Positions 1 through 64,000 of a stretch of 64,000 bases of DNA are shown one piece after another (the stretch's first letter is position 1; every line of letters starts with the position of its first letter). Position numbers and translations under genes: made by a program. The notes beneath the pieces were generated by a model, which had not been told where the DNA came from, did not search any database, and worked only from the letters and a program-made list of their open reading frames with translations. The stretch spans positions 1 to 64,000 of the forward strand of contig JAFLDS010000019.1 in NCBI GenBank assembly GCA_017302295.1. The letters run 5' to 3'. Source of the DNA: Thauera sp. GTDB lineage: Bacteria > Pseudomonadota > Gammaproteobacteria > Burkholderiales > Rhodocyclaceae.

Positions 1-24
1 TATTCAATATGGGTACAAAAAATT

Positions 25-2313
<2,289 letters not shown>

Positions 2314-2558
2314 GAGTGCGGGGCGCCCAGGGGCGCGCGGTGATTCGGAGAGGAGCCCCTTATCCGGGGCGGGAAGGGCGCGATGTTGCAGCAAGCGGCG
2401 GCGTGGAACAAGCCCGGAGCGGGAACGGACTTGATTGCGCTCCTCGAGGGCGGATCGCGGTCAAGCCCGCTGCTACGGAATCGTCCCGACGTCGCAAGTC
2501 CATGCAGGCGCGCCCTCGAGCGCGCCCGTCCATCCAGTCGCGGGCAGCCCCCCGGTGG

Positions 2559-3407
2559 TCAGAGCGCGACCAGGGTCTGGCGGCCCCACCAGCTCGCACC
2601 GGGCTCGAGACGCTCCGGCGTGTGAACGATGGCCGCCTCGACGCACACCATATGCCGGAAGTCGGCGTCCTTCATGTCGTCCAGCGCGGCGCAGCGTTCT
2701 TCCCACGGGTTCCAGACCACGACATCGCGGAAGCCGTCCTGGTTGATGCCCAGCGCCCGATCGTATTCGCGCACCAGCACCGGGCGTGAAACGTCGCGGT
2801 AGATGCGATCCGTCTCGGCTTCGATCAGCAGCACGTCGCCGCTGTCGCGCCGGATTTGTCCTTCGTCCGTGCTGTCGAGGTAGTCCAGGCCGTAGAGCCC
2901 CTCGATCCGGGTTTCCTCGACTTCGCGCACTCGCAGGTAGGTGTGGAGCGCGGCGGCGAAATCGAATGCGCCGGAACCGGAGTTCTCGATCTCGAGTTCC
3001 ATGTCGAGCCGGCTCTCCTCGATTCCTATCGTCAGCTCGGCGCTGAAGGCGTGCGGCCACAGCGCGCGCGTTGCGTCAGTGTCGGTACAGCGCAAGGTCA
3101 CGAGGGCGAAGTCGTCGCCGTTGCGCCGGGTCTCGACGGACCACGGCAGGGTGCGCACGAAGCCGTGGCGGGGCAGGGGGCCGAATGCCGCGAATTGCGG
3201 AAAGCACACCGGCACGCCGCCGCGCACCGCCACGCTGCCGTCGTAGCGCGCGCGCTCGCTCAGATAGATGCGCTCCTTGCGGTCGGGCGGCGACCACGAC
3301 ACGAGCTGTGCCCCCTGCAGCAGCACAACGGCGCTGGCCCCCGCGTGAGTCTTGAGGCTCAGCGCCGGCTGGCCGTGAAAGTCGATCGGGTCGATGGAGG
3401 AAGGCAT
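2559..3407 (-). CDS. D-hexose-6-phosphate mutarotase (YeaD family)
   Basis: Aldose-1-epimerase fold protein of 282 residues, the size of YeaD-type glucose-6-phosphate 1-epimerases, which interconvert alpha and beta anomers of hexose 6-phosphates in the cytoplasm. Visible family features are GGVPVCFPQFAAFG near residue 65, HGFVRTLPW, the HTYLRV segment carrying the catalytic histidine, and VVWNPWEER near the C-terminus with the acidic residue region. It starts 5 bp downstream of the pat-like gene on the same strand, so the two are probably co-transcribed, although the metabolic link is not obvious. The downstream gap of 245 bp before tex shows nothing I can identify. Confidence 0.9.
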   Translation of the reverse strand: MPSSIDPIDFHGQPALSLKTHAGASAVVLLQGAQLVSWSPPDRKERIYLSERARYDGSVAVRGGVPVCFPQFAAFGPLPRHGFVRTLPWSVETRRNGDDFALVTLRCTDTDATRALWPHAFSAELTIGIEESRLDMELEIENSGSGAFDFAAALHTYLRVREVEETRIEGLYGLDYLDSTDEGQIRRDSGDVLLIEAETDRIYRDVSRPVLVREYDRALGINQDGFRDVVVWNPWEERCAALDDMKDADFRHMVCVEAAIVHTPERLEPGASWWGRQTLVAL

Positions 3408-3412
3408 GCGTT

Positions 3413-6100
3413 TCAGTCCTGCAGGTTCAACACGCCGAGCTTGACCGTGCTGTCATCGGGATCGTTGCTGAGCACGAAGCCGAGCTTTTGCACGAACTTG
3501 AGCATGCGGTCGTTGTTGGACAGGAAGATGCCGTTCATGTACTTAAGGCCGCGGTCGCGCGCCGTCTCGATGAGCACGCCCATCAGCTTGCGGGCGAGGC
3601 CGCGATGCTGCCAGTCGTCGACGACGACCACCGCGAACTCGCACGACTCGCCGTCCGGATTGACCGCGTAACGGCACACGCCGATCTCCGTTTCCACCCC
3701 GCCGACCATGACGGTCGCGAGGAAGGCCATCTCGCGGTCGTAGTCGATCTGCGTGAGCCGCGCCACCATGGCGGGCGGCAGCTCGCGCATCGTGTTCATG
3801 AAGCGGTAATACTTCGTCTCGGCCGACAGCCGGCTCATGAATTCGACCTCGAGCTCGGCATCCTCGGGCTTGATCGGGCGGATCGTCACCGCGGTGCCGT
3901 CCGGCACGATCCAGGTGCTGATGAGGTGCTGAGGATACGGGTGGATCGCCATGTGATCATAGCGATCGGCGGTCGGCGAGATGTTCTCGACCATGATGCG
4001 CGCGTCGACGGCGACCGCGCCGCATTCGTCCACGATCAGCGGGTTGATCTCCATCTCGGTGATCCACGGCAGCTCGCAGACCATTTCCGACACGCGCAAT
4101 AGCACCAGCTCGAGCGCGTCCATGTCGATCGCCGGCATATTGCGGAATTCGCCCAGGCGCGCCGAGATGCGGGTCGAGCGGATCATGTCCGCGACAAGGA
4201 AGCTGTTCAGCGGTGGCAGGGCGACCGCGAGGTCGGGATTTGCGTCGACGCTGTTGCCGCCTTCGCCGAAGGTGATCACCGGGCCGAAAGCCGGGTCGCG
4301 GCGCACGCCCACGACCAGTTCACGGCCGTTGCGCTTCTGGATCATGGGCTCGATGGCGATGCCGTTGACCTGGGCATCGGGCTGCGTCTTCTTCACCTCG
4401 TCCAGGATTTCCTGGTAGGTCGAGCGCACTGCCGCCAGGCTGCGGATGTTCAGGCGCACGCCGCCGACGTCCGACTTGTGCACGATGGCTGGCGAGTCGA
4501 TCTTCATCACCACCGGCAGGCCGATTTCGGCCGCCAGCACCATGGCCTCGGCCGCCGAGCGTGCCACCACCGTTTGCGCGATCGGAATGCGGAAGGCGGC
4601 GAGCAGCGCCTTCGATTCCATCTCGTTGAGTTTCTTGCGGTGTTCGCCGAGCGCCATCTCGATCACCAGGCGGGCGCTCTCGATCGAGGGCGGCGACAGA
4701 TGGGACAGCGAAGCCGGCGTCTGCATCAGCAGCTTCTGGTTGCGGTAGTAGGCCGAGATGTGGCTCATCAGCTCCACTGCCGGCTCGGGTGTGCGGAAGG
4801 TGGGGATGCCCGCCTCGATGAACTTGCTGCGCGCCTCGGCGACGAGCTCCTCGCCCATCCAGCAGGTCACCAGCGGCTTGTCGGAGGTCTTCTCGAGCTC
4901 GATGATGACGTCGGCAACGCCGGTCGGGTTGGTCATGGACTGCGGCGTCAGCACTACCAGCACGCCGTCGACGTTCGGGCCCTCGAGCACAGCCTGCACG
5001 GCCTTGCGGAAGCGTTCGGGGTCGGCGTCGCCGAGGATGTCGACAGGATTGCCGCGCGACCAGCTCGGTGGCAGTGCGGCATTGAGCTTCTCCATCGTGC
5101 CTTCGGAGAACTGCGCCAGCGGGATGCCGATATCGACTGCGCGGTCGGCCGCCATGACGCCCGGCCCGCCGCCATTGGTGATGATCGCGAGCCGGTTGCC
5201 GCGCGGGCGGAAGTGCGCGAACAGTGCGTTCGCCGCGGCGAAGAGCTGGCCCATGTTGTACAGGCGGATTACGCCGGCGCGACGCAGCGCGGCGTCGAAC
5301 ACGGCGTCGTCACCGAAGGCCGACGCCGAATGCGACAGGATCGCGCGCGAGACGTCGGGGTGACGCCCGGCCTTGATTAGCAGGACGGGCTTGACGCGGG
5401 CGGCGCCGCGCAACGCGCTCATGAAGCGGCGCGCGTCGCGCACGCCTTCCACGTACAGGAAGATGCTCTCGGTACGCGGGTCGGAAATCATGTAGTCGAG
5501 CACTTCGCCGAAGTCGATGTCCGACGAGGTGCCGAGCGATACCACCGCAGAGAAGCCGACGCCGTTGGGCTTGGCCCAGTCGAGAATGGCCGCGCACAGG
5601 GCGCCCGACTGCGAGATGAGACCGATGCTGCCCTTCAGGGCGCCCGCGTGCGCGAACGTGGCGTTGAGCCCGAGCTGCGGGCGGATGACGCCGAAACAGT
5701 TCGGCCCGAGCAGCCGGATGCGGTGGCGGTGTGCGGCATCCATGACCTGGCGTTCGAGCAGCGCGCCGCGCGGCCCGGCCTCGGAAAAGCCCGCCGATAG
5801 CACGACGACAGCCTTGACCCCCGCGCGTCCGCACGCATCGACGATTGCGGGTGTCAGTTCGGCGCGGACAGCGATGACGGCGAGGTCCAGCCGTTGAGGA
5901 ACATCCTCGATCGACTTGAAACAGGGCACGCCGTGCACCGACTCGTGCTTGGGGTTGATGGCGAACAGCTTGCCCCTGTAGCCGGCGCCGAGCATGTTGC
6001 GGATGAGGACGTCGCCCAGGGATGCTTCACGTTCGCTCGCGCCGATGATGCCGACCGAGGTGGGTTCGAGCAGCGGGGAGAGATAGTGCTTTTCGTTCAT
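3413..6100 (-). CDS. Fused acyl-CoA synthetase (NDP-forming)/GNAT acetyltransferase, Pat-like
   Basis: 895-residue fusion. Residues 1-130 are a CoA-binding Rossmann domain (SVGIIGASEREASLGDVL), followed by succinyl-CoA-ligase-like domains (IGLISQSGALCAAILDW), an ATP-grasp domain at roughly 490-700 (LPVVMKIDSPAIVHKSDVGG), and a C-terminal GNAT domain at roughly 730-890 (VVVVDDWQHRGLARKLMGVL is the acetyl-CoA loop). This is the architecture of the protein lysine acetyltransferase Pat/PatZ (YfiQ), which typically acetylates acetyl-CoA synthetase. In Pat proteins the ligase half is usually regarded as sensing rather than catalytic; whether that holds here cannot be judged from sequence alone. A GGGA sequence precedes the ATG. 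Confidence 0.88.
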   Translation of the reverse strand: MNEKHYLSPLLEPTSVGIIGASEREASLGDVLIRNMLGAGYRGKLFAINPKHESVHGVPCFKSIEDVPQRLDLAVIAVRAELTPAIVDACGRAGVKAVVVLSAGFSEAGPRGALLERQVMDAAHRHRIRLLGPNCFGVIRPQLGLNATFAHAGALKGSIGLISQSGALCAAILDWAKPNGVGFSAVVSLGTSSDIDFGEVLDYMISDPRTESIFLYVEGVRDARRFMSALRGAARVKPVLLIKAGRHPDVSRAILSHSASAFGDDAVFDAALRRAGVIRLYNMGQLFAAANALFAHFRPRGNRLAIITNGGGPGVMAADRAVDIGIPLAQFSEGTMEKLNAALPPSWSRGNPVDILGDADPERFRKAVQAVLEGPNVDGVLVVLTPQSMTNPTGVADVIIELEKTSDKPLVTCWMGEELVAEARSKFIEAGIPTFRTPEPAVELMSHISAYYRNQKLLMQTPASLSHLSPPSIESARLVIEMALGEHRKKLNEMESKALLAAFRIPIAQTVVARSAAEAMVLAAEIGLPVVMKIDSPAIVHKSDVGGVRLNIRSLAAVRSTYQEILDEVKKTQPDAQVNGIAIEPMIQKRNGRELVVGVRRDPAFGPVITFGEGGNSVDANPDLAVALPPLNSFLVADMIRSTRISARLGEFRNMPAIDMDALELVLLRVSEMVCELPWITEMEINPLIVDECGAVAVDARIMVENISPTADRYDHMAIHPYPQHLISTWIVPDGTAVTIRPIKPEDAELEVEFMSRLSAETKYYRFMNTMRELPPAMVARLTQIDYDREMAFLATVMVGGVETEIGVCRYAVNPDGESCEFAVVVVDDWQHRGLARKLMGVLIETARDRGLKYMNGIFLSNNDRMLKFVQKLGFVLSNDPDDSTVKLGVLNLQD

Positions 6101-6265
6101 CGTGGTGTCCCGAACGGGGGTTCATGACGGGGCTGGGACGACCCGTCCCGCGCCCGCTGGATGCGGATAGGCGAAGTATACGCGGTGCACCATCCGACGT
6201 TCGGATTAGCTGCCGAATAATGCGGAATTCGACGCGGTCGGGGCGCACGGACTGCGTCTGCGAGT

Positions 6266-7750
6266 TCAACGGCCGAGCGTGAAGTAGAACTTGCTGCCGG
6301 CGTCGGGCGTCGATTCTGCCCAGATCGTGCCTTCGTGGCGCTGAACGATGCGCTGGACGGTCGCCAGGCCGATTCCCGTTCCGGGAAAATCGTGGCTGTT
6401 GTGCAGGCGCTGGAAAGGGTGGAACAGTTTGGTGGCGAACTTCATGTCGAAACCGGCGCCATTGTCTTCCACGCAGAACACGCGGCGCTCGCCGTCGAGC
6501 TCCGCGCGAAAGGCAATGCGGGCGCGCGGCCGGCGCGACGAGAATTTCCACGCGTTACGCAGCAGGTTGTCCAGCATCGCGTGCATCAATACGCGATCGG
6601 CCGTTACGACCAGGCCTGCGGTGATCTCCACGTCGACCTGTCGCTCCGGGTTCTCCGCGCGCAGTTCGTCGATGATCAGCGTCGCGAGTGCTGAAAGGTC
6701 GAGCGATTCCTTGCGCAGTGGTTGGCGGCTGAGCGTGGCAAGCGCGATCAGGGCGTCGATCAGATCAGCCATGCGTTCGGCGGCCTTGCGGATCCGGTTC
6801 AGATGACTGCGGGTGGTGTCGTCAAGGCGCTCGGCCAGATCGTCCTCGAGGATGCGCGCAAAGCCGTCGATGGCCCGGAGCGGAGCGCGCAGGTCGTGAG
6901 ACACCGAATACGAGAACGCCTCCAGTTCGCGGGTCGAGGCCTCGAGTTCGGCGGTGCGCAGGCGTACGCGCGACTCGAGTTCCTGATTGAGGTTCTTGAG
7001 CGTCAGCTCTGCGACCTTGCGTGAGGAGATGTCGTCCAGCGTGCCGGCGAGGCTCCAGCCTGCGCGGCCAGGCTCCTCGACCACCCGGCCAGTGAGCTCG
7101 ATCCAGCGGATCTCGCCGCTGCGGGTGCGCAGGCGCAACTGGCAATGGCACTCGCGGCTCTCTCCCGTTGCCAGGGGGACGAATTTGTCGCGTGCCAGCG
7201 TACGGTCGTCGGGATGCAGGAAATCGATCAGCGGGCGTCCGAGCGACATCCCGATCTCGTAGCCAGACAGTCTCTTCCAGGCGCCATTCAGGAACAGCAA
7301 GTGCCCTTGCTGGTCGATCCGGAAGATCACCTCGCTCACCGATTCGAGCATGTCGCGATAGCGCTCCACGCTTTCCTGTAACGCGCGGTTCAGGCCTTCG
7401 AGGCCCAGGACAGCCGGCGCCCGTTCGGACGCCGCAGCGTCGGTCGCAACGGCGGGGTGCGTTTCGTCAGCGCAGCGGCCGCGCCGCGCGACGGCATAGC
7501 CAGTCAGGCCACCGAGCAGCACGCCGGCCGCCAGCCAGAGGACGCCGGACACGGCGAGGGTGTCGGATGCCGCATGGACCGACGGCGGGCTCAGCAGGGC
7601 TGCCAGCAACGCAAGCCCGTGAATGCGCTCACCGGTGTGACGGCGAAGTCGGGCACATCGGCTGTTGGCGCAGCGGCTTGGGCGTGAGCGGGGTCGGGGT
7701 GGGTGCAAGACTGTCTCGATTTCACTCGTGATGCGAAGCGAATCTAGCAC
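6266..7750 (-). CDS. PAS-domain sensor histidine kinase
   Basis: Sensor kinase of about 494 residues. A basic leader is followed by two hydrophobic stretches (GLALLAALLSPPSVHA, then SGVLWLAAGVLLGGLTGYAV), so it is probably membrane-anchored. Next come a PAS domain (YRDMLESVSEVIFRIDQQGHL), a short coiled coil, HisKA with the H-box FSYSVSHDLRAPLRAIDGFA, and HATPase_c with N-box NLLRNAWKFSS, G1 box DNGAGFD and GIGLATVQRIV. The output resembles phytochrome/bacteriophytochrome-type kinases. No response regulator is adjacent, so the partner is unknown. The start is uncertain: GTG at 7750 is used, TTG at 7609 is an alternative. Reading further upstream would run antisense through the methyltransferase and is unlikely. 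Confidence 0.85.
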   Translation of the reverse strand: MLDSLRITSEIETVLHPPRPRSRPSRCANSRCARLRRHTGERIHGLALLAALLSPPSVHAASDTLAVSGVLWLAAGVLLGGLTGYAVARRGRCADETHPAVATDAAASERAPAVLGLEGLNRALQESVERYRDMLESVSEVIFRIDQQGHLLFLNGAWKRLSGYEIGMSLGRPLIDFLHPDDRTLARDKFVPLATGESRECHCQLRLRTRSGEIRWIELTGRVVEEPGRAGWSLAGTLDDISSRKVAELTLKNLNQELESRVRLRTAELEASTRELEAFSYSVSHDLRAPLRAIDGFARILEDDLAERLDDTTRSHLNRIRKAAERMADLIDALIALATLSRQPLRKESLDLSALATLIIDELRAENPERQVDVEITAGLVVTADRVLMHAMLDNLLRNAWKFSSRRPRARIAFRAELDGERRVFCVEDNGAGFDMKFATKLFHPFQRLHNSHDFPGTGIGLATVQRIVQRHEGTIWAESTPDAGSKFYFTLGR

Positions 7751-7873
7751 AGGGGCTGATGCGGGCGTGTGCGTGCGCTGAGGCACCGGAGAACGGGGCG
7801 CGGCTAGAATGCGCCGGACGGAATCCGGGCCGTCAAGATGGTGGCCGTCCCCGAACAACTGGAAACCCTCGCC

Positions 7874-8416
7874 ATGCATGCCAGCCTCGTCTCCCCTTCT
7901 GCCTGGGTCACCCGCTTCGCGCCGCTGATCGCGAGCGGTGGTGAGGTGCTCGATTACGCCTGTGGCGGTGGCCGGCACGCGCGCTGGCTTGCGCAGCGGG
8001 GCTTTCGCGTCGAAGCGGTGGACCGCGACGGGGTGTCGCTCGAACTGTTGCAGGGTGTGCCCCATGTGCGCACGCTCAGGGCCGATCTCGAGCAGGGTCC
8101 GTGGCCCTACGAGGGCAGGCGTTTCGACGCGGTCGTCGTTACCAACTACCTGTACCGGCCGCGCCTGCCGCTCGTCTTCAGGCTGCTGGAGCCGGGCGGC
8201 GTGCTCTTGTACGAGACCTTCATGCTCGGTAACGAGCGTTTCGGCAAGCCGAGCAACCCGGATTTCCTGTTGATGCCGGGTGAGCTGCCTCAACGGCTGG
8301 GCGATGGCTGGACGGTGGTTGCCTTCGAGCAGGGCGAGACGCGGGAGCCGAGACCTGCGGTCGTGCAGCGCATCTGCGCCGTCAGGGGGAACGGTCAGCT
8401 TGTGGCCTTGCCCTGA
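7874..8416 (+). CDS. Class I SAM-dependent methyltransferase
   Basis: Small Rossmann-fold methyltransferase of about 180 residues. Motif I is VLDYACGGGRHARWLA, followed by an acidic strand end (VEAVDRDGVSL), a motif II/III region (RFDAVVVTNYLYRP) and the post-motif LEPGGVLLYETFMLGNERFG. It resembles the TehB/UbiE-like small methyltransferases, but the substrate cannot be named. I prefer the ATG at 7874, preceded by GGAAA; ATG at 7838 would add 12 residues. It diverges from the PAS kinase and converges on mnmH, overlapping the mnmH 3' end by 22 bp. Confidence 0.82.
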   Translation: MHASLVSPSAWVTRFAPLIASGGEVLDYACGGGRHARWLAQRGFRVEAVDRDGVSLELLQGVPHVRTLRADLEQGPWPYEGRRFDAVVVTNYLYRPRLPLVFRLLEPGGVLLYETFMLGNERFGKPSNPDFLLMPGELPQRLGDGWTVVAFEQGETREPRPAVVQRICAVRGNGQLVALP

Positions 8417-9480
8417 TGCGCGGTGAGCTCGCCCTCGGCGGCCAAGATGCGGCCGGCCAGCGCGGCGACCCCGCTCGGTGACAGGTCGTCGGTGGCGAAG
8501 CGCGGGGCTGCGGCGAAGCCGGTGTAGTTTCCGTTCTGCGAGCGGCGATAGAGCGGATCGTAGTGGCGGTCGATGAATTCCGCGTAGAGTTCGGGCAGGG
8601 CGTTGGCGCTGGCCAGTTCCTTCCAGCGTGCAATCGTCTCCCGGCTATGCAGGTCTGCAAGATGGTCGATGTTGCGCTGCAGCCGGGCGAGGTCGTCGCC
8701 GAGATACGCATAGTCGCGCACGAGGAATTCCAGTCGGGCCTCGCGCGTGGCGTCGATCGCGACACAGTTCGAACGGCGCATGGCGAGAATGAGTCCTTCG
8801 GGCACGAAGACGCGGCCGATCTTGCGGCTTTCGGCCTCGACGAACACCGGTCGCTGCGGGTCGAAACGCTGCAGCTGCATGCAGATCGCGGTCTCGAACG
8901 CCTTCTGTGCGGGCTGCATGCGGTCGGGCAGGGCGCCCAGCACCGAGCCCTTGTGCGCGGCCAGATCCTCCAGGTCCAGCCTCTGCGCGCCGAGCTTCGA
9001 CAGCGCCTCCAGCACCCGCGTCTTGGCGCTGCCTGTCGGCCCGCAGATGACCTTGAACGACAGCGCGGTCGACAGCCGCTCGAGTTCGGCGATGACGTGA
9101 TGGCGGAAGGCCTTGTAGCCCCCCTCAAGCTGGCAGGCATCCCAGCCGACCATGCGCAGCCAGGTGACGAATGAGCCGCTGCGCTGCCCGCCCCGCCAAC
9201 AGTAGATGAGCGGGCGCCAGCTCTTCGGCTTGTCCTTGAGCGGGCCCTGGAGGTGGCGCGCGATGTTCTCGGCGACCATCGCGCCGCCGAGGCGGCGAGC
9301 CTCGAAGGCCGAGCGCTGCTTGTAGATCGTGCCGACGATGGCACGTTGCTCGTTGTCGAGCACCGGAAGGTTGATGGCACCGGGGAGGCGGTCCTCGGCG
9401 AATTCCAGCGCGGTGCGTGCGTCGATGATCTCGTCAAACTCTGCCAGCTGTGCTACGGTCGCGACGCCTTTTCTCATCAT
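8395..9480 (-). CDS. mnmH: tRNA 2-selenouridine synthase MnmH (SelU/YbbB)
   Basis: 361-residue enzyme that converts 2-thiouridine to 2-selenouridine at the tRNA wobble position using selenophosphate. It has an N-terminal rhodanese domain (IIDARTALEFAEDRLPGAIN) with the catalytic cysteine in IYCWRGGQRSG, and a C-terminal P-loop domain (VICGPTGSAKTRVLEALS). This is the standard length and order for the family. It is divergent from selD, which makes the selenium donor, with only 41 bp between the two start codons, so the pair is functionally coherent and probably shares a control region. Confidence 0.95.
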   Translation of the reverse strand: MMRKGVATVAQLAEFDEIIDARTALEFAEDRLPGAINLPVLDNEQRAIVGTIYKQRSAFEARRLGGAMVAENIARHLQGPLKDKPKSWRPLIYCWRGGQRSGSFVTWLRMVGWDACQLEGGYKAFRHHVIAELERLSTALSFKVICGPTGSAKTRVLEALSKLGAQRLDLEDLAAHKGSVLGALPDRMQPAQKAFETAICMQLQRFDPQRPVFVEAESRKIGRVFVPEGLILAMRRSNCVAIDATREARLEFLVRDYAYLGDDLARLQRNIDHLADLHSRETIARWKELASANALPELYAEFIDRHYDPLYRRSQNGNYTGFAAAPRFATDDLSPSGVAALAGRILAAEGELTAHQGKATS

Positions 9481-9521
9481 TTTTCGCCGCGGCCGGGATG
9501 TTGCGGGCCGCGCGTTTCCTT

Positions 9522-10568
9522 ATGCGTATGGATCAAGTCAGACTGACGCAATTCTCCCACGGCGGCGGATGCGGCTGCAAAATCGCTCCGGGCGTGCTTA
9601 CCGAACTGCTCTCCACCATGCCGGCCGGCCTGATGCCCGCCGACTTGCTGGTGGGTACCGACACGGCCGACGACGCCGCGGTCTACCGGCTCAACGAGCG
9701 CCAGGCGATCGTGGCCACCACCGATTTCTTCACCCCCATCGTCGACGATCCCTACGACTTCGGCCGCATTGCCGCGACCAATGCGCTGTCCGACGTCTAC
9801 GCGATGGGCGGGACGCCGCTCTTCGCCCTGGCGGTGGTCGGCATGCCGCTCGACAAGCTGCCGCCCGAGGTGATCGGCCGCATCCTGCAGGGCGGCGCGG
9901 ACGTGTGCCGCGAGGCGGGCATTCCGGTTGCCGGGGGGCACTCGATCGACGTGCTCGAACCGATCTATGGTCTTGTCGGTCTGGGTGTGGTCGACCCGGC
10001 GAAGGTCAAGACCAACGCGGGCGCCCGCGCGGGCGACGTGCTGATCCTGAGCAAGCCGCTGGGCATCGGCATCCTGTCCGCCGGCCTGAAGAAGGGCCTG
10101 CTGTCGCCCGCCGGCTACGCCGAAATGGTGCGCTGGACGACCACGCTGAACCGCGCTGGCGCGCGCCTCGCAGATATCGATGCGGTGCACGCGGTGACCG
10201 ACGTCACCGGCTTCGGCCTCGCCGGGCACCTGCTCGAGATGTGCCGTGGCGCACGCCTTGCCGCGACGCTGCGCCTCGACGATCTGCCGCTGATCGCCGA
10301 GGCCGCGCAGCTGGTCCGCGATGGCGTGGCCACTGGCGCGTCGACGCGCAACTGGGCGAGCTATGGTTCCGACGTGCATCTGCCGCCCGAGGCGCCAGAA
10401 TGGCAACGCAAGCTGATCACCGACCCGCAGACGTCTGGCGGGCTCCTGATCGCGTGCGCGCCAGAAGCGGTCGCCGAGGTCCAGCGCGTGATCCGCGAAG
10501 TGCAGGGCGAGGAGGGCGCGGTGATCGGGAAAATGGAAGCTGGCGAGGCGAAGCTGAGCCTGATCTGA
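9522..10568 (+). CDS. selD: Selenide, water dikinase (selenophosphate synthase)
   Basis: SelD makes selenophosphate from selenide and ATP, for use by MnmH and by selenocysteine synthesis where present. The N-terminal active loop is GGGCGCKIAPGVL, with cysteine rather than selenocysteine at the catalytic position. AIRS-family features follow: ATTDFFTPIVDDPYDFGRIA, AGGHSIDVLEPIYGL, TDVTGFGLAGHL and CDPQTSGG-like TDPQTSGGLLIA. Length is 348 residues, as for E. coli SelD. Start ATG at 9522 or 9528; neither has a clear ribosome site. Codons further upstream would run into the mnmH start region. SelA and SelB are not in this window. Confidence 0.95.
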   Translation: MRMDQVRLTQFSHGGGCGCKIAPGVLTELLSTMPAGLMPADLLVGTDTADDAAVYRLNERQAIVATTDFFTPIVDDPYDFGRIAATNALSDVYAMGGTPLFALAVVGMPLDKLPPEVIGRILQGGADVCREAGIPVAGGHSIDVLEPIYGLVGLGVVDPAKVKTNAGARAGDVLILSKPLGIGILSAGLKKGLLSPAGYAEMVRWTTTLNRAGARLADIDAVHAVTDVTGFGLAGHLLEMCRGARLAATLRLDDLPLIAEAAQLVRDGVATGASTRNWASYGSDVHLPPEAPEWQRKLITDPQTSGGLLIACAPEAVAEVQRVIREVQGEEGAVIGKMEAGEAKLSLI

Positions 10569-10572
10569 GCTG

Positions 10573-10587
10573 AGGGCGCAACGCCCT
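10573..10587. terminator. Small hairpin between convergent selD and tesA
   Basis: Six-base-pair perfect stem (AGGGCG/CGCCCT) with a CAA loop just after the selD stop and before the tesA stop. There is no T-run, so it may be only a weak or factor-dependent terminator. Confidence 0.3.
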
Positions 10588-10614
10588 TGGCGCCGCTGAG
10601 TCAGCGCCTTCGAG

Positions 10615-11241
10615 TCAGCGCCGCGGCGGCGGCCCCGCCAGCAGCGGGCGCAGCCCCTGCCAGACGGTGTCGAGGATCAGCGGCTGGGCCTGGGCGGTGG
10701 GGTGGATGCCGTCGGCCTGGTAAAGCTCGGGCCGATCGGCAAATCCGTCCATCAGGAAGGGCACGAAGGCAACCTTCCGCGCCTGCGCGACTTCTTTAAA
10801 GGTGTCCGCGAAGCGCCGCGTATAGGCCGGGCCGTAATTGGGCGGCATGCGCATGCCGACCACCAGCACCCGGGCGCCGGCCTCACCCGCGGCGCGGATC
10901 ATCGCCTCGAGATTGTCGGCAAGCAGTTGTGGCTTGAGGCCCCGCAGGCCGTCGTTGGCGCCGAGCTCAAGGATGACGATGGCGGGCTTGTGCTCGGCGA
11001 GGGCTGCAGGCAGACGCGAGCGCCCGCCGGCAGAGGTTTCGCCCGAAACACTCGCATTCACCACCTTGTGACGGAACCCTTCGCGCGCAAGACGCGTCTG
11101 CAACAGGTTGGGCCACGCTTCGCCGGCCTTCAGTCCGTAACCGGCGGAGAGACTGTCGCCCCACACCAGGATCGAGGCCGCGGGCGCTCGACCCGCGAAC
11201 AGCAGCAGGAAAAGGAAAGTGGCGATGGATCGCAGCGGCAT
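10615..11241 (-). CDS. tesA: Arylesterase / acyl-CoA thioesterase I, GDSL family
   Basis: Secreted SGNH hydrolase of about 208 residues, homologous to TesA (thioesterase I/protease I/lysophospholipase L1), acting in the periplasm. The signal peptide [21 protein letters not shown] is followed by block I GDSLSAGYG (catalytic Ser), block II SGETSAGGRS, block III GANDGLRG, and block V DGIHPTAQAQ with the catalytic Asp and His. Start ATG at 11241 has GGAG seven bases upstream; the upstream M48-type ATG at 11253 is less likely. Its first codons overlap the divergent ABC ATPase gene, the usual tesA/ybbA arrangement of Proteobacteria. Confidence 0.92.
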   Translation of the reverse strand: MPLRSIATFLFLLLFAGRAPAASILVWGDSLSAGYGLKAGEAWPNLLQTRLAREGFRHKVVNASVSGETSAGGRSRLPAALAEHKPAIVILELGANDGLRGLKPQLLADNLEAMIRAAGEAGARVLVVGMRMPPNYGPAYTRRFADTFKEVAQARKVAFVPFLMDGFADRPELYQADGIHPTAQAQPLILDTVWQGLRPLLAGPPPRR

Positions 11242-11941
11242 TGAGTTCTCCATTCCGGTCATCGAGGTCGATGGCCTGTGCAAGCGGGTTCCCATCGCAG
11301 AGGGCGACGGCGTGCTGCATATTCTGCAGGATGTCCGCTTCAAGGTCCGCGAAGGCGAGTCGGTCGCGATCGTCGGTGCCTCCGGTTCCGGCAAATCGAC
11401 CCTGCTCGGATTGCTCGCGGGTCTCGATGTTCCCGACGCGGGGACGGTGCGCGTGCAGGGCTGCGATCTATTCGCACTCGACGAGGATAGCCGCGCTGCC
11501 TTGCGCGGCGAGGCGATCGGCTTCGTGTTCCAGTCGTTTCAGCTGCTGCCGGCGCTGACTGCGCTCGAAAACGTCATGCTCCCGCTCGAACTAGCCGGGG
11601 TGGCCGAGGCGCGCACGCTTGCCGATCGCTGGCTGCAGCGGGTCGGACTGGGCGGGCGGCTGCGCCATTACCCCAAGCATCTGTCGGGCGGCGAGCAGCA
11701 GCGAGTGGCGCTGGCGCGCGCCTTCGCCCCGCACCCCAAGCTGCTGCTGGCGGACGAGCCGACGGGCAATCTGGATGCCGAAACGGGCCGCGCCGTCATC
11801 GAGCTGATGTTCGAGCTCAACCGGGAGGTCGGCACGACGCTGATTCTCGTGACTCACGACGAGTCTCTGGCGCGGCGATGCGGACGGGTGCTGCGCATGA
11901 CGGCCGGTCACCTGGCCGAGTCGCCGCCGCAGTTCGCCTGA
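11225..11941 (+). CDS. ABC transporter ATP-binding protein, LolD/YbbA type
   Basis: 238-residue ABC ATPase of the MacB/LolD/YbbA class. Walker [11 protein letters not shown]-loop region [18 protein letters not shown], signature [14 protein letters not shown], Walker [13 protein letters not shown] and switch VTHD are intact. AGGAAAG precedes the ATG at 11225; a GTG at 11219 is an alternative. YbbA normally pairs with the permease YbbP, but here the next gene downstream is convergent serB, so no permease is encoded in this operon. Either it works with a permease elsewhere or the partner was lost. Function therefore remains open. Confidence 0.9.
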
Positions 11942-11962
11942 GGGCGCGCGGCGGCTCGGACC

Positions 11963-12793
11963 TCAGGCGAAGAGGTCGAGGATGCCGTCCAGGCCGCGGT
12001 GGTCGAGGCAGCATTGCGCCGCGGCGCGCAGGACCGGCTTGGCGCGGTAGGCTACGCCGAATCCGGCAGCGCGCAGCATCGGCATGTCGTTGGCTCCATC
12101 GCCGGCGGCGATGACCTGCTGCGGCTGCAGGCCGAGCGCATCGCGGACGCGCACCAGGTGCGCGGCCTTGGCTTCGCCATCGACGATGTCGCCGATCACC
12201 CGCCCGGTGAGCTTGCCGTCGCTGACTTCGAGCAGGTTGGAATGGGCGTGGTCGAAACCTAGCCGCTGCTGCAGCCGTTCGGTGAAATACGTGAAGCCGC
12301 CCGACACCAGCATGGTACGCAGGCCGGCGCGCCTGAGGCCCTGCATCAGCCGCTCGGCGCCGGGGTTGAGCTGCAGCCGCTGCTCATACACCTCGCCCAG
12401 GGCGTCCTCACGCAGGCCGGCGAGCAGGGCGACGCGGCGGGTGAGCGATTCGCGGAAATCGATCTCGCCGCGCATCGCGGCCTCGGTGATCTCGGCCACC
12501 TGCGGCTTGAGCCCCTGCATGTCGGCAATCTCGTCGATGCACTCGATATTGATCAGGGTCGAGTCCATGTCGGTGACGAAGAGGCCGAAGTCGGCAAGGC
12601 GCCGGCCTTCGGGCACCCAGGCGAAATCCAGCGCGGCTTCAGCACAGCGCGCGCTCAGCAGGTCGTGCGGCTGCGCGCCGACGAGGCGGAAGGAGCGCGG
12701 CGTGATCTGCTCGATGGCGCGGCTGGCCGTCAGCTTCGCGATCGACTTCAGGGCGAGGTTGTCGACGTCCTCGCCGAGGATGACAAGGCTCAT
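11963..12793 (-). CDS. serB: Phosphoserine phosphatase
   Basis: SerB removes phosphate from L-phosphoserine in the last step of serine synthesis. This 276-residue HAD enzyme has an N-terminal ACT-like part, the nucleophile motif VTDMDSTLINIECIDE (first Asp is phosphorylated), MLVSGGFTYFTE (motif II Ser), the motif III lysine around DGEAKAAHL, and motif IV AAGDGANDMPML. Its ATG overlaps the aroG stop by the ATGA arrangement, so it is translationally coupled to the upstream aroG gene on the minus strand. Confidence 0.95.
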   Translation of the reverse strand: MSLVILGEDVDNLALKSIAKLTASRAIEQITPRSFRLVGAQPHDLLSARCAEAALDFAWVPEGRRLADFGLFVTDMDSTLINIECIDEIADMQGLKPQVAEITEAAMRGEIDFRESLTRRVALLAGLREDALGEVYEQRLQLNPGAERLMQGLRRAGLRTMLVSGGFTYFTERLQQRLGFDHAHSNLLEVSDGKLTGRVIGDIVDGEAKAAHLVRVRDALGLQPQQVIAAGDGANDMPMLRAAGFGVAYRAKPVLRAAAQCCLDHRGLDGILDLFA

Positions 12794-13869
12794 CGACCGG
12801 GCTCCCGCCGCGCACGCACCTCGCGCAGCACGGCGGCGCTGTTGCGGATCATCTCCTCGGTCGCTTCCCAGCCCACGCAGGCATCGGTCACCGAGCAGCC
12901 GTACTGGAGCTGCGACAGATCGGCCGGAATCGGCTGATTGCCCGCGACGAGGTTGCTCTCGATCATCAGGCCGACGATGGACTGGTTGCCCTCGCGGATC
13001 TGATGGACGACATCCTTCATCACCAGGGGCTGGAAGTCGGGGTTCTTCCACGAGTTGGCGTGCGAGCAGTCGACGACGATGTTGAGCGGCAGCTTCGCCT
13101 TCGCCAGCGCCTTCTCGGCAAGCGAGATCGACACCGTGTCGTAATTGGGGCGGCCGCCGCCGCCGCGCAGCACGACGTGTCCGTAGCGATTGCCGCGCGT
13201 GCGGGTGATCGAGGATTCGCCGTTCGAGTTGATGCCGAGAAAGCTGTGCGGGTTCGACGACGAGATGATGGCGTTGATCGCCACCTCGAGGTCGCCGTCG
13301 GTGGCGTTCTTGAAACCGACCGGCGTCGATAGTCCGGACGCCATTTCGCGGTGGGTCTGCGATTCTGAGGTGCGGGCGCCGATCGCGGTCCAGGTGATCA
13401 GGTCGCCGTAGTACTGCGGTGCGATCGGATCGAGCGCCTCGGTACCGGTCGGCAGGCCAACCTCGCACACGTCGAGCAGGAAGCGGCGCGCGCGCTCCAT
13501 GCCTACGTCGATGCGGAACGAGTCGTCCATGAAGGGATCGTTGATGAAGCCCTTCCAGCCGGTGGCCGTGCGCGGCTTCTCGAAATACACCCGCATCACG
13601 AGCAGCATGGTGTCCGAGACCTCGTCGGCCAGCTTCTTCAGCCGCCGCGCATAGTCCAGGCCGGCGACCGGGTCATGGATGGAGCAGGGGCCGACGACGA
13701 CGAACAAGCGGTCGTCCTTGCGGTCGAGGATGTCGCACAGCGCCTTGCGACCGGCGAGCACCGAGGCCGCGGCGCGCTCCGACAACGGCACGCGCGCCTT
13801 GATCTCGTCGGGCGAGGGCATGTGGTCGAAGGAGGCGATGTTGAGATTTTCGGTCTGGGCGACAGACAT
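12790..13869 (-). CDS. aroG: 3-deoxy-7-phosphoheptulonate synthase (class I DAHP synthase)
   Basis: First committed enzyme of the shikimate pathway: condenses phosphoenolpyruvate and erythrose 4-phosphate. 359 residues, AroF/G/H type I alpha. Visible family blocks include VVVGPCSIHDP, RVYFEKPRTATGWKGFINDP, the conserved ARTSESQTHREMASGLS, GFKNATDGDLEVAINAI, VLRGGGGRPNYD and DCSHANS. Start ATG at 13869 has GGAG seven bases upstream; a longer reading would add about 30 residues not typical of the family. Feedback specificity (Phe, Tyr or Trp) cannot be assigned from sequence by eye. Forms an operon with serB. Confidence 0.95.
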   Translation of the reverse strand: MSVAQTENLNIASFDHMPSPDEIKARVPLSERAAASVLAGRKALCDILDRKDDRLFVVVGPCSIHDPVAGLDYARRLKKLADEVSDTMLLVMRVYFEKPRTATGWKGFINDPFMDDSFRIDVGMERARRFLLDVCEVGLPTGTEALDPIAPQYYGDLITWTAIGARTSESQTHREMASGLSTPVGFKNATDGDLEVAINAIISSSNPHSFLGINSNGESSITRTRGNRYGHVVLRGGGGRPNYDTVSISLAEKALAKAKLPLNIVVDCSHANSWKNPDFQPLVMKDVVHQIREGNQSIVGLMIESNLVAGNQPIPADLSQLQYGCSVTDACVGWEATEEMIRNSAAVLREVRARREPGR

Positions 13870-13952
13870 GGGGATGCTCCGGGATGCGGCGGTGAAAGCT
13901 CGTGATTGTAACTCCCGAAGGTGGAGACTGTCCGGCCTCCGATCGGGGGGCT

Positions 13953-13982
13953 TTGTCATGTACGCAGCATCGGTGCGACAAT
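13953..13982 (+). promoter_or_regulatory. Candidate sigma70-type promoter for the 249-aa gene
   Basis: TTGTCA (13953-13958) and GACAAT (13977-13982) are 18 bp apart in the divergent gap between aroG and the hypothetical gene, about 110 bp before its chosen start. Pattern match only. Confidence 0.4.
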
Positions 13983-14094
13983 GCGCGCCCCGTCAGGTGG
14001 ACACCCGGTTTTCGAGGTCGATCATCGGGGCGGGAAAGGCGCGCGGCGCCAGTGGGTCGAGCTTCGTTGCATGGATCGGGAAAGGGTCAAGGAA

Positions 14095-14844
14095 ATGTCG
14101 GGCGGAAAGGTGGAGAGTTCTGTGGTTGCGGCGCGTGAAGCGCTGAAATTCAAGCAGCTGGGGGGCAGGGACTTTCACGAGTACACACATTCGTCGCCGG
14201 ACGAGATCGCAGACAAGCGTATGCGATCGACATGGCAGAACATCGTCGGGGCGAGGAGCGATACCGAGCGGGAGTTCTTCTTCGATCGCAGCGTGCGCGA
14301 GCACATGGACTTCAGCGACATCTTTCGTGACTACACCTGGCTCAATTACGAAACGGGAGAGATCGTTCATTACGATCCGCCCGAGGCCGACGCGCGCAAG
14401 GCCCACGACGAGGCGGTGGAGTACGTCGCCCGCCAGATGGTGGGCGCTGCGCTGAGCGGCAACAACCAGGAAGCGCTCGGCTACCTGCTCGCCAAGCTCT
14501 ATCGTCTGGATCGAAACCTGACGGCCCAGCGCGTGCGTGCGCACGCGGCGATGCACTACGGTTCGGCCCGGGTCATCGCGCGGGCCATCGCCGGCGGCCG
14601 GCTGGTCGCGGCTGACCTGAAGGACTACCGAGCGGTTACGCCCGATGACGACATCGTGTCGCGGCTGCTGCGCGAAGGGCGTGCGGGAGATGCCGAAATC
14701 GTCCAGGCATTGAGCGCGATCGATGCCGCAGGAGGCATCGACTGGGACGGGCCGCTCGCGCTGTGGCCTTACGGCGCCTACTCGGCCACGGTGACGCTGC
14801 GCGCGAAGGCGGCCGACAAGAATCTCCTGCCGCCGGGACGGTAG
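14095..14844 (+). CDS. Conserved hypothetical protein of unknown function
   Basis: About 249 residues, soluble, without signal peptide or membrane segments. I do not recognise a domain. It is rich in charged and helical sequence, with FHEYTHSSPDEIADKRMRST, an aromatic block (FRDYTWLNYETGEIVHYDPP near residues 80-100) and a helical middle (AVEYVARQMVGAALSGNNQ) that looks repeat-like. Start is uncertain: ATG at 14095 has AAGG close upstream; ATG at 14071 is in frame. Codon use looks like its neighbours. It stands alone between divergent aroG and convergent corA, with a plausible promoter of its own, which argues that it is a real gene. Confidence 0.7.
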   Translation: MSGGKVESSVVAAREALKFKQLGGRDFHEYTHSSPDEIADKRMRSTWQNIVGARSDTEREFFFDRSVREHMDFSDIFRDYTWLNYETGEIVHYDPPEADARKAHDEAVEYVARQMVGAALSGNNQEALGYLLAKLYRLDRNLTAQRVRAHAAMHYGSARVIARAIAGGRLVAADLKDYRAVTPDDDIVSRLLREGRAGDAEIVQALSAIDAAGGIDWDGPLALWPYGAYSATVTLRAKAADKNLLPPGR

Positions 14845-14869
14845 TCCGCCGCCTCGCTGATCGGGCGCC

Positions 14870-15835
14870 TTACAGCCAGCGCGCCCGCTTGAACTGCCAG
14901 TAGAGAAATCCGCTCAGGGCCGCGATGATCCCCAGCGCCATGGGGTAGCCGTATTCCCATTCCAGCTCGGGCATGTGCGCGAAGTTCATGCCCCAGATGC
15001 CGGCGCAGGCGGTGGCGACGGCGAAGATGCCCGCCCAGGCGGCGAGGCGTTTGCTGACTTCGGTCTGGTCGATCGTGACCATCGACAGATTCACCTGAAT
15101 GGCGGTCGAGATGGTGTCGCGGATGCCGTCGAGCGAGGCATTGAGCCGCGTGAGGTGATCGTAGACATCGCGGAAGTAATGTCGCCCAGACGCGCACACC
15201 TTCGGCACACGCCCGCTGTGCAGCCGGGCCGCGGCCTCCATCAAGGGCGTCACCGCGTGCTTGAGCTGGGTGACCTTGAGCTTGAGGCGGTACAGCCGGC
15301 GGATGTTGGAGCGTGCGGCGCCCTTGGTGAAGATCCGCTCCTCAAGCGTCTCGAGCTCGGTCTCGAGTTTCTCGATGATCGGGAAGTAGCGGTCGACCAC
15401 CGCGTCCATCAGCGCATACAGCACGTAGCCCGTCCCCAGGGCGAGCATCTTGGGCTCGCGCTCGCAGCGGGCGCGCACGCCGAGAAAGTCGCGCTGGCTG
15501 TCGTTGCGCACCGACAGGATGTAGTTGCGCCCGGCGAAGACGTGCACTTCGCCGACGTTGAGCTTGTGCTCGTGCTCCTCAATCAGGTGCATGACGACGA
15601 AGACCTCGTCGTCGTATTCCTCGACCTTGGGGCGCTGGTGGCCGTGGTGGGCATCCTCGATGGCGAGTTCGTGCAGGCCGAACTCGGCCTTCATCACCGC
15701 GAGCTCCTCGGGGGTGGCGTCCTTCAGCGCGACCCACACGAAGCAGTCGGGCTTGATCAGGTAGTCACTGATCGCCTCGACCGAAATGTCGGACAGCTTG
15801 CGGCCGTGCTGGTAGGCCACGCAGTTGATCAGCAT
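14870..15835 (-). CDS. corA: CorA-family magnesium/cobalt transporter
   Basis: 321-residue 2-TM-GxN ion channel. Long acidic N-terminal cytoplasmic domain (ELAIEDAHHGHQRPKVEEYD), a coiled-coil stalk, and two C-terminal membrane helices with the signature GMN at about residues 282-284 (IWGMNFAHMPELEWEYGYP). The residue before GMN is Trp instead of the common Tyr. CorA proteins form pentamers in the inner membrane and import Mg2+ (also Co2+ or Ni2+). It begins 9 bp after the mfd stop, so the two genes probably share a transcript. Confidence 0.94.
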   Translation of the reverse strand: MLINCVAYQHGRKLSDISVEAISDYLIKPDCFVWVALKDATPEELAVMKAEFGLHELAIEDAHHGHQRPKVEEYDDEVFVVMHLIEEHEHKLNVGEVHVFAGRNYILSVRNDSQRDFLGVRARCEREPKMLALGTGYVLYALMDAVVDRYFPIIEKLETELETLEERIFTKGAARSNIRRLYRLKLKVTQLKHAVTPLMEAAARLHSGRVPKVCASGRHYFRDVYDHLTRLNASLDGIRDTISTAIQVNLSMVTIDQTEVSKRLAAWAGIFAVATACAGIWGMNFAHMPELEWEYGYPMALGIIAALSGFLYWQFKRARWL

Positions 15836-15844
15836 GCCGCGTCC

Positions 15845-18800
15845 TCAGGCTTTCACCGCGTCGAGCAGATCCCTTACAGCCTTCACCCGCTGCTGCAGGT
15901 CGGGCAGGGCGGCGCGGCGTACGAGCTTCTCTGGGCCGCTCATCCTGGTGTTGCGGTCCTTCTGGATCAGCATGATCACCTTTACCGGGTCGATCGGCGC
16001 GTCCTTGGCGAATTGCACGGTGATCTGGGCGTCGGACGCATCGAGCTTCTGTACGCCATAGTCCTTCACCAGCATGCGCAGGCGGTGGGTTTCGACCAGT
16101 GCGACGGTTTGCGGTGCAAGCTCGCCAAAGCGGTCGATCAGCTCCTCGCGCAGCGCCCGCAGATCGTCGTCCGATTCACAGTTGGCCAGGCGCTTGTAGA
16201 GGGTCAGACGCTCCTGCACGTCGGGGCAGTAGTCGGTGGGCAGCAGCGCCGGGGTGTGCAGGTTAATCTCCGACACCACCTCTAGCGGCTGCGACAAATC
16301 CGGCTCCTTGCCCGCCTGCAGATCCTTCACCGCCCGCTTGAGCATCTCGGTGTAAAGGCTGAAGCCGACCTGCTGGATCTCGCCCGACTGGTTCTCACCC
16401 AGCACCTCGCCCGCGCCGCGGATCTCGAGGTCGTGCATCGCCAGGTAGAAGCCCGAGCCGAGCTCTTCCATCATCGCGATCGCTTCGAGTCTTTTCTGCG
16501 CCTGCGCGGTGGGCTTCGCATGCGCGTCGGTGAGCAGGTAGGCGTAGGCCTGGTGGTGCGAGCGGCCGACGCGGCCGCGCAGCTGGTGCAGCTGCGCCAG
16601 GCCGAAGCGGTCGGCGCGGTGGATGATGATGGTGTTGGCGGTGGGGATGTTGATGCCGGTTTCGATGATGGTGGTGCACAGCAGCAGATTGGCCCGCTGC
16701 TGCGTGAAGTCGCGCATCACCCGCTCGAGCTCGCGCTCGGGCAACTGGCCGTGGCCGACCACGATGCGTGCTTCGGGCACCAGTTCCTCGAGGTCCTTGC
16801 GCATGTTCTCGATGGTGTCGACCTCGTTGTGCAGGAAGTACACCTGGCCGCCGCGCTTGAACTCGCGCAGTACGCCCTCGCGGATCACGCCGCGGCTGGA
16901 GGGCTGGACGAAGGTCTTGATCGCCAGCCGCTTTTGCGGCGCTGTGGCGATCACCGAGAACTCTCGCAGGCCTTCCATCGCCAGGCCCAGGGTGCGGGGA
17001 ATCGGTGTCGCAGTGAGGGTGAGGATGTCGACCTCGGAGCGCAGCTGCTTGAGCGCCTCCTTCTGGCGCACGCCGAAACGGTGTTCCTCGTCGATCACCA
17101 CCAGCCCCAGGCGCTTGAACACCACGTCCTTCTGCAGCAGGCGGTGGGTGCCGATGATGATGTCGACCTTGCCCTCGGAGAGCTGCTGCAGGGCTTCGGC
17201 CTGCTCCTTGGCGGACTTGAAGCGTGACAGCTCGGCGATACGGATCGGCCACTCGGCGAAGCGATCGGCGAAGGTCTGGTAGTGCTGCTCGGCGAGCAGC
17301 GTCGTCGGACACAGCACCACGACCTGCTTGCCGTCCTGCACCGCGATGAAGGCTGCGCGCAGCGCGACCTCGGTCTTGCCGAAACCAACGTCGCCGCATA
17401 CCAGGCGGTCCATCGGGCGGCCGGATTTCATGTCGGCCACCACCGCGTCGATGGCCGCCTGCTGGTCGGGCGTGGTCTCGAAACCGAAACCTTCGGCGAA
17501 GCCTTCCAGGTCGTGCTGCTTGAAGTCGAAGCGGTGTCCCGGCCGGGCGGCGCGCTGCGCATAAAGCGCGAGCAGCTCGGCTGCGGTGTCGCGCACCTGC
17601 ATCGCGGCCTTCTTCTTCGCCTTCTCCCACTGGCCCGAGCCGAGCCGGTGCAGCTCGACCGCTTCCGGGTCGGCGCCGGCATAGCGGGTGATGACGTGCA
17701 GCTGGGAAACGGGGACGTAGAGCTTGTCGCCGCCGTTGTACTCGAGGTGCAGGAACTCGGTGTCGCCTTCGCCCAGGTTCATGTGCAGCAGGCCGAGGTA
17801 GCGGCCGATACCGTGCGATACATGCACCACCGGGTCGCCCACCTTCAGCTCGGACAGGTCGCGCAGCCAGCCTTCCATGGTGGCGGCCTTGCGGCTGTCG
17901 CGCCGCACGCGGCTGCGTGCGGTGGCGGCGTAGAGCTCGGTCTCGGTGACGACGGCGAGCTTTGCGCGCGGCAGCACGAAGCCGTTCGCCAGCGGCGCGA
18001 CGCCCAGCGCGAAACGCGCGCCGGAGTCGACGAAGCCGGCAAAGTCGGCGGCGGGCTCCGGCTTCAGGTCGTATTCGGCCAGATACTCGGCCATGGTCTC
18101 GCGGCGGCCGGGGGAGTCGGCCAGCAGCAGCACGCGGCCGTCGAAGGCGTTGCGAAACGCCTTCAGCTTCTGCAGCGGATCACTCGCCTTGCGCTCCACC
18201 GCGAGCTCGGGCAGCGCTTGGGCAAGCGGGTCGCCGCTGCCTTCGTTCAGCGTGAGGCGCGGGCGGTCCTTCAGTGCGACGAAGAAGGCCTCATCGGTCA
18301 GGAAGAGCTGTTCGGGCGGCAGCACCGGGCGCGTGCGATCGCCCTTGAGCAAGTCGTGCCGCGAGCGGGTGTCGCGCCAGAACTCGGCAATCGCGGCAGG
18401 CACGTCGCGGTGCAGCAGCACCGGCGTGTCGGTGGGCAGATAGTCGAGCAGCGTCGCGGTGTCGTCGAAGAACAGCGGCAGGTAGTACTCGATACCGGCC
18501 GGGGCGATGCCGTTGGACACGTCCTTGTAGATCGCCGCGCGCGTCGGGTCGCCCTCGAAGGTCTCGCGGAAGCGGCTGCGAAAGCGCGTGCGCCCCTTCT
18601 CGTCGAGCGGAAACTCCCGCGCCGGCAGCAGGCGGATCTTGGGCACCGGATACACCGTGCGCTGGGTGTCCGGATCGAAAGTCTTGATGCTCTCGATCTC
18701 GTCGTCGAACAGGTCGATGCGGTAGGGCAGCGGCGAGCCCATCGGGAACAGGTCCACCAGCCCGCCGCGCACCGAGAACTCGCCCGGGCTCACCACCTGT

Positions 18801-19282
18801 GTGACATGCGTGTAGCCGGCCACCGCCATCTGCGCGCGGAACTGGTCAACGTCGAGGCGCTTTCCCTGCTGCAGGAAGAAGGTGTAGGCGGCCAGATAGG
18901 CGGGCGGCGCCATGCGGTAAAGCGCGGTCGAGGCCGGGGCCAGCACGATGTCGGCCTCGCCGCGGCTGATCGCGTACAGCGTCGACAGACGCTCGGAGAT
19001 CAGGTCCTGGTGCGGCGAAAAGCTGTCGTAGGGCAGGGTTTCCCAGTCGGGCAGCAGGTGCAGGCGCAGGCCGGGCGCTGCCCAGGCGATCTCGTCCTGC
19101 AGGCGCTGGGCGTCGAGAGGGTTGGCGGTAATCACCAGGAGCATGCGCCCGCGGCTGGCGAGTTGCGCGATTGCCAGTGCATCGGCAGAGCCTGCCAGCG
19201 GCGGCAGGTCGAAGCGTCCGCCCGGCTTGGGCAGTGCGAGCAGGGCGAGGGAAGGCAGCAGCGAGTCTAGTGAGGCAGGCAT
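15845..19282 (-). CDS. mfd: Transcription-repair coupling factor Mfd
   Basis: 1145 residues, full length. Mfd removes RNA polymerase stalled at DNA lesions and recruits UvrA. N-terminal UvrB-homology region (ITANPLDAQRLQDEIAWAAP; DLFPMGSPLPYRIDLFDDEI), RNA-polymerase-interacting domain (VGDPVVHVSHGIGRYLGL), then the RecG-like translocase: Walker A CGDVGFGKTEVALRAAF, DEEH box VVIDEEHRFGV, TATPIPRTL, and motif VI QLRGRVGRS, ending with the C-terminal TRCF domain. Start ATG at 19282 opens MPASLDSLLPSL. Downstream corA follows closely on the same strand. Confidence 0.97.
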   Translation of the reverse strand: MPASLDSLLPSLALLALPKPGGRFDLPPLAGSADALAIAQLASRGRMLLVITANPLDAQRLQDEIAWAAPGLRLHLLPDWETLPYDSFSPHQDLISERLSTLYAISRGEADIVLAPASTALYRMAPPAYLAAYTFFLQQGKRLDVDQFRAQMAVAGYTHVTQVVSPGEFSVRGGLVDLFPMGSPLPYRIDLFDDEIESIKTFDPDTQRTVYPVPKIRLLPAREFPLDEKGRTRFRSRFRETFEGDPTRAAIYKDVSNGIAPAGIEYYLPLFFDDTATLLDYLPTDTPVLLHRDVPAAIAEFWRDTRSRHDLLKGDRTRPVLPPEQLFLTDEAFFVALKDRPRLTLNEGSGDPLAQALPELAVERKASDPLQKLKAFRNAFDGRVLLLADSPGRRETMAEYLAEYDLKPEPAADFAGFVDSGARFALGVAPLANGFVLPRAKLAVVTETELYAATARSRVRRDSRKAATMEGWLRDLSELKVGDPVVHVSHGIGRYLGLLHMNLGEGDTEFLHLEYNGGDKLYVPVSQLHVITRYAGADPEAVELHRLGSGQWEKAKKKAAMQVRDTAAELLALYAQRAARPGHRFDFKQHDLEGFAEGFGFETTPDQQAAIDAVVADMKSGRPMDRLVCGDVGFGKTEVALRAAFIAVQDGKQVVVLCPTTLLAEQHYQTFADRFAEWPIRIAELSRFKSAKEQAEALQQLSEGKVDIIIGTHRLLQKDVVFKRLGLVVIDEEHRFGVRQKEALKQLRSEVDILTLTATPIPRTLGLAMEGLREFSVIATAPQKRLAIKTFVQPSSRGVIREGVLREFKRGGQVYFLHNEVDTIENMRKDLEELVPEARIVVGHGQLPERELERVMRDFTQQRANLLLCTTIIETGINIPTANTIIIHRADRFGLAQLHQLRGRVGRSHHQAYAYLLTDAHAKPTAQAQKRLEAIAMMEELGSGFYLAMHDLEIRGAGEVLGENQSGEIQQVGFSLYTEMLKRAVKDLQAGKEPDLSQPLEVVSEINLHTPALLPTDYCPDVQERLTLYKRLANCESDDDLRALREELIDRFGELAPQTVALVETHRLRMLVKDYGVQKLDASDAQITVQFAKDAPIDPVKVIMLIQKDRNTRMSGPEKLVRRAALPDLQQRVKAVRDLLDAVKA

Positions 19283-19391
19283 GAGCAGAGTCGGGACGGG
19301 CGCGTTTGCCGCGCAAGCGGGAATTATAGGCGATCACCCGGTCCGCGCTCCCTGCCGGCGCGCCGGCTAGGCCACGGGTGCTGGCGCCGGC

Positions 19392-19979
19392 TCAGGCGTA
19401 CGTGTCCACCCGCATCCCTGACTGGGGTCGCTGTGGCGGGTCGGCCGAGTCGGACGCGCTGCTGCGATAGGCGGCGTCGGCCACGCGCAATTGCCCGTTG
19501 CCGGGCTGGGCCGCAATCTCCATGCGCGCCTCCATCGCCATCCGGCTCGCCTGCGCTGCCACCTGGCGGTCGGTGCCCGAGGGCTCGGCGGGGGCGAGCG
19601 CGGCGGCGCGGATGCGTTCGGCCTTGTCCAGCGTTTCCTGGGGCGTGCGTCCGCGGGAGGTGTCGATACTGACTTCGCCGCCGACTGCATAGCGCTGCCC
19701 GTCCGGCCCCGTCTCGAAACTGTAGGTGGCGCCACGGACCACCAGACCGGCGCCCGCAGCCATGTGCGCCTGCTCGTGTGCGCGTACTTCGCGGTCGCGC
19801 TTCGCGAGTTCGGAAATCGTCTGGCGGTCGGTTTCGCTGAGGGCGGCTTCATCGGTCGCGCGCGGCTGCATTCGTGCAGCGGACGAGTTTTCGCGCACAC
19901 CCGCGCCTGCTGCGCTGGATGGCGACAGGTAGCTCGATGAATAGGCGGCGCTCGCGCCACCGATGGAGGAAACGGACAT
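19392..19979 (-). CDS. SprA-family putative metalloprotease-related protein
   Basis: About 195 residues. The N-terminus is Ser/Ala-rich low complexity (residues 1-35). The core contains LAKRDREVRAHEQAHMAAGAG, with an HExxH zinc-binding motif (HEQAH), then SFETGPDGQRYAVGGEVSID and a helical Ala/Arg/Met-rich C-terminus. These are marks of the SprA-related family (putative metalloprotease, CJM1_0395-like), whose function is unknown. I chose ATG at 19979 because coding upstream of it becomes arginine-rich and antisense-like; a GAGGG lies about 15 bases before it, so the ribosome site is not ideal. Confidence 0.8.
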   Translation of the reverse strand: MSVSSIGGASAAYSSSYLSPSSAAGAGVRENSSAARMQPRATDEAALSETDRQTISELAKRDREVRAHEQAHMAAGAGLVVRGATYSFETGPDGQRYAVGGEVSIDTSRGRTPQETLDKAERIRAAALAPAEPSGTDRQVAAQASRMAMEARMEIAAQPGNGQLRVADAAYRSSASDSADPPQRPQSGMRVDTYA

Positions 19980-20083
19980 GACGTTATTCAGGCGACCCTC
20001 TTGAACCTTAGGCGAGGGCTGCTCCGAAGCAAGACAGCCTGCGGGTCGAAACGTAAAAAATGTCGCAGAGCCGTGAAGCGGCG

Positions 20084-20767
20084 TCAATCGCTTCGGGCGG
20101 GGCCGGGCAACGGAATCCAGCGCTTGAGCCATTGGGCCGCGGCAGCTGCGCCCGCCCGCGGATCTTCGGCGGATAGTTCGCACCAGTTGGCCGAGGACTT
20201 GGGGATCAGCGCGAACGCGCGCGCGGAAATGGCCGTCTGCGGGTCGGCCGGATCGACTATGAAGCGCGTGGGAACGGTCAGCGCGCGCAGCGGGGCAGCG
20301 CCGGCCAGGTCGGCACGGCCGCCCATGCACACCAGGGCGACGATGCGGTCGGCGGCGCCCGGGCCGGCGCGGACGATTGCACCGCATGCGGTGCCGCTCG
20401 CGACCAGGCCAAGGGGAAGCGAGGCGAGCGCGGGCTGATGGCCGATCCAGTCGATGGCGGCGACAAGGCGCTCGGTCAGACGCGACACGTTGAAGCCGGC
20501 ATCGGCGTCGCGTGCCGCCTCGTGGCGCGTCAGAAGATTCAGCGTCATGGTCGCGAAGCCGGCTTCCTGCAGCGCAAGCGACAGGCGTGAACCGTCGACA
20601 CGTGGGGCATGATAGGTGTCGGACGCTGGCAACAGGGCAAGTCCGCTCACGTCGGGGGCATGGGCGAGCACGCCGTCCAGCCAGGCGCCGGCGGTAGGAA
20701 TGCTGATGAGGGTGTTGCGCAGCTTCACGGGGCGGGATTCGCAGTGCTCGTCGTCCGGCGTGAGCAT
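20084..20767 (-). CDS. Alpha/beta hydrolase-like protein
   Basis: 227-residue protein with an alpha/beta hydrolase outline of the dienelactone-hydrolase type: a central strand-turn-helix PLGLVASGTACGAIVRAG where the nucleophile serine would sit, ALTVPTRFIVDPADPQTAIS with the acid Asp region, and a helical end. The elbow reads VASGTAC rather than a clean G-x-S-x-G, and no obvious C-terminal catalytic His is visible, so activity is uncertain. Similar domains occur fused to phosphoribosyltransferases. It lies downstream of the AmmeMemoRadiSam genes on the same strand after an 85 bp gap. Confidence 0.7.
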   Translation of the reverse strand: MLTPDDEHCESRPVKLRNTLISIPTAGAWLDGVLAHAPDVSGLALLPASDTYHAPRVDGSRLSLALQEAGFATMTLNLLTRHEAARDADAGFNVSRLTERLVAAIDWIGHQPALASLPLGLVASGTACGAIVRAGPGAADRIVALVCMGGRADLAGAAPLRALTVPTRFIVDPADPQTAISARAFALIPKSSANWCELSAEDPRAGAAAAAQWLKRWIPLPGPARSD

Positions 20768-20852
20768 TGCACAGCACCCAGGGTGCGGACAAGCACTGGC
20801 GCGGCTTTGCGTGCAATCGGGTGTCTGGTGGGCCGGCTCGTTTGAGGGGCGG

Positions 20853-21953
20853 CTAGTTGCGATGAATGTCCACCGGAATCCGTCGTGCGCCGAAGGCTGC
20901 TCCGAAGGTGCCGAAGCGTCCGGCCAGTGCGGTGCCGCAATCCGGGCAGGTGCCCTCGGGCGTGACGAAGTAGTCGCGAATCTCGTACCAGTCGCGCACG
21001 ATCAGTGGCCTGGCGCAACCCGTGCAGAAGGTGGTTCCCCCCTCAACGTCGTGCACGTTGCCGGTGTAGACGTGTCTGAGCCCGTTGCCCAGCGCGATGC
21101 GCCGCGCGCGCATGAGCGTGGCGGGTGGGGTGGGTGGCAGGTCGTCCATCTTGAAATCGGGATGGAAGGCGGTAAAGTGCAGCGGCACTTCGCTGCCGAG
21201 TTCCTTGCACACCCAGCGCGTCATCGCATCGAGTTCGTCATCGGAGTCGTTGTGGCCGGGAATGAGCAGGGTGGTGATCTCTACCCAGACATCGGTCTCG
21301 TGGCGCAGCCAGACCAGGGTGTCGAGGACAGGCTGCAAATGGGCGCCACATAGCTTGACGTAGAAATCGTCGGTGAAGCCCTTCAGGTCCAGATTGGCCG
21401 CGTCCATCTTTGCGTAGAAGTCGCCACGCGCCAACGCGGTGATGTAGCCCGCCGTCACCGCTACCGTTTTCAAGCCGAGGGCGTGACACGCGTCGGCGGT
21501 GTCCATGGCGTATTCGGCGAAGATCACCGGATCGTTGTAGGTGAAGGCGACGCTGGCACAGCCGTGGCGTGCCGCGGTCGCGGCGATCTCGGTCGGCGAG
21601 GCGGCATCCATCAGGCGGTCCATGTCGCGCGACTTCGAGATGTCCCAGTTCTGGCAGAACTTGCACGCCAGGTTGCACCCGGCGGTACCGAACGAGAACA
21701 CGCTGCTGCCGGGGTAGAAATGATTCAGCGGTTTCTTTTCGATCGGATCGATGCAGAAGCCCGAACTGCGCCCGTAGGTGGTGAGCACGATGCCGTCGCC
21801 CTCGCGCATGCGCACGAAGCAGGCGCCACGCTGCTCGTCATGGAGCTTGCAATAGCGCGGACACAGGTCGCACTGGATGCGGCCGTCGTCGATCCTGTGC
21901 CAATAGCGTCCTGGATAGTTTCCCGAGTGTTGCCCGGCTGTGGCGACCATCAT
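20853..21953 (-). CDS. amrS: AmmeMemoRadiSam system radical SAM enzyme
   Basis: About 366 residues. Radical SAM protein with an N-terminal cysteine cluster (CDLCPRYCKLHDEQRGAC), the 4Fe-4S binding CxxxCxxC in TAGCNLACKFCQNWD, the SAM-binding region FTYNDPVIFAEYAMDTADAC, and a C-terminal rubredoxin-like pair of CxxC motifs (FCTGCARP, CPDCG). It resembles the pyruvate-formate-lyase-activating-enzyme family and is the R component of the AmmeMemoRadiSam genome-context system, whose substrate is to my knowledge unresolved. ATG at 21953 overlaps the stop of the AMMECR1-like gene (ATGA); an adjacent ATG at 21950 has GGAGG at better spacing. Confidence 0.92.
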   Translation of the reverse strand: MMVATAGQHSGNYPGRYWHRIDDGRIQCDLCPRYCKLHDEQRGACFVRMREGDGIVLTTYGRSSGFCIDPIEKKPLNHFYPGSSVFSFGTAGCNLACKFCQNWDISKSRDMDRLMDAASPTEIAATAARHGCASVAFTYNDPVIFAEYAMDTADACHALGLKTVAVTAGYITALARGDFYAKMDAANLDLKGFTDDFYVKLCGAHLQPVLDTLVWLRHETDVWVEITTLLIPGHNDSDDELDAMTRWVCKELGSEVPLHFTAFHPDFKMDDLPPTPPATLMRARRIALGNGLRHVYTGNVHDVEGGTTFCTGCARPLIVRDWYEIRDYFVTPEGTCPDCGTALAGRFGTFGAAFGARRIPVDIHRN

Positions 21954-22519
21954 GCCTCCCTGGGTGCTTCCTCCCACTTGTCGACGCTGTAGCGCGCGGC
22001 CATCAGGCCGTCGACGGGCCTATCCACCGGCATGCCGGCCTTGCGCTTGAGTGCACCGAGGAAGTCTCGCGGCTCGGGCAACTGCTCCCATACCTGCGGC
22101 AGGAAGGTGGCGCTGCCGCAGCCGGCGAACAGGATCAGGCCGTCCTCGTGCGGGCGCAGCTGACGCAGCAGGTCAGGCTCGTCGGTGAATTCGATGAAGT
22201 CGGGCTCGGACAACAGCGACACCTCGACCTGAACCTGATCGAATTCCTGTGCCGACAAGGGCGGGAAACGAGGATCGCGGAACGCGGCCGAGACGGCGTT
22301 GATGATGACGTCCTCGCCGAGCCGCCGCTGACGGCGCAGGCTGCCGATGCAGCCGCGCAATTCGCCGCCGAGGGTCAGGGTGACGAACGTGGCGCCGCGC
22401 TCCTGCAGACGCGGATCGGCGCCGACCTCGGCGGCCGGCCTGAGGCCGAGGTGATGGGCGATGGCGTCGCGGGCAAGCTTCAACAGCATGCCGCCCAGAT
22501 CAGTGCTGGCGTGATTCAT
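21950..22519 (-). CDS. amrA: AmmeMemoRadiSam system protein A (AMMECR1 domain)
   Basis: 189-residue AMMECR1-domain protein. The signature LRGCIGSLRRQRRLGEDVI and AAFRDPRFPPLSAQEFDQV are present, followed by LSEPDFIEF and the C-terminal GCGSATFLPQVWEQLPEP. The family is found from bacteria to man; its role is unknown, although the conserved Cys and acidic residues suggest an enzyme. The start at 22519 lies 20 bp inside the upstream MEMO1-like gene, and the stop overlaps the radical SAM start, so the three are likely translated together. Confidence 0.92.
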   Translation of the reverse strand: MNHASTDLGGMLLKLARDAIAHHLGLRPAAEVGADPRLQERGATFVTLTLGGELRGCIGSLRRQRRLGEDVIINAVSAAFRDPRFPPLSAQEFDQVQVEVSLLSEPDFIEFTDEPDLLRQLRPHEDGLILFAGCGSATFLPQVWEQLPEPRDFLGALKRKAGMPVDRPVDGLMAARYSVDKWEEAPREA

Positions 22520-23324
22520 AGGGAACCTGTTCGAAGAAGGCGATGCTGGCATAGCCGACCACGCTATCGCGCGGGCCTGCGGTGTCGCCCGAATTGCGCA
22601 TGTCGAGCAGTTGCGTGCGCAGGCCGTGGCGGCGTGCCACGCGGACGAGTCCGTTGATGGGCGTCGCACCGCAGGCCTGCTCGTGATCGAGCGGAGCACC
22701 GAGGCTCAGCACCTGATCCACCGAGAGGGTGTCGATAGAGCAGGCTTCGCGGTAGCGATGGAAATGCGACAGGTCGGAGCTGATCACGATCAAGGTCTCC
22801 GGCCCGCCCCACAGGCTCTCGAGCACCTGCGCAACCGCCTCGTCGCTTGCGCCGCCAACCAGCAAGGGCACCAGTTCGAAGCGGCCCAGCATGGTCTGCA
22901 GGAAGGGCAACTGCACCTCGAGGCAATGCTCGAGTGCGTGCGGCCTGTCGTCGACGATCACATCAGGCCGCTCATGGAGCGCCAACCAGTCGCTCTGGCT
23001 CAGCGGCACCTCGCCCAGCGGGGTCATGAAACCCTGTGACGCTGGCAGGGCAAAGGCGTGGACCGCCATACGGTGGGCCGGTCCAAGCAGCACGACGCGG
23101 CGGATCTGCTCGCGTATCGGCGCAAGGCTCGCGTAAGCAGCCGCGGCCACCGCGCCGGAGTAGATGTAGCCCGCATGCGGCACGATGATCGCCTTGGGTG
23201 CAGCGGCGCTTTCCGGCGGAATGGCCGCGGCGAGAAACTCGGTGAGTTGCGCCTGAAGAACGCGGTGATCGTCCGGATAGAAGAGACCCGCAACGGCTGC
23301 GGGACGAATGGAGGCGATGGCCAT
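22500..23324 (-). CDS. amrB: AmmeMemoRadiSam system protein B (MEMO1 family)
   Basis: About 274 residues, MEMO1/LigB-like dioxygenase fold. RPAAVAGLFYPDD near the start, KAIIVPHAGYIYSGAVAA with one candidate metal His, LLGPAHRMAVH with a second, and QACGATPING with the conserved Cys correspond to the His/His/Cys metal site known in MEMO proteins. ISSDLSHFHRY is another conserved block. Start ATG at 23324 opens MAIASIRPAAVAG; reading further upstream gives Trp/Ala-rich sequence unlike the family. It is the first gene of the trio, 61 bp after the DUF4010 gene. Confidence 0.92.
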   Translation of the reverse strand: MAIASIRPAAVAGLFYPDDHRVLQAQLTEFLAAAIPPESAAAPKAIIVPHAGYIYSGAVAAAAYASLAPIREQIRRVVLLGPAHRMAVHAFALPASQGFMTPLGEVPLSQSDWLALHERPDVIVDDRPHALEHCLEVQLPFLQTMLGRFELVPLLVGGASDEAVAQVLESLWGGPETLIVISSDLSHFHRYREACSIDTLSVDQVLSLGAPLDHEQACGATPINGLVRVARRHGLRTQLLDMRNSGDTAGPRDSVVGYASIAFFEQVPYESRQH

Positions 23325-23385
23325 GGCGTATCCAGCTTGCAGCGGTCCGGAAAAGACCGCGACCTGACAGGTGGTTCCAGATTCA

Positions 23386-24660
23386 TTATAGGCCCACGCC
23401 GCCCATGCCGCTCCAGGCCAGCCCCGCACCCAGCCCGAGCGCCACCACCGCCATTCCGGGCAGCGTCTGCGTGCCCAGCGAGCGGCCGCCCAGCGCGAAG
23501 CTGAGTGTCGTCTTGAAGACCAGGTTTGCGATCATCGCCAGCATCACGCTGACGACGGTCGCATCAAGCTGCAACCGTTCCAGCGTGAACAGCCGCAGCG
23601 TCGACAGCACGATGGCGTCGACATCGGTCAGGCCGGACACGACGGCGAGGACGTAAAGGCCGCTGTTGCCGACCTTGTCGGAAAGCCAGGCGGCGCAGAG
23701 CAGCACGACCGCGTAAAGTGCGCCGAAACCGAGCGCGGTGCGTAACTCCGTCGGGTTGCCGGTCGCAGGCCGCACAAGGGGGCCGCCGTTGCCCAAACGG
23801 CGCCAGTAGAACAGGATGGTCAGAGCGCCCAGGACCAATCCGGGCACCAGCGCCGTCGCGAGCGAGGCAATTGCCGCCGGTGCCACCACTGCGGCGAGCA
23901 CTGCCACGCGCAGTACCATCACCAGATTGGCGAGAATGATGACCAGCGCAGCGACGCTGCCCATCTCCGGCGCGGATTTCGCCTGCCTCGCATAAACCAT
24001 CGTGGTCGCGGTGCTGGACGCCAGCCCGCCGAAAACGCCGACGAAGGCGGTGCCGTAGCGCGGACCGGCGAATTGCAGCGCTGCGTAGCCGGCGAGGCTC
24101 ACGCCCGAGATCAGCACCACCATCCACCACAACTGATAGGGGTTGAGCGCACCGTGCGGGCCGAACTCCTCGTTGGGCAGGATAGGAAGGATGACGAGTG
24201 AAAGCACTCCGAACTGCAGGATCGAGATCCAGTCGCGCGCATCGAGCCGTGTCGCCATGCCGCGCAGCTGCGCCTTGAAGTAGAGCAGCACCGTCGTGCC
24301 GACCGCGAGCATCACGGCGAGCTTTGCATAGCCCAGCCAGACCGCGGCACCGAGGCAGTAGCACACCAGCAGGGCCGCGACCGAGGTCGTGCCCGGGTCC
24401 GACGGATCGGGGTGCAACAGGTAGGCGGCAACGATGGTGATGCCGATGAGGGCCAGCCCGGTGACGAGGGGTGCGGCGCTGTGCAGGTGCTCGCCCAGGA
24501 GGGCGGTCAGCGCGCCGAACATGCCGACCAGGCCGAAAGTGCGCAGCCCGGCCCGCGCCGAGGGAATGCGCTCGCGCTCGAGGCCGATCAGCATGCCGAT
24601 GCCGATGGCGATCAGGAAGGCTTCGATCTGTTCGGGCGACACCGGTGTGGCGGCAGGCAT
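23386..24660 (-). CDS. MgtC/SapB-type membrane protein with DUF4010
   Basis: About 424 residues and highly hydrophobic, with roughly 11-12 membrane segments. The N-terminal half has MgtC-like features (AIGIGMLIGLERER near residue 20, GLRTFGLVGMFGAL), and the C-terminal half is DUF4010 (GVFGGLASSTATTMVYARQ, VSGLTDVDAIVLSTLRLF). Transport or ion-homeostasis function is likely but the substrate is unknown. The ATG at 24660 has GAGGAGA about 10 bases upstream. It lies directly upstream of the AmmeMemoRadiSam genes on the same strand and diverges from ispD. Confidence 0.88.
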   Translation of the reverse strand: MPAATPVSPEQIEAFLIAIGIGMLIGLERERIPSARAGLRTFGLVGMFGALTALLGEHLHSAAPLVTGLALIGITIVAAYLLHPDPSDPGTTSVAALLVCYCLGAAVWLGYAKLAVMLAVGTTVLLYFKAQLRGMATRLDARDWISILQFGVLSLVILPILPNEEFGPHGALNPYQLWWMVVLISGVSLAGYAALQFAGPRYGTAFVGVFGGLASSTATTMVYARQAKSAPEMGSVAALVIILANLVMVLRVAVLAAVVAPAAIASLATALVPGLVLGALTILFYWRRLGNGGPLVRPATGNPTELRTALGFGALYAVVLLCAAWLSDKVGNSGLYVLAVVSGLTDVDAIVLSTLRLFTLERLQLDATVVSVMLAMIANLVFKTTLSFALGGRSLGTQTLPGMAVVALGLGAGLAWSGMGGVGL

Positions 24661-24791
24661 CGTGATGTTCTCCTCGAGGCGTTGGCCCGTTCTTTCGGGT
24701 GGGCTGCGTCGCCCGAAACTATAGCCTCGCGGCGGTGCCGCGGGCAGCGCCTCGCCGACCTGAGTCCGCGCGCGACGGTAGAATGCGCGGC

Positions 24792-25502
24792 ATGCAAAAC
24801 TTTCATCCTCGCCATTTCGCCATTGTTCCGGCTGCGGGCAGCGGCTCGCGCATGGGCGCAAGGCAGCCCAAGCAGTATCTGCCCTTGCTGGGCAAGCCCC
24901 TGATTCACCACGCGCTTGCGGTGCTGTGCGGCGCGCCTGCCATCGACAGGGTGTATGTGGTGCTGTCGGTCGACGATGCCGAGTGGGCGCGTCACGACTG
25001 GCGCGCGCTCGGTCCCAAACTGGTGCCCCTGTTCTGCGGCGGGGCGACCCGGGCGGACAGCGTCCTGGGCGGCTTGCGGGCGATTGCAGGGGAGGCGGCG
25101 CCGTCGGACTGGGTGCTGGTACATGACGCGGCGCGCCCTTGCCTCGCATCGTGGCACGTGGAGAGGCTGGTGCGCGAACTCGCGCACGACGAGGTGGGCG
25201 GGCTGCTCGCAGTGCCCGTCGCCGATACGCTGAAGCGCGCGGACGAACACCGCCACGTGGCGGCTACCGTGCCGCGCGACAGCCTGTGGCAGGCGCAGAC
25301 GCCGCAGATGTTCCGCTACGTCATGCTGCGTCGTGCGCTGGAAGGCGCGACCGACGTGACCGACGAAGCGAGCGCCATCGAGGCGGCCGGACTGCGTCCG
25401 CGCCTGGTCCAGGGCGACGCGACTAACCTGAAGGTGACCTATCCGCTGGACCTGCATCTGGCCGAATGGATCTTGCAGAACCGCGAAGGAGGCGAACAAT
25501 GA
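24792..25502 (+). CDS. ispD: 2-C-methyl-D-erythritol 4-phosphate cytidylyltransferase
   Basis: Third step of the MEP isoprenoid pathway: MEP plus CTP to CDP-methylerythritol. 236 residues, the usual length. Nucleotide-binding signature [24 protein letters not shown] (glycine-rich loop plus the conserved Lys), [30 protein letters not shown] and [13 protein letters not shown] at 24792 matches family starts; ATG at 24783 is 9 bp upstream. Its stop overlaps the ispF start by ATGA, the common ispDF arrangement. Confidence 0.96.
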
Positions 25503-25993
25503 ACGTGGCGTTTCGGATCGGACAGGGGTTCGATGTGCATGCATTGGTGGCGGGGCGCCCGCTGATCATCGGCGGCGTGCGAATCCCCCATGATCGTGGC
25601 CTGCTCGGGCATTCGGACGCCGACGTGCTGCTGCATGCGCTCACCGATGCGCTGCTGGGTGCGGCAGGGCTGGGTGATATCGGCCGCCTGTTTCCCGACA
25701 CCGACGAGAAGCACTCGGGCGCCGACAGCCGCGTGCTGCTGCGCGAGGCGTGGTCACGCGTCCGCGCGGCGGGGTGGGAGGTTGTCAACGTCGATGCGAC
25801 GGTGATCTGCGGAGCGCCGAAGATCCTCCCGCACGCGCCCGCGATGGTCGCCAACATCGCCGCCGACCTCGGCATGGACCCGGCCGCCGTCAATATCAAG
25901 GGCAAGACCACCGAGAAGCTGGGTTTCACCGGCCGTGGTGAGGGGATCGCCGCGCAGGTTGTCGCCCTGCTCGGGCGCGCATCGCATGCCTGA
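25499..25993 (+). CDS. ispF: 2-C-methyl-D-erythritol 2,4-cyclodiphosphate synthase
   Basis: Fifth step of the MEP pathway, forming the cyclic diphosphate. 164 residues, full length. Conserved zinc site [11 protein letters not shown] (Asp and His), [53 protein letters not shown] and the C-terminal [20 protein letters not shown] precedes the ATG at ideal distance. Downstream, thpR begins within its last codons. Confidence 0.97.
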
Positions 25994-26537
25994 TCTGCCT
26001 GCCGGCGCGGAAGAGCGCCCAAGGCTCTTCTTCGCACTGTGGCCCGACGCGGCGACGGCTGCCGCGCTGGACGCCTGCGCGCGCCGCCTGCATCGGCAAT
26101 GCGGCGGTCGCCCGATGCGGCGCGACACGCTGCACCTTACGCTGGCCTTCCTCGGCGAGCAGCCCGTGGGACGCGTTGATGAGCTGAAGACGCTGGCTGC
26201 GAGTCTGGCGGGCGAGCCTTTCGATTTCGTGCTGTCGCGCGCAGGGAGTTTTCAACGCAACCGGGTCGTGTGGGGCGGGCCCGAAGTCACGCCGCCGGCG
26301 TTGGTGAGGCTGGCCCAGGAACTGGGCGGGGCACTGCGCGCGCGCGGCTTCCCAGTCGAAAGCAGGCCGTTCTCGGCCCATGTCACCCTGGTGCGCAACG
26401 CCAGACAGGCGCCCCCGGCACAGCTTGAGCCCGCCGTCTGCTGGCGGGTTGCGAGCTTCGCCTTGATGCGTTCGCGCTTGAGCGCGGAGGGCGCGCTCTA
26501 TGAGGCACTGGGCCGTTGGCCGTTGAGTAGCCAGTAG
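25986..26537 (+). CDS. thpR: RNA 2',3'-cyclic phosphodiesterase ThpR
   Basis: 183-residue 2H phosphoesterase (LigT/ThpR) that opens RNA 2',3'-cyclic phosphates. The two catalytic HxT motifs are [16 protein letters not shown] and [11 protein letters not shown], correctly spaced, and the N-terminal [14 protein letters not shown] is typical. Its ATG lies 8 bp inside the ispF stop region, so it is probably the third cistron of the ispDF operon. A link to isoprenoid synthesis is not expected and the coupling is probably only transcriptional. Confidence 0.9.
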
Positions 26538-26732
26538 GGCGGAAAACGAGGCGGCCGGCGGGCGGGAAACGTTTCTGCGAAGCCAGGAGTGTGCCGCCTG
26601 CCACCACATCGAGCCGTTTGGCGGATAACGTTACGTTCATCCTCTCATCCGCTTGCTGGCCGTTGGGCCAGTTGCCGATCGGTAAGGTGGGGGCCAGCAC
26701 GCCCGCGCGATTCGGGCACGGTGAACGTAGAT

Positions 26733-26753
26733 GCGGGGCGCCAAGCGCCCCGC
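26733..26753. terminator. Strong hairpin between convergent thpR and host-attachment gene
   Basis: Perfect 9-bp stem (GCGGGGCGC/GCGCCCCGC) with a 3-base loop CAA in the 275-bp gap between two convergent genes. There is no T-run on either side, so factor-independent termination is uncertain. Nothing else could be identified in this gap. Confidence 0.4.
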
Positions 26754-26812
26754 GGTCCTTGGGGGCAGCTGGCGCCGACCCCGTCGTCTCCTGAAGAGAG
26801 ACGTTCAAGGAA

Positions 26813-27253
26813 TCAAAGATAGATGGCAGAAGCGAGCCGTTCTGAAAGCTCCGGCTCGGATGTCTTCGTGTAGTCCTTCTCGAAGCGGTCCGAAACAAGC
26901 TGTGCGGTCGGGCCGTCCATGACGCCGTTGAGAATCCCCATGAAGGAGGGCGGCGCGACGAGAATCGCGCGCTTGAAGGCGTTCGTCGCTCGTCCTTGGT
27001 ATAGCTCCTGAGCCAGTTCCAGCGCGAATACTTTCGCTTCGTGCTGTTTGGGCTCGGTTTGCGGGCGCATTGTACCGCCGCCTGTTCCGTTCGCGCCGGA
27101 GCTGCCGGGGCGATCACTGACGAGATCGGCGTTCTTTTGCCTGCTCTCTGGATGGATTAGTTCCTTGACCAGCTGAAGACCCTTGTTCGGGCCCAGGTTC
27201 GCATACAGCTTCGCCAGGCTGGCGTTCGCAACCAGAATCCAGGTAATAGCCAT
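26813..27253 (-). CDS. Host attachment protein family
   Basis: 146 residues. It starts MAITWILVANASLAKLYANL, the typical opening of the host-attachment family (PF10116; named after an Agrobacterium attachment locus), then has LVKELIHPESRQKNADLVSD, a glycine-rich insert (about residues 48-62) and a conserved C-terminal half (FALELAQELYQGR, VAPPSFMGILNGVMD). Soluble, without signal peptide. The biochemical role of the family is unknown, and many members are in non-pathogens, so the name should not be over-read. CCTCC-rich antisense bases upstream give a GGAGGGTG ribosome site before the ATG. Confidence 0.88.
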   Translation of the reverse strand: MAITWILVANASLAKLYANLGPNKGLQLVKELIHPESRQKNADLVSDRPGSSGANGTGGGTMRPQTEPKQHEAKVFALELAQELYQGRATNAFKRAILVAPPSFMGILNGVMDGPTAQLVSDRFEKDYTKTSEPELSERLASAIYL

Positions 27254-27318
27254 GAGACACCCTCCGTTGCATTGAGGAAAGTTGCCGCCCTGGGCCTCCC
27301 GCCTCCAGGCAGCACCGG

Positions 27319-27338
27319 TTCCAGCTTAGTCACTGGAA
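27319..27338. promoter_or_regulatory. Short inverted repeat upstream of host-attachment gene
   Basis: TTCCAG and CTGGAA, 6-bp arms separated by 8 bp, in the 179-bp gap between the mtfA stop and the host-attachment gene start. It could be an operator, but this is a weak pattern. Confidence 0.25.
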
Positions 27339-27432
27339 GGCGCTCTGCCAATATGGAATGTTGCCGCGATGTGAAAGTCCATTGCGCGAATCAGGGGTTG
27401 ATTTAGCAATGCCCATGCCCGGCGAGGCCGGA

Positions 27433-28218
27433 TCATGCCCGGGCAGCGTTGTCGGCGAGCCGGCGTTCGCCGCTTGCGGGATCGACACCATAGAACGCGG
27501 CGAGTTGGGCGTACATCGCGGGATAGCGCTGTGCGAGCCGGCAAGGTGTTTCAAAGAAGGACTCTGACGCCACCGCAAAGAACTCCCCGGGATGCTCGGC
27601 GCCATAGGGATCGAGCACCGTCTCGACGCCCGCGTCCACCTCCCGGCAGAAGTCTTCATAGGCGCTGGAAAACGCCTCGGCCCATACCGCGCGCGACATC
27701 TGGGCAGGCAGCCGGGGGAGACCGTCGACGCCGCCATTCTCCATGTCGAGCTTGTGCGCGAACTCATGGATCACCACATTCACGCCGTCAGGCGCCTCGT
27801 TCGCGTCGAACCACGACAGCAACACCGGCCCGCCTTCCCAGGCTTCGCCCAGGACTTCATCGTCGTACTCGTGCACCACGCCGGCTTCGTCCATCTCGTG
27901 CCGCCGGATGACGAAATCACCCGGGTAGATCACCACGCCGATCCAGCTGCGGTAGGCATCGAGCCCGCTGCGCAGGATCGGCAGGCAGGCCTGCAGCGAG
28001 ATGCTGAGCAGCATCTCGTCGGTCAGGCGCAGCCCATGGGCGCCGTGGAACTGCTTGCCGGTGAGAAAGCCCTGCGCCAGAACGCGCAGGCGCTGGCGAT
28101 CAGCCGCCTGCAGAAAGGCGAGAAAAGGGAGGCTGCGCTCGACCTTGGTCCACATCTCGTCCGGTATGACCGGGGGGTCGCGCGTAAGGCCGAGCCATCG
28201 GGAAAGCGTGTGCAACAT
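27433..28218 (-). CDS. mtfA: MtfA-type zinc metallopeptidase (M90)
   Basis: 261 residues, matching MtfA, a cytosolic zinc peptidase which in E. coli binds the Mlc repressor of glucose PTS genes. The HExxH site is VVIHEFAHKLDMENGGVDG; a further Glu lies in the VDAGVETVLDPYGAEHPGEFFA block, where the third ligand is expected. Conserved SWIGVVIYPGDFVI and VLLSWFDANEAP are visible. Whether Mlc exists in this organism is unknown. The start at 28218 is 35 bp from the divergent relA start. Confidence 0.9.
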   Translation of the reverse strand: MLHTLSRWLGLTRDPPVIPDEMWTKVERSLPFLAFLQAADRQRLRVLAQGFLTGKQFHGAHGLRLTDEMLLSISLQACLPILRSGLDAYRSWIGVVIYPGDFVIRRHEMDEAGVVHEYDDEVLGEAWEGGPVLLSWFDANEAPDGVNVVIHEFAHKLDMENGGVDGLPRLPAQMSRAVWAEAFSSAYEDFCREVDAGVETVLDPYGAEHPGEFFAVASESFFETPCRLAQRYPAMYAQLAAFYGVDPASGERRLADNAARA

Positions 28219-28253
28219 CGGGTCAGTCCGTTACGTTGTGGGATAATCCAACC

Positions 28254-30455
28254 ATGGTTTCAGTCACGCATGCAATCACACAAGGCGACGCTTCGCCGCC
28301 GATCGAGCTGCTCTCCGAAGGGCTTTCCGAGGCCGAGCGAGCACTGATCGCCGAAGCGCTCGATTTCGCCGCCGAACTGTATGACGGCAAGGTGCTCGGC
28401 ACCGGTGAGCCTACCTGGACGCACGCCCTCGGTAGTGCGCTGATCGTAGCTTCGCTGAAGCTCGATGCCGAGACCCGGATCGCGGCCCTGCTGTTTGCCG
28501 CGCGCGCCTGCCGGGACGATGCGATCGAGACCATCGAGACGCGTTTCGGCGAAGCAGTGGCGAGCCTGGTGCGGGGCCTCGACCGGCTGAACGGACTGCG
28601 CCTCGTCACCCGCATGACGGCGACGGCCGCGGCGCCCGAGATCCGTGCCCAGAGCGAAGTGCTGCGCAAGATGCTCCTGGCGATGGTGGAAGACATACGC
28701 GTCGTGCTCGTGCGCATCGCATCGCGCACCCAGACGCTGCGCTACTACACCGAAGTCAAGGACGACGCGCGGGTGGACGTGGCGCGCGAGAGCCTCGACA
28801 TCTATGCACCGCTCGCGAACCGGCTTGGTGTCTGGCAACTCAAGTGGGAGCTCGAGGACCTGTCGTTCCGCTTCATCGAACCGGAAACCTACAAGCGCAT
28901 TGCAAAGATGCTCGACGAGCGACGGGTCGAGCGCCAGGAGTTCATCGAGCATGCAATCGCACGCTTGCGTGCGGAACTCGACGCGGTCGGCATCAAGGCC
29001 GAAATCTACGGTCGGCCCAAGCACATCTACAGCATCTACAACAAGATGCGCGCCAAGCGGCTGGATTTCTCGCAGCTCTACGACATTCGCGCGCTGCGCG
29101 TGCTGGTCGACGAGGTCAAGGACTGCTACACGGTGCTCGGCATCGTGCACCAGATCTGGCAGCCGATCAGCAAGGAGTTCGACGACTACATCACCAAACC
29201 CAAGGGCAACAATTACCAGTCGCTGCACACCGCTGTTCTGGCGGGCGACGGCCGTGCCCTCGAGGTGCAGATCCGTACCCACGACATGCACAAGCATGCC
29301 GAACTCGGCGTGGCGGCGCACTGGCGCTACAAGGAAGGTGCGCACAAGGGCAGCGACTACGATGAAAAGATCGCGCTGCTGCGCAGCCTGCTGTCGTGGC
29401 GGGACGAGGTGGCCGATTCGGCGCACTGGCTGGAGCAGTACCGCCGCGCGTCGCTCGACGACACGCTTTACGTGCTGACGCCGCAGGGCAAGGTGGTGGA
29501 TCTTCCGCGCGGGGCGACACCGGTCGATTTCGCCTACCGCCTGCACACCAACCTGGGCCACCGCTGCCGCGGCGCCAAGGTGGACGGGCATCTCGTCCCG
29601 CTGAATACCCGCCTTGAGAATGGCCAGACCGTCGAGATCGTGACGGTGAAGGAGGGCGGCCCGTCGCGCGACTGGCTCGATGCGCGCCAGTCCTATGTCG
29701 CCACGTCGCGGGCGCGAACCAAGATCAAGCAGTATTTTGCGCAACTCGACGAGGAGGAACTGCTCGCCCGCGGCCGCAGCTTCGTCACCAAGGAAATGCA
29801 GCGCGACGGTCATGCGCACGCCAACATCGACGGACTCGCGGAGCGCATGGGTTTCAAGAACGCCGAGGCGCTGTTCCTGGCTGCCGGTCGTGGCGAGGTG
29901 GGGCCGCGCTCGGTGCAGGTGGCATTGCGCGAGGGCGGCGCTCCGGCCGAAGCCGCCCCCGAGCCCGAGCTCGTCGTCGGTCGCAGCCGTTCCGGCGACA
30001 ACTCCGACAAGATCCTCATCGTCGGCGTCGGCAAGCTGATGACGTCCCTGTCGCGCTGCTGCAAGCCGGCGCCGCCCGATGCGATTGAAGGCTTCGTCAC
30101 CCGCGGGCGCGGCATCTCGATCCACCGCGTCGATTGCCATGACTTCCAGCAGCTTGCGCGCCGCCATCCCGAGCGCGTGATCGGGGCCGAATGGGGCAAT
30201 CGCGCGTTCGACAACAAGCAGGGGCTGTATCAGGTGGACATCGCGGTCGAGGCCGCCGACCGCCAGGGCCTGCTGCGCGACATTTCCGAGGTGCTGTCGC
30301 GCGAGCGGCTCAACGTCATCGCGGTCAATACGCTCACCAAGCGCAATACCGCCTACATGCGCTTCACGATGGAGGTGGGCGGGGTGCAGCAGATGCAGCG
30401 CGCGATCACGCTCATCCGCGAAGTCCCGGGCGTCATCGACGCGCAGCGCAAGTAG
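28254..30455 (+). CDS. relA: RelA-type (p)ppGpp synthetase
   Basis: 733-residue long RelA/SpoT homolog. The N-terminal hydrolase domain lacks the HD pair (LFAARACRDDAIE where SpoT has HDxxED), so hydrolysis is not expected. The synthetase domain is intact (AEIYGRPKHIYSIYNKM, KPKGNNYQSLHTAV, EVQIRTHDMHKHAELGVAAHW) and carries the RelA-type EFDDY charge motif instead of RxKD. C-terminal TGS (LPRGATPVDFAYRLHTNLG), zinc-finger region (SLSRCCKPAPPD) and ACT domain (RQGLLRDISEVLSRERLNVI) allow ribosome sensing. Start ATG at 28254; a GTG at 28236 is in frame. Confidence 0.95.
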   Translation: MVSVTHAITQGDASPPIELLSEGLSEAERALIAEALDFAAELYDGKVLGTGEPTWTHALGSALIVASLKLDAETRIAALLFAARACRDDAIETIETRFGEAVASLVRGLDRLNGLRLVTRMTATAAAPEIRAQSEVLRKMLLAMVEDIRVVLVRIASRTQTLRYYTEVKDDARVDVARESLDIYAPLANRLGVWQLKWELEDLSFRFIEPETYKRIAKMLDERRVERQEFIEHAIARLRAELDAVGIKAEIYGRPKHIYSIYNKMRAKRLDFSQLYDIRALRVLVDEVKDCYTVLGIVHQIWQPISKEFDDYITKPKGNNYQSLHTAVLAGDGRALEVQIRTHDMHKHAELGVAAHWRYKEGAHKGSDYDEKIALLRSLLSWRDEVADSAHWLEQYRRASLDDTLYVLTPQGKVVDLPRGATPVDFAYRLHTNLGHRCRGAKVDGHLVPLNTRLENGQTVEIVTVKEGGPSRDWLDARQSYVATSRARTKIKQYFAQLDEEELLARGRSFVTKEMQRDGHAHANIDGLAERMGFKNAEALFLAAGRGEVGPRSVQVALREGGAPAEAAPEPELVVGRSRSGDNSDKILIVGVGKLMTSLSRCCKPAPPDAIEGFVTRGRGISIHRVDCHDFQQLARRHPERVIGAEWGNRAFDNKQGLYQVDIAVEAADRQGLLRDISEVLSRERLNVIAVNTLTKRNTAYMRFTMEVGGVQQMQRAITLIREVPGVIDAQRK

Positions 30456-30479
30456 CGGCAGGGCGTTCGGCAGCGTGCC

Positions 30480-32603
30480 TCAGCTGCTCGCAGCGAGATC
30501 CTGCAAAAGCGCGAGTTGCGCCGAGCGTCGTGCGCCGCGCGGGCTCTTGCGCCGGTAGCAGCCGTTGGCGAGCATCTCCCACGCCTGCGAATTGTCTGCG
30601 ATGTACGGGCGCAGGCCTTCGCGGATGACGCGGCGTTTGATGCGCGCGTCGAGCACCGGAAAGGCGATCTCGATGCGGCGGAAGAAGTTGCGGTCCATCC
30701 AGTCGGCGCTGGACAGATAGACCTGTTCCTCGCCATTCGCGCGGAAATAGAAGATGCGGTGGTGTTCGAGGAAGCGTCCGATCACCGAGCGTACGCGGAT
30801 GTTCGCCGACAGCCCGGGCACGCCGGGGCGCAGCGCGCAGGGGCCGCGAATGATGAGGTCGATCTCGACCCCTGCCTGCGAGGCCTCGTACAGGGCTTCG
30901 ATCGTCTCGGGTTCGAGGAGCGCGTTCATTTTCGCGATGACGCGGGCCTTGCGCCCCTCGCGGGCGATGCTTGCCTCGCGGCGGATGGCGGCGACCACCT
31001 TGGGCTGCAGGGTGAAGGGCGCCTGCCACAGGTGGCGCAGCTCGGTTGCCTGGCCCAGCCCAGTCAGTTGCTTGAACACCGTGGCGACGTCCTCGCCGAT
31101 CTCGCGGTTGCAGGTCAGGAGGCCGAAATCGGTGTAAAGGCGCGTGGTGCGCGGGTGGTAGTTGCCTGTTCCCAGGTGCACGTAATGGCGCAGACCGTCT
31201 TCCTCGCGCCGCACCACCATCAGCAGCTTGGCGTGCGTCTTGTAGCCGAACACGCCGTAGATGACGTGTGCGCCGACTTCTTCCAGCCGGTTGGCCCAGG
31301 TGATGTTCGCCTCTTCGTCGAAGCGCGCCATCAGTTCCAGCACGACCGTCACTTCCTTGCCTTTCTGCGCGGCGCGGACCAGATGCTCCATCAGGACCGA
31401 GTCGGTGCCGGTGCGATAGACGGTCATCTTGATCGCCAGCACCTTCGGATCGTCGGCCGCCGTGCGCAGCAGGTCGATGACCGGGGCGAAGCTCTGGAAG
31501 GGGTGATGCAGGAGGATGTCCTGGCTGCGGATGGCGTCGAAGATCTCTCCTCGTTTGTCGAGGCCTTTCGCAAGACCAGGCGCAAAGGGCTGGTACTTGA
31601 GGTCCGGGCGGTCCACCCAGTCCGGCACCTGCATCAGGCGCACGAGGTTGACGATGCCCGGCGTGCGATAAAGGTCGTCCCCTTCGAGGTGGAAATGCTG
31701 CACGAGGAAATCGGCCATATCTTCCGAGCAGTTGTCCGCGACCTCGAGCCGCACCGCGTCGCCAAAATGGCGCTGCTGCAGTTCGCCCTTCAGCGTGGTG
31801 CGCAGGTCCTTGACCTCCTCCTCGTCGACGAACAGGTCGGAATTTCGCGTCACGCGGAACTGGTAGCAACCGAGAACCTGCATGCCGGAGAACAGCTCGC
31901 CGACATGGGCATGCAGGATGGACGACAGGAACACAAAGCTGTATTCCTGCTCGCACAGCTCGCGTGGCAAACGGATCACCCGCGGCAGCGCGCGCGGCGC
32001 CTGCACGATGGCGGCATCGGAGTCGCGGCCGAATGCGTCGCGACCGTCGAGTTCGACGGCGAAATTCAGGCTCTTGTTGAGCACCCGCGGAAAGGGGTGG
32101 GCGGGATCGAGGCCGATCGGCGTGAGAACCGGCATCACTTCGCGGAGAAAATAGTCCCTAATCCAGGCGCGCTGGGCCTCGGTCCACAGGTTGCGGCGCA
32201 GGAAGGCCACTCCCTCGGCTTCCAGCGCGGGCAGGATGCGATCGTTTAGAAGCGCGTACTGCTCGGAGATGATCTTGTGCACTTCGTCACTGACCTTGGC
32301 GAGCAGTTCGCGCGGTGCGATGCCGTCGATGCCCGTCTTGCGACTGCCGAGGCGAATCTGCTCCTTGATGCCGGAGACGCGGATCTCGAAGAATTCGTCG
32401 AGGTTGCTCGACACGATGCAGATGAAGCGCAGACGCTCGAGCAGCGGAACCGATTCATCCTCTGCCTGGGCCAATACCCGACGCTGGAACTGGAGTAGCG
32501 ACAGTTCGCGGTTGATGAAGTGTTCGGAAGGGTACTTTTGCTCGTTGATCGGCGGCTGCATGCTCTGTCCAGGCAGTAGGAGGCTTGTTTGATTATGTGA
32601 CAT
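30480..32603 (-). CDS. ppk1: Polyphosphate kinase 1
   Basis: About 707 residues. PPK1 makes polyphosphate from ATP. N-domain with FINRELSLLQFQRRVL and ICIVSSNLDEFFEIRV; head domain HPFPRVLNKSLNFAV; catalytic domain with KTHAKLLMVVRR (the autophosphorylated His) and IGRFLEHHRIFYF (second conserved His); LIIRGPCALRPGVPGLS near the C-terminus. ATG at 32603 is chosen; the N-terminus reads MSHNQTSLLLPGQSM, and an internal ATG at 32561 is possible. It diverges from ppx across 154 bp and converges on relA. Confidence 0.96.
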   Translation of the reverse strand: MSHNQTSLLLPGQSMQPPINEQKYPSEHFINRELSLLQFQRRVLAQAEDESVPLLERLRFICIVSSNLDEFFEIRVSGIKEQIRLGSRKTGIDGIAPRELLAKVSDEVHKIISEQYALLNDRILPALEAEGVAFLRRNLWTEAQRAWIRDYFLREVMPVLTPIGLDPAHPFPRVLNKSLNFAVELDGRDAFGRDSDAAIVQAPRALPRVIRLPRELCEQEYSFVFLSSILHAHVGELFSGMQVLGCYQFRVTRNSDLFVDEEEVKDLRTTLKGELQQRHFGDAVRLEVADNCSEDMADFLVQHFHLEGDDLYRTPGIVNLVRLMQVPDWVDRPDLKYQPFAPGLAKGLDKRGEIFDAIRSQDILLHHPFQSFAPVIDLLRTAADDPKVLAIKMTVYRTGTDSVLMEHLVRAAQKGKEVTVVLELMARFDEEANITWANRLEEVGAHVIYGVFGYKTHAKLLMVVRREEDGLRHYVHLGTGNYHPRTTRLYTDFGLLTCNREIGEDVATVFKQLTGLGQATELRHLWQAPFTLQPKVVAAIRREASIAREGRKARVIAKMNALLEPETIEALYEASQAGVEIDLIIRGPCALRPGVPGLSANIRVRSVIGRFLEHHRIFYFRANGEEQVYLSSADWMDRNFFRRIEIAFPVLDARIKRRVIREGLRPYIADNSQAWEMLANGCYRRKSPRGARRSAQLALLQDLAASS

Positions 32604-32757
32604 TTTCTTTGCGGTTTGATGACGATGGGCAGAGGTTTCGCCGCGCTTCCGACCTTCGGCAGATAAACCGCGCATGCTTGATCTGCGCGGCGGGCGCGAT
32701 GAAGCTGCGGTGCTAGAATCGGCGGCCTGCGCACATTGCGCGTTACACTTGCAGACG

Positions 32758-34257
32758 ATGATGCGAGACCTGATTGCCGCTATCGACTTGGGTTCAAACA
32801 GTTTCCGGCTTCAGATCGGCCGCATCGTAGGCGACCAGATCTACCCGCTGGACGGACTCAAGGAGCCCGTGCGCCTTGCCGCTGGACTGTCGCCGGAAAA
32901 GTGGCTGGACCTGGCGGCCCAGCAGCGCGGCGTCGCTGCGCTGCAGCGCTTTCGCGAACGCCTGCACGACTTCAAGCCCGACGGCGTGCGCGCGGTGGCG
33001 ACCAACACCTTGCGCGTGGCCAAGAACGCGCCGGAGTTTCTGATTCGTGCCGAGGCGGCGCTGGGTTTCCCGATCGAGGTGATTGCCGGGCGCGAGGAAG
33101 CGCGGCTGATCTACGTGGGCGTGGCGCATACCCTCCCGAATCCTCACCTGCAGCAGCTCGTTGTCGATATCGGGGGCGGCTCGACGGAGTTCATCATCGG
33201 CAAGCTTTTCGAGCCGATGCGTCTCGAGTCTCTTTACATGGGCTGCGTCGGTTACAGCCTGCGTTATTTCCCGGATGGTCGTATCGACAAGCGGGGCATG
33301 AAGGAAGCCGAACTGGCGGCGCGACGCGAGTTGCAGACCATCGGCCAGGTCTACCGCGAAACCGGTTGGGAGTTGGCGGTCGGTTCCAGCGGCAGCGCGA
33401 AGGCGCTGGCGGAGGTGCTCGAGCAGAATGGCCTGTCGCGCCGCGGCATCACCCGAGAGGGCCTCGAGCGGCTGAAGGTCTTGCTGTTGCGCGCGGGCAG
33501 CATCGACAACGTTCAGCTTGCCGGCCTCAAGGGCGACAGGCTGCCGGTGTTCCTCGGCGGCTTCGCGATCATGAGCGCGATCTTCAAGGAGTTCGAACTC
33601 GAGCACATGGTGTTCTCGGATGGCGCGCTGCGCTTGGGCGTGCTTTACGACCTGCTCGGCCGCTACCATCACCATGACCTGCGTGACGCCACCGTCAATG
33701 CCTTCATGCGGCGTTATGGCGTGGACCTGCGCCAGGCCGGCCAGGTCGCCGACACAGCCTGCCACCTGCTGACCCAGCTTGCCCCGGAATCCGCCGTACC
33801 TGACAACGACGACCGACGCTTTCTGCGCTGGGCGGCGTTGCTGCACGAGATCGGCATCTCCGTTGCGCACTCGAGTTACCACAAACACAGTGCCTACATT
33901 CTCGCCAATGCGGACATGCCGGGATTCTCCCGCATGGATCAGGCACGACTCGCGCGCCTGGTGCTGGCGCACCGCGGCAAGCTCGAAAGGGTGGCCGCGA
34001 TCGATCCGGGCAGCGCGGACTGGTTGTTGATCGCTTGCCTGCGGCTGGCGGTGGTGGTGCATCGGGCGCGCGACGCGCGCGGCATTCCCCCGATCACGAT
34101 GGCGCGGGAAGGGCGCGGATTCTCGGTTAACACGACGGCCGCGTGGCTGCACGAGAGGCCGCTCACCGCTGCGGCGCTGGACGAGGAGCAGCGCCAGTGG
34201 ATGGGGATCGGCCGTGGGCTGTACGTCCGCGCGATGAGTGCGCGCAGCGTGGCCTGA
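32758..34257 (+). CDS. ppx: Exopolyphosphatase (Ppx/GppA)
   Basis: 499 residues, the length of E. coli Ppx rather than the short forms. ASKHA fold: AAIDLGSNSFRLQIGRIVGD (phosphate 1 loop), LQQLVVDIGGGSTEFIIGK (phosphate 2), then a C-terminal HD-like helical domain (LRWAALLHEIGISVAHSSYHKHSAYI is split across residues 360-385). Releases phosphate from polyphosphate ends; family members may also hydrolyse pppGpp. Two adjacent ATGs (32758, 32761) are possible starts. Divergent from ppk1, suggesting shared control of polyphosphate turnover. Confidence 0.95.
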   Translation: MMRDLIAAIDLGSNSFRLQIGRIVGDQIYPLDGLKEPVRLAAGLSPEKWLDLAAQQRGVAALQRFRERLHDFKPDGVRAVATNTLRVAKNAPEFLIRAEAALGFPIEVIAGREEARLIYVGVAHTLPNPHLQQLVVDIGGGSTEFIIGKLFEPMRLESLYMGCVGYSLRYFPDGRIDKRGMKEAELAARRELQTIGQVYRETGWELAVGSSGSAKALAEVLEQNGLSRRGITREGLERLKVLLLRAGSIDNVQLAGLKGDRLPVFLGGFAIMSAIFKEFELEHMVFSDGALRLGVLYDLLGRYHHHDLRDATVNAFMRRYGVDLRQAGQVADTACHLLTQLAPESAVPDNDDRRFLRWAALLHEIGISVAHSSYHKHSAYILANADMPGFSRMDQARLARLVLAHRGKLERVAAIDPGSADWLLIACLRLAVVVHRARDARGIPPITMAREGRGFSVNTTAAWLHERPLTAAALDEEQRQWMGIGRGLYVRAMSARSVA

Positions 34258-34263
34258 CGGCCG

Positions 34264-35391
34264 ATGAACGCCAGCGTTCAGAACCAGCCGCCGGAGATAC
34301 GCGTCGACAGCGACGCGGCAACCGTCCGGTTGTCGGGTGACTGGACCTTGCGCGCACTCTCCGGGGTGATCGAGACGATCCGTAAGGATCTCGCTGCGGT
34401 GCCAGCAGAGGCCGCATGGTCGATGGACCCGTCGCAGCGCCTCGACAGTTTCGGAGCGACACTCCTCTGGCAGGCTTGGGGCGCGACCTGGCCCCGGCTC
34501 GTCGAGATCGGCGAGAACCAGCGCCGTGTCATCGATCGCGTGTCCGCCAGTGCCGGCCGCCTGCCGACGGCGCCGGACCGGTTCGGGCTGCTCGATGCGA
34601 TCACAATGCTTGGCGCAGCCCTGCTGACGTTTCGCGCGCATGCCATCGACTTCATCGCCTTGTTCGGGCGGATCTTTCTCGACCTGGCGCATCTGGCTCG
34701 CCATCCGCGCGAATGGCCGCTGCTGGAGATCTCCGCCAATCTGCACAAGGTCGGCGTGAAGGCGATGCCGGTCACCGCTCTGGTGGGCTTCCTGATCGGT
34801 GTCGTACTGTCGTACCTGTCGTCGCTGCAGCTCAAGCTATTCGGCGCCGACATCTTCATCGTCAATATCCTCGGCCTGGGCATCATCCGCGAACTCGGAC
34901 CGGTGCTCGTCTCCGTCCTGGTCGCAGGGCGCTCGGGTTCGGCGATGACGGCGCAGCTTGGCGTCATGCGCGTCACCGAGGAGATCGACGCACTGGCGGC
35001 AATGGGCATTTCGCGCACGCTGCGCCTCGTCCTGCCCAAGGTGCTGGCACTGACGCTGGCGATGCCCTTGCTGGTGCTGTGGACCTCGTCGGTGGCCTTG
35101 TTCGGCGGCTGGGTCTCGGCGTGGGTCGAACTCGACCTTTCACTCGGCTTTTTCGTCGAGACCCTGCCGACGGTGGTGCCGATCGCAAACCTTTTCATCG
35201 GGCTCGGCAAAGGGGCCGCGTTCGGGTTCCTGATCGCGCTCATCGCCTGCCACTTCGGCCTGCGCGTGCGACCCAATACCGAGAGCCTGTCTGCGAACAC
35301 GACCGCGTCGGTGGTGTCTGCGATCACCATGGTGATCCTGGTCGATGCGGTGTTCGCCATTGCCACCCGCAATATCGGCGTGCCGGTATGA
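34264..35391 (+). CDS. MlaE-family lipid ABC transporter permease with N-terminal STAS-like domain
   Basis: 375 residues. The first 100 or so are a soluble STAS-like domain (TVRLSGDWTLRAL; DSFGATLLWQAW), followed by the MlaE permease with 5-6 membrane segments and the conserved coupling block ELGPVLVSVLVAGRSGSAMTAQLGVMRVTEEIDAL. In MlaE of E. coli the STAS partner (MlaB) is a separate protein, so here they are fused. First gene of a four-gene operon for phospholipid movement between membranes; it starts 6 bp after ppx, so ppx may be co-transcribed. Its stop overlaps the next start (ATGA). Confidence 0.92.
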   Translation: MNASVQNQPPEIRVDSDAATVRLSGDWTLRALSGVIETIRKDLAAVPAEAAWSMDPSQRLDSFGATLLWQAWGATWPRLVEIGENQRRVIDRVSASAGRLPTAPDRFGLLDAITMLGAALLTFRAHAIDFIALFGRIFLDLAHLARHPREWPLLEISANLHKVGVKAMPVTALVGFLIGVVLSYLSSLQLKLFGADIFIVNILGLGIIRELGPVLVSVLVAGRSGSAMTAQLGVMRVTEEIDALAAMGISRTLRLVLPKVLALTLAMPLLVLWTSSVALFGGWVSAWVELDLSLGFFVETLPTVVPIANLFIGLGKGAAFGFLIALIACHFGLRVRPNTESLSANTTASVVSAITMVILVDAVFAIATRNIGVPV

Positions 35392-36164
35392 GCGCGGCGC
35401 CGGTCGTTTCGCTGCAAGGCATCGCGACGCGCTTTGGCAGCAACATCGTGCACGAGCGTCTCGACCTCGACGTCGAGGCGGGCGAGATCGTTGCCCTCGT
35501 AGGAGGCTCGGGGAGTGGCAAGACGACGTTGTTGCGCCATATCATCGGGCTCACCCGGCCGAGCAGCGGCTCGGTCCGGCTTTTCGGCGAGGGCTTGCAG
35601 GATGGTCCAATGCGTACGCGGATGGCGCGCCAGCGCCGGTTTGGCGTCTTGTTCCAGCACGGTGCCCTGTTCTCGGCACTCAGCGTGGGGGAGAACATCG
35701 CGTTTCCGCTCCGGGAGCTCGACATCGCAACCGATGCCGAGGTGCGCGATCTGATCGCGCTGAAGCTGGCGATGGTCGAGATGGCGCCGGAGCATGCCCA
35801 CCTGATGCCGGCCGAACTGTCGGGTGGCATGGTCAAGCGCGCCGCGCTGGCGCGTGCGCTCGCGCTCGAGCCCGAATTGCTGCTTCTGGACGAGCCGACC
35901 GCCGGGCTGGATCCGGACCGCAGCGCGAGCTTCGTCGAGCTGATCCGGTCGCTCCACCGACAGCTCGGGCTCACCGTGGTGCTGGTGACGCACGATGTGG
36001 ACACGCTGGCTGCGCTTGCGAGCAAGATTGCGGTACTGGCCGACCGGCGCATTGTCAGTTTTGCGCCGATGGAGGACACGCTGCAGGTTGACCACCCGTT
36101 CATCCAGCGTTTCTTCCGCGGCGAACACGGGCGGCGCGCGCTGCGCCGCAACGGATTGGCTTGA
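35388..36164 (+). CDS. MlaF-type ABC transporter ATP-binding protein
   Basis: 258-residue ATPase of the Mce/Mla lipid transport class. Walker A VGGSGSGKTTLLRHI, Q-loop region RRFGVLFQHGALFSALSVGENIAF, signature LSGGMVKRAALARALA (the G-G-M-x-K-R variant is typical of MlaF), Walker B LLLLDEPTAGLDPD and switch VTHD are all intact. Start overlaps the permease stop. Energises the MlaE-type permease encoded just upstream. Confidence 0.94.
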   Translation: MSAAPVVSLQGIATRFGSNIVHERLDLDVEAGEIVALVGGSGSGKTTLLRHIIGLTRPSSGSVRLFGEGLQDGPMRTRMARQRRFGVLFQHGALFSALSVGENIAFPLRELDIATDAEVRDLIALKLAMVEMAPEHAHLMPAELSGGMVKRAALARALALEPELLLLDEPTAGLDPDRSASFVELIRSLHRQLGLTVVLVTHDVDTLAALASKIAVLADRRIVSFAPMEDTLQVDHPFIQRFFRGEHGRRALRRNGLA

Positions 36165-36165
36165 C

Positions 36166-37101
36166 ATGGAAAGTCGCGCACACGCACTGGCAGCAGGACT
36201 CTTCGCACTCATTCTTGGCGGAGCAATGGTCGTCGCGCTGTGGTGGTTCTCGCAGAACCGGCAGCCGACGAGAGAATACGTGCTCGTCTCGCGTGGCACG
36301 GTCAATGGACTCAACGTGCAGGCGCGGGTGCGTTATCGCGGTATGGCCGCAGGGACGGTCAGCGCGATCGACATCGATCCGGCCGATGCGCGCAACCTTC
36401 TGGTACGCATTCGCCTGCGCGCGGACATGCCGGTGACGCGCGGCACCCGCGCGACCCTCGGTACCCAGGGCGTGACGGGATTGGCCTTCATCCAGCTCGA
36501 CGACAGGGGCACCGATCCGGCGCCGCTGGTGAGCGAGGATGGCGATCCGCCGAGGATCGCACTTGAGCCCGGCCTGATCGAACAGATCGGCGATCGAGCC
36601 CTGCAGGCGGCCGAGCGCATCCGTGTGGTAGCCGATCGTGTCGCCGCGATGTTCGATGACGAGGCGGCCGCCCGCCTAGGGCGCACGTTGCAGCGGCTGG
36701 AGTCGGCGGCGAGCGGGATGGACAGGACCTTCAACGAACTGCCGCGCACGGTGGCCGCGCTGCGCGATGTGCTGAATCCGCAAAACGTTGCGCGCCTGAC
36801 GACGACGCTCGCCAACCTGGAACGGGCGAGCGGTGAGGCGGCGCCCGCGGCTGCGGAGATCCGCGCGCTGGTGGCTCGCCTCGATCAGCTGGCGGCACAT
36901 GCCGACAAGGCGGCAGCCGTGGCCGGCGAGGGGCTGGTGGAGGGCACCTTGCCGCAGGTCAATGATCTCTTGCGCGAGATCACCTCTACTTCGAGGCGGC
37001 TCGGCCGCCTGCTCGAGGAGGTCGAGAGCACGCCGCAGGTGCTGTTGACCGGACGAGAGGCGACGGAGCCCGGGCCGGGCGAGACGGGATTCGAGCGCTG
37101 A
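36166..37101 (+). CDS. MlaD/MCE-domain membrane-anchored lipid-binding protein
   Basis: 311 residues. One N-terminal membrane helix (AAGLFALILGGAMVVALWWF, residues 9-28), then an MCE domain (VSRGTVNGLNVQARVRYRGM, RGTRATLGTQGVTGLAFIQL at about 40-120), and a long helical, coiled-coil-like C-terminal region (residues 145-280) as in PqiB/YebT-like or MlaD relatives. It forms the periplasmic lipid tunnel of the transporter. Starts one base after the ATPase stop codon. Confidence 0.92.
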   Translation: MESRAHALAAGLFALILGGAMVVALWWFSQNRQPTREYVLVSRGTVNGLNVQARVRYRGMAAGTVSAIDIDPADARNLLVRIRLRADMPVTRGTRATLGTQGVTGLAFIQLDDRGTDPAPLVSEDGDPPRIALEPGLIEQIGDRALQAAERIRVVADRVAAMFDDEAAARLGRTLQRLESAASGMDRTFNELPRTVAALRDVLNPQNVARLTTTLANLERASGEAAPAAAEIRALVARLDQLAAHADKAAAVAGEGLVEGTLPQVNDLLREITSTSRRLGRLLEEVESTPQVLLTGREATEPGPGETGFER

Positions 37102-37115
37102 GGGGCAGGTTAAGG

Positions 37116-37790
37116 ATGAACTTGGAATTTGAACAGCGCATGCGCCAGATCAAGCGTAACCTGGCTCGTACCAGCACATTGCTGTTGTTGGCTGGCGTGA
37201 CGGGGTGCAGCCCGCTGGTGTCGCGTGCGCCGCAAGTCGCATTCTTCGACTTCGGCCTGATGGAATCGGCGGGTGTTGCGGCGGCCCCCTCACCATTGCA
37301 GGTCGATGTGGTCGCGCCCAGCTGGCTGAGCGGTAGCGCGATGCAGTACCGCCTGGCCTGGAAGCAACCCGAGCGCCGGCGTTCCTACGGCGAGAGTCGC
37401 TGGGTCGCACCGCCGCCAGACCTGCTGGCCCAGACCCTGCGCAGGGCGTTTAGCGGCACGCATGGCAAGGCAGGCGACGCGGCGGGGCGTTCGCCCTGCA
37501 GGTTACGAGTGGAGCTCGACGAATTCGTGCAGGTCTTCGACACGGCGGAGCGGAGTCGTCTGCAACTCGTGGTGCGTGCGCAGCTGCTCCCGGCGCATGG
37601 CAGCGTGCCGCTGGCCGTGCGCGAGTTCGGTCGAAACGAATCAGCACCCACGCCCGATGCCGAAGGGGGGGTGAATGCCGCTCGCGCCGCGGTAAGCGGG
37701 CTTGCACTCGATCTCTCGGGCTGGCTGGACAGTCTGCGTCGATCCTCGGGGCACGATACGAATGGCATGGCACCCTGCGCTTTGACGTGA
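37116..37790 (+). CDS. ABC-type transport auxiliary lipoprotein (PqiC/YmbA-like)
   Basis: 224 residues. The N-terminus is basic, then hydrophobic, with a lipobox LLLLAGVTGCSP (Cys at about residue 31), so it is probably lipidated and sits in the outer membrane. The rest resembles the ABC_trans_aux family: FFDFGLMESAG, VVAPSWLSGSAMQYRLAWKQP, RRSYGESRWVAPPPDLLAQTL. It is the fourth gene of the Mla-like operon and would receive lipid or anchor the MCE protein at the outer membrane. The stop is 53 bp before the acyl-CoA synthetase ATG. Confidence 0.88.
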   Translation: MNLEFEQRMRQIKRNLARTSTLLLLAGVTGCSPLVSRAPQVAFFDFGLMESAGVAAAPSPLQVDVVAPSWLSGSAMQYRLAWKQPERRRSYGESRWVAPPPDLLAQTLRRAFSGTHGKAGDAAGRSPCRLRVELDEFVQVFDTAERSRLQLVVRAQLLPAHGSVPLAVREFGRNESAPTPDAEGGVNAARAAVSGLALDLSGWLDSLRRSSGHDTNGMAPCALT

Positions 37791-37843
37791 CGCGCGGGGG
37801 TGCAGCGAAGCAAATGCGGATCACTTACAGGGAGAGAGTCCGA

Positions 37844-39496
37844 ATGAGCGAGAGCAAGCAATCGCCCTATATGCAGGGCCTGGAAAAGAATGCGGCGAAC
37901 TACGTACCTTTGACGCCGCTGACCTTCATCGAGCGCAGCGCCTACATTTACCCGGACCGTGTCGCGGTGGTGCACGGTAAGCGCAGCTACACCTGGCGGG
38001 AGAGCTACACGCGGGCGCGGCGGCTCGGCTCGGCGCTGCGTCAGCTCGGCGTCGGCAAGGGCGACACGGTCGCCGTGGTGCTCAACAACACGCCCGAAAT
38101 GTTCGAATGCCATTTCGGCGTGCCGGCCTGCGGTGCGGTGCTCAATACCGTGAACACCCGGCTCGATGCGGAAGCCGTCGCCTTCATCCTCAACCACGGC
38201 GAAGCGAAGGTGCTGATCACCGATCGCGAGTACGCCCGCATCATGAAGAAAGCGATCGAGCTGGCTCAGCGTCCGGACATGATCGTCATCGACGTCGACG
38301 ATCCCGAATATTCCGGACCGGGGGATCGCATCGGCTCGCTCGACTACGAAGCCTTGCTGGCAACGGGCAGTGCCGAGTTCGAGTTTGAACAGCCGGCCGA
38401 CGAATGGGACGCGATCTCGCTCAACTACACGTCGGGTACGACTGGCAATCCAAAGGGGGTCGTCTATCACCATCGCGGTGCGTACCTGAACGCGATGTCC
38501 AACATCGTGTCCTGGGGCATGCCGCCGCATTCGGTGTATTTGTGGACCTTGCCGATGTTCCACTGCAATGGCTGGTGCTTCGCATGGACCATGGCTGCCA
38601 ATGCCGGCATCAACGTATGCCTGCGGCGCGTCGATCCGCGACTGATCTTCGACGCCATTCGCGACCATGGCGTGACGCACTACTGCGGCGCGCCCATCGT
38701 GCATTCGATGCTCGCCAACGCCCCCGAGGAATGGCGCAAGGGGATCAACCACAAGGTGTCGGGCCTGGTGGCAGCGGCGCCGCCGCCCGCCGCGGTGATC
38801 GAGGGCATGGCGAAGATCGGCTTCGACATCACCCATGTGTACGGCCTGACCGAAACCTACGGTCCTGCCGCAGTGTGCGCAAAGCATGACGAATGGCGGG
38901 CCCTACCGCTCGCCGAGCAGGTCACGCTGAACGGTCGGCAGGGCGTGCGCTATCACGCCCAGGAAGGCATCTCGGTGCTCGACCCGGCTACCATGGAGCC
39001 CGTTCCGTGGGATGGCGAGACGATGGGCGAGATCATGTTCCGCGGCAATCTGGTGATGAAGGGATACCTCAAGAACCCCGCTGCGACGGAGGAGTCGTTC
39101 CGCGGCGGCTGGTATCACACCGGCGACCTCGCGGTGATGCAGCCCGACGGCTACGTCAAGATCAAGGACCGCTCCAAGGACATCATCATCTCGGGCGGCG
39201 AGAACATCTCGTCCATCGAGGTGGAGGATGCGCTCTACAAGCACCCGGCCGTGATGGCCGCCGCGGTGGTCGCCTTGCCCGACGATAAATGGGGCGAGGT
39301 GCCGTGCGCCTTTGTCGAACTGCGCGAAGGTGTCGAGGCCACGGTGGAGCAGATCGTCGCGCATTGTCGCGAGCATCTGGCGGGTTTCAAGGTGCCCAAA
39401 AAGATCGTCTTCGGTGAAGTCCCCAAAACCTCGACCGGCAAGATCCAGAAGTTTGTCCTGCGTGAGAAGGCGAAATCGACTGCGTCCTTCGAGTGA
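37844..39496 (+). CDS. Acyl-CoA synthetase (AMP-binding, DmdB-like)
   Basis: 550-residue ANL-superfamily ligase that makes acyl-CoA from carboxylate, ATP and CoA. AMP-binding motif LNYTSGTTGNPKGVVYHHRG, YGLTETYGPAAV, HTGDLAVMQPDGYVKIKDRSKD, IISGGENISSIEVEDAL and the C-terminal catalytic Lys in TSTGKIQKFVL are all intact. It resembles medium-chain or 3-methylmercaptopropionyl-CoA type ligases; the acyl chain specificity is not readable. GGAGAGAG precedes the ATG. The neighbouring crotonase, TetR, etfBA and dehydrogenase genes suggest fatty-acid or aromatic side-chain catabolism. Confidence 0.9.
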   Translation: MSESKQSPYMQGLEKNAANYVPLTPLTFIERSAYIYPDRVAVVHGKRSYTWRESYTRARRLGSALRQLGVGKGDTVAVVLNNTPEMFECHFGVPACGAVLNTVNTRLDAEAVAFILNHGEAKVLITDREYARIMKKAIELAQRPDMIVIDVDDPEYSGPGDRIGSLDYEALLATGSAEFEFEQPADEWDAISLNYTSGTTGNPKGVVYHHRGAYLNAMSNIVSWGMPPHSVYLWTLPMFHCNGWCFAWTMAANAGINVCLRRVDPRLIFDAIRDHGVTHYCGAPIVHSMLANAPEEWRKGINHKVSGLVAAAPPPAAVIEGMAKIGFDITHVYGLTETYGPAAVCAKHDEWRALPLAEQVTLNGRQGVRYHAQEGISVLDPATMEPVPWDGETMGEIMFRGNLVMKGYLKNPAATEESFRGGWYHTGDLAVMQPDGYVKIKDRSKDIIISGGENISSIEVEDALYKHPAVMAAAVVALPDDKWGEVPCAFVELREGVEATVEQIVAHCREHLAGFKVPKKIVFGEVPKTSTGKIQKFVLREKAKSTASFE

Positions 39497-39563
39497 GGAG
39501 GGCGGGCAGGGTCCGAGATCGATGGCCGTTCATGGTGCGAGGCGCTACCATGAGCGGCCATTG

Positions 39564-39573
39564 ACGTTAACGT
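39564..39573. promoter_or_regulatory. Palindrome ACGTTAACGT upstream of the crotonase gene
   Basis: Perfect 10-bp palindrome within TTGACGTTAACGTAA, 20 bp before the ATG of the crotonase-like gene. Similar A/T-flanked ACGT palindromes are bound by MerR-type catabolic regulators such as LiuR, from general knowledge; a match was not tested. Confidence 0.4.
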
Positions 39574-39593
39574 AAAGGGAGCGAGGAGGAGAG

Positions 39594-40394
39594 ATGAGCG
39601 GAAGTGCGAACCAGGACGAGAACGCGATGTTATTGCGCCATGACGAAGGAGGTGTGACGACGCTGACGCTGAATCGTCCCGCCCAGTTCAATTCGCTCTC
39701 GGTCGCGATGCTCGAGGCGCTTGTCGCCGAGGTGGATCGGATCGCCAGGGATGAGTCGGTGCGGGTCGTCGTTCTCGCGGGCGCCGGCAAGGCGTTCTGC
39801 GCGGGCCATGATCTGAAGGAGATGCGCGCGAACCCTGTGCTCTCGTTCCAGCAGGCGCTGTTCCGCTTGTGTGGCAAGTTGATGATGAAGCTGACCGCGC
39901 TGCCGCAACCGGTGATCGCTCGAGTGCACGGTATCGCAACGGCGGCCGGGTGCCAGTTGGTGTCGATGTGCGATCTCGCCGTTGCCGCGGATACGGCGCG
40001 CTTTGCCGTTTCGGGCATCAATGTCGGTTTGTTCTGCTCCACACCCAGCGTTGGTCTGTCGCGCAACATGGGACGCAAGCAGGCCTTCGAAATGCTGGTG
40101 ACCGGTGATTTCATCGATGCGGCGGAGGCGCAGCGGCGGGGGCTCGTCAACCGCGTCGTCCCCGCCGATCGGCTTGACGACGAACTCGGCCGCCTGGCGG
40201 CGAGCATCGTCGCCAAGTCTCCCGTGGCGATCAGGACGGGAAAACAGATGTTCTACCGCCAACTCGAGATGGGCCTCGACGCGGCCTATCAGATGGCCGC
40301 TGAGACCATGGCCTGCAACATGATGACCGAGGATGCGGCCGAGGGCATCGATGCCTTCGTCTCCAAGCGCAAGCCTGAGTGGAAGGGCTGCTGA
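39594..40394 (+). CDS. Crotonase-fold protein, ECHDC3-like, lacking both catalytic glutamates
   Basis: 266 residues, enoyl-CoA hydratase/isomerase fold: VTTLTLNRPAQFNSLSVAML, CAGHDLKEM (oxyanion-hole strand), GIATAAGCQLVSMCDLAVAA, NVGLFCSTPSVGLSRNMGRK. In true hydratases two Glu (144 and 164 in rat crotonase) act as acid and base; the matching positions here are Gln121 and about Gly141. That pattern is typical of the ECHDC3-like branch, so hydration of enoyl-CoA is doubtful. A GAGGAGGAGAG ribosome site precedes the ATG. The reaction is unknown; association with an acyl-CoA ligase suggests an acyl-CoA substrate. Confidence 0.88.
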   Translation: MSGSANQDENAMLLRHDEGGVTTLTLNRPAQFNSLSVAMLEALVAEVDRIARDESVRVVVLAGAGKAFCAGHDLKEMRANPVLSFQQALFRLCGKLMMKLTALPQPVIARVHGIATAAGCQLVSMCDLAVAADTARFAVSGINVGLFCSTPSVGLSRNMGRKQAFEMLVTGDFIDAAEAQRRGLVNRVVPADRLDDELGRLAASIVAKSPVAIRTGKQMFYRQLEMGLDAAYQMAAETMACNMMTEDAAEGIDAFVSKRKPEWKGC

Positions 40395-40410
40395 GGGGAG
40401 TCGGGCGCCA

Positions 40411-41190
40411 ATGCTGGTCGACACCCATATCCACCTCGACGCGGCGGAGTTCGACGCGGACAGGCCGCAGGTGATGGACGCCGCGCGCGCGGGCGGTGTG
40501 GGTGCCTTCGTTGTGCCCGCGGTCGATGCCGCCAGCTTTGCGCGTGTCGCCGCGCTGGCGGCAATGAACACCGACGTTCATCACGCGCTCGGCATCCACC
40601 CGATGTACGTCATGACTGCCTGCGGGGAAGACCTCGATCTGCTCGACGAAAAGCTCGCGCACGGCGGGGCGCTGGCGGTGGGCGAGATCGGGCTGGACTA
40701 CTTCGTACCCGAGCTGGATCCGGTGATCCAGGAGCGCTTCTTTGTCGCGCAGCTGAGGCTCGCGCGCAGGCACGGGCTGCCGGTGATCCTTCACGTGAGG
40801 CGCGCGATCGACTCGATACTCAAGCACCTGCGGCGTATCGAGGTTTGCGGCGGGGTTGCGCATGCCTTCAACGGTAGCCGCCAGCAGGCCGAAGCCTTCA
40901 TGGCGCTTGGCTTCAAGCTCGGCTTCGGCGGGGCGATGTCGTTCGAAGGTTCGTCCCGGATCCGCAGCCTTGCCGCAGAGCTGCCGCTCGAGGCGATCGT
41001 CCTCGAGACCGACGCGCCAGACATTCCGCCGGCGTGGGCGCAACGCGGGCGCAACGAGCCCGCGAACCTGGCGCGATTTGCCGCAATTCTTGCCGATCTG
41101 CGCGGAATTTCTTTGGAGCAGGTCGCAGCGGCGACAAGCGAGAACGCATTTGCCGTCTTCCCGCGCCTGGGTGCGTCCCCTCGGCGCTGA
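40411..41190 (+). CDS. TatD-family metal-dependent hydrolase
   Basis: 259 residues, TIM-barrel amidohydrolase fold of TatD/YcfH DNases. Metal ligands lie in VDTHIHLDAAEF (HxH), the VGEIGLDYF Glu, VILHVRRAID (His), GVAHAFNGSRQ (His) and LETDAPDIPP (Asp). Family members are 3'-5' exonucleases or deoxyribonucleases, with roles in DNA repair and possibly protein quality control. Starts 17 bp after the crotonase gene and converges with the TetR gene across 4 bp. The substrate here is inferred only from the family. Confidence 0.9.
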   Translation: MLVDTHIHLDAAEFDADRPQVMDAARAGGVGAFVVPAVDAASFARVAALAAMNTDVHHALGIHPMYVMTACGEDLDLLDEKLAHGGALAVGEIGLDYFVPELDPVIQERFFVAQLRLARRHGLPVILHVRRAIDSILKHLRRIEVCGGVAHAFNGSRQQAEAFMALGFKLGFGGAMSFEGSSRIRSLAAELPLEAIVLETDAPDIPPAWAQRGRNEPANLARFAAILADLRGISLEQVAAATSENAFAVFPRLGASPRR

Positions 41191-41194
41191 GGGA

Positions 41195-41794
41195 TCAGGA
41201 AGCGGGTGCGGTCTCGCCGGCGTGGCGCGCGATGATGTGGGCAATTTCCCGCTTGAGGGCCGGAATGTCAGGGTGAAACCTGTCGTACAGCATGAGCGAC
41301 ACGCCAAAGACGTAGGCGTATAGCAGCATCGAGCGGCTCGATGCTTCTTCTGCCGACAGGCCACAGGCCAGGAACAGGTCGCGCGAAGAGCGCAGGCGGA
41401 CGTCGTCCACCTCGGCGACGATCGCGGCGGCTTCCGGGTCGCGCCTCGCCCAGTCGCGCACGGCCAGTTCGATCACGACGCCGCGGCGATTGCGGCTCGT
41501 GCTGTAGACGTCGATGACGTGGTAGATCTGCTCGAGCTCCCGTCCCGGCTGCGCGCGTGTCTGCTTCAGGATGTCGCGGATGCGCCCTTCCTTCCACTCG
41601 CCCAGCACGGCCATCAGCAGGTCGCGCCTGTCCTGGAAATGCCAGTAGAAGCTTCCCTTCGTGACCTTGAGACGCTTGGCGAGCACTTCGACGCGCAGCC
41701 CGGCCACGCCTTCGTCGGCCAACACTTCGATAGCGCCTGCAATCCATGCCTGTCGGTCGAGCTGCGGTCTCTTTTGCTTGATTTCTGATTCCAT
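41195..41794 (-). CDS. TetR-family regulator of the etf/acyl-CoA dehydrogenase cluster
   Basis: About 199 residues. N-terminal helix-turn-helix (AIEVLADEGVAGLRVEVLAKRLKVTKGSFYWHF, quoted in two parts here: AGLRVEVLAKRLKVTKG and SFYWHFQDRRDLL) followed by an all-helical ligand domain of unknown ligand. It faces etfB divergently across about 180 bp. I use ATG at 41794: the in-frame GTG at 41821 would put coding sequence over an obvious operator. The neighbouring genes point to an acyl-CoA ligand, as for FadR/PsrA-type TetR regulators; that is inference. Confidence 0.88.
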   Translation of the reverse strand: MESEIKQKRPQLDRQAWIAGAIEVLADEGVAGLRVEVLAKRLKVTKGSFYWHFQDRRDLLMAVLGEWKEGRIRDILKQTRAQPGRELEQIYHVIDVYSTSRNRRGVVIELAVRDWARRDPEAAAIVAEVDDVRLRSSRDLFLACGLSAEEASSRSMLLYAYVFGVSLMLYDRFHPDIPALKREIAHIIARHAGETAPAS

Positions 41795-41863
41795 ACGGAC
41801 AAGTATTGACGATTTATTCACCGTACGCTACCGTACGTTCCCATACCGCACAGTATGGTGAAT
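41791..41863. promoter_or_regulatory. TetR/etf intergenic operator with phased CC(G/A)TAC half-sites
   Basis: ATTCACCGTAC at 41816-41826 and GTATGGTGAAT at 41853-41863 are inverted copies, 10 of 11 positions matching. CC(G/A)TAC half-sites start at 41791, 41821, 41831 and 41841, with an inverted copy (GTATGG) at 41853. The 41821, 41831 and 41841 copies are exactly 10 bp apart, thus on one DNA face. A possible etf promoter lies further downstream (TTGAGC at 41881 and CATAAT at 41906, spacer 19, so weak). Confidence 0.6.
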
Positions 41864-41973
41864 CGCGCGGCTCGCCGGCGTTGAGCCAATGCGGGGAAGA
41901 GGTGACATAATCGACCCAACCGGCCCGGCATGACTTGGCTGGCACATTTGAACAACATGAGGAGCGCGGTACA

Positions 41974-42723
41974 GTGAAGATTCTTGTTCCGGTCAAACGC
42001 GTGGTGGATTACAACGTGAAGGTTCGCGTGAAAGCCGATGGCTCTGGCGTGGACATCGCGAATGTGAAGATGAGCATGAACCCGTTCGACGAGATTGCGG
42101 TGGAAGAGGCGGTGCGTCTGAAGGAAGCGGGCGTGGCGACCGAGGTCGTGGCGGTGTCTTGCGGCGTGACGGCCTGTCAGGAGACGCTGCGCGCGGCGAT
42201 GGCGATCGGCGCCGACCGCGGCATCCTGGTCGAGAGCGACGCCGAGCTTCAACCGCTGGCGGTGGCCAAGCTGCTGAAGGCGGTGTGCGACAAGGAAGGA
42301 CCGGCGCTGGTGATCTGCGGCAAGCAGGCCATCGACGACGACGCTAACCAGACCGGCCAGATGCTCGCTGCGTTGATGGGCTGGCCGCAGGCCACCTTCG
42401 CTTCCAAGTTGACCCTGGCCGAGGGCAAGGCGACGGTGATGCGCGAGATCGACGGCGGTCTCGAGACGCTCGAGATCCGCTTGCCGGCGGTGGTGACCAC
42501 CGATCTGCGCCTGAACGAGCCGCGTTACGCGACGCTGCCCAACATCATGAAGGCCAAGAAGAAGCCGCTTGAGACCTTGAAGCCGTCAGAGCTCGGCGTG
42601 GACGTCTCGCCTCGGCTTGCCACGCTCAAGGTAGCCGAGCCGCCCAAGCGCAGTGCCGGCGTGCGCGTGGCCGATGTGGCCCAGCTGGTCGACAAACTCA
42701 AGAACGAAGCGAAGGTGATCTGA
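41974..42723 (+). CDS. etfB: Electron transfer flavoprotein, beta subunit
   Basis: 249 residues. EtfB pairs with EtfA to carry electrons from acyl-CoA dehydrogenases to ETF-ubiquinone oxidoreductase. [19 protein letters not shown] at the start, [36 protein letters not shown] (AMP site) and [20 protein letters not shown] are conserved. The start is GTG at 41974, with GAGGAG about 10 bases upstream; an upstream ATG would give a non-family N-terminus. Followed after one base by etfA. Confidence 0.96.
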
Positions 42724-42724
42724 C

Positions 42725-43657
42725 ATGGCGATCCTGGTTATTGCGGAACACGACAATCAGTCGATCAAGGCGGCCACGCTCAACACCGTTGGCGCAGCGG
42801 TAAAGATCGGCGGAGACATTCATGTGCTGGTGGCAGGTTCTAGCTGCGGTGCTGCGGCAGCAGCGGCCACCAAGCTTGTCGGTGTCACCAAGGTGCTGGT
42901 GTGCGATGCGCTGCACTATGAAACGCAGGGCGCCGAAAACGTCGCCGAACTGGTAAAGGGCCTGGCACCGGCCTACAGCCACGTACTGGCGCCGGCCACG
43001 AGCGCGGGCAAGAACCTGTTGCCGCGCGTGGCGGCGATGCTGGATGTGGCGCAGATCTCCGACATCGTCGGGGTGGAAGCTACCGACACCTTCGTGCGCC
43101 CGATCTATGCCGGCAACGCGTTAGCCACGGTCAAGAGCGCTGACGCCATCAAGGTCATCACCGTGCGCACCACCGCCTTCGAGGCAGCGGGCGAGGGTGG
43201 CGCGGCGGCGGTCGAAGCGATTGCTGCGGCAGCCGATCTGGGGATGAGTGTGCTCGTCGGTCGCGAGCTCACCAAGAGTGCCCGTCCCGAACTGGGCGCG
43301 GCGAAGATCATCGTCTCCGGTGGTCGCGGCGTGGGCAGCGGCGAGAACTATCACACCTTGCTCGAGCCGCTGGCCGACAAGCTCGGTGCGGCGCTCGGTG
43401 CGAGCCGTGCGGCGGTCGACGCGGGCTATGTGCCCAACGACTACCAGGTCGGGCAGACGGGCAAGATCGTGGCGCCGCAGCTCTACATCGCGGTGGGCAT
43501 TTCGGGCGCGATCCAGCACCTCGCGGGCATGAAGGACTCCAAGGTGATCGTGGCGATCAACAAGGATCCGGAAGCGCCCATCTTCCAGGTGGCAGACTAC
43601 GGCCTGGTGGGCGACCTGTTCGCCCTGATCCCGGAACTGACGGCCGCCGTCGGCTGA
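42725..43657 (+). CDS. etfA: Electron transfer flavoprotein, alpha subunit
   Basis: 310 residues, full length. N-terminal domain [21 protein letters not shown]-terminal FAD-binding domain with [54 protein letters not shown] and [20 protein letters not shown]. Starts two bases past the etfB stop. Forms the ETF heterodimer that accepts electrons from the acyl-CoA dehydrogenase encoded 750 bp downstream. Confidence 0.96.
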
Positions 43658-43685
43658 ATCGGCACGCACACCGGCGGGAGAGGTC

Positions 43686-44351
43686 GTGAACCTCGAGGCA
43701 GCGCTGTTTCCGACGGCGTGGCACGTGATCATGGTCCTGCTGTCGGCCTTCGTGTTCTGGGACTTGCTGCGAAGAGCGCCTTGGCGGCGACTTCAGCAGG
43801 GCCCCGCGCTGAACGTGATGCTGGGCTGCGCGGTGGTCCTGACCTTCGTCTGGAGCATGAAGGCCGGCGTCAAGCCGGGCCTCGATCTGCATCTGCTCGG
43901 AGCGATGGCCGCCACGCTGGTATTGGGGGCGCGGCTGGCCGTTCTGGCGATGGCACTGGCGTTGTGCGGCATCACGCTAAACGGTGCGATCGAATGGCAG
44001 GCCTGGCCGGTCAATTTCATCGTCACCGTGGCGTTGCCGGTGCTGGTGGCGACGAGCCTGCACAAGCTCGTCGAGCGCACGCTGCCAGCGCATTTTTTCA
44101 TTTTCATCTTTGTGGTCGGCTTCGCCTGTTCAGCCATCACGGTCATGGCGCAGGGCGTGATCGCGTCCGCACTCCTGGTGTTCGCCGGTGCCTATCCGGC
44201 GGATTTCCTGCTGAGCGATTACCTGCCGTATTTCCTGCTGTTGGGGTTTTCCGAAGCCTGGATCAGTGGTGCCGTCGTGACCCTGCTGGTGATCTACAAA
44301 CCCGAGTGGGTGGCGGGCTTCGACGATGCGCGCTATCTGAGCAACAAATAG
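43686..44351 (+). CDS. CbiM-like energy-coupling-factor-type membrane protein
   Basis: 221 residues, about six membrane helices and short charged loops; ends in FDDARYLSNK. It resembles the small stand-alone integral membrane proteins annotated as energy-coupling factor ABC transporter permease (CbiM superfamily). CbiM proteins normally bind Co2+ or Ni2+ via a His-rich N-terminus, but the mature N-terminus here (MNLEAALFPTAWHVIMVLL) lacks that pattern, and no CbiN/O/Q partners are nearby. Function is unknown. It sits between etfA and the acyl-CoA dehydrogenase and is very likely co-transcribed. Confidence 0.75.
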   Translation: MNLEAALFPTAWHVIMVLLSAFVFWDLLRRAPWRRLQQGPALNVMLGCAVVLTFVWSMKAGVKPGLDLHLLGAMAATLVLGARLAVLAMALALCGITLNGAIEWQAWPVNFIVTVALPVLVATSLHKLVERTLPAHFFIFIFVVGFACSAITVMAQGVIASALLVFAGAYPADFLLSDYLPYFLLLGFSEAWISGAVVTLLVIYKPEWVAGFDDARYLSNK

Positions 44352-44401
44352 TCGAGACCTGGGCAACCAGCGTCGAATATATAAACGAGAGGGAGTCATC
44401 C

Positions 44402-46198
44402 ATGAGCAACTACGCCGCACCTATCCGTGACATGCAGTTCGTGATGCGAGAACTGGCTGGACTGGACGAGATCGCCCAACTTCCGGGCAACGAGGAAGTC
44501 TCGGTCGAACTCGCCGATGCGATTCTCGAAGAGGCCGACAAGTTTGCCAGCGGCGTTCTCGCTCCGCTGAACCGGGTTGGCGATCAGGAAGGGGCAAGCT
44601 GGCACGACGGTGAGGTCAGGACCGCCACGGGCTGGAAGGCGGCGTATGACCAGTTCCGCGAGGCTGGGTGGCCGGCGCTGGCAGGTGATCCCGAATTCGG
44701 TGGCCAGGGACTCCCCAAGCTCATCGCTACGGCCGTGATGGAAATGTGGAAGTCGGCCAACATGGCCTTCTCGCTGTGCCCGATGCTGACCACCGGCGCC
44801 ATCGAGGCGCTGATGCTGCGCGGCAGTGACGAGCAGAAGGCGATGTACCTGCCGAAGATGGTGTCGGGTGAATGGACCGGCACCATGAACCTGACCGAAC
44901 CGCAGGCCGGCTCAGACCTCGCGGCGGTGCGCACTCGCGCGGAGCCGCAGGGCGACGGTACCTACCGGATCTTAGGGCAGAAGATCTTCATCACCTATGG
45001 CGAGCACGACCTCACCGAGAACATCATCCACCTCGTGCTGGCGCGCCTGCCGGATGCGCCCGAAGGGGTGAAGGGCATTTCGCTGTTCGTCGTGCCCAAG
45101 TACCTGGTCAATGCCGATGGCAGCCTGGGGGCCCGCAACGACGCGCACTGCGTGTCGATCGAGCACAAGCTCGGCATCCACGCCAGTCCGACCTGCGTGC
45201 TGGCCTTCGGTGACAACGGCGGCGCGATCGGCACCCTGGTGGGCGAAGCCAATCGCGGCCTCGAGTACATGTTCATCATGATGAACGAGGCGCGCTTTGC
45301 CGTCGGCATGGAAGGCCTCGCCTTGTCCGAGCGCGCCTATCAGCATGCGCTCCAGTACGCGAAGGATCGTGTCCAGGGCACCGAGGCAGGCGTGCGTGGC
45401 GGTCCAAAGGTCAGCATCCTTCATCACGCGGACGTGCGCCGCATGCTGATGTCGATGAAGAGCAAGAGCGAGGCCATGCGCGCGCTGGCCTACGTCGTCG
45501 GTGCCGCGACCGACAAGGCCCACCACCACGCCGACGAGACCGTGCGCGCGCGCAACCAGGCCTTCGTCGATCTGATGATTCCGGTCGTCAAGGGGTGGTG
45601 CACCGAAAACTCGGTCGATGTGGCATCGACGGGCATCCAGGTCCACGGCGGGATGGGCTTCATCGAGGAGACCGGAGCGGCGCAGCATCTTCGCGACGCG
45701 CGTATCACGCCGATCTACGAGGGCACGACGGCCATCCAGGCGAACGACCTGATCGGACGCAAGATCGCACGCGAAAACGGCGCGACGATCGCGAGCGTGA
45801 TCGCGGACATGCGTGGGGTGGAAGCCGAACTCGCCGCTGCAGACGGTGCCGCGTTTGCCGCGATGCGCGGGGCGCTGGCCGAAGGCGTGGATGCAGTGGA
45901 AGAGGCGGTTGCGTACATCGTCGCTAACTATGCAAAGGATATCAAGGCCGTGTCGGTTGGCTCCGTTCCTTTCCTGAAGCTGCTTGGCATCGTCGCAGGG
46001 GGCTGGCAGATGGCGCGTGCGGCCTTGGTCGCGCGGGCGAAACTGGCTGCCGGCGAAGGCGACGCCCGTTTCTTCGAAGCCAAGATCGTGACGGCGCGCT
46101 TCTTTGCCGATCATGTGATGTCCGAGGCGCGCGGGCTTTCCTACGCGGTGGTCAATGGTGCGGCCGGTGCGCTGGAGTTGAGCGAAGAGCAGTTCTGA
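44402..46198 (+). CDS. Acyl-CoA dehydrogenase, large form with C-terminal domain
   Basis: 598 residues, longer than the classical 380-residue enzymes and matching the large AcdA/FadE5-like class. Flavin-binding TMNLTEPQAGSDLAAVRTRA, GEANRGLEYMFIMMNEARFAVG, VHGGMGFIEETGAAQHLRDARITPIYEGTTAIQ (split here: VHGGMGFIEETGAA and ITPIYEGTTAIQANDLIG), where the Glu of YEGT is the catalytic base. The final 150 residues form the extra C-terminal domain. It feeds electrons to the ETF encoded upstream. AGGGAG precedes the ATG. Confidence 0.93.
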   Translation: MSNYAAPIRDMQFVMRELAGLDEIAQLPGNEEVSVELADAILEEADKFASGVLAPLNRVGDQEGASWHDGEVRTATGWKAAYDQFREAGWPALAGDPEFGGQGLPKLIATAVMEMWKSANMAFSLCPMLTTGAIEALMLRGSDEQKAMYLPKMVSGEWTGTMNLTEPQAGSDLAAVRTRAEPQGDGTYRILGQKIFITYGEHDLTENIIHLVLARLPDAPEGVKGISLFVVPKYLVNADGSLGARNDAHCVSIEHKLGIHASPTCVLAFGDNGGAIGTLVGEANRGLEYMFIMMNEARFAVGMEGLALSERAYQHALQYAKDRVQGTEAGVRGGPKVSILHHADVRRMLMSMKSKSEAMRALAYVVGAATDKAHHHADETVRARNQAFVDLMIPVVKGWCTENSVDVASTGIQVHGGMGFIEETGAAQHLRDARITPIYEGTTAIQANDLIGRKIARENGATIASVIADMRGVEAELAAADGAAFAAMRGALAEGVDAVEEAVAYIVANYAKDIKAVSVGSVPFLKLLGIVAGGWQMARAALVARAKLAAGEGDARFFEAKIVTARFFADHVMSEARGLSYAVVNGAAGALELSEEQF

Positions 46199-46225
46199 TA
46201 CGCAGCGCCGTCCTGGCTCAGCCAG

Positions 46226-46260
46226 CAAAAAGGGCCGACGGAATCCGTCGGCCCTTTTTT
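46226..46260. terminator. Bidirectional rho-independent terminator
   Basis: Perfect stem GGGCCGACGG/CCGTCGGCCC with loop AAT, flanked by an A-run at 46227-46231 and six T at 46255-46260. The A and T runs allow it to serve both the acyl-CoA dehydrogenase gene (+) and the convergent ppiC gene (-). Confidence 0.92.
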
Positions 46261-46298
46261 GATCCAGCTGCTGCGGGCGCTTTTCGCCCGAAGCGCAG

Positions 46299-47081
46299 TT
46301 ACTGTACCTTCGCCTTGCTGCGAAGGTCGAGCACGTGCTTCTCGACCTTCTGCTGCTGCAGGCGCTGCTGCAGCTGAGGCTTCACTTCATCATAGCCCGG
46401 AGCCTGGAGCGCACGAACGTCCTCGAGCATGATGACGTGGTAGCCGAAATCGCTCTTCACCGGGGTAGTGGTGTACTTGCCCTTCTCCAGCTTCACCATC
46501 GCTTCGGAGAACGGCTTCACGAACATGCCGGGATTGCTCCAACCCAGGTCGCCGCCGCGCTCCTTCGAGCCCGGGTCACGCGATTCTTTCGCCAGGTCCT
46601 CGAACTTCGAGCCGCCCTGCAGCTTGGCGATGATGGCCTTGGCCTGGTCTTCGGTTTCCACCAGGACGTGGCGCGGCTTGTATTCCTTGTCGCCCATCCG
46701 GCCCTTGATCGAGTCGTATTCCTTCTTGAGATCGGCTTCGCCGACCGGGTTCGTCTTTACGAAGTCCTGAAGGTAGGCACGGATCAGGATGGCCTGTTTG
46801 GCCATCTCCATCTGCGCCTGTACATCGGCCTTCTTGTCGAAGCCCTTCTTGGCAGCCTCCTGGCTCAGGACTTCGCGACGGATCAGTTCCTCACGGACGG
46901 CATCCTTGAGTTGGGCGCTCTCGGGGGCGCCCTGGGCGCGTTGCTCGGCAATCATCGCATCGGCGCGCGCGGCCGAGATTGCAGTTCCGTTTACCGTGGC
47001 GACGGGCTCCGCGGCGAATGCGGGGAGGCTCAGCAGGCCTGCCAGCAGCGAAACGGCAAAACGGCTCGGAAGACTTTTCAT
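46299..47081 (-). CDS. Periplasmic parvulin-type peptidyl-prolyl isomerase
   Basis: 260 residues with a signal peptide ([20 protein letters not shown] ending AFA) and a SurA_N-like chaperone region (residues 30-120) followed by a parvulin/rotamase domain (YKPRHVLVETEDQAKAIIAK, GGDLGWSNPGMFVKPFSEAM, TPVKSDFGYHVIMLEDVR). Assists folding of exported proteins. The stop codon of bolA overlaps its ATG (ATGA), so it is the last gene of a yciB-yciI-bolA-ppiC chain. It ends at the shared terminator. Confidence 0.92.
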   Translation of the reverse strand: MKSLPSRFAVSLLAGLLSLPAFAAEPVATVNGTAISAARADAMIAEQRAQGAPESAQLKDAVREELIRREVLSQEAAKKGFDKKADVQAQMEMAKQAILIRAYLQDFVKTNPVGEADLKKEYDSIKGRMGDKEYKPRHVLVETEDQAKAIIAKLQGGSKFEDLAKESRDPGSKERGGDLGWSNPGMFVKPFSEAMVKLEKGKYTTTPVKSDFGYHVIMLEDVRALQAPGYDEVKPQLQQRLQQQKVEKHVLDLRSKAKVQ

Positions 47082-47371
47082 CGGGGTTCCTCGTTAGGGA
47101 GTTGCTTGGTGGCCTCGGTGGCCGAAAGGGCGCGGATGGCGAGCGCATGAATGGCTGAACCCATCATGTCGCCAAGGGCGTCGTAAATCATGCGGTGGCG
47201 CGCCACCGTGCTCTTCGAATCGAAGTGGTGCGAAACGATGTGCAGGTTGTAGTGTCCGCCGCCGCTGCGGGCGCCGGCGTGGCCCGCGTGGAGCGCGCTG
47301 TCGTCGCCGATCTCGATGTGCTCGGGCTGCAAGACCGCGAGGCGATCCTTCATGCAATCAATTGTGGTCAC
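47078..47371 (-). CDS. BolA family protein
   Basis: 97 residues. BolA/IbaG fold with [20 protein letters not shown], the conserved His in [14 protein letters not shown], and C-terminal [12 protein letters not shown]. BolA proteins pair with monothiol glutaredoxins in Fe-S cluster or redox control. Start is GTG at 47371 with GGAAGG about 8 bases upstream; an ATG at 47353 is an alternative. The GTG overlaps the stop of the YciI gene (GTGA). Confidence 0.9.
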
Positions 47372-47667
47372 GGCAGAACCTTCCTGAAGGGTTTCACGGT
47401 CGTGCGCGCGAAGACCCCTTCCTTGACATAGGCGTCGTCGGCCAGCCACTGCTCGGCCGCGGCGAGGGATTCGAACTCGGCCACCATCAGCGTGCCTGTG
47501 AAACCGGCAGGCCCTGGGTCGGTCGCGTCGATGGCCGGCATCGGCCCGGCGAGCAGCAGTCGCCCCTCGTCACGCAGCGCTTCGAGCCGCTGCAAGTGTG
47601 CCGGGCGCGCCCGCAGCCGTGCCGCCAGGCTGTCGGGGATGTCTTCGCCGATGATCGCGTACAACAT
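47368..47667 (-). CDS. YciI family protein
   Basis: 99 residues. Small ferredoxin-like YciI/DGPF domain: [40 protein letters not shown], and [13 protein letters not shown]-like [15 protein letters not shown] at the end. The conserved His-Asp pair seen in YciI proteins is around [11 protein letters not shown]. Function unknown; commonly near yciB and bolA. Both ends overlap neighbours by one to four bases, so it is translationally linked. Confidence 0.9.
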
Positions 47668-48275
47668 CAGTTTGTTTCCTCTTCGATGTGGCGCGAAAGG
47701 TAGTAGCCCTGCGCGAGCACGAACGCCAGCATCAGGCCGGTTGCACCAAAGAGCTTGAAATCCACCCACACGTCTTCACTGAACGTATAGGCAACGTAAA
47801 GGTTGATGAGGCCCATCGCAATGAAGAAAGCGGCCCAGGCCAGATTGAGACGTCCCCAGACCGGCTCTGGGAGCCGGATCTGGACTTCGAGCATGGCGCG
47901 AATCAGATTGCGGCGGAAAGCCAGATCGGAGATTAGCAGCGCGCAGGCGAAGAGCCAGTAGAGGGCCGTCGGCTTCCACTTGATGAAGGTTGGATCGTGG
48001 AAGAACAGGGTGGCACCGCCGAACACGACGATGATGGCCAGGCTCACCCACAGCATCTTGTCGACCCTGTGATGGCGGAACCAGACGATGGCGATCTGCA
48101 GGAAAGTGGCGAGGATGGTTGCCGCGGTCGCGATCAGGATGGGCGCCTGCGAAGCGGTCACGCTGCTGCCAAGCCACTGTGTGGCGAGTTCGTGGGCCGA
48201 CTCGGGATGGGTTCCGGCAACTTTGTATGCGACGAAGAAGAGGATGACCGGCAGAAGGTCGAAGAGGAATTTCAT
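47667..48275 (-). CDS. yciB: Septation protein A / YciB inner membrane protein
   Basis: 202 residues with five membrane helices ([20 protein letters not shown] at the start; [40 protein letters not shown]). [16 protein letters not shown] is a well-conserved motif. YciB/IspZ acts in cell division and envelope integrity, and septation protein A was described in Shigella. Likely start of the yciB-yciI-bolA-ppiC chain; 33 bp downstream of the globin gene. Confidence 0.94.
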
Positions 48276-48308
48276 GGGTGGCGATTATAGGCGACGCTGA
48301 ACGCTTTT

Positions 48309-48749
48309 CTAATCGGTGGCGGAGCCAGGCGTCCCCGAGCTGGGTTCGGCGCGATTGCGCATGTGGTTTGCGAGCGCCGCCAGCGATTGATGCAGGCTCA
48401 TGCGCAGAGCGCGGTCAGTGACCATTTCGTCCAAGGCTTGCCGCATGCAGCGCATCCACTGGTCGCGCTCGGCGCCGCCGATTGAGAAGGCAAGATGCCG
48501 GGCGCGCAGAAACGGCGAGCCGAACCGTTCCACATAGAGGTTGGGACCACCGAGCCAGCCCGACAGAAAAAGAAACAGCTTCTCCTCCGAGCCGGACAGG
48601 TCGTCAGCGTGCATCTTGCGCACGTCCCAGGCCTCGGGAAGCGTGTCCATCAACTCGTAAAAGCGCTTGACGAGTGCGCGGACGGCAGGTTCGCCGCCGA
48701 TGAGCTCATAGGCGGAGGGCGGGCGCCCAGTGTGCGGTTCAGGCTGCAT
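48309..48749 (-). CDS. Group II truncated hemoglobin
   Basis: 146 residues, single heme-binding truncated globin. The proximal His F8 lies in FGSPFLRARHLAFSIG; the G8 Trp is in AERDQWMRCMRQAL, which marks group II; YELMDTLPEAWDVRKMH and FLFLSGWLGGP are typical. Group II members bind O2 or NO and are linked to redox or nitrosative stress. N-terminal 10 residues are Pro-rich and extra. It overlaps the end of the MBL-fold gene by 11 bp. Confidence 0.9.
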   Translation of the reverse strand: MQPEPHTGRPPSAYELIGGEPAVRALVKRFYELMDTLPEAWDVRKMHADDLSGSEEKLFLFLSGWLGGPNLYVERFGSPFLRARHLAFSIGGAERDQWMRCMRQALDEMVTDRALRMSLHQSLAALANHMRNRAEPSSGTPGSATD

Positions 48750-49455
48750 GGATGTCGATGAGGGTTCCGGTGCGTGCGCAGCGCCCGGTCGGGGTGGTGG
48801 CGGAATCCGGCGACGCCGGCGTTGGATGGGGCAGGCTGGTCATTAAACCGACGAACTCGTTACGCGATCGCCCGCAGACTTTGGTGTTGGTGAGCTTCTC
48901 CTGAGCGATCGAGCTCACGCGCAGGCCTCGATAGTCGTGCCCGGGAAAGACCATGGTCTCGTCGGGAAGCGCCAGCAGCCGCTGGGTCAGGCTGTCGTAC
49001 AAGTCCGCCGGATTGCCACCCGGGAAATCCGTGCGTCCGCAACCGCCGATCAGCAAGGCGTCGCCGGTGAAGATCCGGTCGCGCCACTTGTAGGTCACGC
49101 TGTTCGTCGTGTGGCCCGGCGTGGCGATGACCCGGATCACCTCGTTGCCGAAGACGAGCGTATCCCCGTGGCCGACAGCGTGGTCGACCGCGTTGGTGCC
49201 GGTCGCCTCTGCGCCCGCCGTTCTCGCCGCGGTATGTTCCTGAAGGGCCTGGGTGCCACTGGAGTCACCCGCGTGGAAGTGGGTCGCAAGCAGCCAGACG
49301 AGGTCGAGCTCCAGTTCTTGAAGTGCGCTCAGATAGAGGCCCGCCTGCTCGCATACCGGGTCGATCAGGACGGCGTGTCCGGTGAGCGCGTCGGCAAGCA
49401 GATAGGACAACGAGGCGCTCTCGTCGTGAAAGAACTGGCGAAACACAATGCTCAT
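48739..49455 (-). CDS. MBL-fold hydrolase, persulfide-dioxygenase/glyoxalase II-like with altered metal motif
   Basis: 238 residues, ETHE1/SdoA-like. The metal-binding loop reads THFHAGDSSG (residues 58-67) where family members have THxHADHxxG, so the Asp-His pair of the second metal site is missing. The Fe ligands of persulfide dioxygenase are kept: His59, His115 (ATPGHTTNSV) and Asp132 (IFTGDALLIGGCGRTDFPGG). PGHDYRG is also intact. It may oxidise glutathione or other persulfides with a mononuclear iron, or the fold may do something else. ATG overlaps the end of the kinase gene by 4 bp. C-terminal 45 residues are Pro/Thr-rich and unlike the family. Confidence 0.85.
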   Translation of the reverse strand: MSIVFRQFFHDESASLSYLLADALTGHAVLIDPVCEQAGLYLSALQELELDLVWLLATHFHAGDSSGTQALQEHTAARTAGAEATGTNAVDHAVGHGDTLVFGNEVIRVIATPGHTTNSVTYKWRDRIFTGDALLIGGCGRTDFPGGNPADLYDSLTQRLLALPDETMVFPGHDYRGLRVSSIAQEKLTNTKVCGRSRNEFVGLMTSLPHPTPASPDSATTPTGRCARTGTLIDIHAA

Positions 49456-50861
49456 GCCCGACCCCCGGTTTCGGTGTTGGGCACTATTCTAGCTCGGCTC
49501 GCCTCCTTGGCAGTGCATGGCAGGAACAGGATGGCCCTCAGTCCACCGCCCTCGCGTGCGAGCAATTCCAGCCTGCCGTTGTGTGCCCGCATGACGCGAT
49601 CCACGATCGCGAGCCCGAGGCCAGCACCCTTTGTGTCGGAGCGCGCTTCCTCGAGTCGGGTGAATGGCTGGCGAATGCGCTCGACCTGATCGACGGGGAT
49701 GCCGGGGCCGCGGTCGGCGACTTCGATTGCCGCTTCCTTGCCCGCCACGAAGACGCGCATGTCTAGCGGCTTGTCCTCCCCGGCGTAACGAAGCGCGTTA
49801 TCCAGCAGGTTGGTGATGGCGCGACGCAAGGGCAGGGCCTGAGCGTTGACTATCAGCGTTGCGGGGCTCGACAGTGTCAAGTCAATGCCCCGCAGCTTGT
49901 AGGGGGCGGTGATCTCATGCGCGAGCGCGGCGAGGTCGAGCTCGCGCATGGGCTCTTGCGGCTCGCCGCGGCCGAAATCGAGGAACTGGCCGATGATCCG
50001 ATCCATCTCCTCGATGTCTGCCACCATGGCCTGCACTTCGTCGCCTGGTGCACCTGACAGTTCCACGCCGAGTCGAAGGCGGGCCAAGGGAGTTCTCAGG
50101 TCGTGAGAGACGCCGGCAAGGATCAGCGCGCGGTCGGCGTCCGTGCGTGCGAGTTCGCCCGCCATGCGATTGAAGGCGCGCGCCACCACGGCGACCTCCT
50201 GTGGGCCCGATTCCTCCTGCGGCGGTGGCGTCCGCCCGCTGCCTACCATCAGCGCCGCGCGCGTCAGGTTGCGCAAGGGCTTGCTAATGCGTGACACGAT
50301 CAGGTAGGCGCCCGCGAGGGCGACGATCAGGGCGGCGGCGCCCCACGCGAGCCATTCGAGTGCGTGCTGTTGCTCGATGCGGTCGGCGGGAAGCATGACC
50401 CAATACTCGTCAGTGCCGTCGTCCGGGTCGAGGCGGAAGCTGACCCAGAATCCGTCGAGGCTCTTCCAGCGCGCTGCAAAGCGCGTGTGTTCGCCGAGCT
50501 GCTGACGTACGTCGGCCATCAATAACTCGAGTGGGCGCGTCCTTGCCAGCGGCTCAAGCTCGTCGGATGGTTCGGCCGGATAGATCCGGATGCCCTCGAG
50601 CGCAGCCAGCTCGATCAGCAGATCCGTGCGCCGCTCAACGTCGGCATTGATCAGGGCGGTGCGGGTGAGATTGACGACGCTCACCACCATCTGAGCGACA
50701 TCGCGCGCGCGCGCTGGCTCCTGGAAATAGCGGAAAATCTGCGACCAGACTGCGAGCGCCAGGATCAGCAGCAGGGCAACGAGAAGGAAGGTCTGCCACA
50801 GCAGGGATCGCGGCAGCCAACGGGACACCGGCCCGGCGAGGGCAGTCAGCAGGCGAGGCAT
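49452..50861 (-). CDS. EnvZ-type sensor histidine kinase
   Basis: 469 residues. First membrane helix at 23-41 (LWQTFLLVALLLILALAVW), periplasmic loop, second helix near residues 166-188, HAMP (SRISKPLRNLTRAALMVG), HisKA with ILAGVSHDLRTPLARLRLG (same H-box as EnvZ), and HATPase with NLLDNALRYAG, DRGPGIPVDQ and GAGLGLAIVDR. Forms a pair with the OmpR-type regulator encoded 19 bp upstream. It may also regulate the persulfide-dioxygenase-like gene fused to its own end. Confidence 0.92.
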   Translation of the reverse strand: MPRLLTALAGPVSRWLPRSLLWQTFLLVALLLILALAVWSQIFRYFQEPARARDVAQMVVSVVNLTRTALINADVERRTDLLIELAALEGIRIYPAEPSDELEPLARTRPLELLMADVRQQLGEHTRFAARWKSLDGFWVSFRLDPDDGTDEYWVMLPADRIEQQHALEWLAWGAAALIVALAGAYLIVSRISKPLRNLTRAALMVGSGRTPPPQEESGPQEVAVVARAFNRMAGELARTDADRALILAGVSHDLRTPLARLRLGVELSGAPGDEVQAMVADIEEMDRIIGQFLDFGRGEPQEPMRELDLAALAHEITAPYKLRGIDLTLSSPATLIVNAQALPLRRAITNLLDNALRYAGEDKPLDMRVFVAGKEAAIEVADRGPGIPVDQVERIRQPFTRLEEARSDTKGAGLGLAIVDRVMRAHNGRLELLAREGGGLRAILFLPCTAKEASRARIVPNTETGGRA

Positions 50862-50880
50862 CCTGCGGCCCGGTCTTCGC

Positions 50881-51618
50881 TCACTGACCTTCCGCGGGCT
50901 TCGCGTCGTCGGGTACGAAGACGTAGCCGAAGCCCCACACGGTCTGGATATAGCGTGGCTTGGCGGGATCGTCCTCGACGAGCTTGCGCAACCTGGATAC
51001 CTGGACGTCGATGGCGCGATCGAAGACGCCGTACTCTCGACCGCGCGCCAGTTCCATCAACTTGTCACGCGAGAGGGGCTGGCGCGGGTGCTGCAGGAGG
51101 ACCTTGAGAAGCGAGAATTCGCCGGTCGTGAGCTGTATCTCCTCTCCATCGCGTGTAAGCGAGCGGGTGCCGAGATTGACCTGGATGCGTCCGAAGGATA
51201 CGAGCTCGTCCTCGGGCGTCGGGGCCCCAGGTAGTGTCTGCGGCCGACGGCGCATCACCGCCTGGATGCGCGCAACGAGTTCGCGCGGGTTGAAGGGCTT
51301 GGCGAGATAGTCGTCGGCGCCCATTTCCAGACCGAGGATGCGATCGACATCGTCGCCCTTGGCCGTCAGCATGATGATGGGGATCTGGTTCTCGGCGGCG
51401 CGAAGACGCCGGCAGATCGCCAGACCGTCCTCGCCCGGGAGCATGAGGTCCAGGACGATAAGGTCGAAATGTTCGCGATGCAGGGCGCGATCCATCATCG
51501 GCGCGTCGCCGACTGCCTTGATCGCGAACCCCTGTTCCTGAAGATAGCGTGACAGGAGGTCGCGCAGGCGAGCGTCGTCATCGACCAACAATACGCGGTA
51601 GCGGGTCTTGGTATTCAT
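50881..51618 (-). CDS. ompR: OmpR-type response regulator
   Basis: 245 residues: receiver domain (VLLVDDDARLRDLLSRYL; phospho-acceptor Asp in LIVLDLMLPGEDGL; conserved Lys in YLAKPFNP) and an OmpR/PhoB winged-helix domain (LTTGEFSLLKVLLQHPRQPLSRDKLMEL in part, RAIDVQVSRLRKLVEDD, IQTVWGFGYVFVPD). The winged helix with VWGFGYVFVP matches OmpR. Start ATG at 51618. First gene of the run that continues through the kinase, MBL enzyme and globin. Confidence 0.93.
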   Translation of the reverse strand: MNTKTRYRVLLVDDDARLRDLLSRYLQEQGFAIKAVGDAPMMDRALHREHFDLIVLDLMLPGEDGLAICRRLRAAENQIPIIMLTAKGDDVDRILGLEMGADDYLAKPFNPRELVARIQAVMRRRPQTLPGAPTPEDELVSFGRIQVNLGTRSLTRDGEEIQLTTGEFSLLKVLLQHPRQPLSRDKLMELARGREYGVFDRAIDVQVSRLRKLVEDDPAKPRYIQTVWGFGYVFVPDDAKPAEGQ

Positions 51619-51840
51619 GGAGCGAATCGTATCCTCGCAGCAGCCGGCGTGCCAGAGGGCATGGAGCAGCCTGTTTCCGCCCGCCGGTAACGCTTCGTAA
51701 GTGTCTGACCAAGACGCAACATCGGCTTACAAAAGGGCAGTGAACGAGGGGGCGGGAGCTACTCATCGTCGCGCGAATGCCGTATTTTTCGGCTTGTCGA
51801 ATCACTGTCCCGGCGAATTGGGCGGTTTGTCAGGATCACG

Positions 51841-52176
51841 ATGATCAGTCTTCATCCATCGGTTATTTGCAGCGCTAAGCGGTGTGTCGCCGGTTCGTGC
51901 GTGGCAATTGCCTCGATTTTGCCGGCGTTATGGCACGCTGAGGCGTTTGCGCGTCCCCCGGTGTTCGATGGCTTCCCGGCTCGGTCCGAGCAGCGGTCAG
52001 GTGGAGAGCGCAGAGACGACCTGCGCCAGTCGCTCTCTCCCCAGGGAGATCGCGCCGAGCACTCCGGTGAACGACGCAAGCTGAGTAGCGAGGAGCGTGA
52101 TGCTCTCCGCCGCGATCTGCGGGCCGCGACCCGTGGCGCCTACCGTGACGAGCCCGGGGCCAGGCGGCGGGACTGA
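51841..52176 (+). CDS. Small probable exported protein, unknown function
   Basis: 111 residues. Hydrophobic N-terminal stretch (CVAGSCVAIASILPALWHAEAFA), which looks like a signal or anchor, followed by a basic, Arg/Glu-rich tail with LSSEERDALRRDLRAATRGAY, a helical repeat reminiscent of Rhodocyclales exported proteins of unknown role. The gene is short and its ribosome site (GGATCACG) is poor, so it may not be expressed. It lies between divergent ompR and the tsaB operon. The 222 bp upstream gap contains no clear promoter or other feature. Confidence 0.5.
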   Translation: MISLHPSVICSAKRCVAGSCVAIASILPALWHAEAFARPPVFDGFPARSEQRSGGERRDDLRQSLSPQGDRAEHSGERRKLSSEERDALRRDLRAATRGAYRDEPGARRRD

Positions 52177-52241
52177 GCCGCTCGGAGCCATCTTCCGCTG
52201 CGGTGCGCCGGTTCGCAACGCAGCCGGTAGAATGCGGCCCC

Positions 52242-52934
52242 ATGATTATCCTTGCGATCGAAACTTCCTGCGAGAAGGGCAGCCTCGCTCTTTTTCGGAA
52301 TGGCCGCGTGGTGGAGAGCGAACTCGATGGCGTGGCCTCGCACTCGGAGGGCGTGCTGTCGGCTATTGAGTGCTTGCTTGTGGACGCCGGCTTGTCACTG
52401 AGTGAGCTCGACGGGGTGGCATTCGGTAGCGGACCTGGCGCCTTCACTGGTCTGCGACTGGCTTGCGGAATCGCCCAGGGTCTCGCCCTTGGGGCCGGAA
52501 TCGGCGTGTGCGCCGTCAGCAGCCTTGACGCGCTCGCGTCGCAGGCTTCGGCGCCAAGGGTTCTTGCCGCCACTGACGCTCGCCTGGGGGAGGTCTATTG
52601 GCGGCTCTATGAGCGCCGCGATGGCGCCAGCCTGCAGGCGATCGGTGAGGTGTCGTGCAGCAAGCCCGGCGAGATGGACTTGCCGGCAGGGGAGTGGTGC
52701 GGCATCGGCTCGGCGTTTGCAGTCCATGCCGAGGCGCTGCAGGCTAGCCTGTCGGGACGACTTGCGGAGGTCTGTGCGACGGCTGTACCGCGTGCTGCCG
52801 ATGTCGCACGCTTGGCCGCGGCTCGGGTGCCGAGTGTTGCCTGGGCGCATCCAACGCAGGTTGCGCCCTTGTATGTGCGCGACAAGGTTGCGCTGACCAC
52901 GGCCGAAAGGCTGGCAGCAGGGGGCAGGGCGTGA
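52242..52934 (+). CDS. tsaB: tRNA N6-threonylcarbamoyladenosine protein TsaB
   Basis: 230 residues. TsaB (YeaZ) helps TsaD/TsaE install t6A37 in tRNAs. ASKHA-type start MIILAIETSCEKGSLALFR, VAFGSGPGAFTGLRLACGIAQGL (the TsaD-binding and nucleotide region), AATDARLGEVYWRLYE and PLYVRDKVALTTAERLA. ATG at 52242 matches the family; an upstream start would add 13 residues. Stop overlaps the rimI start (GTGA). Confidence 0.95.
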   Translation: MIILAIETSCEKGSLALFRNGRVVESELDGVASHSEGVLSAIECLLVDAGLSLSELDGVAFGSGPGAFTGLRLACGIAQGLALGAGIGVCAVSSLDALASQASAPRVLAATDARLGEVYWRLYERRDGASLQAIGEVSCSKPGEMDLPAGEWCGIGSAFAVHAEALQASLSGRLAEVCATAVPRAADVARLAAARVPSVAWAHPTQVAPLYVRDKVALTTAERLAAGGRA

Positions 52935-53395
52935 GCGTGCTCGCCGAGCCGACAGACTTGCGGTTCATTCCGATGAGTGAGGATGATCTCGACTGGGTGA
53001 CGGCGCGCGAGCAGGAACTGCATGCCTTTCCGTGGAGTCGGGGGAATTTCGCCGATTCGCTCGCGGCTGGCTACAGTTGCTGGGTCATGACGCAACTTGG
53101 ACGGGCGGTCGGGTATGCGGTCATGATGTTGATCCTCGACGAAGCCCATCTGCTGGATATCTGCATCGTCAGGGAGGCGCAGGGAAGCGGAAGGGGCGCA
53201 GCCCTGCTCGCCTTCCTGCGTTCGGAGGCGCGGATACGTGGCGCCACCCAGTTTTTCCTCGAGGTGCGGCCGTCGAACGAGACCGCGCTCGCGCTATACC
53301 GCAAGGCTGGCTTCGAGCAGGTCGGGCGGCGACGTGGCTATTATCCCGCCACAGGCGGGCGCGAAGATGCCATCGTGATGAGGTGTGCTCTGTGA
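52931..53395 (+). CDS. rimI: Ribosomal protein bS18/S5 type N-acetyltransferase RimI
   Basis: 154 residues, GNAT fold. FPWSRGNFADSLAAGYSCWV, DICIVREAQGSGRGAALLAFL (acetyl-CoA loop) and LEVRPSNETALALYRKAGFEQVG (split here) are typical of RimI, which acetylates N-terminal Ala of ribosomal protein S18. GTG start overlaps the tsaB stop, the conserved tsaB-rimI arrangement. The stop overlaps the next gene the same way. Confidence 0.93.
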   Translation: MSVLAEPTDLRFIPMSEDDLDWVTAREQELHAFPWSRGNFADSLAAGYSCWVMTQLGRAVGYAVMMLILDEAHLLDICIVREAQGSGRGAALLAFLRSEARIRGATQFFLEVRPSNETALALYRKAGFEQVGRRRGYYPATGGREDAIVMRCAL

Positions 53396-54330
53396 CGGGA
53401 ATACCCGCGAGATCATCGGTCGGGCTTGGGCGCCGTTCCTCGGTGCTGCGCGAGATGGGCCTGGGGCCGATCTGGCGCCTGCGCGCCGTGCAGGTGGGGG
53501 TTAGTGGAGCACTCGATGAAGCATTCGATGGGCCCGCACCGTCAATTGGCGTCGCTGACGACACGCATGCGGTGGTTGTGGGCGCGGCGCATGCCCTGAC
53601 CCGGCCGGCGGCATCCGTGCTTGGCGACATCGCGCCGACGCGACCCGCACGGAGCGGCCGAGTAGTCGTCGAGGCCTTGAAGCCCGAGCCCGTTGCCCCC
53701 GCTCCACGGAAGATCGAGCAACCTGCGTCAGTGGGTGATCGTGACCGCGCTCGGCGCATTGCGACACTGTCGTGGGACGAACTCGAGGCGGACATCCGCG
53801 CTTGTCGCGCCTGCCCGCTGTGTGAGCGGAGAACGCAGGCGGTTCCGGGTGTCGGCGACCGGCAGGCACGGTGGATGCTGGTCGGGGAGGGGCCCGGCGC
53901 TGAGGAGGATCTGCGCGGCGAGCCTTTCGTCGGCCAGGCGGGAAAGCTCCTCGACAACATGCTCTCCGCAATCGGACTGAAGCGGGGCGATGACGTGTAT
54001 ATCGGCAATGCGGTCAAGTGCCGGCCGCCGCACAATCGCACTCCGGAGAAGGCTGAAATCGCCGCATGCCGCCCTTACCTGGAGCGACAGATTGAGCTGG
54101 TGCGCCCCGACCTGCTGGTTGCGCTGGGTCGCCCTGCCGCGCAGGCTCTGCTCGATGCGGAGGTCAGCATCGCGGCGGCGCGCGGGAAACTGTTCGAGCA
54201 TGGCGGCACGCCGGTGGTGGTGACCTATCATCCCGCCTATCTTCTGCGCAATCCGCAGGACAAGGCCAAGGCGTGGGAAGACCTGTGCTTCGCGCGCCGT
54301 TTCATGAGGGAAAGGGTCCGTCGGGATTGA
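53392..54330 (+). CDS. Type 4 uracil-DNA glycosylase (Fe-S) with N-terminal extension
   Basis: 312 residues. The C-terminal 190 residues are a family 4 UDG: Fe-S cysteines (ACRACPLCERR), the active-site LVGEGPGAEEDLRGEPFVGQ, the KCRPPHNR block and VTYHPAYLLR. The N-terminal ~120 residues are Pro/Ala/Val-rich, low complexity, and not part of the enzyme. GTG start overlaps the rimI stop by GTGA, so it is translationally coupled to tsaB-rimI. Removes uracil from DNA. Confidence 0.9.
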   Translation: MTGIPARSSVGLGRRSSVLREMGLGPIWRLRAVQVGVSGALDEAFDGPAPSIGVADDTHAVVVGAAHALTRPAASVLGDIAPTRPARSGRVVVEALKPEPVAPAPRKIEQPASVGDRDRARRIATLSWDELEADIRACRACPLCERRTQAVPGVGDRQARWMLVGEGPGAEEDLRGEPFVGQAGKLLDNMLSAIGLKRGDDVYIGNAVKCRPPHNRTPEKAEIAACRPYLERQIELVRPDLLVALGRPAAQALLDAEVSIAAARGKLFEHGGTPVVVTYHPAYLLRNPQDKAKAWEDLCFARRFMRERVRRD

Positions 54331-54377
54331 ACCCTGTGTGAGCGGAGTGGGGTGCCGCGGGTTGCCCGCGTCCTGGC

Positions 54378-55628
54378 TCAGTGTGAGCGGTCTTCCAGCA
54401 GCGACACCGCGTCATGCTGACGCTGATTAAGCTCGTGGCGCAGTTTCACGAGGTACATCGACACGGCGACGAACAGCCCGAACATCACGATCACCGCATT
54501 GATCGACAGGCCCAGCATGATCAGCACCGCGTAGCTGCCGGTCATCACGAGGATGGACAGGTTCTCGTTGAAGTTCTGTACCGCGATCGAGTGCCCGGCG
54601 CCCATGAGGATGTGCCCGCGGTGCTGGAGGAGTGCGTTCATCGGCACCACGAAGAAGCCGGCAAGCGCGCCGATGACCACCATCAGAACCATGGCGATGC
54701 GGCTGTCGGTCACCACGGTCATTACCAGCACGACCAAGCCCATTGCGATGCCGAGCGGAATCACCTTGAGCGAGCGGCGCAGGGTGACGAGTCGGGCGGC
54801 GAGGATCGCCCCCGCTGCGATGCCGATCGCGACCACGCCCTGAAGCATGGAGGCCTGAGACAGGGAGAGCCCCAGGTTGTGCTCCGCCCACTTGATGACG
54901 ATGAACTGCAGGGTGGCCCCTGCGCCCCAGAAAAGGGTCGTCACCGCCAGAGATATCTGCCCGAGCTTGTCGCGCCAGAGCAATTTCAGGCAATGATTGA
55001 AATCGTGGATCAGGTACAGCGGATTGTTCTTGAGCGGCTTGTGATCGACACCGGTATCCGGGATGTAGACATTGAACACGGCTGCGACCAGGTAGAGCGT
55101 CCCGATGACCATCACACTGGCCTCGAACGCCGAACCTACGAGCGGCAGGTCGAGTGCAAGGAGCCAGCCCGATACGTCGGCGCGGATCAGGATGCCGCCC
55201 ATCACGGTGCCGATGATGATCGCACCGACCGTTAGGCCTTCGATCCAGCCGTTGGCGATGACGAGCAGGCGATGCGGAAGGTATTCGGTGAGAATGCCGT
55301 ACTTCGCCGGGGAGTACGCGGCAGCTCCGAGTCCGATGACCGCGTAGGCGAGGAGCGGATGGGTGCCGAAGAACAGCATCAGACAGCCCCCGATCTTGAT
55401 CGTGTTGCTGATGAGCATCACCCGCCACTTGGGCATCGAATCGGCGTAGGCGCCGACAAAGGCCGCGAGGCCGACGTACGAGAGGGTGAAGAAAAGCTTC
55501 AGCAGGGGCTCGTACTCGGACGGTGCAGCCATGTCCCGCAACAGGGCGATGGCGACGATGAGCAGGGCGTTGTCGGCGAGCGCGGAGAAGAACTGCGCTG
55601 CCATGATGATGTAGAAGCCGAGCGGCAT
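54378..55628 (-). CDS. lplT: Lysophospholipid transporter LplT (MFS)
   Basis: 416 residues with about 12 membrane helices. FYIIMAAQFFSALADNALLI at the start, SMPKWRVMLISNTIKIGGC, FEASVMVIGTLYLVAAVFNVY and NALLQHRGHILMGAGHSIAVQNFNEN match LplT, which flips lysophospholipids for reacylation by Aas. Aas is not adjacent here. Start ATG at 55628 matches the family; upstream in-frame residues look non-coding. Divergent from the LysR gene. Confidence 0.88.
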   Translation of the reverse strand: MPLGFYIIMAAQFFSALADNALLIVAIALLRDMAAPSEYEPLLKLFFTLSYVGLAAFVGAYADSMPKWRVMLISNTIKIGGCLMLFFGTHPLLAYAVIGLGAAAYSPAKYGILTEYLPHRLLVIANGWIEGLTVGAIIIGTVMGGILIRADVSGWLLALDLPLVGSAFEASVMVIGTLYLVAAVFNVYIPDTGVDHKPLKNNPLYLIHDFNHCLKLLWRDKLGQISLAVTTLFWGAGATLQFIVIKWAEHNLGLSLSQASMLQGVVAIGIAAGAILAARLVTLRRSLKVIPLGIAMGLVVLVMTVVTDSRIAMVLMVVIGALAGFFVVPMNALLQHRGHILMGAGHSIAVQNFNENLSILVMTGSYAVLIMLGLSINAVIVMFGLFVAVSMYLVKLRHELNQRQHDAVSLLEDRSH

Positions 55629-55726
55629 CGTGTAGGCAAGTGTCGCAATGTCGTGATCGCGGTTTATAACATGAACCTGCGTCACGTGTGCTGGCACGCC
55701 AGCGCGGGCCAAGTTGGATGGACATG

Positions 55727-55764
55727 AGATCGAGCAGGTTTTGTGATCTAATCCCGCTTATAAA
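55727..55764 (+). promoter_or_regulatory. lplT/lysR intergenic control region
   Basis: Inverted repeat AGATC-N13-GATCT at 55727-55749 and a TATAAA at 55759-55764, shortly before the LysR ATG at 55782. LysR regulators often bind such palindromes near their own promoters. Low-confidence pattern. Confidence 0.35.
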
Positions 55765-55781
55765 ACACACTTATTCGGATC

Positions 55782-56702
55782 ATGGCGGATCGCAGACTTC
55801 AGGTTTTTCACGCGGTAGCCAAGCACGGTTCGTTCACGCGCGCGGCCGAGCACCTGTTCATGACCCAGCCGGCGGTCACATTTCAGATCAAGCAGCTGGA
55901 AGAGCACTTCGATACCCGGCTGCTTGATCGTGGGCATGGCAAGATCAGCCTCACGCCGGCCGGCGAGCTCGTGCTTGCCTATGCTGAGCGGATCCTCGGT
56001 TTGTCAGAGGAGCTCGAGTCGCGCGTGTCCGAACTGACGGACGAACTTGCCGGCACGCTCAACATCGGCACGAGCACGACGATTGCCGCCTACTGGCTGC
56101 CGCAATTGCTGGAGGGCTTCAAGCGCCGCTATCCGCGGGTCGTGCCGCGCGTCGTGGTGGGAAATTCGCAGTTGACCGTGGATCGTGTCGCCGCGCGCGA
56201 TCTCGACATCGGCCTGATCGAGATCGTCAGCGACCAGAGTTCCATCGAGCGGCGCAGCGCGGCGCGCGACGAACTGCTGGTGATCTGCGATCCGACGTAC
56301 CCACTCGCAGGACGGACCCGACTCAAGGCGGCCGATCTGCTCGGACACCCGTTCATCAACCGCGACAGCGGCAATGCCATTCGCGAGATCGCAGAGGAAT
56401 TCTTCGCTGCCGCCGGCATTCAGCTGAGCGAGTTGCCGATCTGCGCGGAGCTAGGCAGCCTGGCGACGGTGAAACATCTCGCCGCGCAAGGCATGGGTTT
56501 TGCGATTGCCTCGCGCACCGCGGTGCTGCGCGACATCCGCGAGGGACGGTTGGTCGGCATCTCGCTGGAGCCTGCGCTCTACACGCCGCTGGAGGTGATC
56601 GTGCCGCGCGACAAGTTCCGCTCACGGCTGATCAACACCTTCGCCGACTACGCCTGCGAACAGCTGGCAAGGATGGCGGCCGAGGGTGAAAAGGCCACCT
56701 GA
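55782..56702 (+). CDS. LysR-family transcriptional regulator
   Basis: 306 residues. N-terminal winged helix (RLQVFHAVAKHGSFTRAAEHL, TQPAVTFQIKQLEEHFDTRL) and a C-terminal ligand-binding domain (GTSTTIAAYWLPQLLEGFKR; VKHLAAQGMGFAIASRTAVL). The ligand and targets are unknown. Its stop codon overlaps the radA ATG by one base, so the two are probably transcribed together; it diverges from lplT. Confidence 0.9.
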   Translation: MADRRLQVFHAVAKHGSFTRAAEHLFMTQPAVTFQIKQLEEHFDTRLLDRGHGKISLTPAGELVLAYAERILGLSEELESRVSELTDELAGTLNIGTSTTIAAYWLPQLLEGFKRRYPRVVPRVVVGNSQLTVDRVAARDLDIGLIEIVSDQSSIERRSAARDELLVICDPTYPLAGRTRLKAADLLGHPFINRDSGNAIREIAEEFFAAAGIQLSELPICAELGSLATVKHLAAQGMGFAIASRTAVLRDIREGRLVGISLEPALYTPLEVIVPRDKFRSRLINTFADYACEQLARMAAEGEKAT

Positions 56703-58072
56703 TGGCGAAGAGCCGGACGGCCTACATTTGCACCGAGTGTGGCGCGCAGCAGCTTCGCTGGCAGGGGCAGTGCCCCCAGTGCAATGCCTGGAACACGCTT
56801 GTGGAGGGCGTCGTCGAACAGGCCGCCGCAGGGGGCGGGCGCTTTGCCGCACTGGCCGGCCAGACCGCGCGGCTGCAGCCGCTGTCGTCACTTCAGCCGC
56901 GCGAGGAGCCCCGGCAGCCGACCGGGATGGACGAATTCGACCGCGTGCTCGGTGGCGGACTGGTGAGCGGGGGCGTGGTCCTGATCGGCGGAGATCCCGG
57001 GATCGGCAAGTCCACCCTGTTGCTGCAGGCGCTGTCGCATCTTGCGTGCACTCAAAGCGCTGTTTATGTCAGCGGAGAGGAGTCGGGGGAGCAGGTGGCC
57101 TTGCGTGCTCAGCGTCTTCAGCTTCCGGCGTCACCGCTGCAGATGCTGGCAGAGATCAACCTCGAGCGCATCCTCGCCGCGCTGCGCGACAGCCGGCCTC
57201 GGGTCGCGGTGATCGATTCAATCCAGACGGTTTACTCCGAGACCTTGCAGTCGGCTCCGGGTTCGGTCGCGCAGGTGCGTGAGTGCGCGGCGCAGCTTAC
57301 CCGCTTTGCCAAGCAGAGCGGCACGAGCCTGATCCTCGTTGGTCATGTGACGAAGGACGGCACGCTCGCCGGCCCCAGGGTGCTTGAGCACATCGTCGAC
57401 ACCGTGCTCTATTTCGAGGGCGACACGCATTCGAGCTTCCGCTTGATCCGCGCGTTCAAGAACCGCTTTGGTGCGGTGAACGAACTTGGCGTGTTCGCCA
57501 TGACCGAGCGCGGTTTGCGTGGTGTCTCCAATCCGTCGGCCATCTTCCTGTCGCAGCACGGCCAGCAGGTGCCAGGCAGTTGCGTGCTCGTCACGCAGGA
57601 GGGCACCCGGCCGCTGCTGGTGGAGATCCAGGCGCTGGTCGACGCCGCGCACAGCCCCAATCCGCGGCGCCTGTCGGTGGGCCTGGAGCAGACCCGGCTC
57701 GCGATGCTGCTTGCCGTGCTGCACCGCCATGCAGGAATTGCCTGCTTCGACCAGGACGTCTTTGTCAACGCGGTCGGCGGCGTGAAGATCGCCGAGCCCG
57801 CGGCGGATCTGGCGATCCTGTTTGCCATCGTCTCGTCGCTGCGTAGCCGTCCCCTGCGTCGTGGGCTGGCAGTGTTCGGCGAGGTGGGACTGGCCGGCGA
57901 GATCCGGCCGGCGCCCCGCGGACAGGACCGTTTGAAGGAAGCAGCGAAGCTCGGCTTCGACGTCGCCATCGTTCCGAAGGCCAATGCACCCAAGCAGGGG
58001 CCGGACGGGATGAGGGTGATCGCGGTCGAGCGGGTCGAAGAGGCGCTGGAACGCCTGCGCGATCTGGAATGA
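56702..58072 (+). CDS. radA: DNA repair protein RadA
   Basis: 456 residues. RadA/Sms is a RecA-like branch-migration ATPase. N-terminal zinc finger CTECGAQQLRWQGQCPQC, Walker A IGGDPGIGKSTLLLQA, the KNRFGAVNELG motif specific to RadA, and a C-terminal Lon-like domain (QDVFVNAVGGVKIAEPAADL; FGEVGLAGEIRP). ATG overlaps the lysR stop by one base. Confidence 0.96.
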   Translation: MAKSRTAYICTECGAQQLRWQGQCPQCNAWNTLVEGVVEQAAAGGGRFAALAGQTARLQPLSSLQPREEPRQPTGMDEFDRVLGGGLVSGGVVLIGGDPGIGKSTLLLQALSHLACTQSAVYVSGEESGEQVALRAQRLQLPASPLQMLAEINLERILAALRDSRPRVAVIDSIQTVYSETLQSAPGSVAQVRECAAQLTRFAKQSGTSLILVGHVTKDGTLAGPRVLEHIVDTVLYFEGDTHSSFRLIRAFKNRFGAVNELGVFAMTERGLRGVSNPSAIFLSQHGQQVPGSCVLVTQEGTRPLLVEIQALVDAAHSPNPRRLSVGLEQTRLAMLLAVLHRHAGIACFDQDVFVNAVGGVKIAEPAADLAILFAIVSSLRSRPLRRGLAVFGEVGLAGEIRPAPRGQDRLKEAAKLGFDVAIVPKANAPKQGPDGMRVIAVERVEEALERLRDLE

Positions 58073-58149
58073 AACCCGAGCAGGATTGAACCCCGACTGA
58101 ACCCATCTCCGCGCTGCATCGGGCAGACGCGGAATGACCGGAGAGCAAC

Positions 58150-59505
58150 ATGGCTGCATCGTCAGACAGTGTCAGCATGGCGTTGTTTTGCGACTTCGAG
58201 AACGTCGCGCTCGGCGTGCGTGATGCGAATTACGAAAAGTTCGACATCAAGCGCGTGCTTGAGCGCCTGCTGCTCAAGGGCAGCATCGTGGTCAAGAAGG
58301 CGTATTGCGACTGGGATCGCTACAAGAGCTTCAAGGCTTCGATGCATGAAGCCAATTTCGAGCTGATCGAGATTCCGCACGTGCGGCAGTCCGGCAAGAA
58401 TTCGGCTGACATCCGTCTCGTGGTGGATGCGCTCGACCTGTGCTACACCAAGTCGCACGTCGACACCTTCGTCATCATCAGCGGCGATTCGGACTTCTCG
58501 CCGCTCGTCTCGAAGCTGCGCGAGAACGCGAAGCAGGTCATCGGGGTTGGCGTCAAGCAGTCGACGTCCGATCTGTTGATCGCCAATTGCGACGAGTTCA
58601 TCTTCTACGATGACCTCGTGCGCGAGAGTCAGCGCGCTGCGAAAAAGGAGACGCGAGAGGCTCAGGCTGCGGCGAGGCGTTCGCCCGAGGAGGAGAAGCG
58701 GCGGCGCGAGGAACTCGAGACGCGCAAGATGAAGGCGATCGAGTTTGCCGTGCAGACGTTCGATGCGCTTTATGCCGAGCGTGGCGACACCGGGAAGATC
58801 TGGGCGTCGGTGCTGAAGGAAGCGATGAAGCGGCGCAAGCCGGACTTCAGCGAGTCTTATTACGGCTTCCGCGCCTTTGGCAATCTGCTGGAGGAGGCCC
58901 GCACGCGCGGTCTGCTGGATTTTGCCCGCGACGAGAAGGCACGCACCTTTGTTTATCGGGGAGCAGCCGAACTTGCGCGAGGTGATGCGCTCGGGGCTCG
59001 CCCGGCGTCCGATAGCGTAGAGGTGCCGGTGGACGTGTCCGCCGCTGAGGCCCCGATCGAGCCCGTTGCGACTCAAGCAGTGGTCGAGGAGGCGGCGCCC
59101 GAAGTGAGAAAGTCGCGAAGACGCCGCCACACGGAATCCAGTGCCCAAGCTGCTGGAGCCCAAGCTGTTCAACCAGCCGCGTCCGAACCTGAAGCCGTGC
59201 TCGCGGGCGAGGCGGGGCCGGTCGAGGATGCGGACGTGCAGGCAAGGGCTGGGGCTGCACGGAGTCCGTCCCGCAAGCGTACGCGCAAGTCCTCGAAGGA
59301 GGTTTCCACAGCTGCGCCGGATCAGGACAAAACCGCAGCGGCGCCGATGGTGTCGGAAGTCACCGAGGCGCAACCGCTCGACGTCGGCACTCGTGAGGCA
59401 GAGGCGGTCCCGGCAGCCGACGAGGCTCCGGCGAAGAAGTCGCGCAAGCCATCGAGCCGCAGTCGACGTCCCCGCAAGCAGGAGCTCCCTCCCGACGCGG
59501 CTTGA
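58150..59505 (+). CDS. NYN ribonuclease-like protein with LOTUS/OST-HTH domain
   Basis: 451 residues. NYN domain (PIN-like RNase fold) at about 8-155: ALFCDFENVALGV, ADIRLVVDALDLC and IISGDSDFSPLVSKLRENAK carry the acidic metal residues. A linker coiled coil (RRSPEEEKRRREELETRKMK) leads to a LOTUS/OST-HTH domain at about 195-275 (ESYYGFRAFGNLLEEA), known to bind RNA. The last 170 residues are disordered, Ala/Lys/Arg-rich. A cytoplasmic RNA-binding nuclease is likely; target unknown. Starts 78 bp after radA. Confidence 0.9.
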   Translation: MAASSDSVSMALFCDFENVALGVRDANYEKFDIKRVLERLLLKGSIVVKKAYCDWDRYKSFKASMHEANFELIEIPHVRQSGKNSADIRLVVDALDLCYTKSHVDTFVIISGDSDFSPLVSKLRENAKQVIGVGVKQSTSDLLIANCDEFIFYDDLVRESQRAAKKETREAQAAARRSPEEEKRRREELETRKMKAIEFAVQTFDALYAERGDTGKIWASVLKEAMKRRKPDFSESYYGFRAFGNLLEEARTRGLLDFARDEKARTFVYRGAAELARGDALGARPASDSVEVPVDVSAAEAPIEPVATQAVVEEAAPEVRKSRRRRHTESSAQAAGAQAVQPAASEPEAVLAGEAGPVEDADVQARAGAARSPSRKRTRKSSKEVSTAAPDQDKTAAAPMVSEVTEAQPLDVGTREAEAVPAADEAPAKKSRKPSSRSRRPRKQELPPDAA

Positions 59506-59537
59506 GATCGCCACTAACGGCGTTCTTCTGCTTCCGC

Positions 59538-59575
59538 GGTGGCGCTGATCGGGCAAGGCGGCGATCAGCGCCACC
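59538..59575. terminator. Long perfect hairpin downstream of the NYN gene
   Basis: GGTGGCGCTGATC (59538-59550) and GATCAGCGCCACC (59563-59575), a 13-bp perfect stem with a 12-base loop, 33 bp after the stop codon. No T-run, so perhaps a factor-dependent terminator or transcript stabiliser between convergent genes. Nothing else stands out in the 213 bp between NYN and the AraC gene. Confidence 0.45.
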
Positions 59576-59718
59576 GTTGCCATGAATCACGGCCGGTGCC
59601 GCCTGAATTTCCCAGGGATAATCCGCGCGCGGGAGCGCCGCTTGAACCTCATCGGGGTGTTCGGGTTGGTCGACGCCAGGGTGCAGATGTGTGCCAGAAC
59701 GCGCAATGAGGATGCGTA

Positions 59719-60747
59719 TCAGGGTCTGTTCTTCGCCAGATGTCTGCTCAGCGTCTGGGAAGGAGATTCGTCGAACAGTCGGCGGTACTCGGCTGAGAAG
59801 CGGCCGAGGTGATTGAAGCCCCAATCCATCGCGATTGAAGACACGTTCCCGTGGCCACCGTCGGACAGCAGGGAGCGGCGCACCTGTTCAAGTCGGAACT
59901 TTTTCAGATACGCCATAGGGGATAGACCGAAATGCTGCCTGAAACCCTCGAACAGCTTGTAGCGAGGGACGCCGGCTACCGCCTCGATATCCTCAAGGGC
60001 GATATCCGTTCTGGCGTTGGCATGGATGAAGTCACGCGCGCGAAGAAGATAATGCGGCTGCTTTGTTTCCAGTGCCTGTGCGAGCTCCACTGAGTAGTTG
60101 CTTGGTTGGGTGAGAACCAGGCCCTTTATCAGCGCTTTCTCGAGATCGGCCGAGAAATAGGTGTTGCCATAGAGGTCGGCTGAAGAGCTCTCCATCTCGG
60201 CGATCATGTGGCGCACCATGCGCCACCACGAGGCCTGGCGACCGTTGGCAGCGTCCATGCCAGGCTCGAACTCGATCGGTTTCTCGGCCGGGCGCTGCAG
60301 AAGTTCCTCGAGAACCTGGCGCATCGCCAGCCTGGGGATGGCCACCAGCATCTTGCGGCAATTGCCGGCGATTGTGAGTTCCTGTCTGGCGTCGGGCGAG
60401 ACGATGACGCCGGTGTCGCGGTCCGATGTGAGCAACGTGCCTCGCGCTGCAAGCTCTTGCTGGCCCGTCACCGGCAGGCTGACGCTGTAGCAGTTCAGTG
60501 GCGTCTCGGTATCGATGCCAACCGTGACGTCGGTGCCGTATTCGACGTAACCCATTGTGGTCGACATTGATTTCAGCACGTTGCCCGAGTGCTGGAACTG
60601 CAGCCGGGCAGGTGCGCCAACCTTTAGCCAGTGCGGGCCGCAGATGGCCGACATCCACGATCGGGCACCGTCGGCGTCGCGGCGAACGACGTGGATGTCC
60701 GGCGTGTCTGCCGACTCGTGTGCAGGGGGAGCGATGTGTCTCGGCAT
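59719..60747 (-). CDS. AraC/XylS-family regulator, probable activator of antAB
   Basis: About 342 residues. N-terminal AraC_binding_2 domain (residues 20-200: YGTDVTVGIDTETPLNCYSV) and C-terminal double helix-turn-helix (RTDIALEDIEAVAGVPRYKLFEGFRQHFGLSP is the first part; RLEQVRRSLLSDGG, AMDWGFNHLGRFSAEYRRLF follow). This type of protein controls aromatic degradation genes such as antABC and benABC. It diverges from antA, so it is the likely anthranilate sensor; that assignment is inference. Start ATG at 60747; TTG at 60795 is an alternative. Confidence 0.88.
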   Translation of the reverse strand: MPRHIAPPAHESADTPDIHVVRRDADGARSWMSAICGPHWLKVGAPARLQFQHSGNVLKSMSTTMGYVEYGTDVTVGIDTETPLNCYSVSLPVTGQQELAARGTLLTSDRDTGVIVSPDARQELTIAGNCRKMLVAIPRLAMRQVLEELLQRPAEKPIEFEPGMDAANGRQASWWRMVRHMIAEMESSSADLYGNTYFSADLEKALIKGLVLTQPSNYSVELAQALETKQPHYLLRARDFIHANARTDIALEDIEAVAGVPRYKLFEGFRQHFGLSPMAYLKKFRLEQVRRSLLSDGGHGNVSSIAMDWGFNHLGRFSAEYRRLFDESPSQTLSRHLAKNRP

Positions 60748-60825
60748 CGGGGCGCTTGTCCAGTGTTGCTCCGGGCCGCGGCTAATGCGGACCAAGAATG
60801 AGTCTGACGCTCACTTCAGCATCAA

Positions 60826-60926
60826 GGATAGCCTTTTGCGCGAGCAGCGCAATCCTCTGACCGCATCGCGGTGATGCCTGTCCGGTTTCCGACGAAGTGG
60901 ACAGCAATCCTGAACTCTTCGGATAG
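60826..60926 (+). promoter_or_regulatory. Repeat-rich region between araC and antA, candidate activator sites
   Basis: GCAATCCT occurs twice at 60849-60856 and 60904-60911, and GGATAG twice at 60826-60831 and 60921-60926, all direct repeats in the 238-bp divergent gap. GCATCGCGGTGATGC is a small inverted repeat between them. AraC/XylS activators bind pairs of direct repeats near -35, so these are reasonable operator candidates. Confidence 0.4.
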
Positions 60927-60985
60927 TGCGTCGACCGGCCCCGGTGTCCAATGGGTTCCGTCGCAAACCTGACATGAGGGACACC

Positions 60986-62374
60986 ATGAATACCGAACGC
61001 ACCTACGCCGAATGGCAAGATTTCGTCAAAGGTTGCCTGGACTTCCGGCCTGCGGACGGGGTCTATCGCATTGCTCGCGACATGTTTACCGAGCCCGAAC
61101 TGTTCGATCTCGAGATGGAGATGATCTTCGAGAAGAACTGGATTTACGCCTGCCATGAGAGCGAGATTCCCAACCCGAACGATTTCGTGACGATGCGGGC
61201 CGGCCGCCAGCCGATGATCATTACGCGCGACGCAGGTGGCAAGCTCAATGCGTTGGTCAACGCCTGCCAGCACCGCGGCGCGACGCTCACTCGTGTCTGC
61301 AAGGGCAAGGCAGCGGCCTTCGCCTGTCCGTTCCACGCATGGACCTACAAGACCGATGGCCGGCTGGTGAAGGTCAAGGCCCCCTCCGAGTACGCCGCGG
61401 ATTTCGATCTGGACAAGCACAGCCTGAAGAAGGCCCGCATCGAAAGCTACAAGGGCTTCGTCTTCATCAGTCTCGATGTGGACGGCACTGACACGCTGGA
61501 GGAGTTTCTCGGTGATGCCAGGGTGTTCTTTGACATGATGGTTGCGCAATCGCCCACCGGCGAGCTCGAGGTGCTGCCGGGCCGTTCGCAATACACGTTC
61601 GACGGCAACTGGAAGCTGCAGTGCGAGAATGGACTGGACGGGTACCACGTCAGCACCGTGCACTTCAACTACGTGGCGACCGTCAAGCATCGCCACGAAG
61701 TGAATGCGGAGAAGGGCGGCAAGGTAGAGACAACGCTCGACTACAGCAAGCTCGGCGCCGGCGATGCGGAGACCGACGACGGTTTCTTCTCGTTCCGCAA
61801 CGGCCACAGCCTGTTGTTCAGCGATATGCCGAATCCGAGCGTGCGTCCGGGCTATGCGAACATCATGCCTCGGCTGGTCGAGGAATACGGCCAGGCCAAG
61901 GCGGAGTGGATGATGCATCGCCTGCGCAACCTCAACATCTACCCGAGCCTGTTCTTCATGGACCAGATCAGCTCGCAGCTGCGTGTGATCCGGCCGATCG
62001 CCTGGAACAAGACGGAAATCCACAGCTACTGCATCGGCGTAAAGGGTGAGTCGGATAAGGATCGCGAAAGCCGCATCCGCCAGTTCGAGGACTTCTTCAA
62101 CGTGTCGGGCATGGGCACGCCGGACGATCTGGTGGAATTCCGTGAAGCGCAGCGCGGTTTCGAGGCTCGCCTCGAGCGCTGGAGTGACATCTCGCGCGGC
62201 CACGACAAGTGGATCGAGGGCGAATCGGCCAACAGCAGGGCGATCGGGATCCGGCCGGTGCTGACCGGCTCCGAGTTCACCCAGGAAGGCTTGTATGTGA
62301 ATCAGCATGGCGCCTGGCAGCAGTTCCTGCTCAAGGGCATCGACAAGAAGCTGCAGACGGCAAACAAGGAGTAA
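60986..62374 (+). CDS. antA: Anthranilate 1,2-dioxygenase, large (alpha) subunit
   Basis: 462 residues, the length of AntA. It converts anthranilate to catechol, CO2 and ammonia with AntB and a reductase. Rieske site CQHRGATLTRVCKG then CPFHAWTYKTDG (Cys-His, Cys-His) and the catalytic domain, with mononuclear-iron ligands in ENGLDGYHVSTVHFNY (Asp, two His) and a later Asp. The opening CLDFRPADGVYRIARDMFTE and IFEKNWIYACHESEIPNPND match AntA rather than BenA. Start ATG at 60986; GAGGGA lies 8 bases upstream. Followed 4 bp later by antB. Confidence 0.93.
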   Translation: MNTERTYAEWQDFVKGCLDFRPADGVYRIARDMFTEPELFDLEMEMIFEKNWIYACHESEIPNPNDFVTMRAGRQPMIITRDAGGKLNALVNACQHRGATLTRVCKGKAAAFACPFHAWTYKTDGRLVKVKAPSEYAADFDLDKHSLKKARIESYKGFVFISLDVDGTDTLEEFLGDARVFFDMMVAQSPTGELEVLPGRSQYTFDGNWKLQCENGLDGYHVSTVHFNYVATVKHRHEVNAEKGGKVETTLDYSKLGAGDAETDDGFFSFRNGHSLLFSDMPNPSVRPGYANIMPRLVEEYGQAKAEWMMHRLRNLNIYPSLFFMDQISSQLRVIRPIAWNKTEIHSYCIGVKGESDKDRESRIRQFEDFFNVSGMGTPDDLVEFREAQRGFEARLERWSDISRGHDKWIEGESANSRAIGIRPVLTGSEFTQEGLYVNQHGAWQQFLLKGIDKKLQTANKE

Positions 62375-62378
62375 TCAG

Positions 62379-62879
62379 ATGAACCCGACCCTTCAACACG
62401 CCGTCGAACAGTTCCTCTATCGCAACGCCGAACTGTGCGACAAGCAGGCCTGGGACGAGTACCTCGAGATGTTCGATCCGGAAAGCGAGTTCCACGTTCC
62501 GCAGTGGGAGTCGGAGCATGCCTACACGACGGACCCAAGGCGCAGTATGTCGCTGATCTACTACGCGAATCGATCGGGGCTCGAGGACCGCGTGTACCGC
62601 ATTCGCACCGGAAAATCCGCCGCTTCGACGCCCATGCCGCGTACGCTGCATCAGATCACCAACGTGCGCATCGCCGAGTTACCCGGGGGCGCCAGGGGCG
62701 ACCTCGAGGTCCGTGTGAATTGGTCGACGCACCACTATCGCTTTGCGACTGCGGGCCATTTCTTCGGCCATGCGACCTATCAGTTGCGGCCGGAAGGCGA
62801 GAGCTTCCGCATCAAGCGCAAACACGTGGTGCTTCTAAACGACACGATCAACGCGGTGCTGGACTTCTATCACCTTTGA
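62379..62879 (+). CDS. antB: Anthranilate 1,2-dioxygenase, small (beta) subunit
   Basis: 166 residues, ring-hydroxylating dioxygenase beta subunit with cone-shaped alpha/beta fold: VEQFLYRNAELCDKQAWDEY, DRVYRIRTGKSAAS, and the C-terminal LLNDTINAVLDFYHL. It stabilises the AntA trimer. AAGGAG lies just before the ATG. No antC reductase gene follows; the next gene is a transporter binding protein. The reductase must be beyond the window or borrowed from another dioxygenase. Confidence 0.92.
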   Translation: MNPTLQHAVEQFLYRNAELCDKQAWDEYLEMFDPESEFHVPQWESEHAYTTDPRRSMSLIYYANRSGLEDRVYRIRTGKSAASTPMPRTLHQITNVRIAELPGGARGDLEVRVNWSTHHYRFATAGHFFGHATYQLRPEGESFRIKRKHVVLLNDTINAVLDFYHL

Positions 62880-62917
62880 CAGCTATCTTCCGTCCCGCTG
62901 TACAAACTGAAAATAAT

Positions 62918-62946
62918 CCTCTGCCGGCCTGCAGTGGCGGCAGAGG
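62918..62946. terminator. Intercistronic hairpin between antB and the binding-protein gene
   Basis: CCTCTGCCG (62918-62926) and CGGCAGAGG (62938-62946), a 9-bp perfect stem with 11-base loop, just before the ribosome site (GGAG) of the next gene. No T-run. It may cause partial termination or stabilise the upstream or downstream transcript and thus uncouple antAB and transporter levels. Confidence 0.45.
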
Positions 62947-62968
62947 TCAAATAACTGGAGACGAAAAC

Positions 62969-64000
62969 ATGCTGCATTCTTCCCGTTCGGGCGTGTCGCG
63001 CGCGCTCGTTGCTGCCGGAATCCTGTCCCTGGGCATCATCGGCATGTCGTCGGGGCACGCCGCCGACGAAAAGATCAAGGTTGGTCTGATGCTTCCGGCC
63101 ACCGGAACCTTCGCCGCCCTGGGCTCCGCAATTTCCAACGGTTTCAAACAGTACGTCGCCGAAAACGGCGGAAAACTTGGTGGTCGTGAGGTCGAGTACT
63201 ACACGGTCGATGACGAGTCCGATCCGGCAAAGGCCACCGAGAATGCGAACAAGCTGATCAAGCGCGACAAGGTCGACGTGCTGGTGGGCACGGTGCACTC
63301 CGGAGTGGCGCTTGCCATGGCCAAGGTGGCGCGCGACAACAAGACGCTGATGATCGTGCCCAATGCCGGCGCGGACGAACTGACCGGTCCGCTTTGCGCG
63401 CCCACCCTGTTCCGTACTTCGTTTACGAACTGGCAGCCAGCCTATGCGATGGGCAAGGTGGCTGCGGAGAAGGGGCACAAGAAGGTCGTGACGCTGACCT
63501 GGAAGTATGCAGCAGGCCAGCAGTCCATCGAGGGCTTCAAGGAAGCGTTCGAGCAGGCGGGCGGCAAGGTGGTGAAGGACATGACCCTGCCGTTCCCCAA
63601 CGTCGAGTTCCAGCCCTTCCTGACCGAGATCGCAGCGCTCAAGCCAGATGCCGTTTTCGTCTTCTTCGCGGGTGCAGGTGCAGCCAAGTTCGTCAAGGAC
63701 TATGCAGCTGCCGGCCTGAAGTCTTCCATTCCCCTCTATGCGACAGGCTTCCTGACTGATGGCACGCTCGAAGCGATGGGCGACGCGGGCAAGGGGCTGC
63801 TGACCACGCTGCATTACGCCGATGGCCTGGACAACAAGAAGGACGGGGCTTTCCGACTGAACTACGCTAAAACTTACAAGCTGCAGCCCGATGTGTATGC
63901 AGTTCAGGGTTACGACGCGGCGCAGTTGTACCAGGCTGGTTTGGCTGCTGCGGGTGGTGATGCAACGAAGCAGGACGTGATCATCAAGGCGATGGAAAGC
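62969..64000 (+). CDS. ABC transporter substrate-binding protein, branched-chain/aromatic type (partial)
   Basis: At least 344 residues; the gene runs off the right edge. Signal peptide (MLHSSRSGVSRALVAAGILS, then GIIGMSSGHAA) and a type I periplasmic binding protein (IKVGLMLPATGTFAALGSAI; PNVEFQPFLTEIAALKPDAV; VYAVQGYDAAQLYQAGLAAA). Matches the LivK/Leu-Ile-Val family, whose members near aromatic operons often bind benzoates or other aromatics. Its place after antAB suggests anthranilate or a related compound. GGAG precedes the ATG by 9 bases. Permease and ATPase genes are presumably further right. Confidence 0.9.
   Translation, partial: MLHSSRSGVSRALVAAGILSLGIIGMSSGHAADEKIKVGLMLPATGTFAALGSAISNGFKQYVAENGGKLGGREVEYYTVDDESDPAKATENANKLIKRDKVDVLVGTVHSGVALAMAKVARDNKTLMIVPNAGADELTGPLCAPTLFRTSFTNWQPAYAMGKVAAEKGHKKVVTLTWKYAAGQQSIEGFKEAFEQAGGKVVKDMTLPFPNVEFQPFLTEIAALKPDAVFVFFAGAGAAKFVKDYAAAGLKSSIPLYATGFLTDGTLEAMGDAGKGLLTTLHYADGLDNKKDGAFRLNYAKTYKLQPDVYAVQGYDAAQLYQAGLAAAGGDATKQDVIIKAMES

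Follow-up and report, generated by a model that had tools for sequence, protein, structure and literature searches.

MEMO and AMMECR1 in an AmmeMemoRadiSam operon

What the human genes MEMO1 and AMMECR1 primarily do at the molecular level is not settled. In prokaryotes, orthologs of both are linked to a single radical enzyme. This set of three is described as the AmmeMemoRadiSam system (TIGR04335, TIGR04336 and TIGR04337). Its parts can be compared with human MEMO1 (PDB 7kq8), with the LigB-type extradiol dioxygenases, whose third iron ligand is reported to be a Glu (PMC11081632, in excerpt), and with the pyruvate formate-lyase activating enzyme (PDB 3cb8 and 3c8f).

We analyzed a window of 64,000 nucleotides from Thauera sp. 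(contig JAFLDS010000019.1, positions 1 to 64,000) and observed an AmmeMemoRadiSam operon with all its genes, in the cytosolic form and in the slot that the family uses between ispDF and mfd (Table 1). The original prediction had placed the MEMO-like, AMMECR1-like and radical SAM genes in one run with overlaps of 20 and 4 bases, and the sequence bears this out. It had also called the trio a recognised conserved set with no settled bacterial reaction. In agreement with this, all three genes are adjacent, their products score far above the NCBIfam cut-offs of the described system, from which the window does not differ, and a search of the accessible literature found no paper that settles the bacterial reaction of the MEMO, AMMECR1 and radical SAM trio. 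The window trio is an ordinary copy of a known, functionally unsettled set.

Table 1 Features of the trio slot and its surroundings in the window
Feature	Position	Strand	Support
MEMO-like protein (AmmeMemoRadiSam system protein B), 274 aa	22500..23324	-	TIGR04336 256 bits (cut-off 26); PF01875 168 bits; ATG at 23324, stop ends at 22500
AMMECR1-like protein (system protein A), 189 aa	21950..22519	-	TIGR04335 180 bits (cut-off 99); PF01871 146 bits; ATG at 22519, end at 21950
Radical SAM enzyme of the trio, 366 aa	20853..21953	-	TIGR04337 631 bits (cut-off 220); ATG at 21953, end at 20853
Overlap of MEMO-like and AMMECR1-like frames, 20 bases	22500..22519	-	sequence
Overlap of AMMECR1-like and radical SAM frames, 4 bases (ATGA)	21950..21953	-	sequence
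DUF4010/MgtC membrane protein, neighbour	23386..24660	-	PF13194 201 bits; PF02308 73 bits
227-aa protein, hydrolase-like by eye, neighbour	20084..20767	-	no Pfam match at E 10
SprA-related protein, neighbour	19392..19979	-	PF12118 96 bits on 19392-19895
ispD and ispF, divergent from DUF4010	24777..25993	+	tblastn gene order in family loci; names by eye
mfd	15845-19282	-	tblastn gene order in family loci; name by eye

A gap of 61 bases separates the MEMO-like gene from the DUF4010 gene upstream. The radical SAM gene has a GGGAGG just upstream of its start codon and a second ATG immediately after it, at 21950. We compared 45 further loci of the family. A single frame joins MEMO and AMMECR1 in 5 of them, and in 36 of the 40 unfused loci the two frames overlap when the nearest in-frame start is used, a choice that biases the count toward overlaps. 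Judged from these frames, the overlaps are not just a chance feature. A promoter scan gave one match, on the opposite strand, against 0.8 expected, a chance-level and uninformative result.

Next to human MEMO1, the window MEMO-like protein belongs to the same sequence family, and its H50 and H84 correspond to the iron ligands H49 and H81 in an alignment over residues 7-192. By position and conservation, C218 probably corresponds to the third human ligand, C244; a Cys occupies this position in 98% and 99% of two sets of MEMO rows. The two-His/one-Glu ligands of LigB-type dioxygenases are not found in the window protein, where the third position is C218. It carries no signal-like leader. The AMMECR1-like protein has an LRGCIG motif with C57, and the confident Foldseek matches of its fold model are AMMECR1 structures only; the idea that AMMECR1 is a known fold in disguise was therefore dropped.

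The radical SAM enzyme carries the CX3CX2C motif at C93/C97/C100, four N-terminal Cys (C28, C31, C35 and C45) and four C-terminal Cys (C310, C313, C336 and C339). The top PDB match of its fold model (pLDDT 90.7) is pyruvate formate-lyase activase (TM 0.81 by target), which is also the best solved structure by sequence, and QueE is among the further fold matches. The CX3CX2C core is common to the window enzyme and the activase, but the four extra Cys near each end set the window enzyme apart. Its scores on three PFL-type models (32 to 54 bits) are far below the cut-offs, with 53.9 bits against 231.75 on TIGR02493 and the other listed activase models likewise below. Across alignments of 135 MEMO, 129 AMMECR1 and 109 radical SAM rows, the metal and Cys residues are near invariant.

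Retention of the trio and its neighbouring genes

The three genes are mostly retained or lost jointly. Among 398 genomes of the phylum, 94 have the complete trio, 287 have none of it and 17 are partial. MEMO and the radical SAM gene occur together in 95 genomes; the two are close but on opposite strands in 9 of these and on different contigs in 32, so the link within the trio does not hinge on adjacency. Of the 17 partial genomes, nine lack the radical SAM gene but retain MEMO and AMMECR1, including one (G398) with a listed completeness of 100%, and five have the radical SAM gene alone. Among the control genomes, Thermus composti has MEMO without AMMECR1 and Haloferax volcanii has AMMECR1 without MEMO. 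In two genomes, both from one genus, the solitary radical SAM gene has a neighbour that looks Fur-like by eye.

The slot of the trio is framed by ispD/ispF on one side and mfd on the other, according to tblastn gene order in family loci. We considered a larger functional operon of DUF4010, trio, hydrolase-like and SprA-like genes, in which DUF4010 would transport the substrate or product of the trio. This is highly improbable. DUF4010 does lie on the same strand as MEMO and less than 1 kb from it in 22 of 46 family trio genomes. However, its presence shows no clear link to the trio in 61 family genomes (27 of 46 with the trio, 5 of 15 without; Fisher p 0.14), it is beside the trio in 0 of 80 out-of-family radical SAM genomes tested, although 11 of these have DUF4010, and it still lies beside ispDF in the trio-less relatives G042, G057 and G059.

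The gene predicted to encode an alpha/beta hydrolase owes this name to inspection by eye, its product giving no Pfam match even at E 10. It follows the radical SAM gene at a short distance in 20 of the 45 other family loci, and two trio-less relatives still have it; the SprA-related gene occurs in 4 of the 45. The extra neighbours look like local coincidence. The proposed extension of the operon to DUF4010 and the hydrolase was not borne out, given the adjacency counts and the places kept without the trio, and we also rejected a wider operon that includes SprA. The original prediction had named the absence of a conserved neighbourhood beyond the trio as evidence against itself; this absence holds outside the family.

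Export-like leaders in a sister clade

A sister clade differs from the described system, and from the window, by export-type leaders and a mostly fused MEMO-AMMECR1, and one of its subclades adds a tiny twin-arginine gene. These leaders are the best lead found here and would offer a new handle on the function of the trio. By leader rules of our own, and in a scan seeded with exported proteins, MEMO has a signal-like leader at 53 of 79 scan loci compared to 0 of 56 window-type loci. MEMO and AMMECR1 share one frame in 73 of the 74 scan loci that have both. In the tree of radical SAM proteins, 31 rows with a signal-bearing MEMO and 53 cytosolic rows fall on opposite sides of a branch with 100% SH-aLRT support.

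The radical SAM protein itself has a twin-arginine-like start at 9 of the 26 exported-side loci without the tiny gene (one of the nine, L144, looks doubtful), compared to 0 of 21 in the tiny-gene clade and 0 of 62 cytosolic loci. By our own rule, the other 17 of the 26 show no such start. Of the exported-side radical SAM proteins, 46 had an anchor and 7 of these showed a signal-like start; a 47th, L152, had no anchor. The tiny twin-arginine gene lies directly behind the enzyme gene at 20 of 21 loci of its clade, 0 of 26 other exported-side loci and 0 of 62 cytosolic loci.

In the tiny-gene clade, the enzyme sequences start directly with their first Cys motif. On profiles of the segment that is absent from these enzymes, the C-terminal 11 residues of the tiny proteins outscore all of 2000 shuffles, with summed profile scores that are negative and peptides that are mutually related. 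This register is the best within its own peptide in 6 of 22 cases on the cytosolic profile and in 0 of 22 on the exported profile. A profile of the whole tiny protein gave only weak matches to enzyme N-termini (best E 0.006), and some cytosolic rows among them were below threshold.

A small gene directly behind the radical SAM gene is a likeness between this subclade and RiPP systems. The tiny protein, however, resembles a split-off front end of the radical SAM enzyme more than it does a precursor, and it gave no match above cut-off to RiPP precursor families. A role as a RiPP-like substrate became less likely in view of the signal starts on enzymes and the apparent front-end resemblance. We rejected a selenocysteine in a second radical SAM copy, recorded with 'one TGA inside' in ten genomes: read in frame, this TGA serves as the ordinary stop codon and overlaps the first codon region of the tiny gene.

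Taken by their predicted leaders, all three trio parts seem to leave the cell interior together in the sister clade, and parts that move together favour one shared assembly. In the tiny-gene subclade, the front end of the enzyme would be split off and the enzyme would exit the cell riding on the tiny protein. To our knowledge, radical SAM enzymes are known only as intracellular, SAM-fed proteins. We consider it doubtful that one branch of the trio works wholly outside the cytoplasm, its radical SAM enzyme included, by way of its own twin-arginine-like start or a tiny-protein carrier, with the window as the cytosolic form. Real export of the full trio in the sister clade would tell us that its three proteins need a common location. 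Radical SAM chemistry would then take place beyond the cytosol, a surprising finding and a rare or even first instance of its kind.

One assembly and its candidate substrates

We give an even chance to the view that the three proteins form one assembly with a shared substrate in a single compartment. The CX3CX2C cluster of the radical SAM enzyme would make a 5'-deoxyadenosyl radical and abstract a hydrogen from the substrate. MEMO would perform the next step at a two-His/one-Cys iron site on its dioxygenase-like fold, and AMMECR1, often fused to MEMO, may hold the substrate or hand it over. The compartment would be the cytosol in the window; in the sister clade, the parts would have export-type leaders or obtain a leader from the tiny neighbour gene. 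Against one assembly stand the partial genomes with MEMO and AMMECR1 only, G398 among them, those with the radical SAM gene alone, the control genomes named above, and the 17 exported-side radical SAM proteins without the tiny gene or a twin-arginine-like start. We also know of no radical SAM enzyme of the trio kind in humans and yeast, and of no such partner for MEMO1 in human cells. Both humans and yeast nevertheless possess MEMO, as an excerpt of PMC11081632 states.

Within the one-assembly view, the balance between a small molecule and a polypeptide as substrate is about even. Taken as full readings, conversion of a metabolite by the trio is possible, if rather unlikely; a nucleobase or an isoprenoid was reportedly proposed in a 2019 superfamily paper. 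QueE, which the radical SAM model also matches by fold, is a small-molecule enzyme, and the MEMO fold and iron site are common to extradiol dioxygenases (PMC11081632), but the same source, in excerpt, reports that human MEMO1 showed no dioxygenase activity on the substrates its authors tried. In the family, and also in a single genome from a different one (L103), ispD lies divergent to the slot of the trio. However, ispDF has the same neighbours in trio-less genomes, which makes the isoprenoid neighbourhood uninformative, and it was rejected as evidence. For oxindole as a product of such a trio, a search of the accessible literature found no paper.

Modification of MEMO, AMMECR1 or another polypeptide by the radical SAM enzyme is suggested by analogy and would be unlikely. 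The activase that is its top match by fold and sequence was crystallised with a peptide and modifies a protein glycine. Excerpts of two papers describe a relative of the Memo-Ammecr1 radical SAM domain in peptide-processing systems (PMC7159879) and fusions of Memo-like proteins to RiPP recognition elements (PMC12710340). The window, however, has no ORF of 40-125 codons starting at the end of the radical SAM gene, where RiPP systems would have a precursor gene, and its genome gives no match to a strict C-terminal pattern. The tiny peptide of the sister clade resembles a detached enzyme front end. Moreover, since some radical SAM proteins have export-type starts themselves, it can no longer be argued that the enzyme has to act before MEMO export. 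We downgraded the polypeptide reading because of the signal starts on exported-side enzymes, the enzymes that start at the first Cys motif and the profile scores of the last 11 residues.

A set that serves iron or redox balance, in which MEMO would bind iron and the other two proteins would insert or guard its metal when oxygen is low, is quite improbable. Radical chemistry is unnecessary for iron loading, human MEMO1 binds iron and is not known to have such an enzyme beside it, and the link to a Fur-like gene beside the solitary radical SAM gene comes from two genomes of one genus. Consistent with a role in iron or redox chemistry, besides that link, the residues of the iron site are conserved, iron is bound by human MEMO1 (PMC11081632, in excerpt), and AMMECR1 is found in 3.38% of 4,227 aerobes compared to 50.66% of 1,293 anaerobes in an excerpt of PMC13386939.

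The trio and its arrangement

The window trio encodes a MEMO-like protein, an AMMECR1-like protein and a radical SAM enzyme (TIGR04336, TIGR04335 and TIGR04337). The original prediction placed these genes in one run behind a DUF4010 gene, and the window sequence bears this out, with a gap of 61 bases between the DUF4010 and MEMO-like genes and overlaps of 20 bases (MEMO/AMMECR1) and 4 bases (AMMECR1/radical SAM). All three proteins exceed the curated model cut-offs widely, and the radical SAM model has one match in the whole 4.1-Mb genome (53 contigs). The window operon is a new example of the already known AmmeMemoRadiSam set. A tRNA search of the window found none, and no Rfam family reached its gathering score there.

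Features of the window locus and of two loci with a separate radical SAM gene
Feature	Sequence	Coordinates	Strand	Remark
DUF4010/MgtC gene	window	24660-23386	minus	
MEMO-like gene	window	23324-22500	minus	
AMMECR1-like gene	window	22519-21950	minus	
Radical SAM gene	window	21953-20853	minus	
MtfA-like M90 peptidase gene	window	27433-28218	minus	near the trio; Peptidase_M90, 289 bits
Fur-like regulator gene	L189	about 4877-5368		assigned by eye
Fur-like regulator gene	L190	about 6722-7180		assigned by eye

We observed the complete trio in 46 of 61 genomes of the window organism's family and in 94 of 398 genomes across Pseudomonadota, where 287 had no trio gene and 17 a partial set. The trio is a real unit. 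The partial genomes held the radical SAM gene only (5), MEMO only (1), MEMO with AMMECR1 (9) or other pairs (2); many of the nine are incomplete drafts, though G398 has a listed completeness of 100%. MEMO and radical SAM genes were both present in 95 genomes, on the same strand within 3 kb in 52, on opposite strands within 3 kb in 9, on different contigs in 32 and farther apart on one contig in 2. In the family, the order MEMO, AMMECR1, radical SAM with fewer than 300 bases between model matches was seen in 45 of the 46 trio genomes. The exception is G026, in which the AMMECR1 and radical SAM matches are 1,270 bases apart in a neighbourhood (L051) otherwise very similar to those of other family loci. 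In a further family genome, G030, the radical SAM gene alone was detected, on a contig of only 3.9 kb.

MEMO and AMMECR1 form a single open frame in 5 of the 45 other family loci. At 36 of the 40 unfused loci the nearest in-frame AMMECR1 start lies upstream of the MEMO end, a choice of start that biases the count towards overlaps. Since four of the five fused loci cluster on the radical SAM tree and the fifth is placed elsewhere, these data suggest that the fusion arose at least twice.

Neighbours of the trio

The original prediction also held that the DUF4010 and hydrolase genes, and a SprA-like gene, could widen the operon, and proposed a count across genomes. DUF4010 was present in 27 of 46 family genomes with the trio versus 5 of 15 without the full trio (Fisher p 0.14); 22 of the 46 carry it on the MEMO strand at a distance of up to 1 kb from that gene. 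Outside the family it was tested in 80 of the 99 genomes with a radical SAM gene and found in 11; in seven of these its contig differs from that of the radical SAM gene, and in four the two genes share a contig at a distance of ~79 kb (G423) or far greater. Of the 45 other family loci, 20 have the hydrolase-like gene a short way downstream of the radical SAM gene, and the SprA-like gene was detected in four. DUF4010 and ispD remain a divergent pair in three trio-less relatives (G042, G057 and G059). The hydrolase-like gene comes after DUF4010 in two of these, G057 and G059; in G057 a frame of unrelated appearance lies between them on the opposite strand, and this genome also keeps the SprA-like gene and mfd. 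With adjacency absent among the 80 outside genomes and the genes persisting in trio-less relatives, we rejected the wider operon. These three genes are residents of the ispD/ispF-mfd neighbourhood, where the trio fits in as well.

A sister clade with export-type leaders

Selenocysteine was considered for additional radical SAM copies seen in further genomes and rejected, the TGA being an ordinary stop. In all 11 loci read (L031-L041), this stop overlaps the start of a 47-91-codon gene with a twin-arginine motif, and a same-strand MEMO-AMMECR1 fusion lies downstream in nine; at L039 the fusion is ~9 kb off, and L041 has an AMMECR1 match only. Ten fusions of this kind seeded a scan of species genomes, in which 293 stretches were confirmed and the best 80 were retained (MEMO match in 79, AMMECR1 match in 74, both in one frame in 73); because the seeds were exported proteins, cytosolic fusions are under-sampled. 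By a simple rule, a signal-like MEMO leader was present in 53 of 79 loci among these best 80 of 293, versus 0 of 56 window-type proteins, and 12 of the 53 carried a lipobox-like Cys. In a radical SAM tree of 107 rows, made by a quick method rather than a careful search, the 31 rows whose MEMO bears a signal all fell to a single side of a branch supported at 100% SH-aLRT, and the same held for the 53 cytosolic rows taken by themselves; 23 rows belong to neither group.

Applied to radical SAM proteins, the same leader rule found a signal-like start on 7 of 46 from the exported side versus 0 of 62 cytosolic ones. Among exported-side proteins, a twin-arginine-like start ([RK]Rx plus two residues of a hydrophobic set) occurred in 9 of the 26 that fall outside the subclade with the tiny gene and in 0 of the 21 inside it; it occurred in 0 of 62 cytosolic proteins, two of which match under the looser RRx[FLIVM]. 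The other 17 of the 26 have no such start, in some cases owing to a cut frame or an unsure start. The nine are L126, L142, L153, L157, L163, L170, L183, L186 and L144, the last with no clear hydrophobic stretch; the predicted signals of the first eight would mean that the enzyme sits at the membrane or is extracytosolic. The radical SAM proteins of L145 and L156 begin with a hydrophobic helix instead. In the Bacteroidota loci L153, L157, L163, L183 and L186, a stretch of 2.5-2.8 kb separates the radical SAM gene from the MEMO-AMMECR1 genes.

The tiny-gene subclade comprises Magnetococcales, several gammaproteobacteria, one Planctomycetia bin and one record titled Deltaproteobacteria. A twin-arginine-motif frame of 40-125 codons stands behind 20 of its 21 radical SAM genes (18 of the 20 end in Gly) and behind none of 26 other exported-side or 62 cytosolic ones, with clade and rule picked after the peptides were seen and two of the 21 loci having identical enzymes. 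Among 22 peptides collected, 21 matched the motif rule and 20 ended in Gly (e.g. ADFYRPHDLAG). In an NCBIfam scan of six, one passed the twin-arginine signal model and another had weak hits only; in Pfam, three of five peptides had weak hits. Enzymes of this subclade begin at the first Cys motif, and nearly all others carry a preceding segment with an aromatic pair. On profiles of this segment from cytosolic and exported enzymes, the C-terminal 11 residues of the tiny proteins scored above all 2000 shuffles, which overstate the likeness because the peptides are related to one another; a within-peptide register test was mixed. Our reading, from these sequence comparisons, is that the tiny gene may be the enzyme's front end, including the signal, detached and moved behind the enzyme gene; alternatively, the tiny protein could be a peptide substrate of the enzyme.

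The sister form, with a radical SAM gene, then the tiny gene (mostly with a Gly end) and mostly a signal-leader MEMO, usually AMMECR1-fused, was seen at L031-L041, L107-L112, L114-L119, L121, L123, L125, L131, L134, L158, L159 and L177. A literature search for the clade or the tiny gene, which never paired twin-arginine signals with the set, found no description, and we do not claim that they are unpublished.

Conserved residues and a proposed working of the set

MEMO residues H50, H84 and C218 are near invariant across 56 window-type and 79 other rows. H50 and H84 align to H49 and H81 of human MEMO1, and C218, outside that alignment, is matched by position to a putative counterpart, C244; H49, H81 and C244 are the iron ligands of the human protein (PMC11081632). 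AMMECR1 conserves C57 of its LRGCIG motif, and its fold model confidently matches AMMECR1 structures only. The radical SAM protein conserves C93, C97, C100 and four Cys near the N-terminus; four more near the C-terminus persist throughout the window type but are more loosely conserved elsewhere (C313 in 43%). Its fold model (mean pLDDT 90.7) best matches pyruvate formate-lyase activase (3cb8, E 2e-13, TM 0.81 by target, 19% identity), which alone was found by sequence search.

Because the trio shares a phyletic pattern, fuses and appears to share export state, we favour one assembly acting on a shared substrate, and give this about an even chance. The radical SAM enzyme would perform a radical step and MEMO a metal step, with AMMECR1 as partner of MEMO. 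Polypeptide and small-molecule substrates stand about level. The activase as nearest fold points to a polypeptide, as do the presence of a related radical SAM domain in conflict systems that process peptides (PMC7159879) and RiPP recognition elements fused to Memo-like proteins (PMC12710340), while the dioxygenase-like iron site of MEMO points to a small molecule. According to PMC13386939, AMMECR1 occurs in 3.38% of 4,227 aerobes versus 50.66% of 1,293 anaerobes and, among the seven anaerobe markers of a 20-Pfam set, ranks first by importance score; this bias suits oxygen-sensitive chemistry.

Some radical SAM genes stand apart from the set. L187 (G442), L188 (G260) and L050 (G277, match split into two pieces) have a TIGR04337-level gene in genomes with no MEMO or AMMECR1 match. 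A distant subfamily, ~34% identical to the window protein, exceeds the TIGR04337 cut-off at L045 (G190), L046 (G082) and L047 (G129), with no MEMO match at the locus. In G074 and G066, two genomes of one genus (L189 and L190), the radical SAM gene lies apart from MEMO and adjoins a Fur-like regulator gene.
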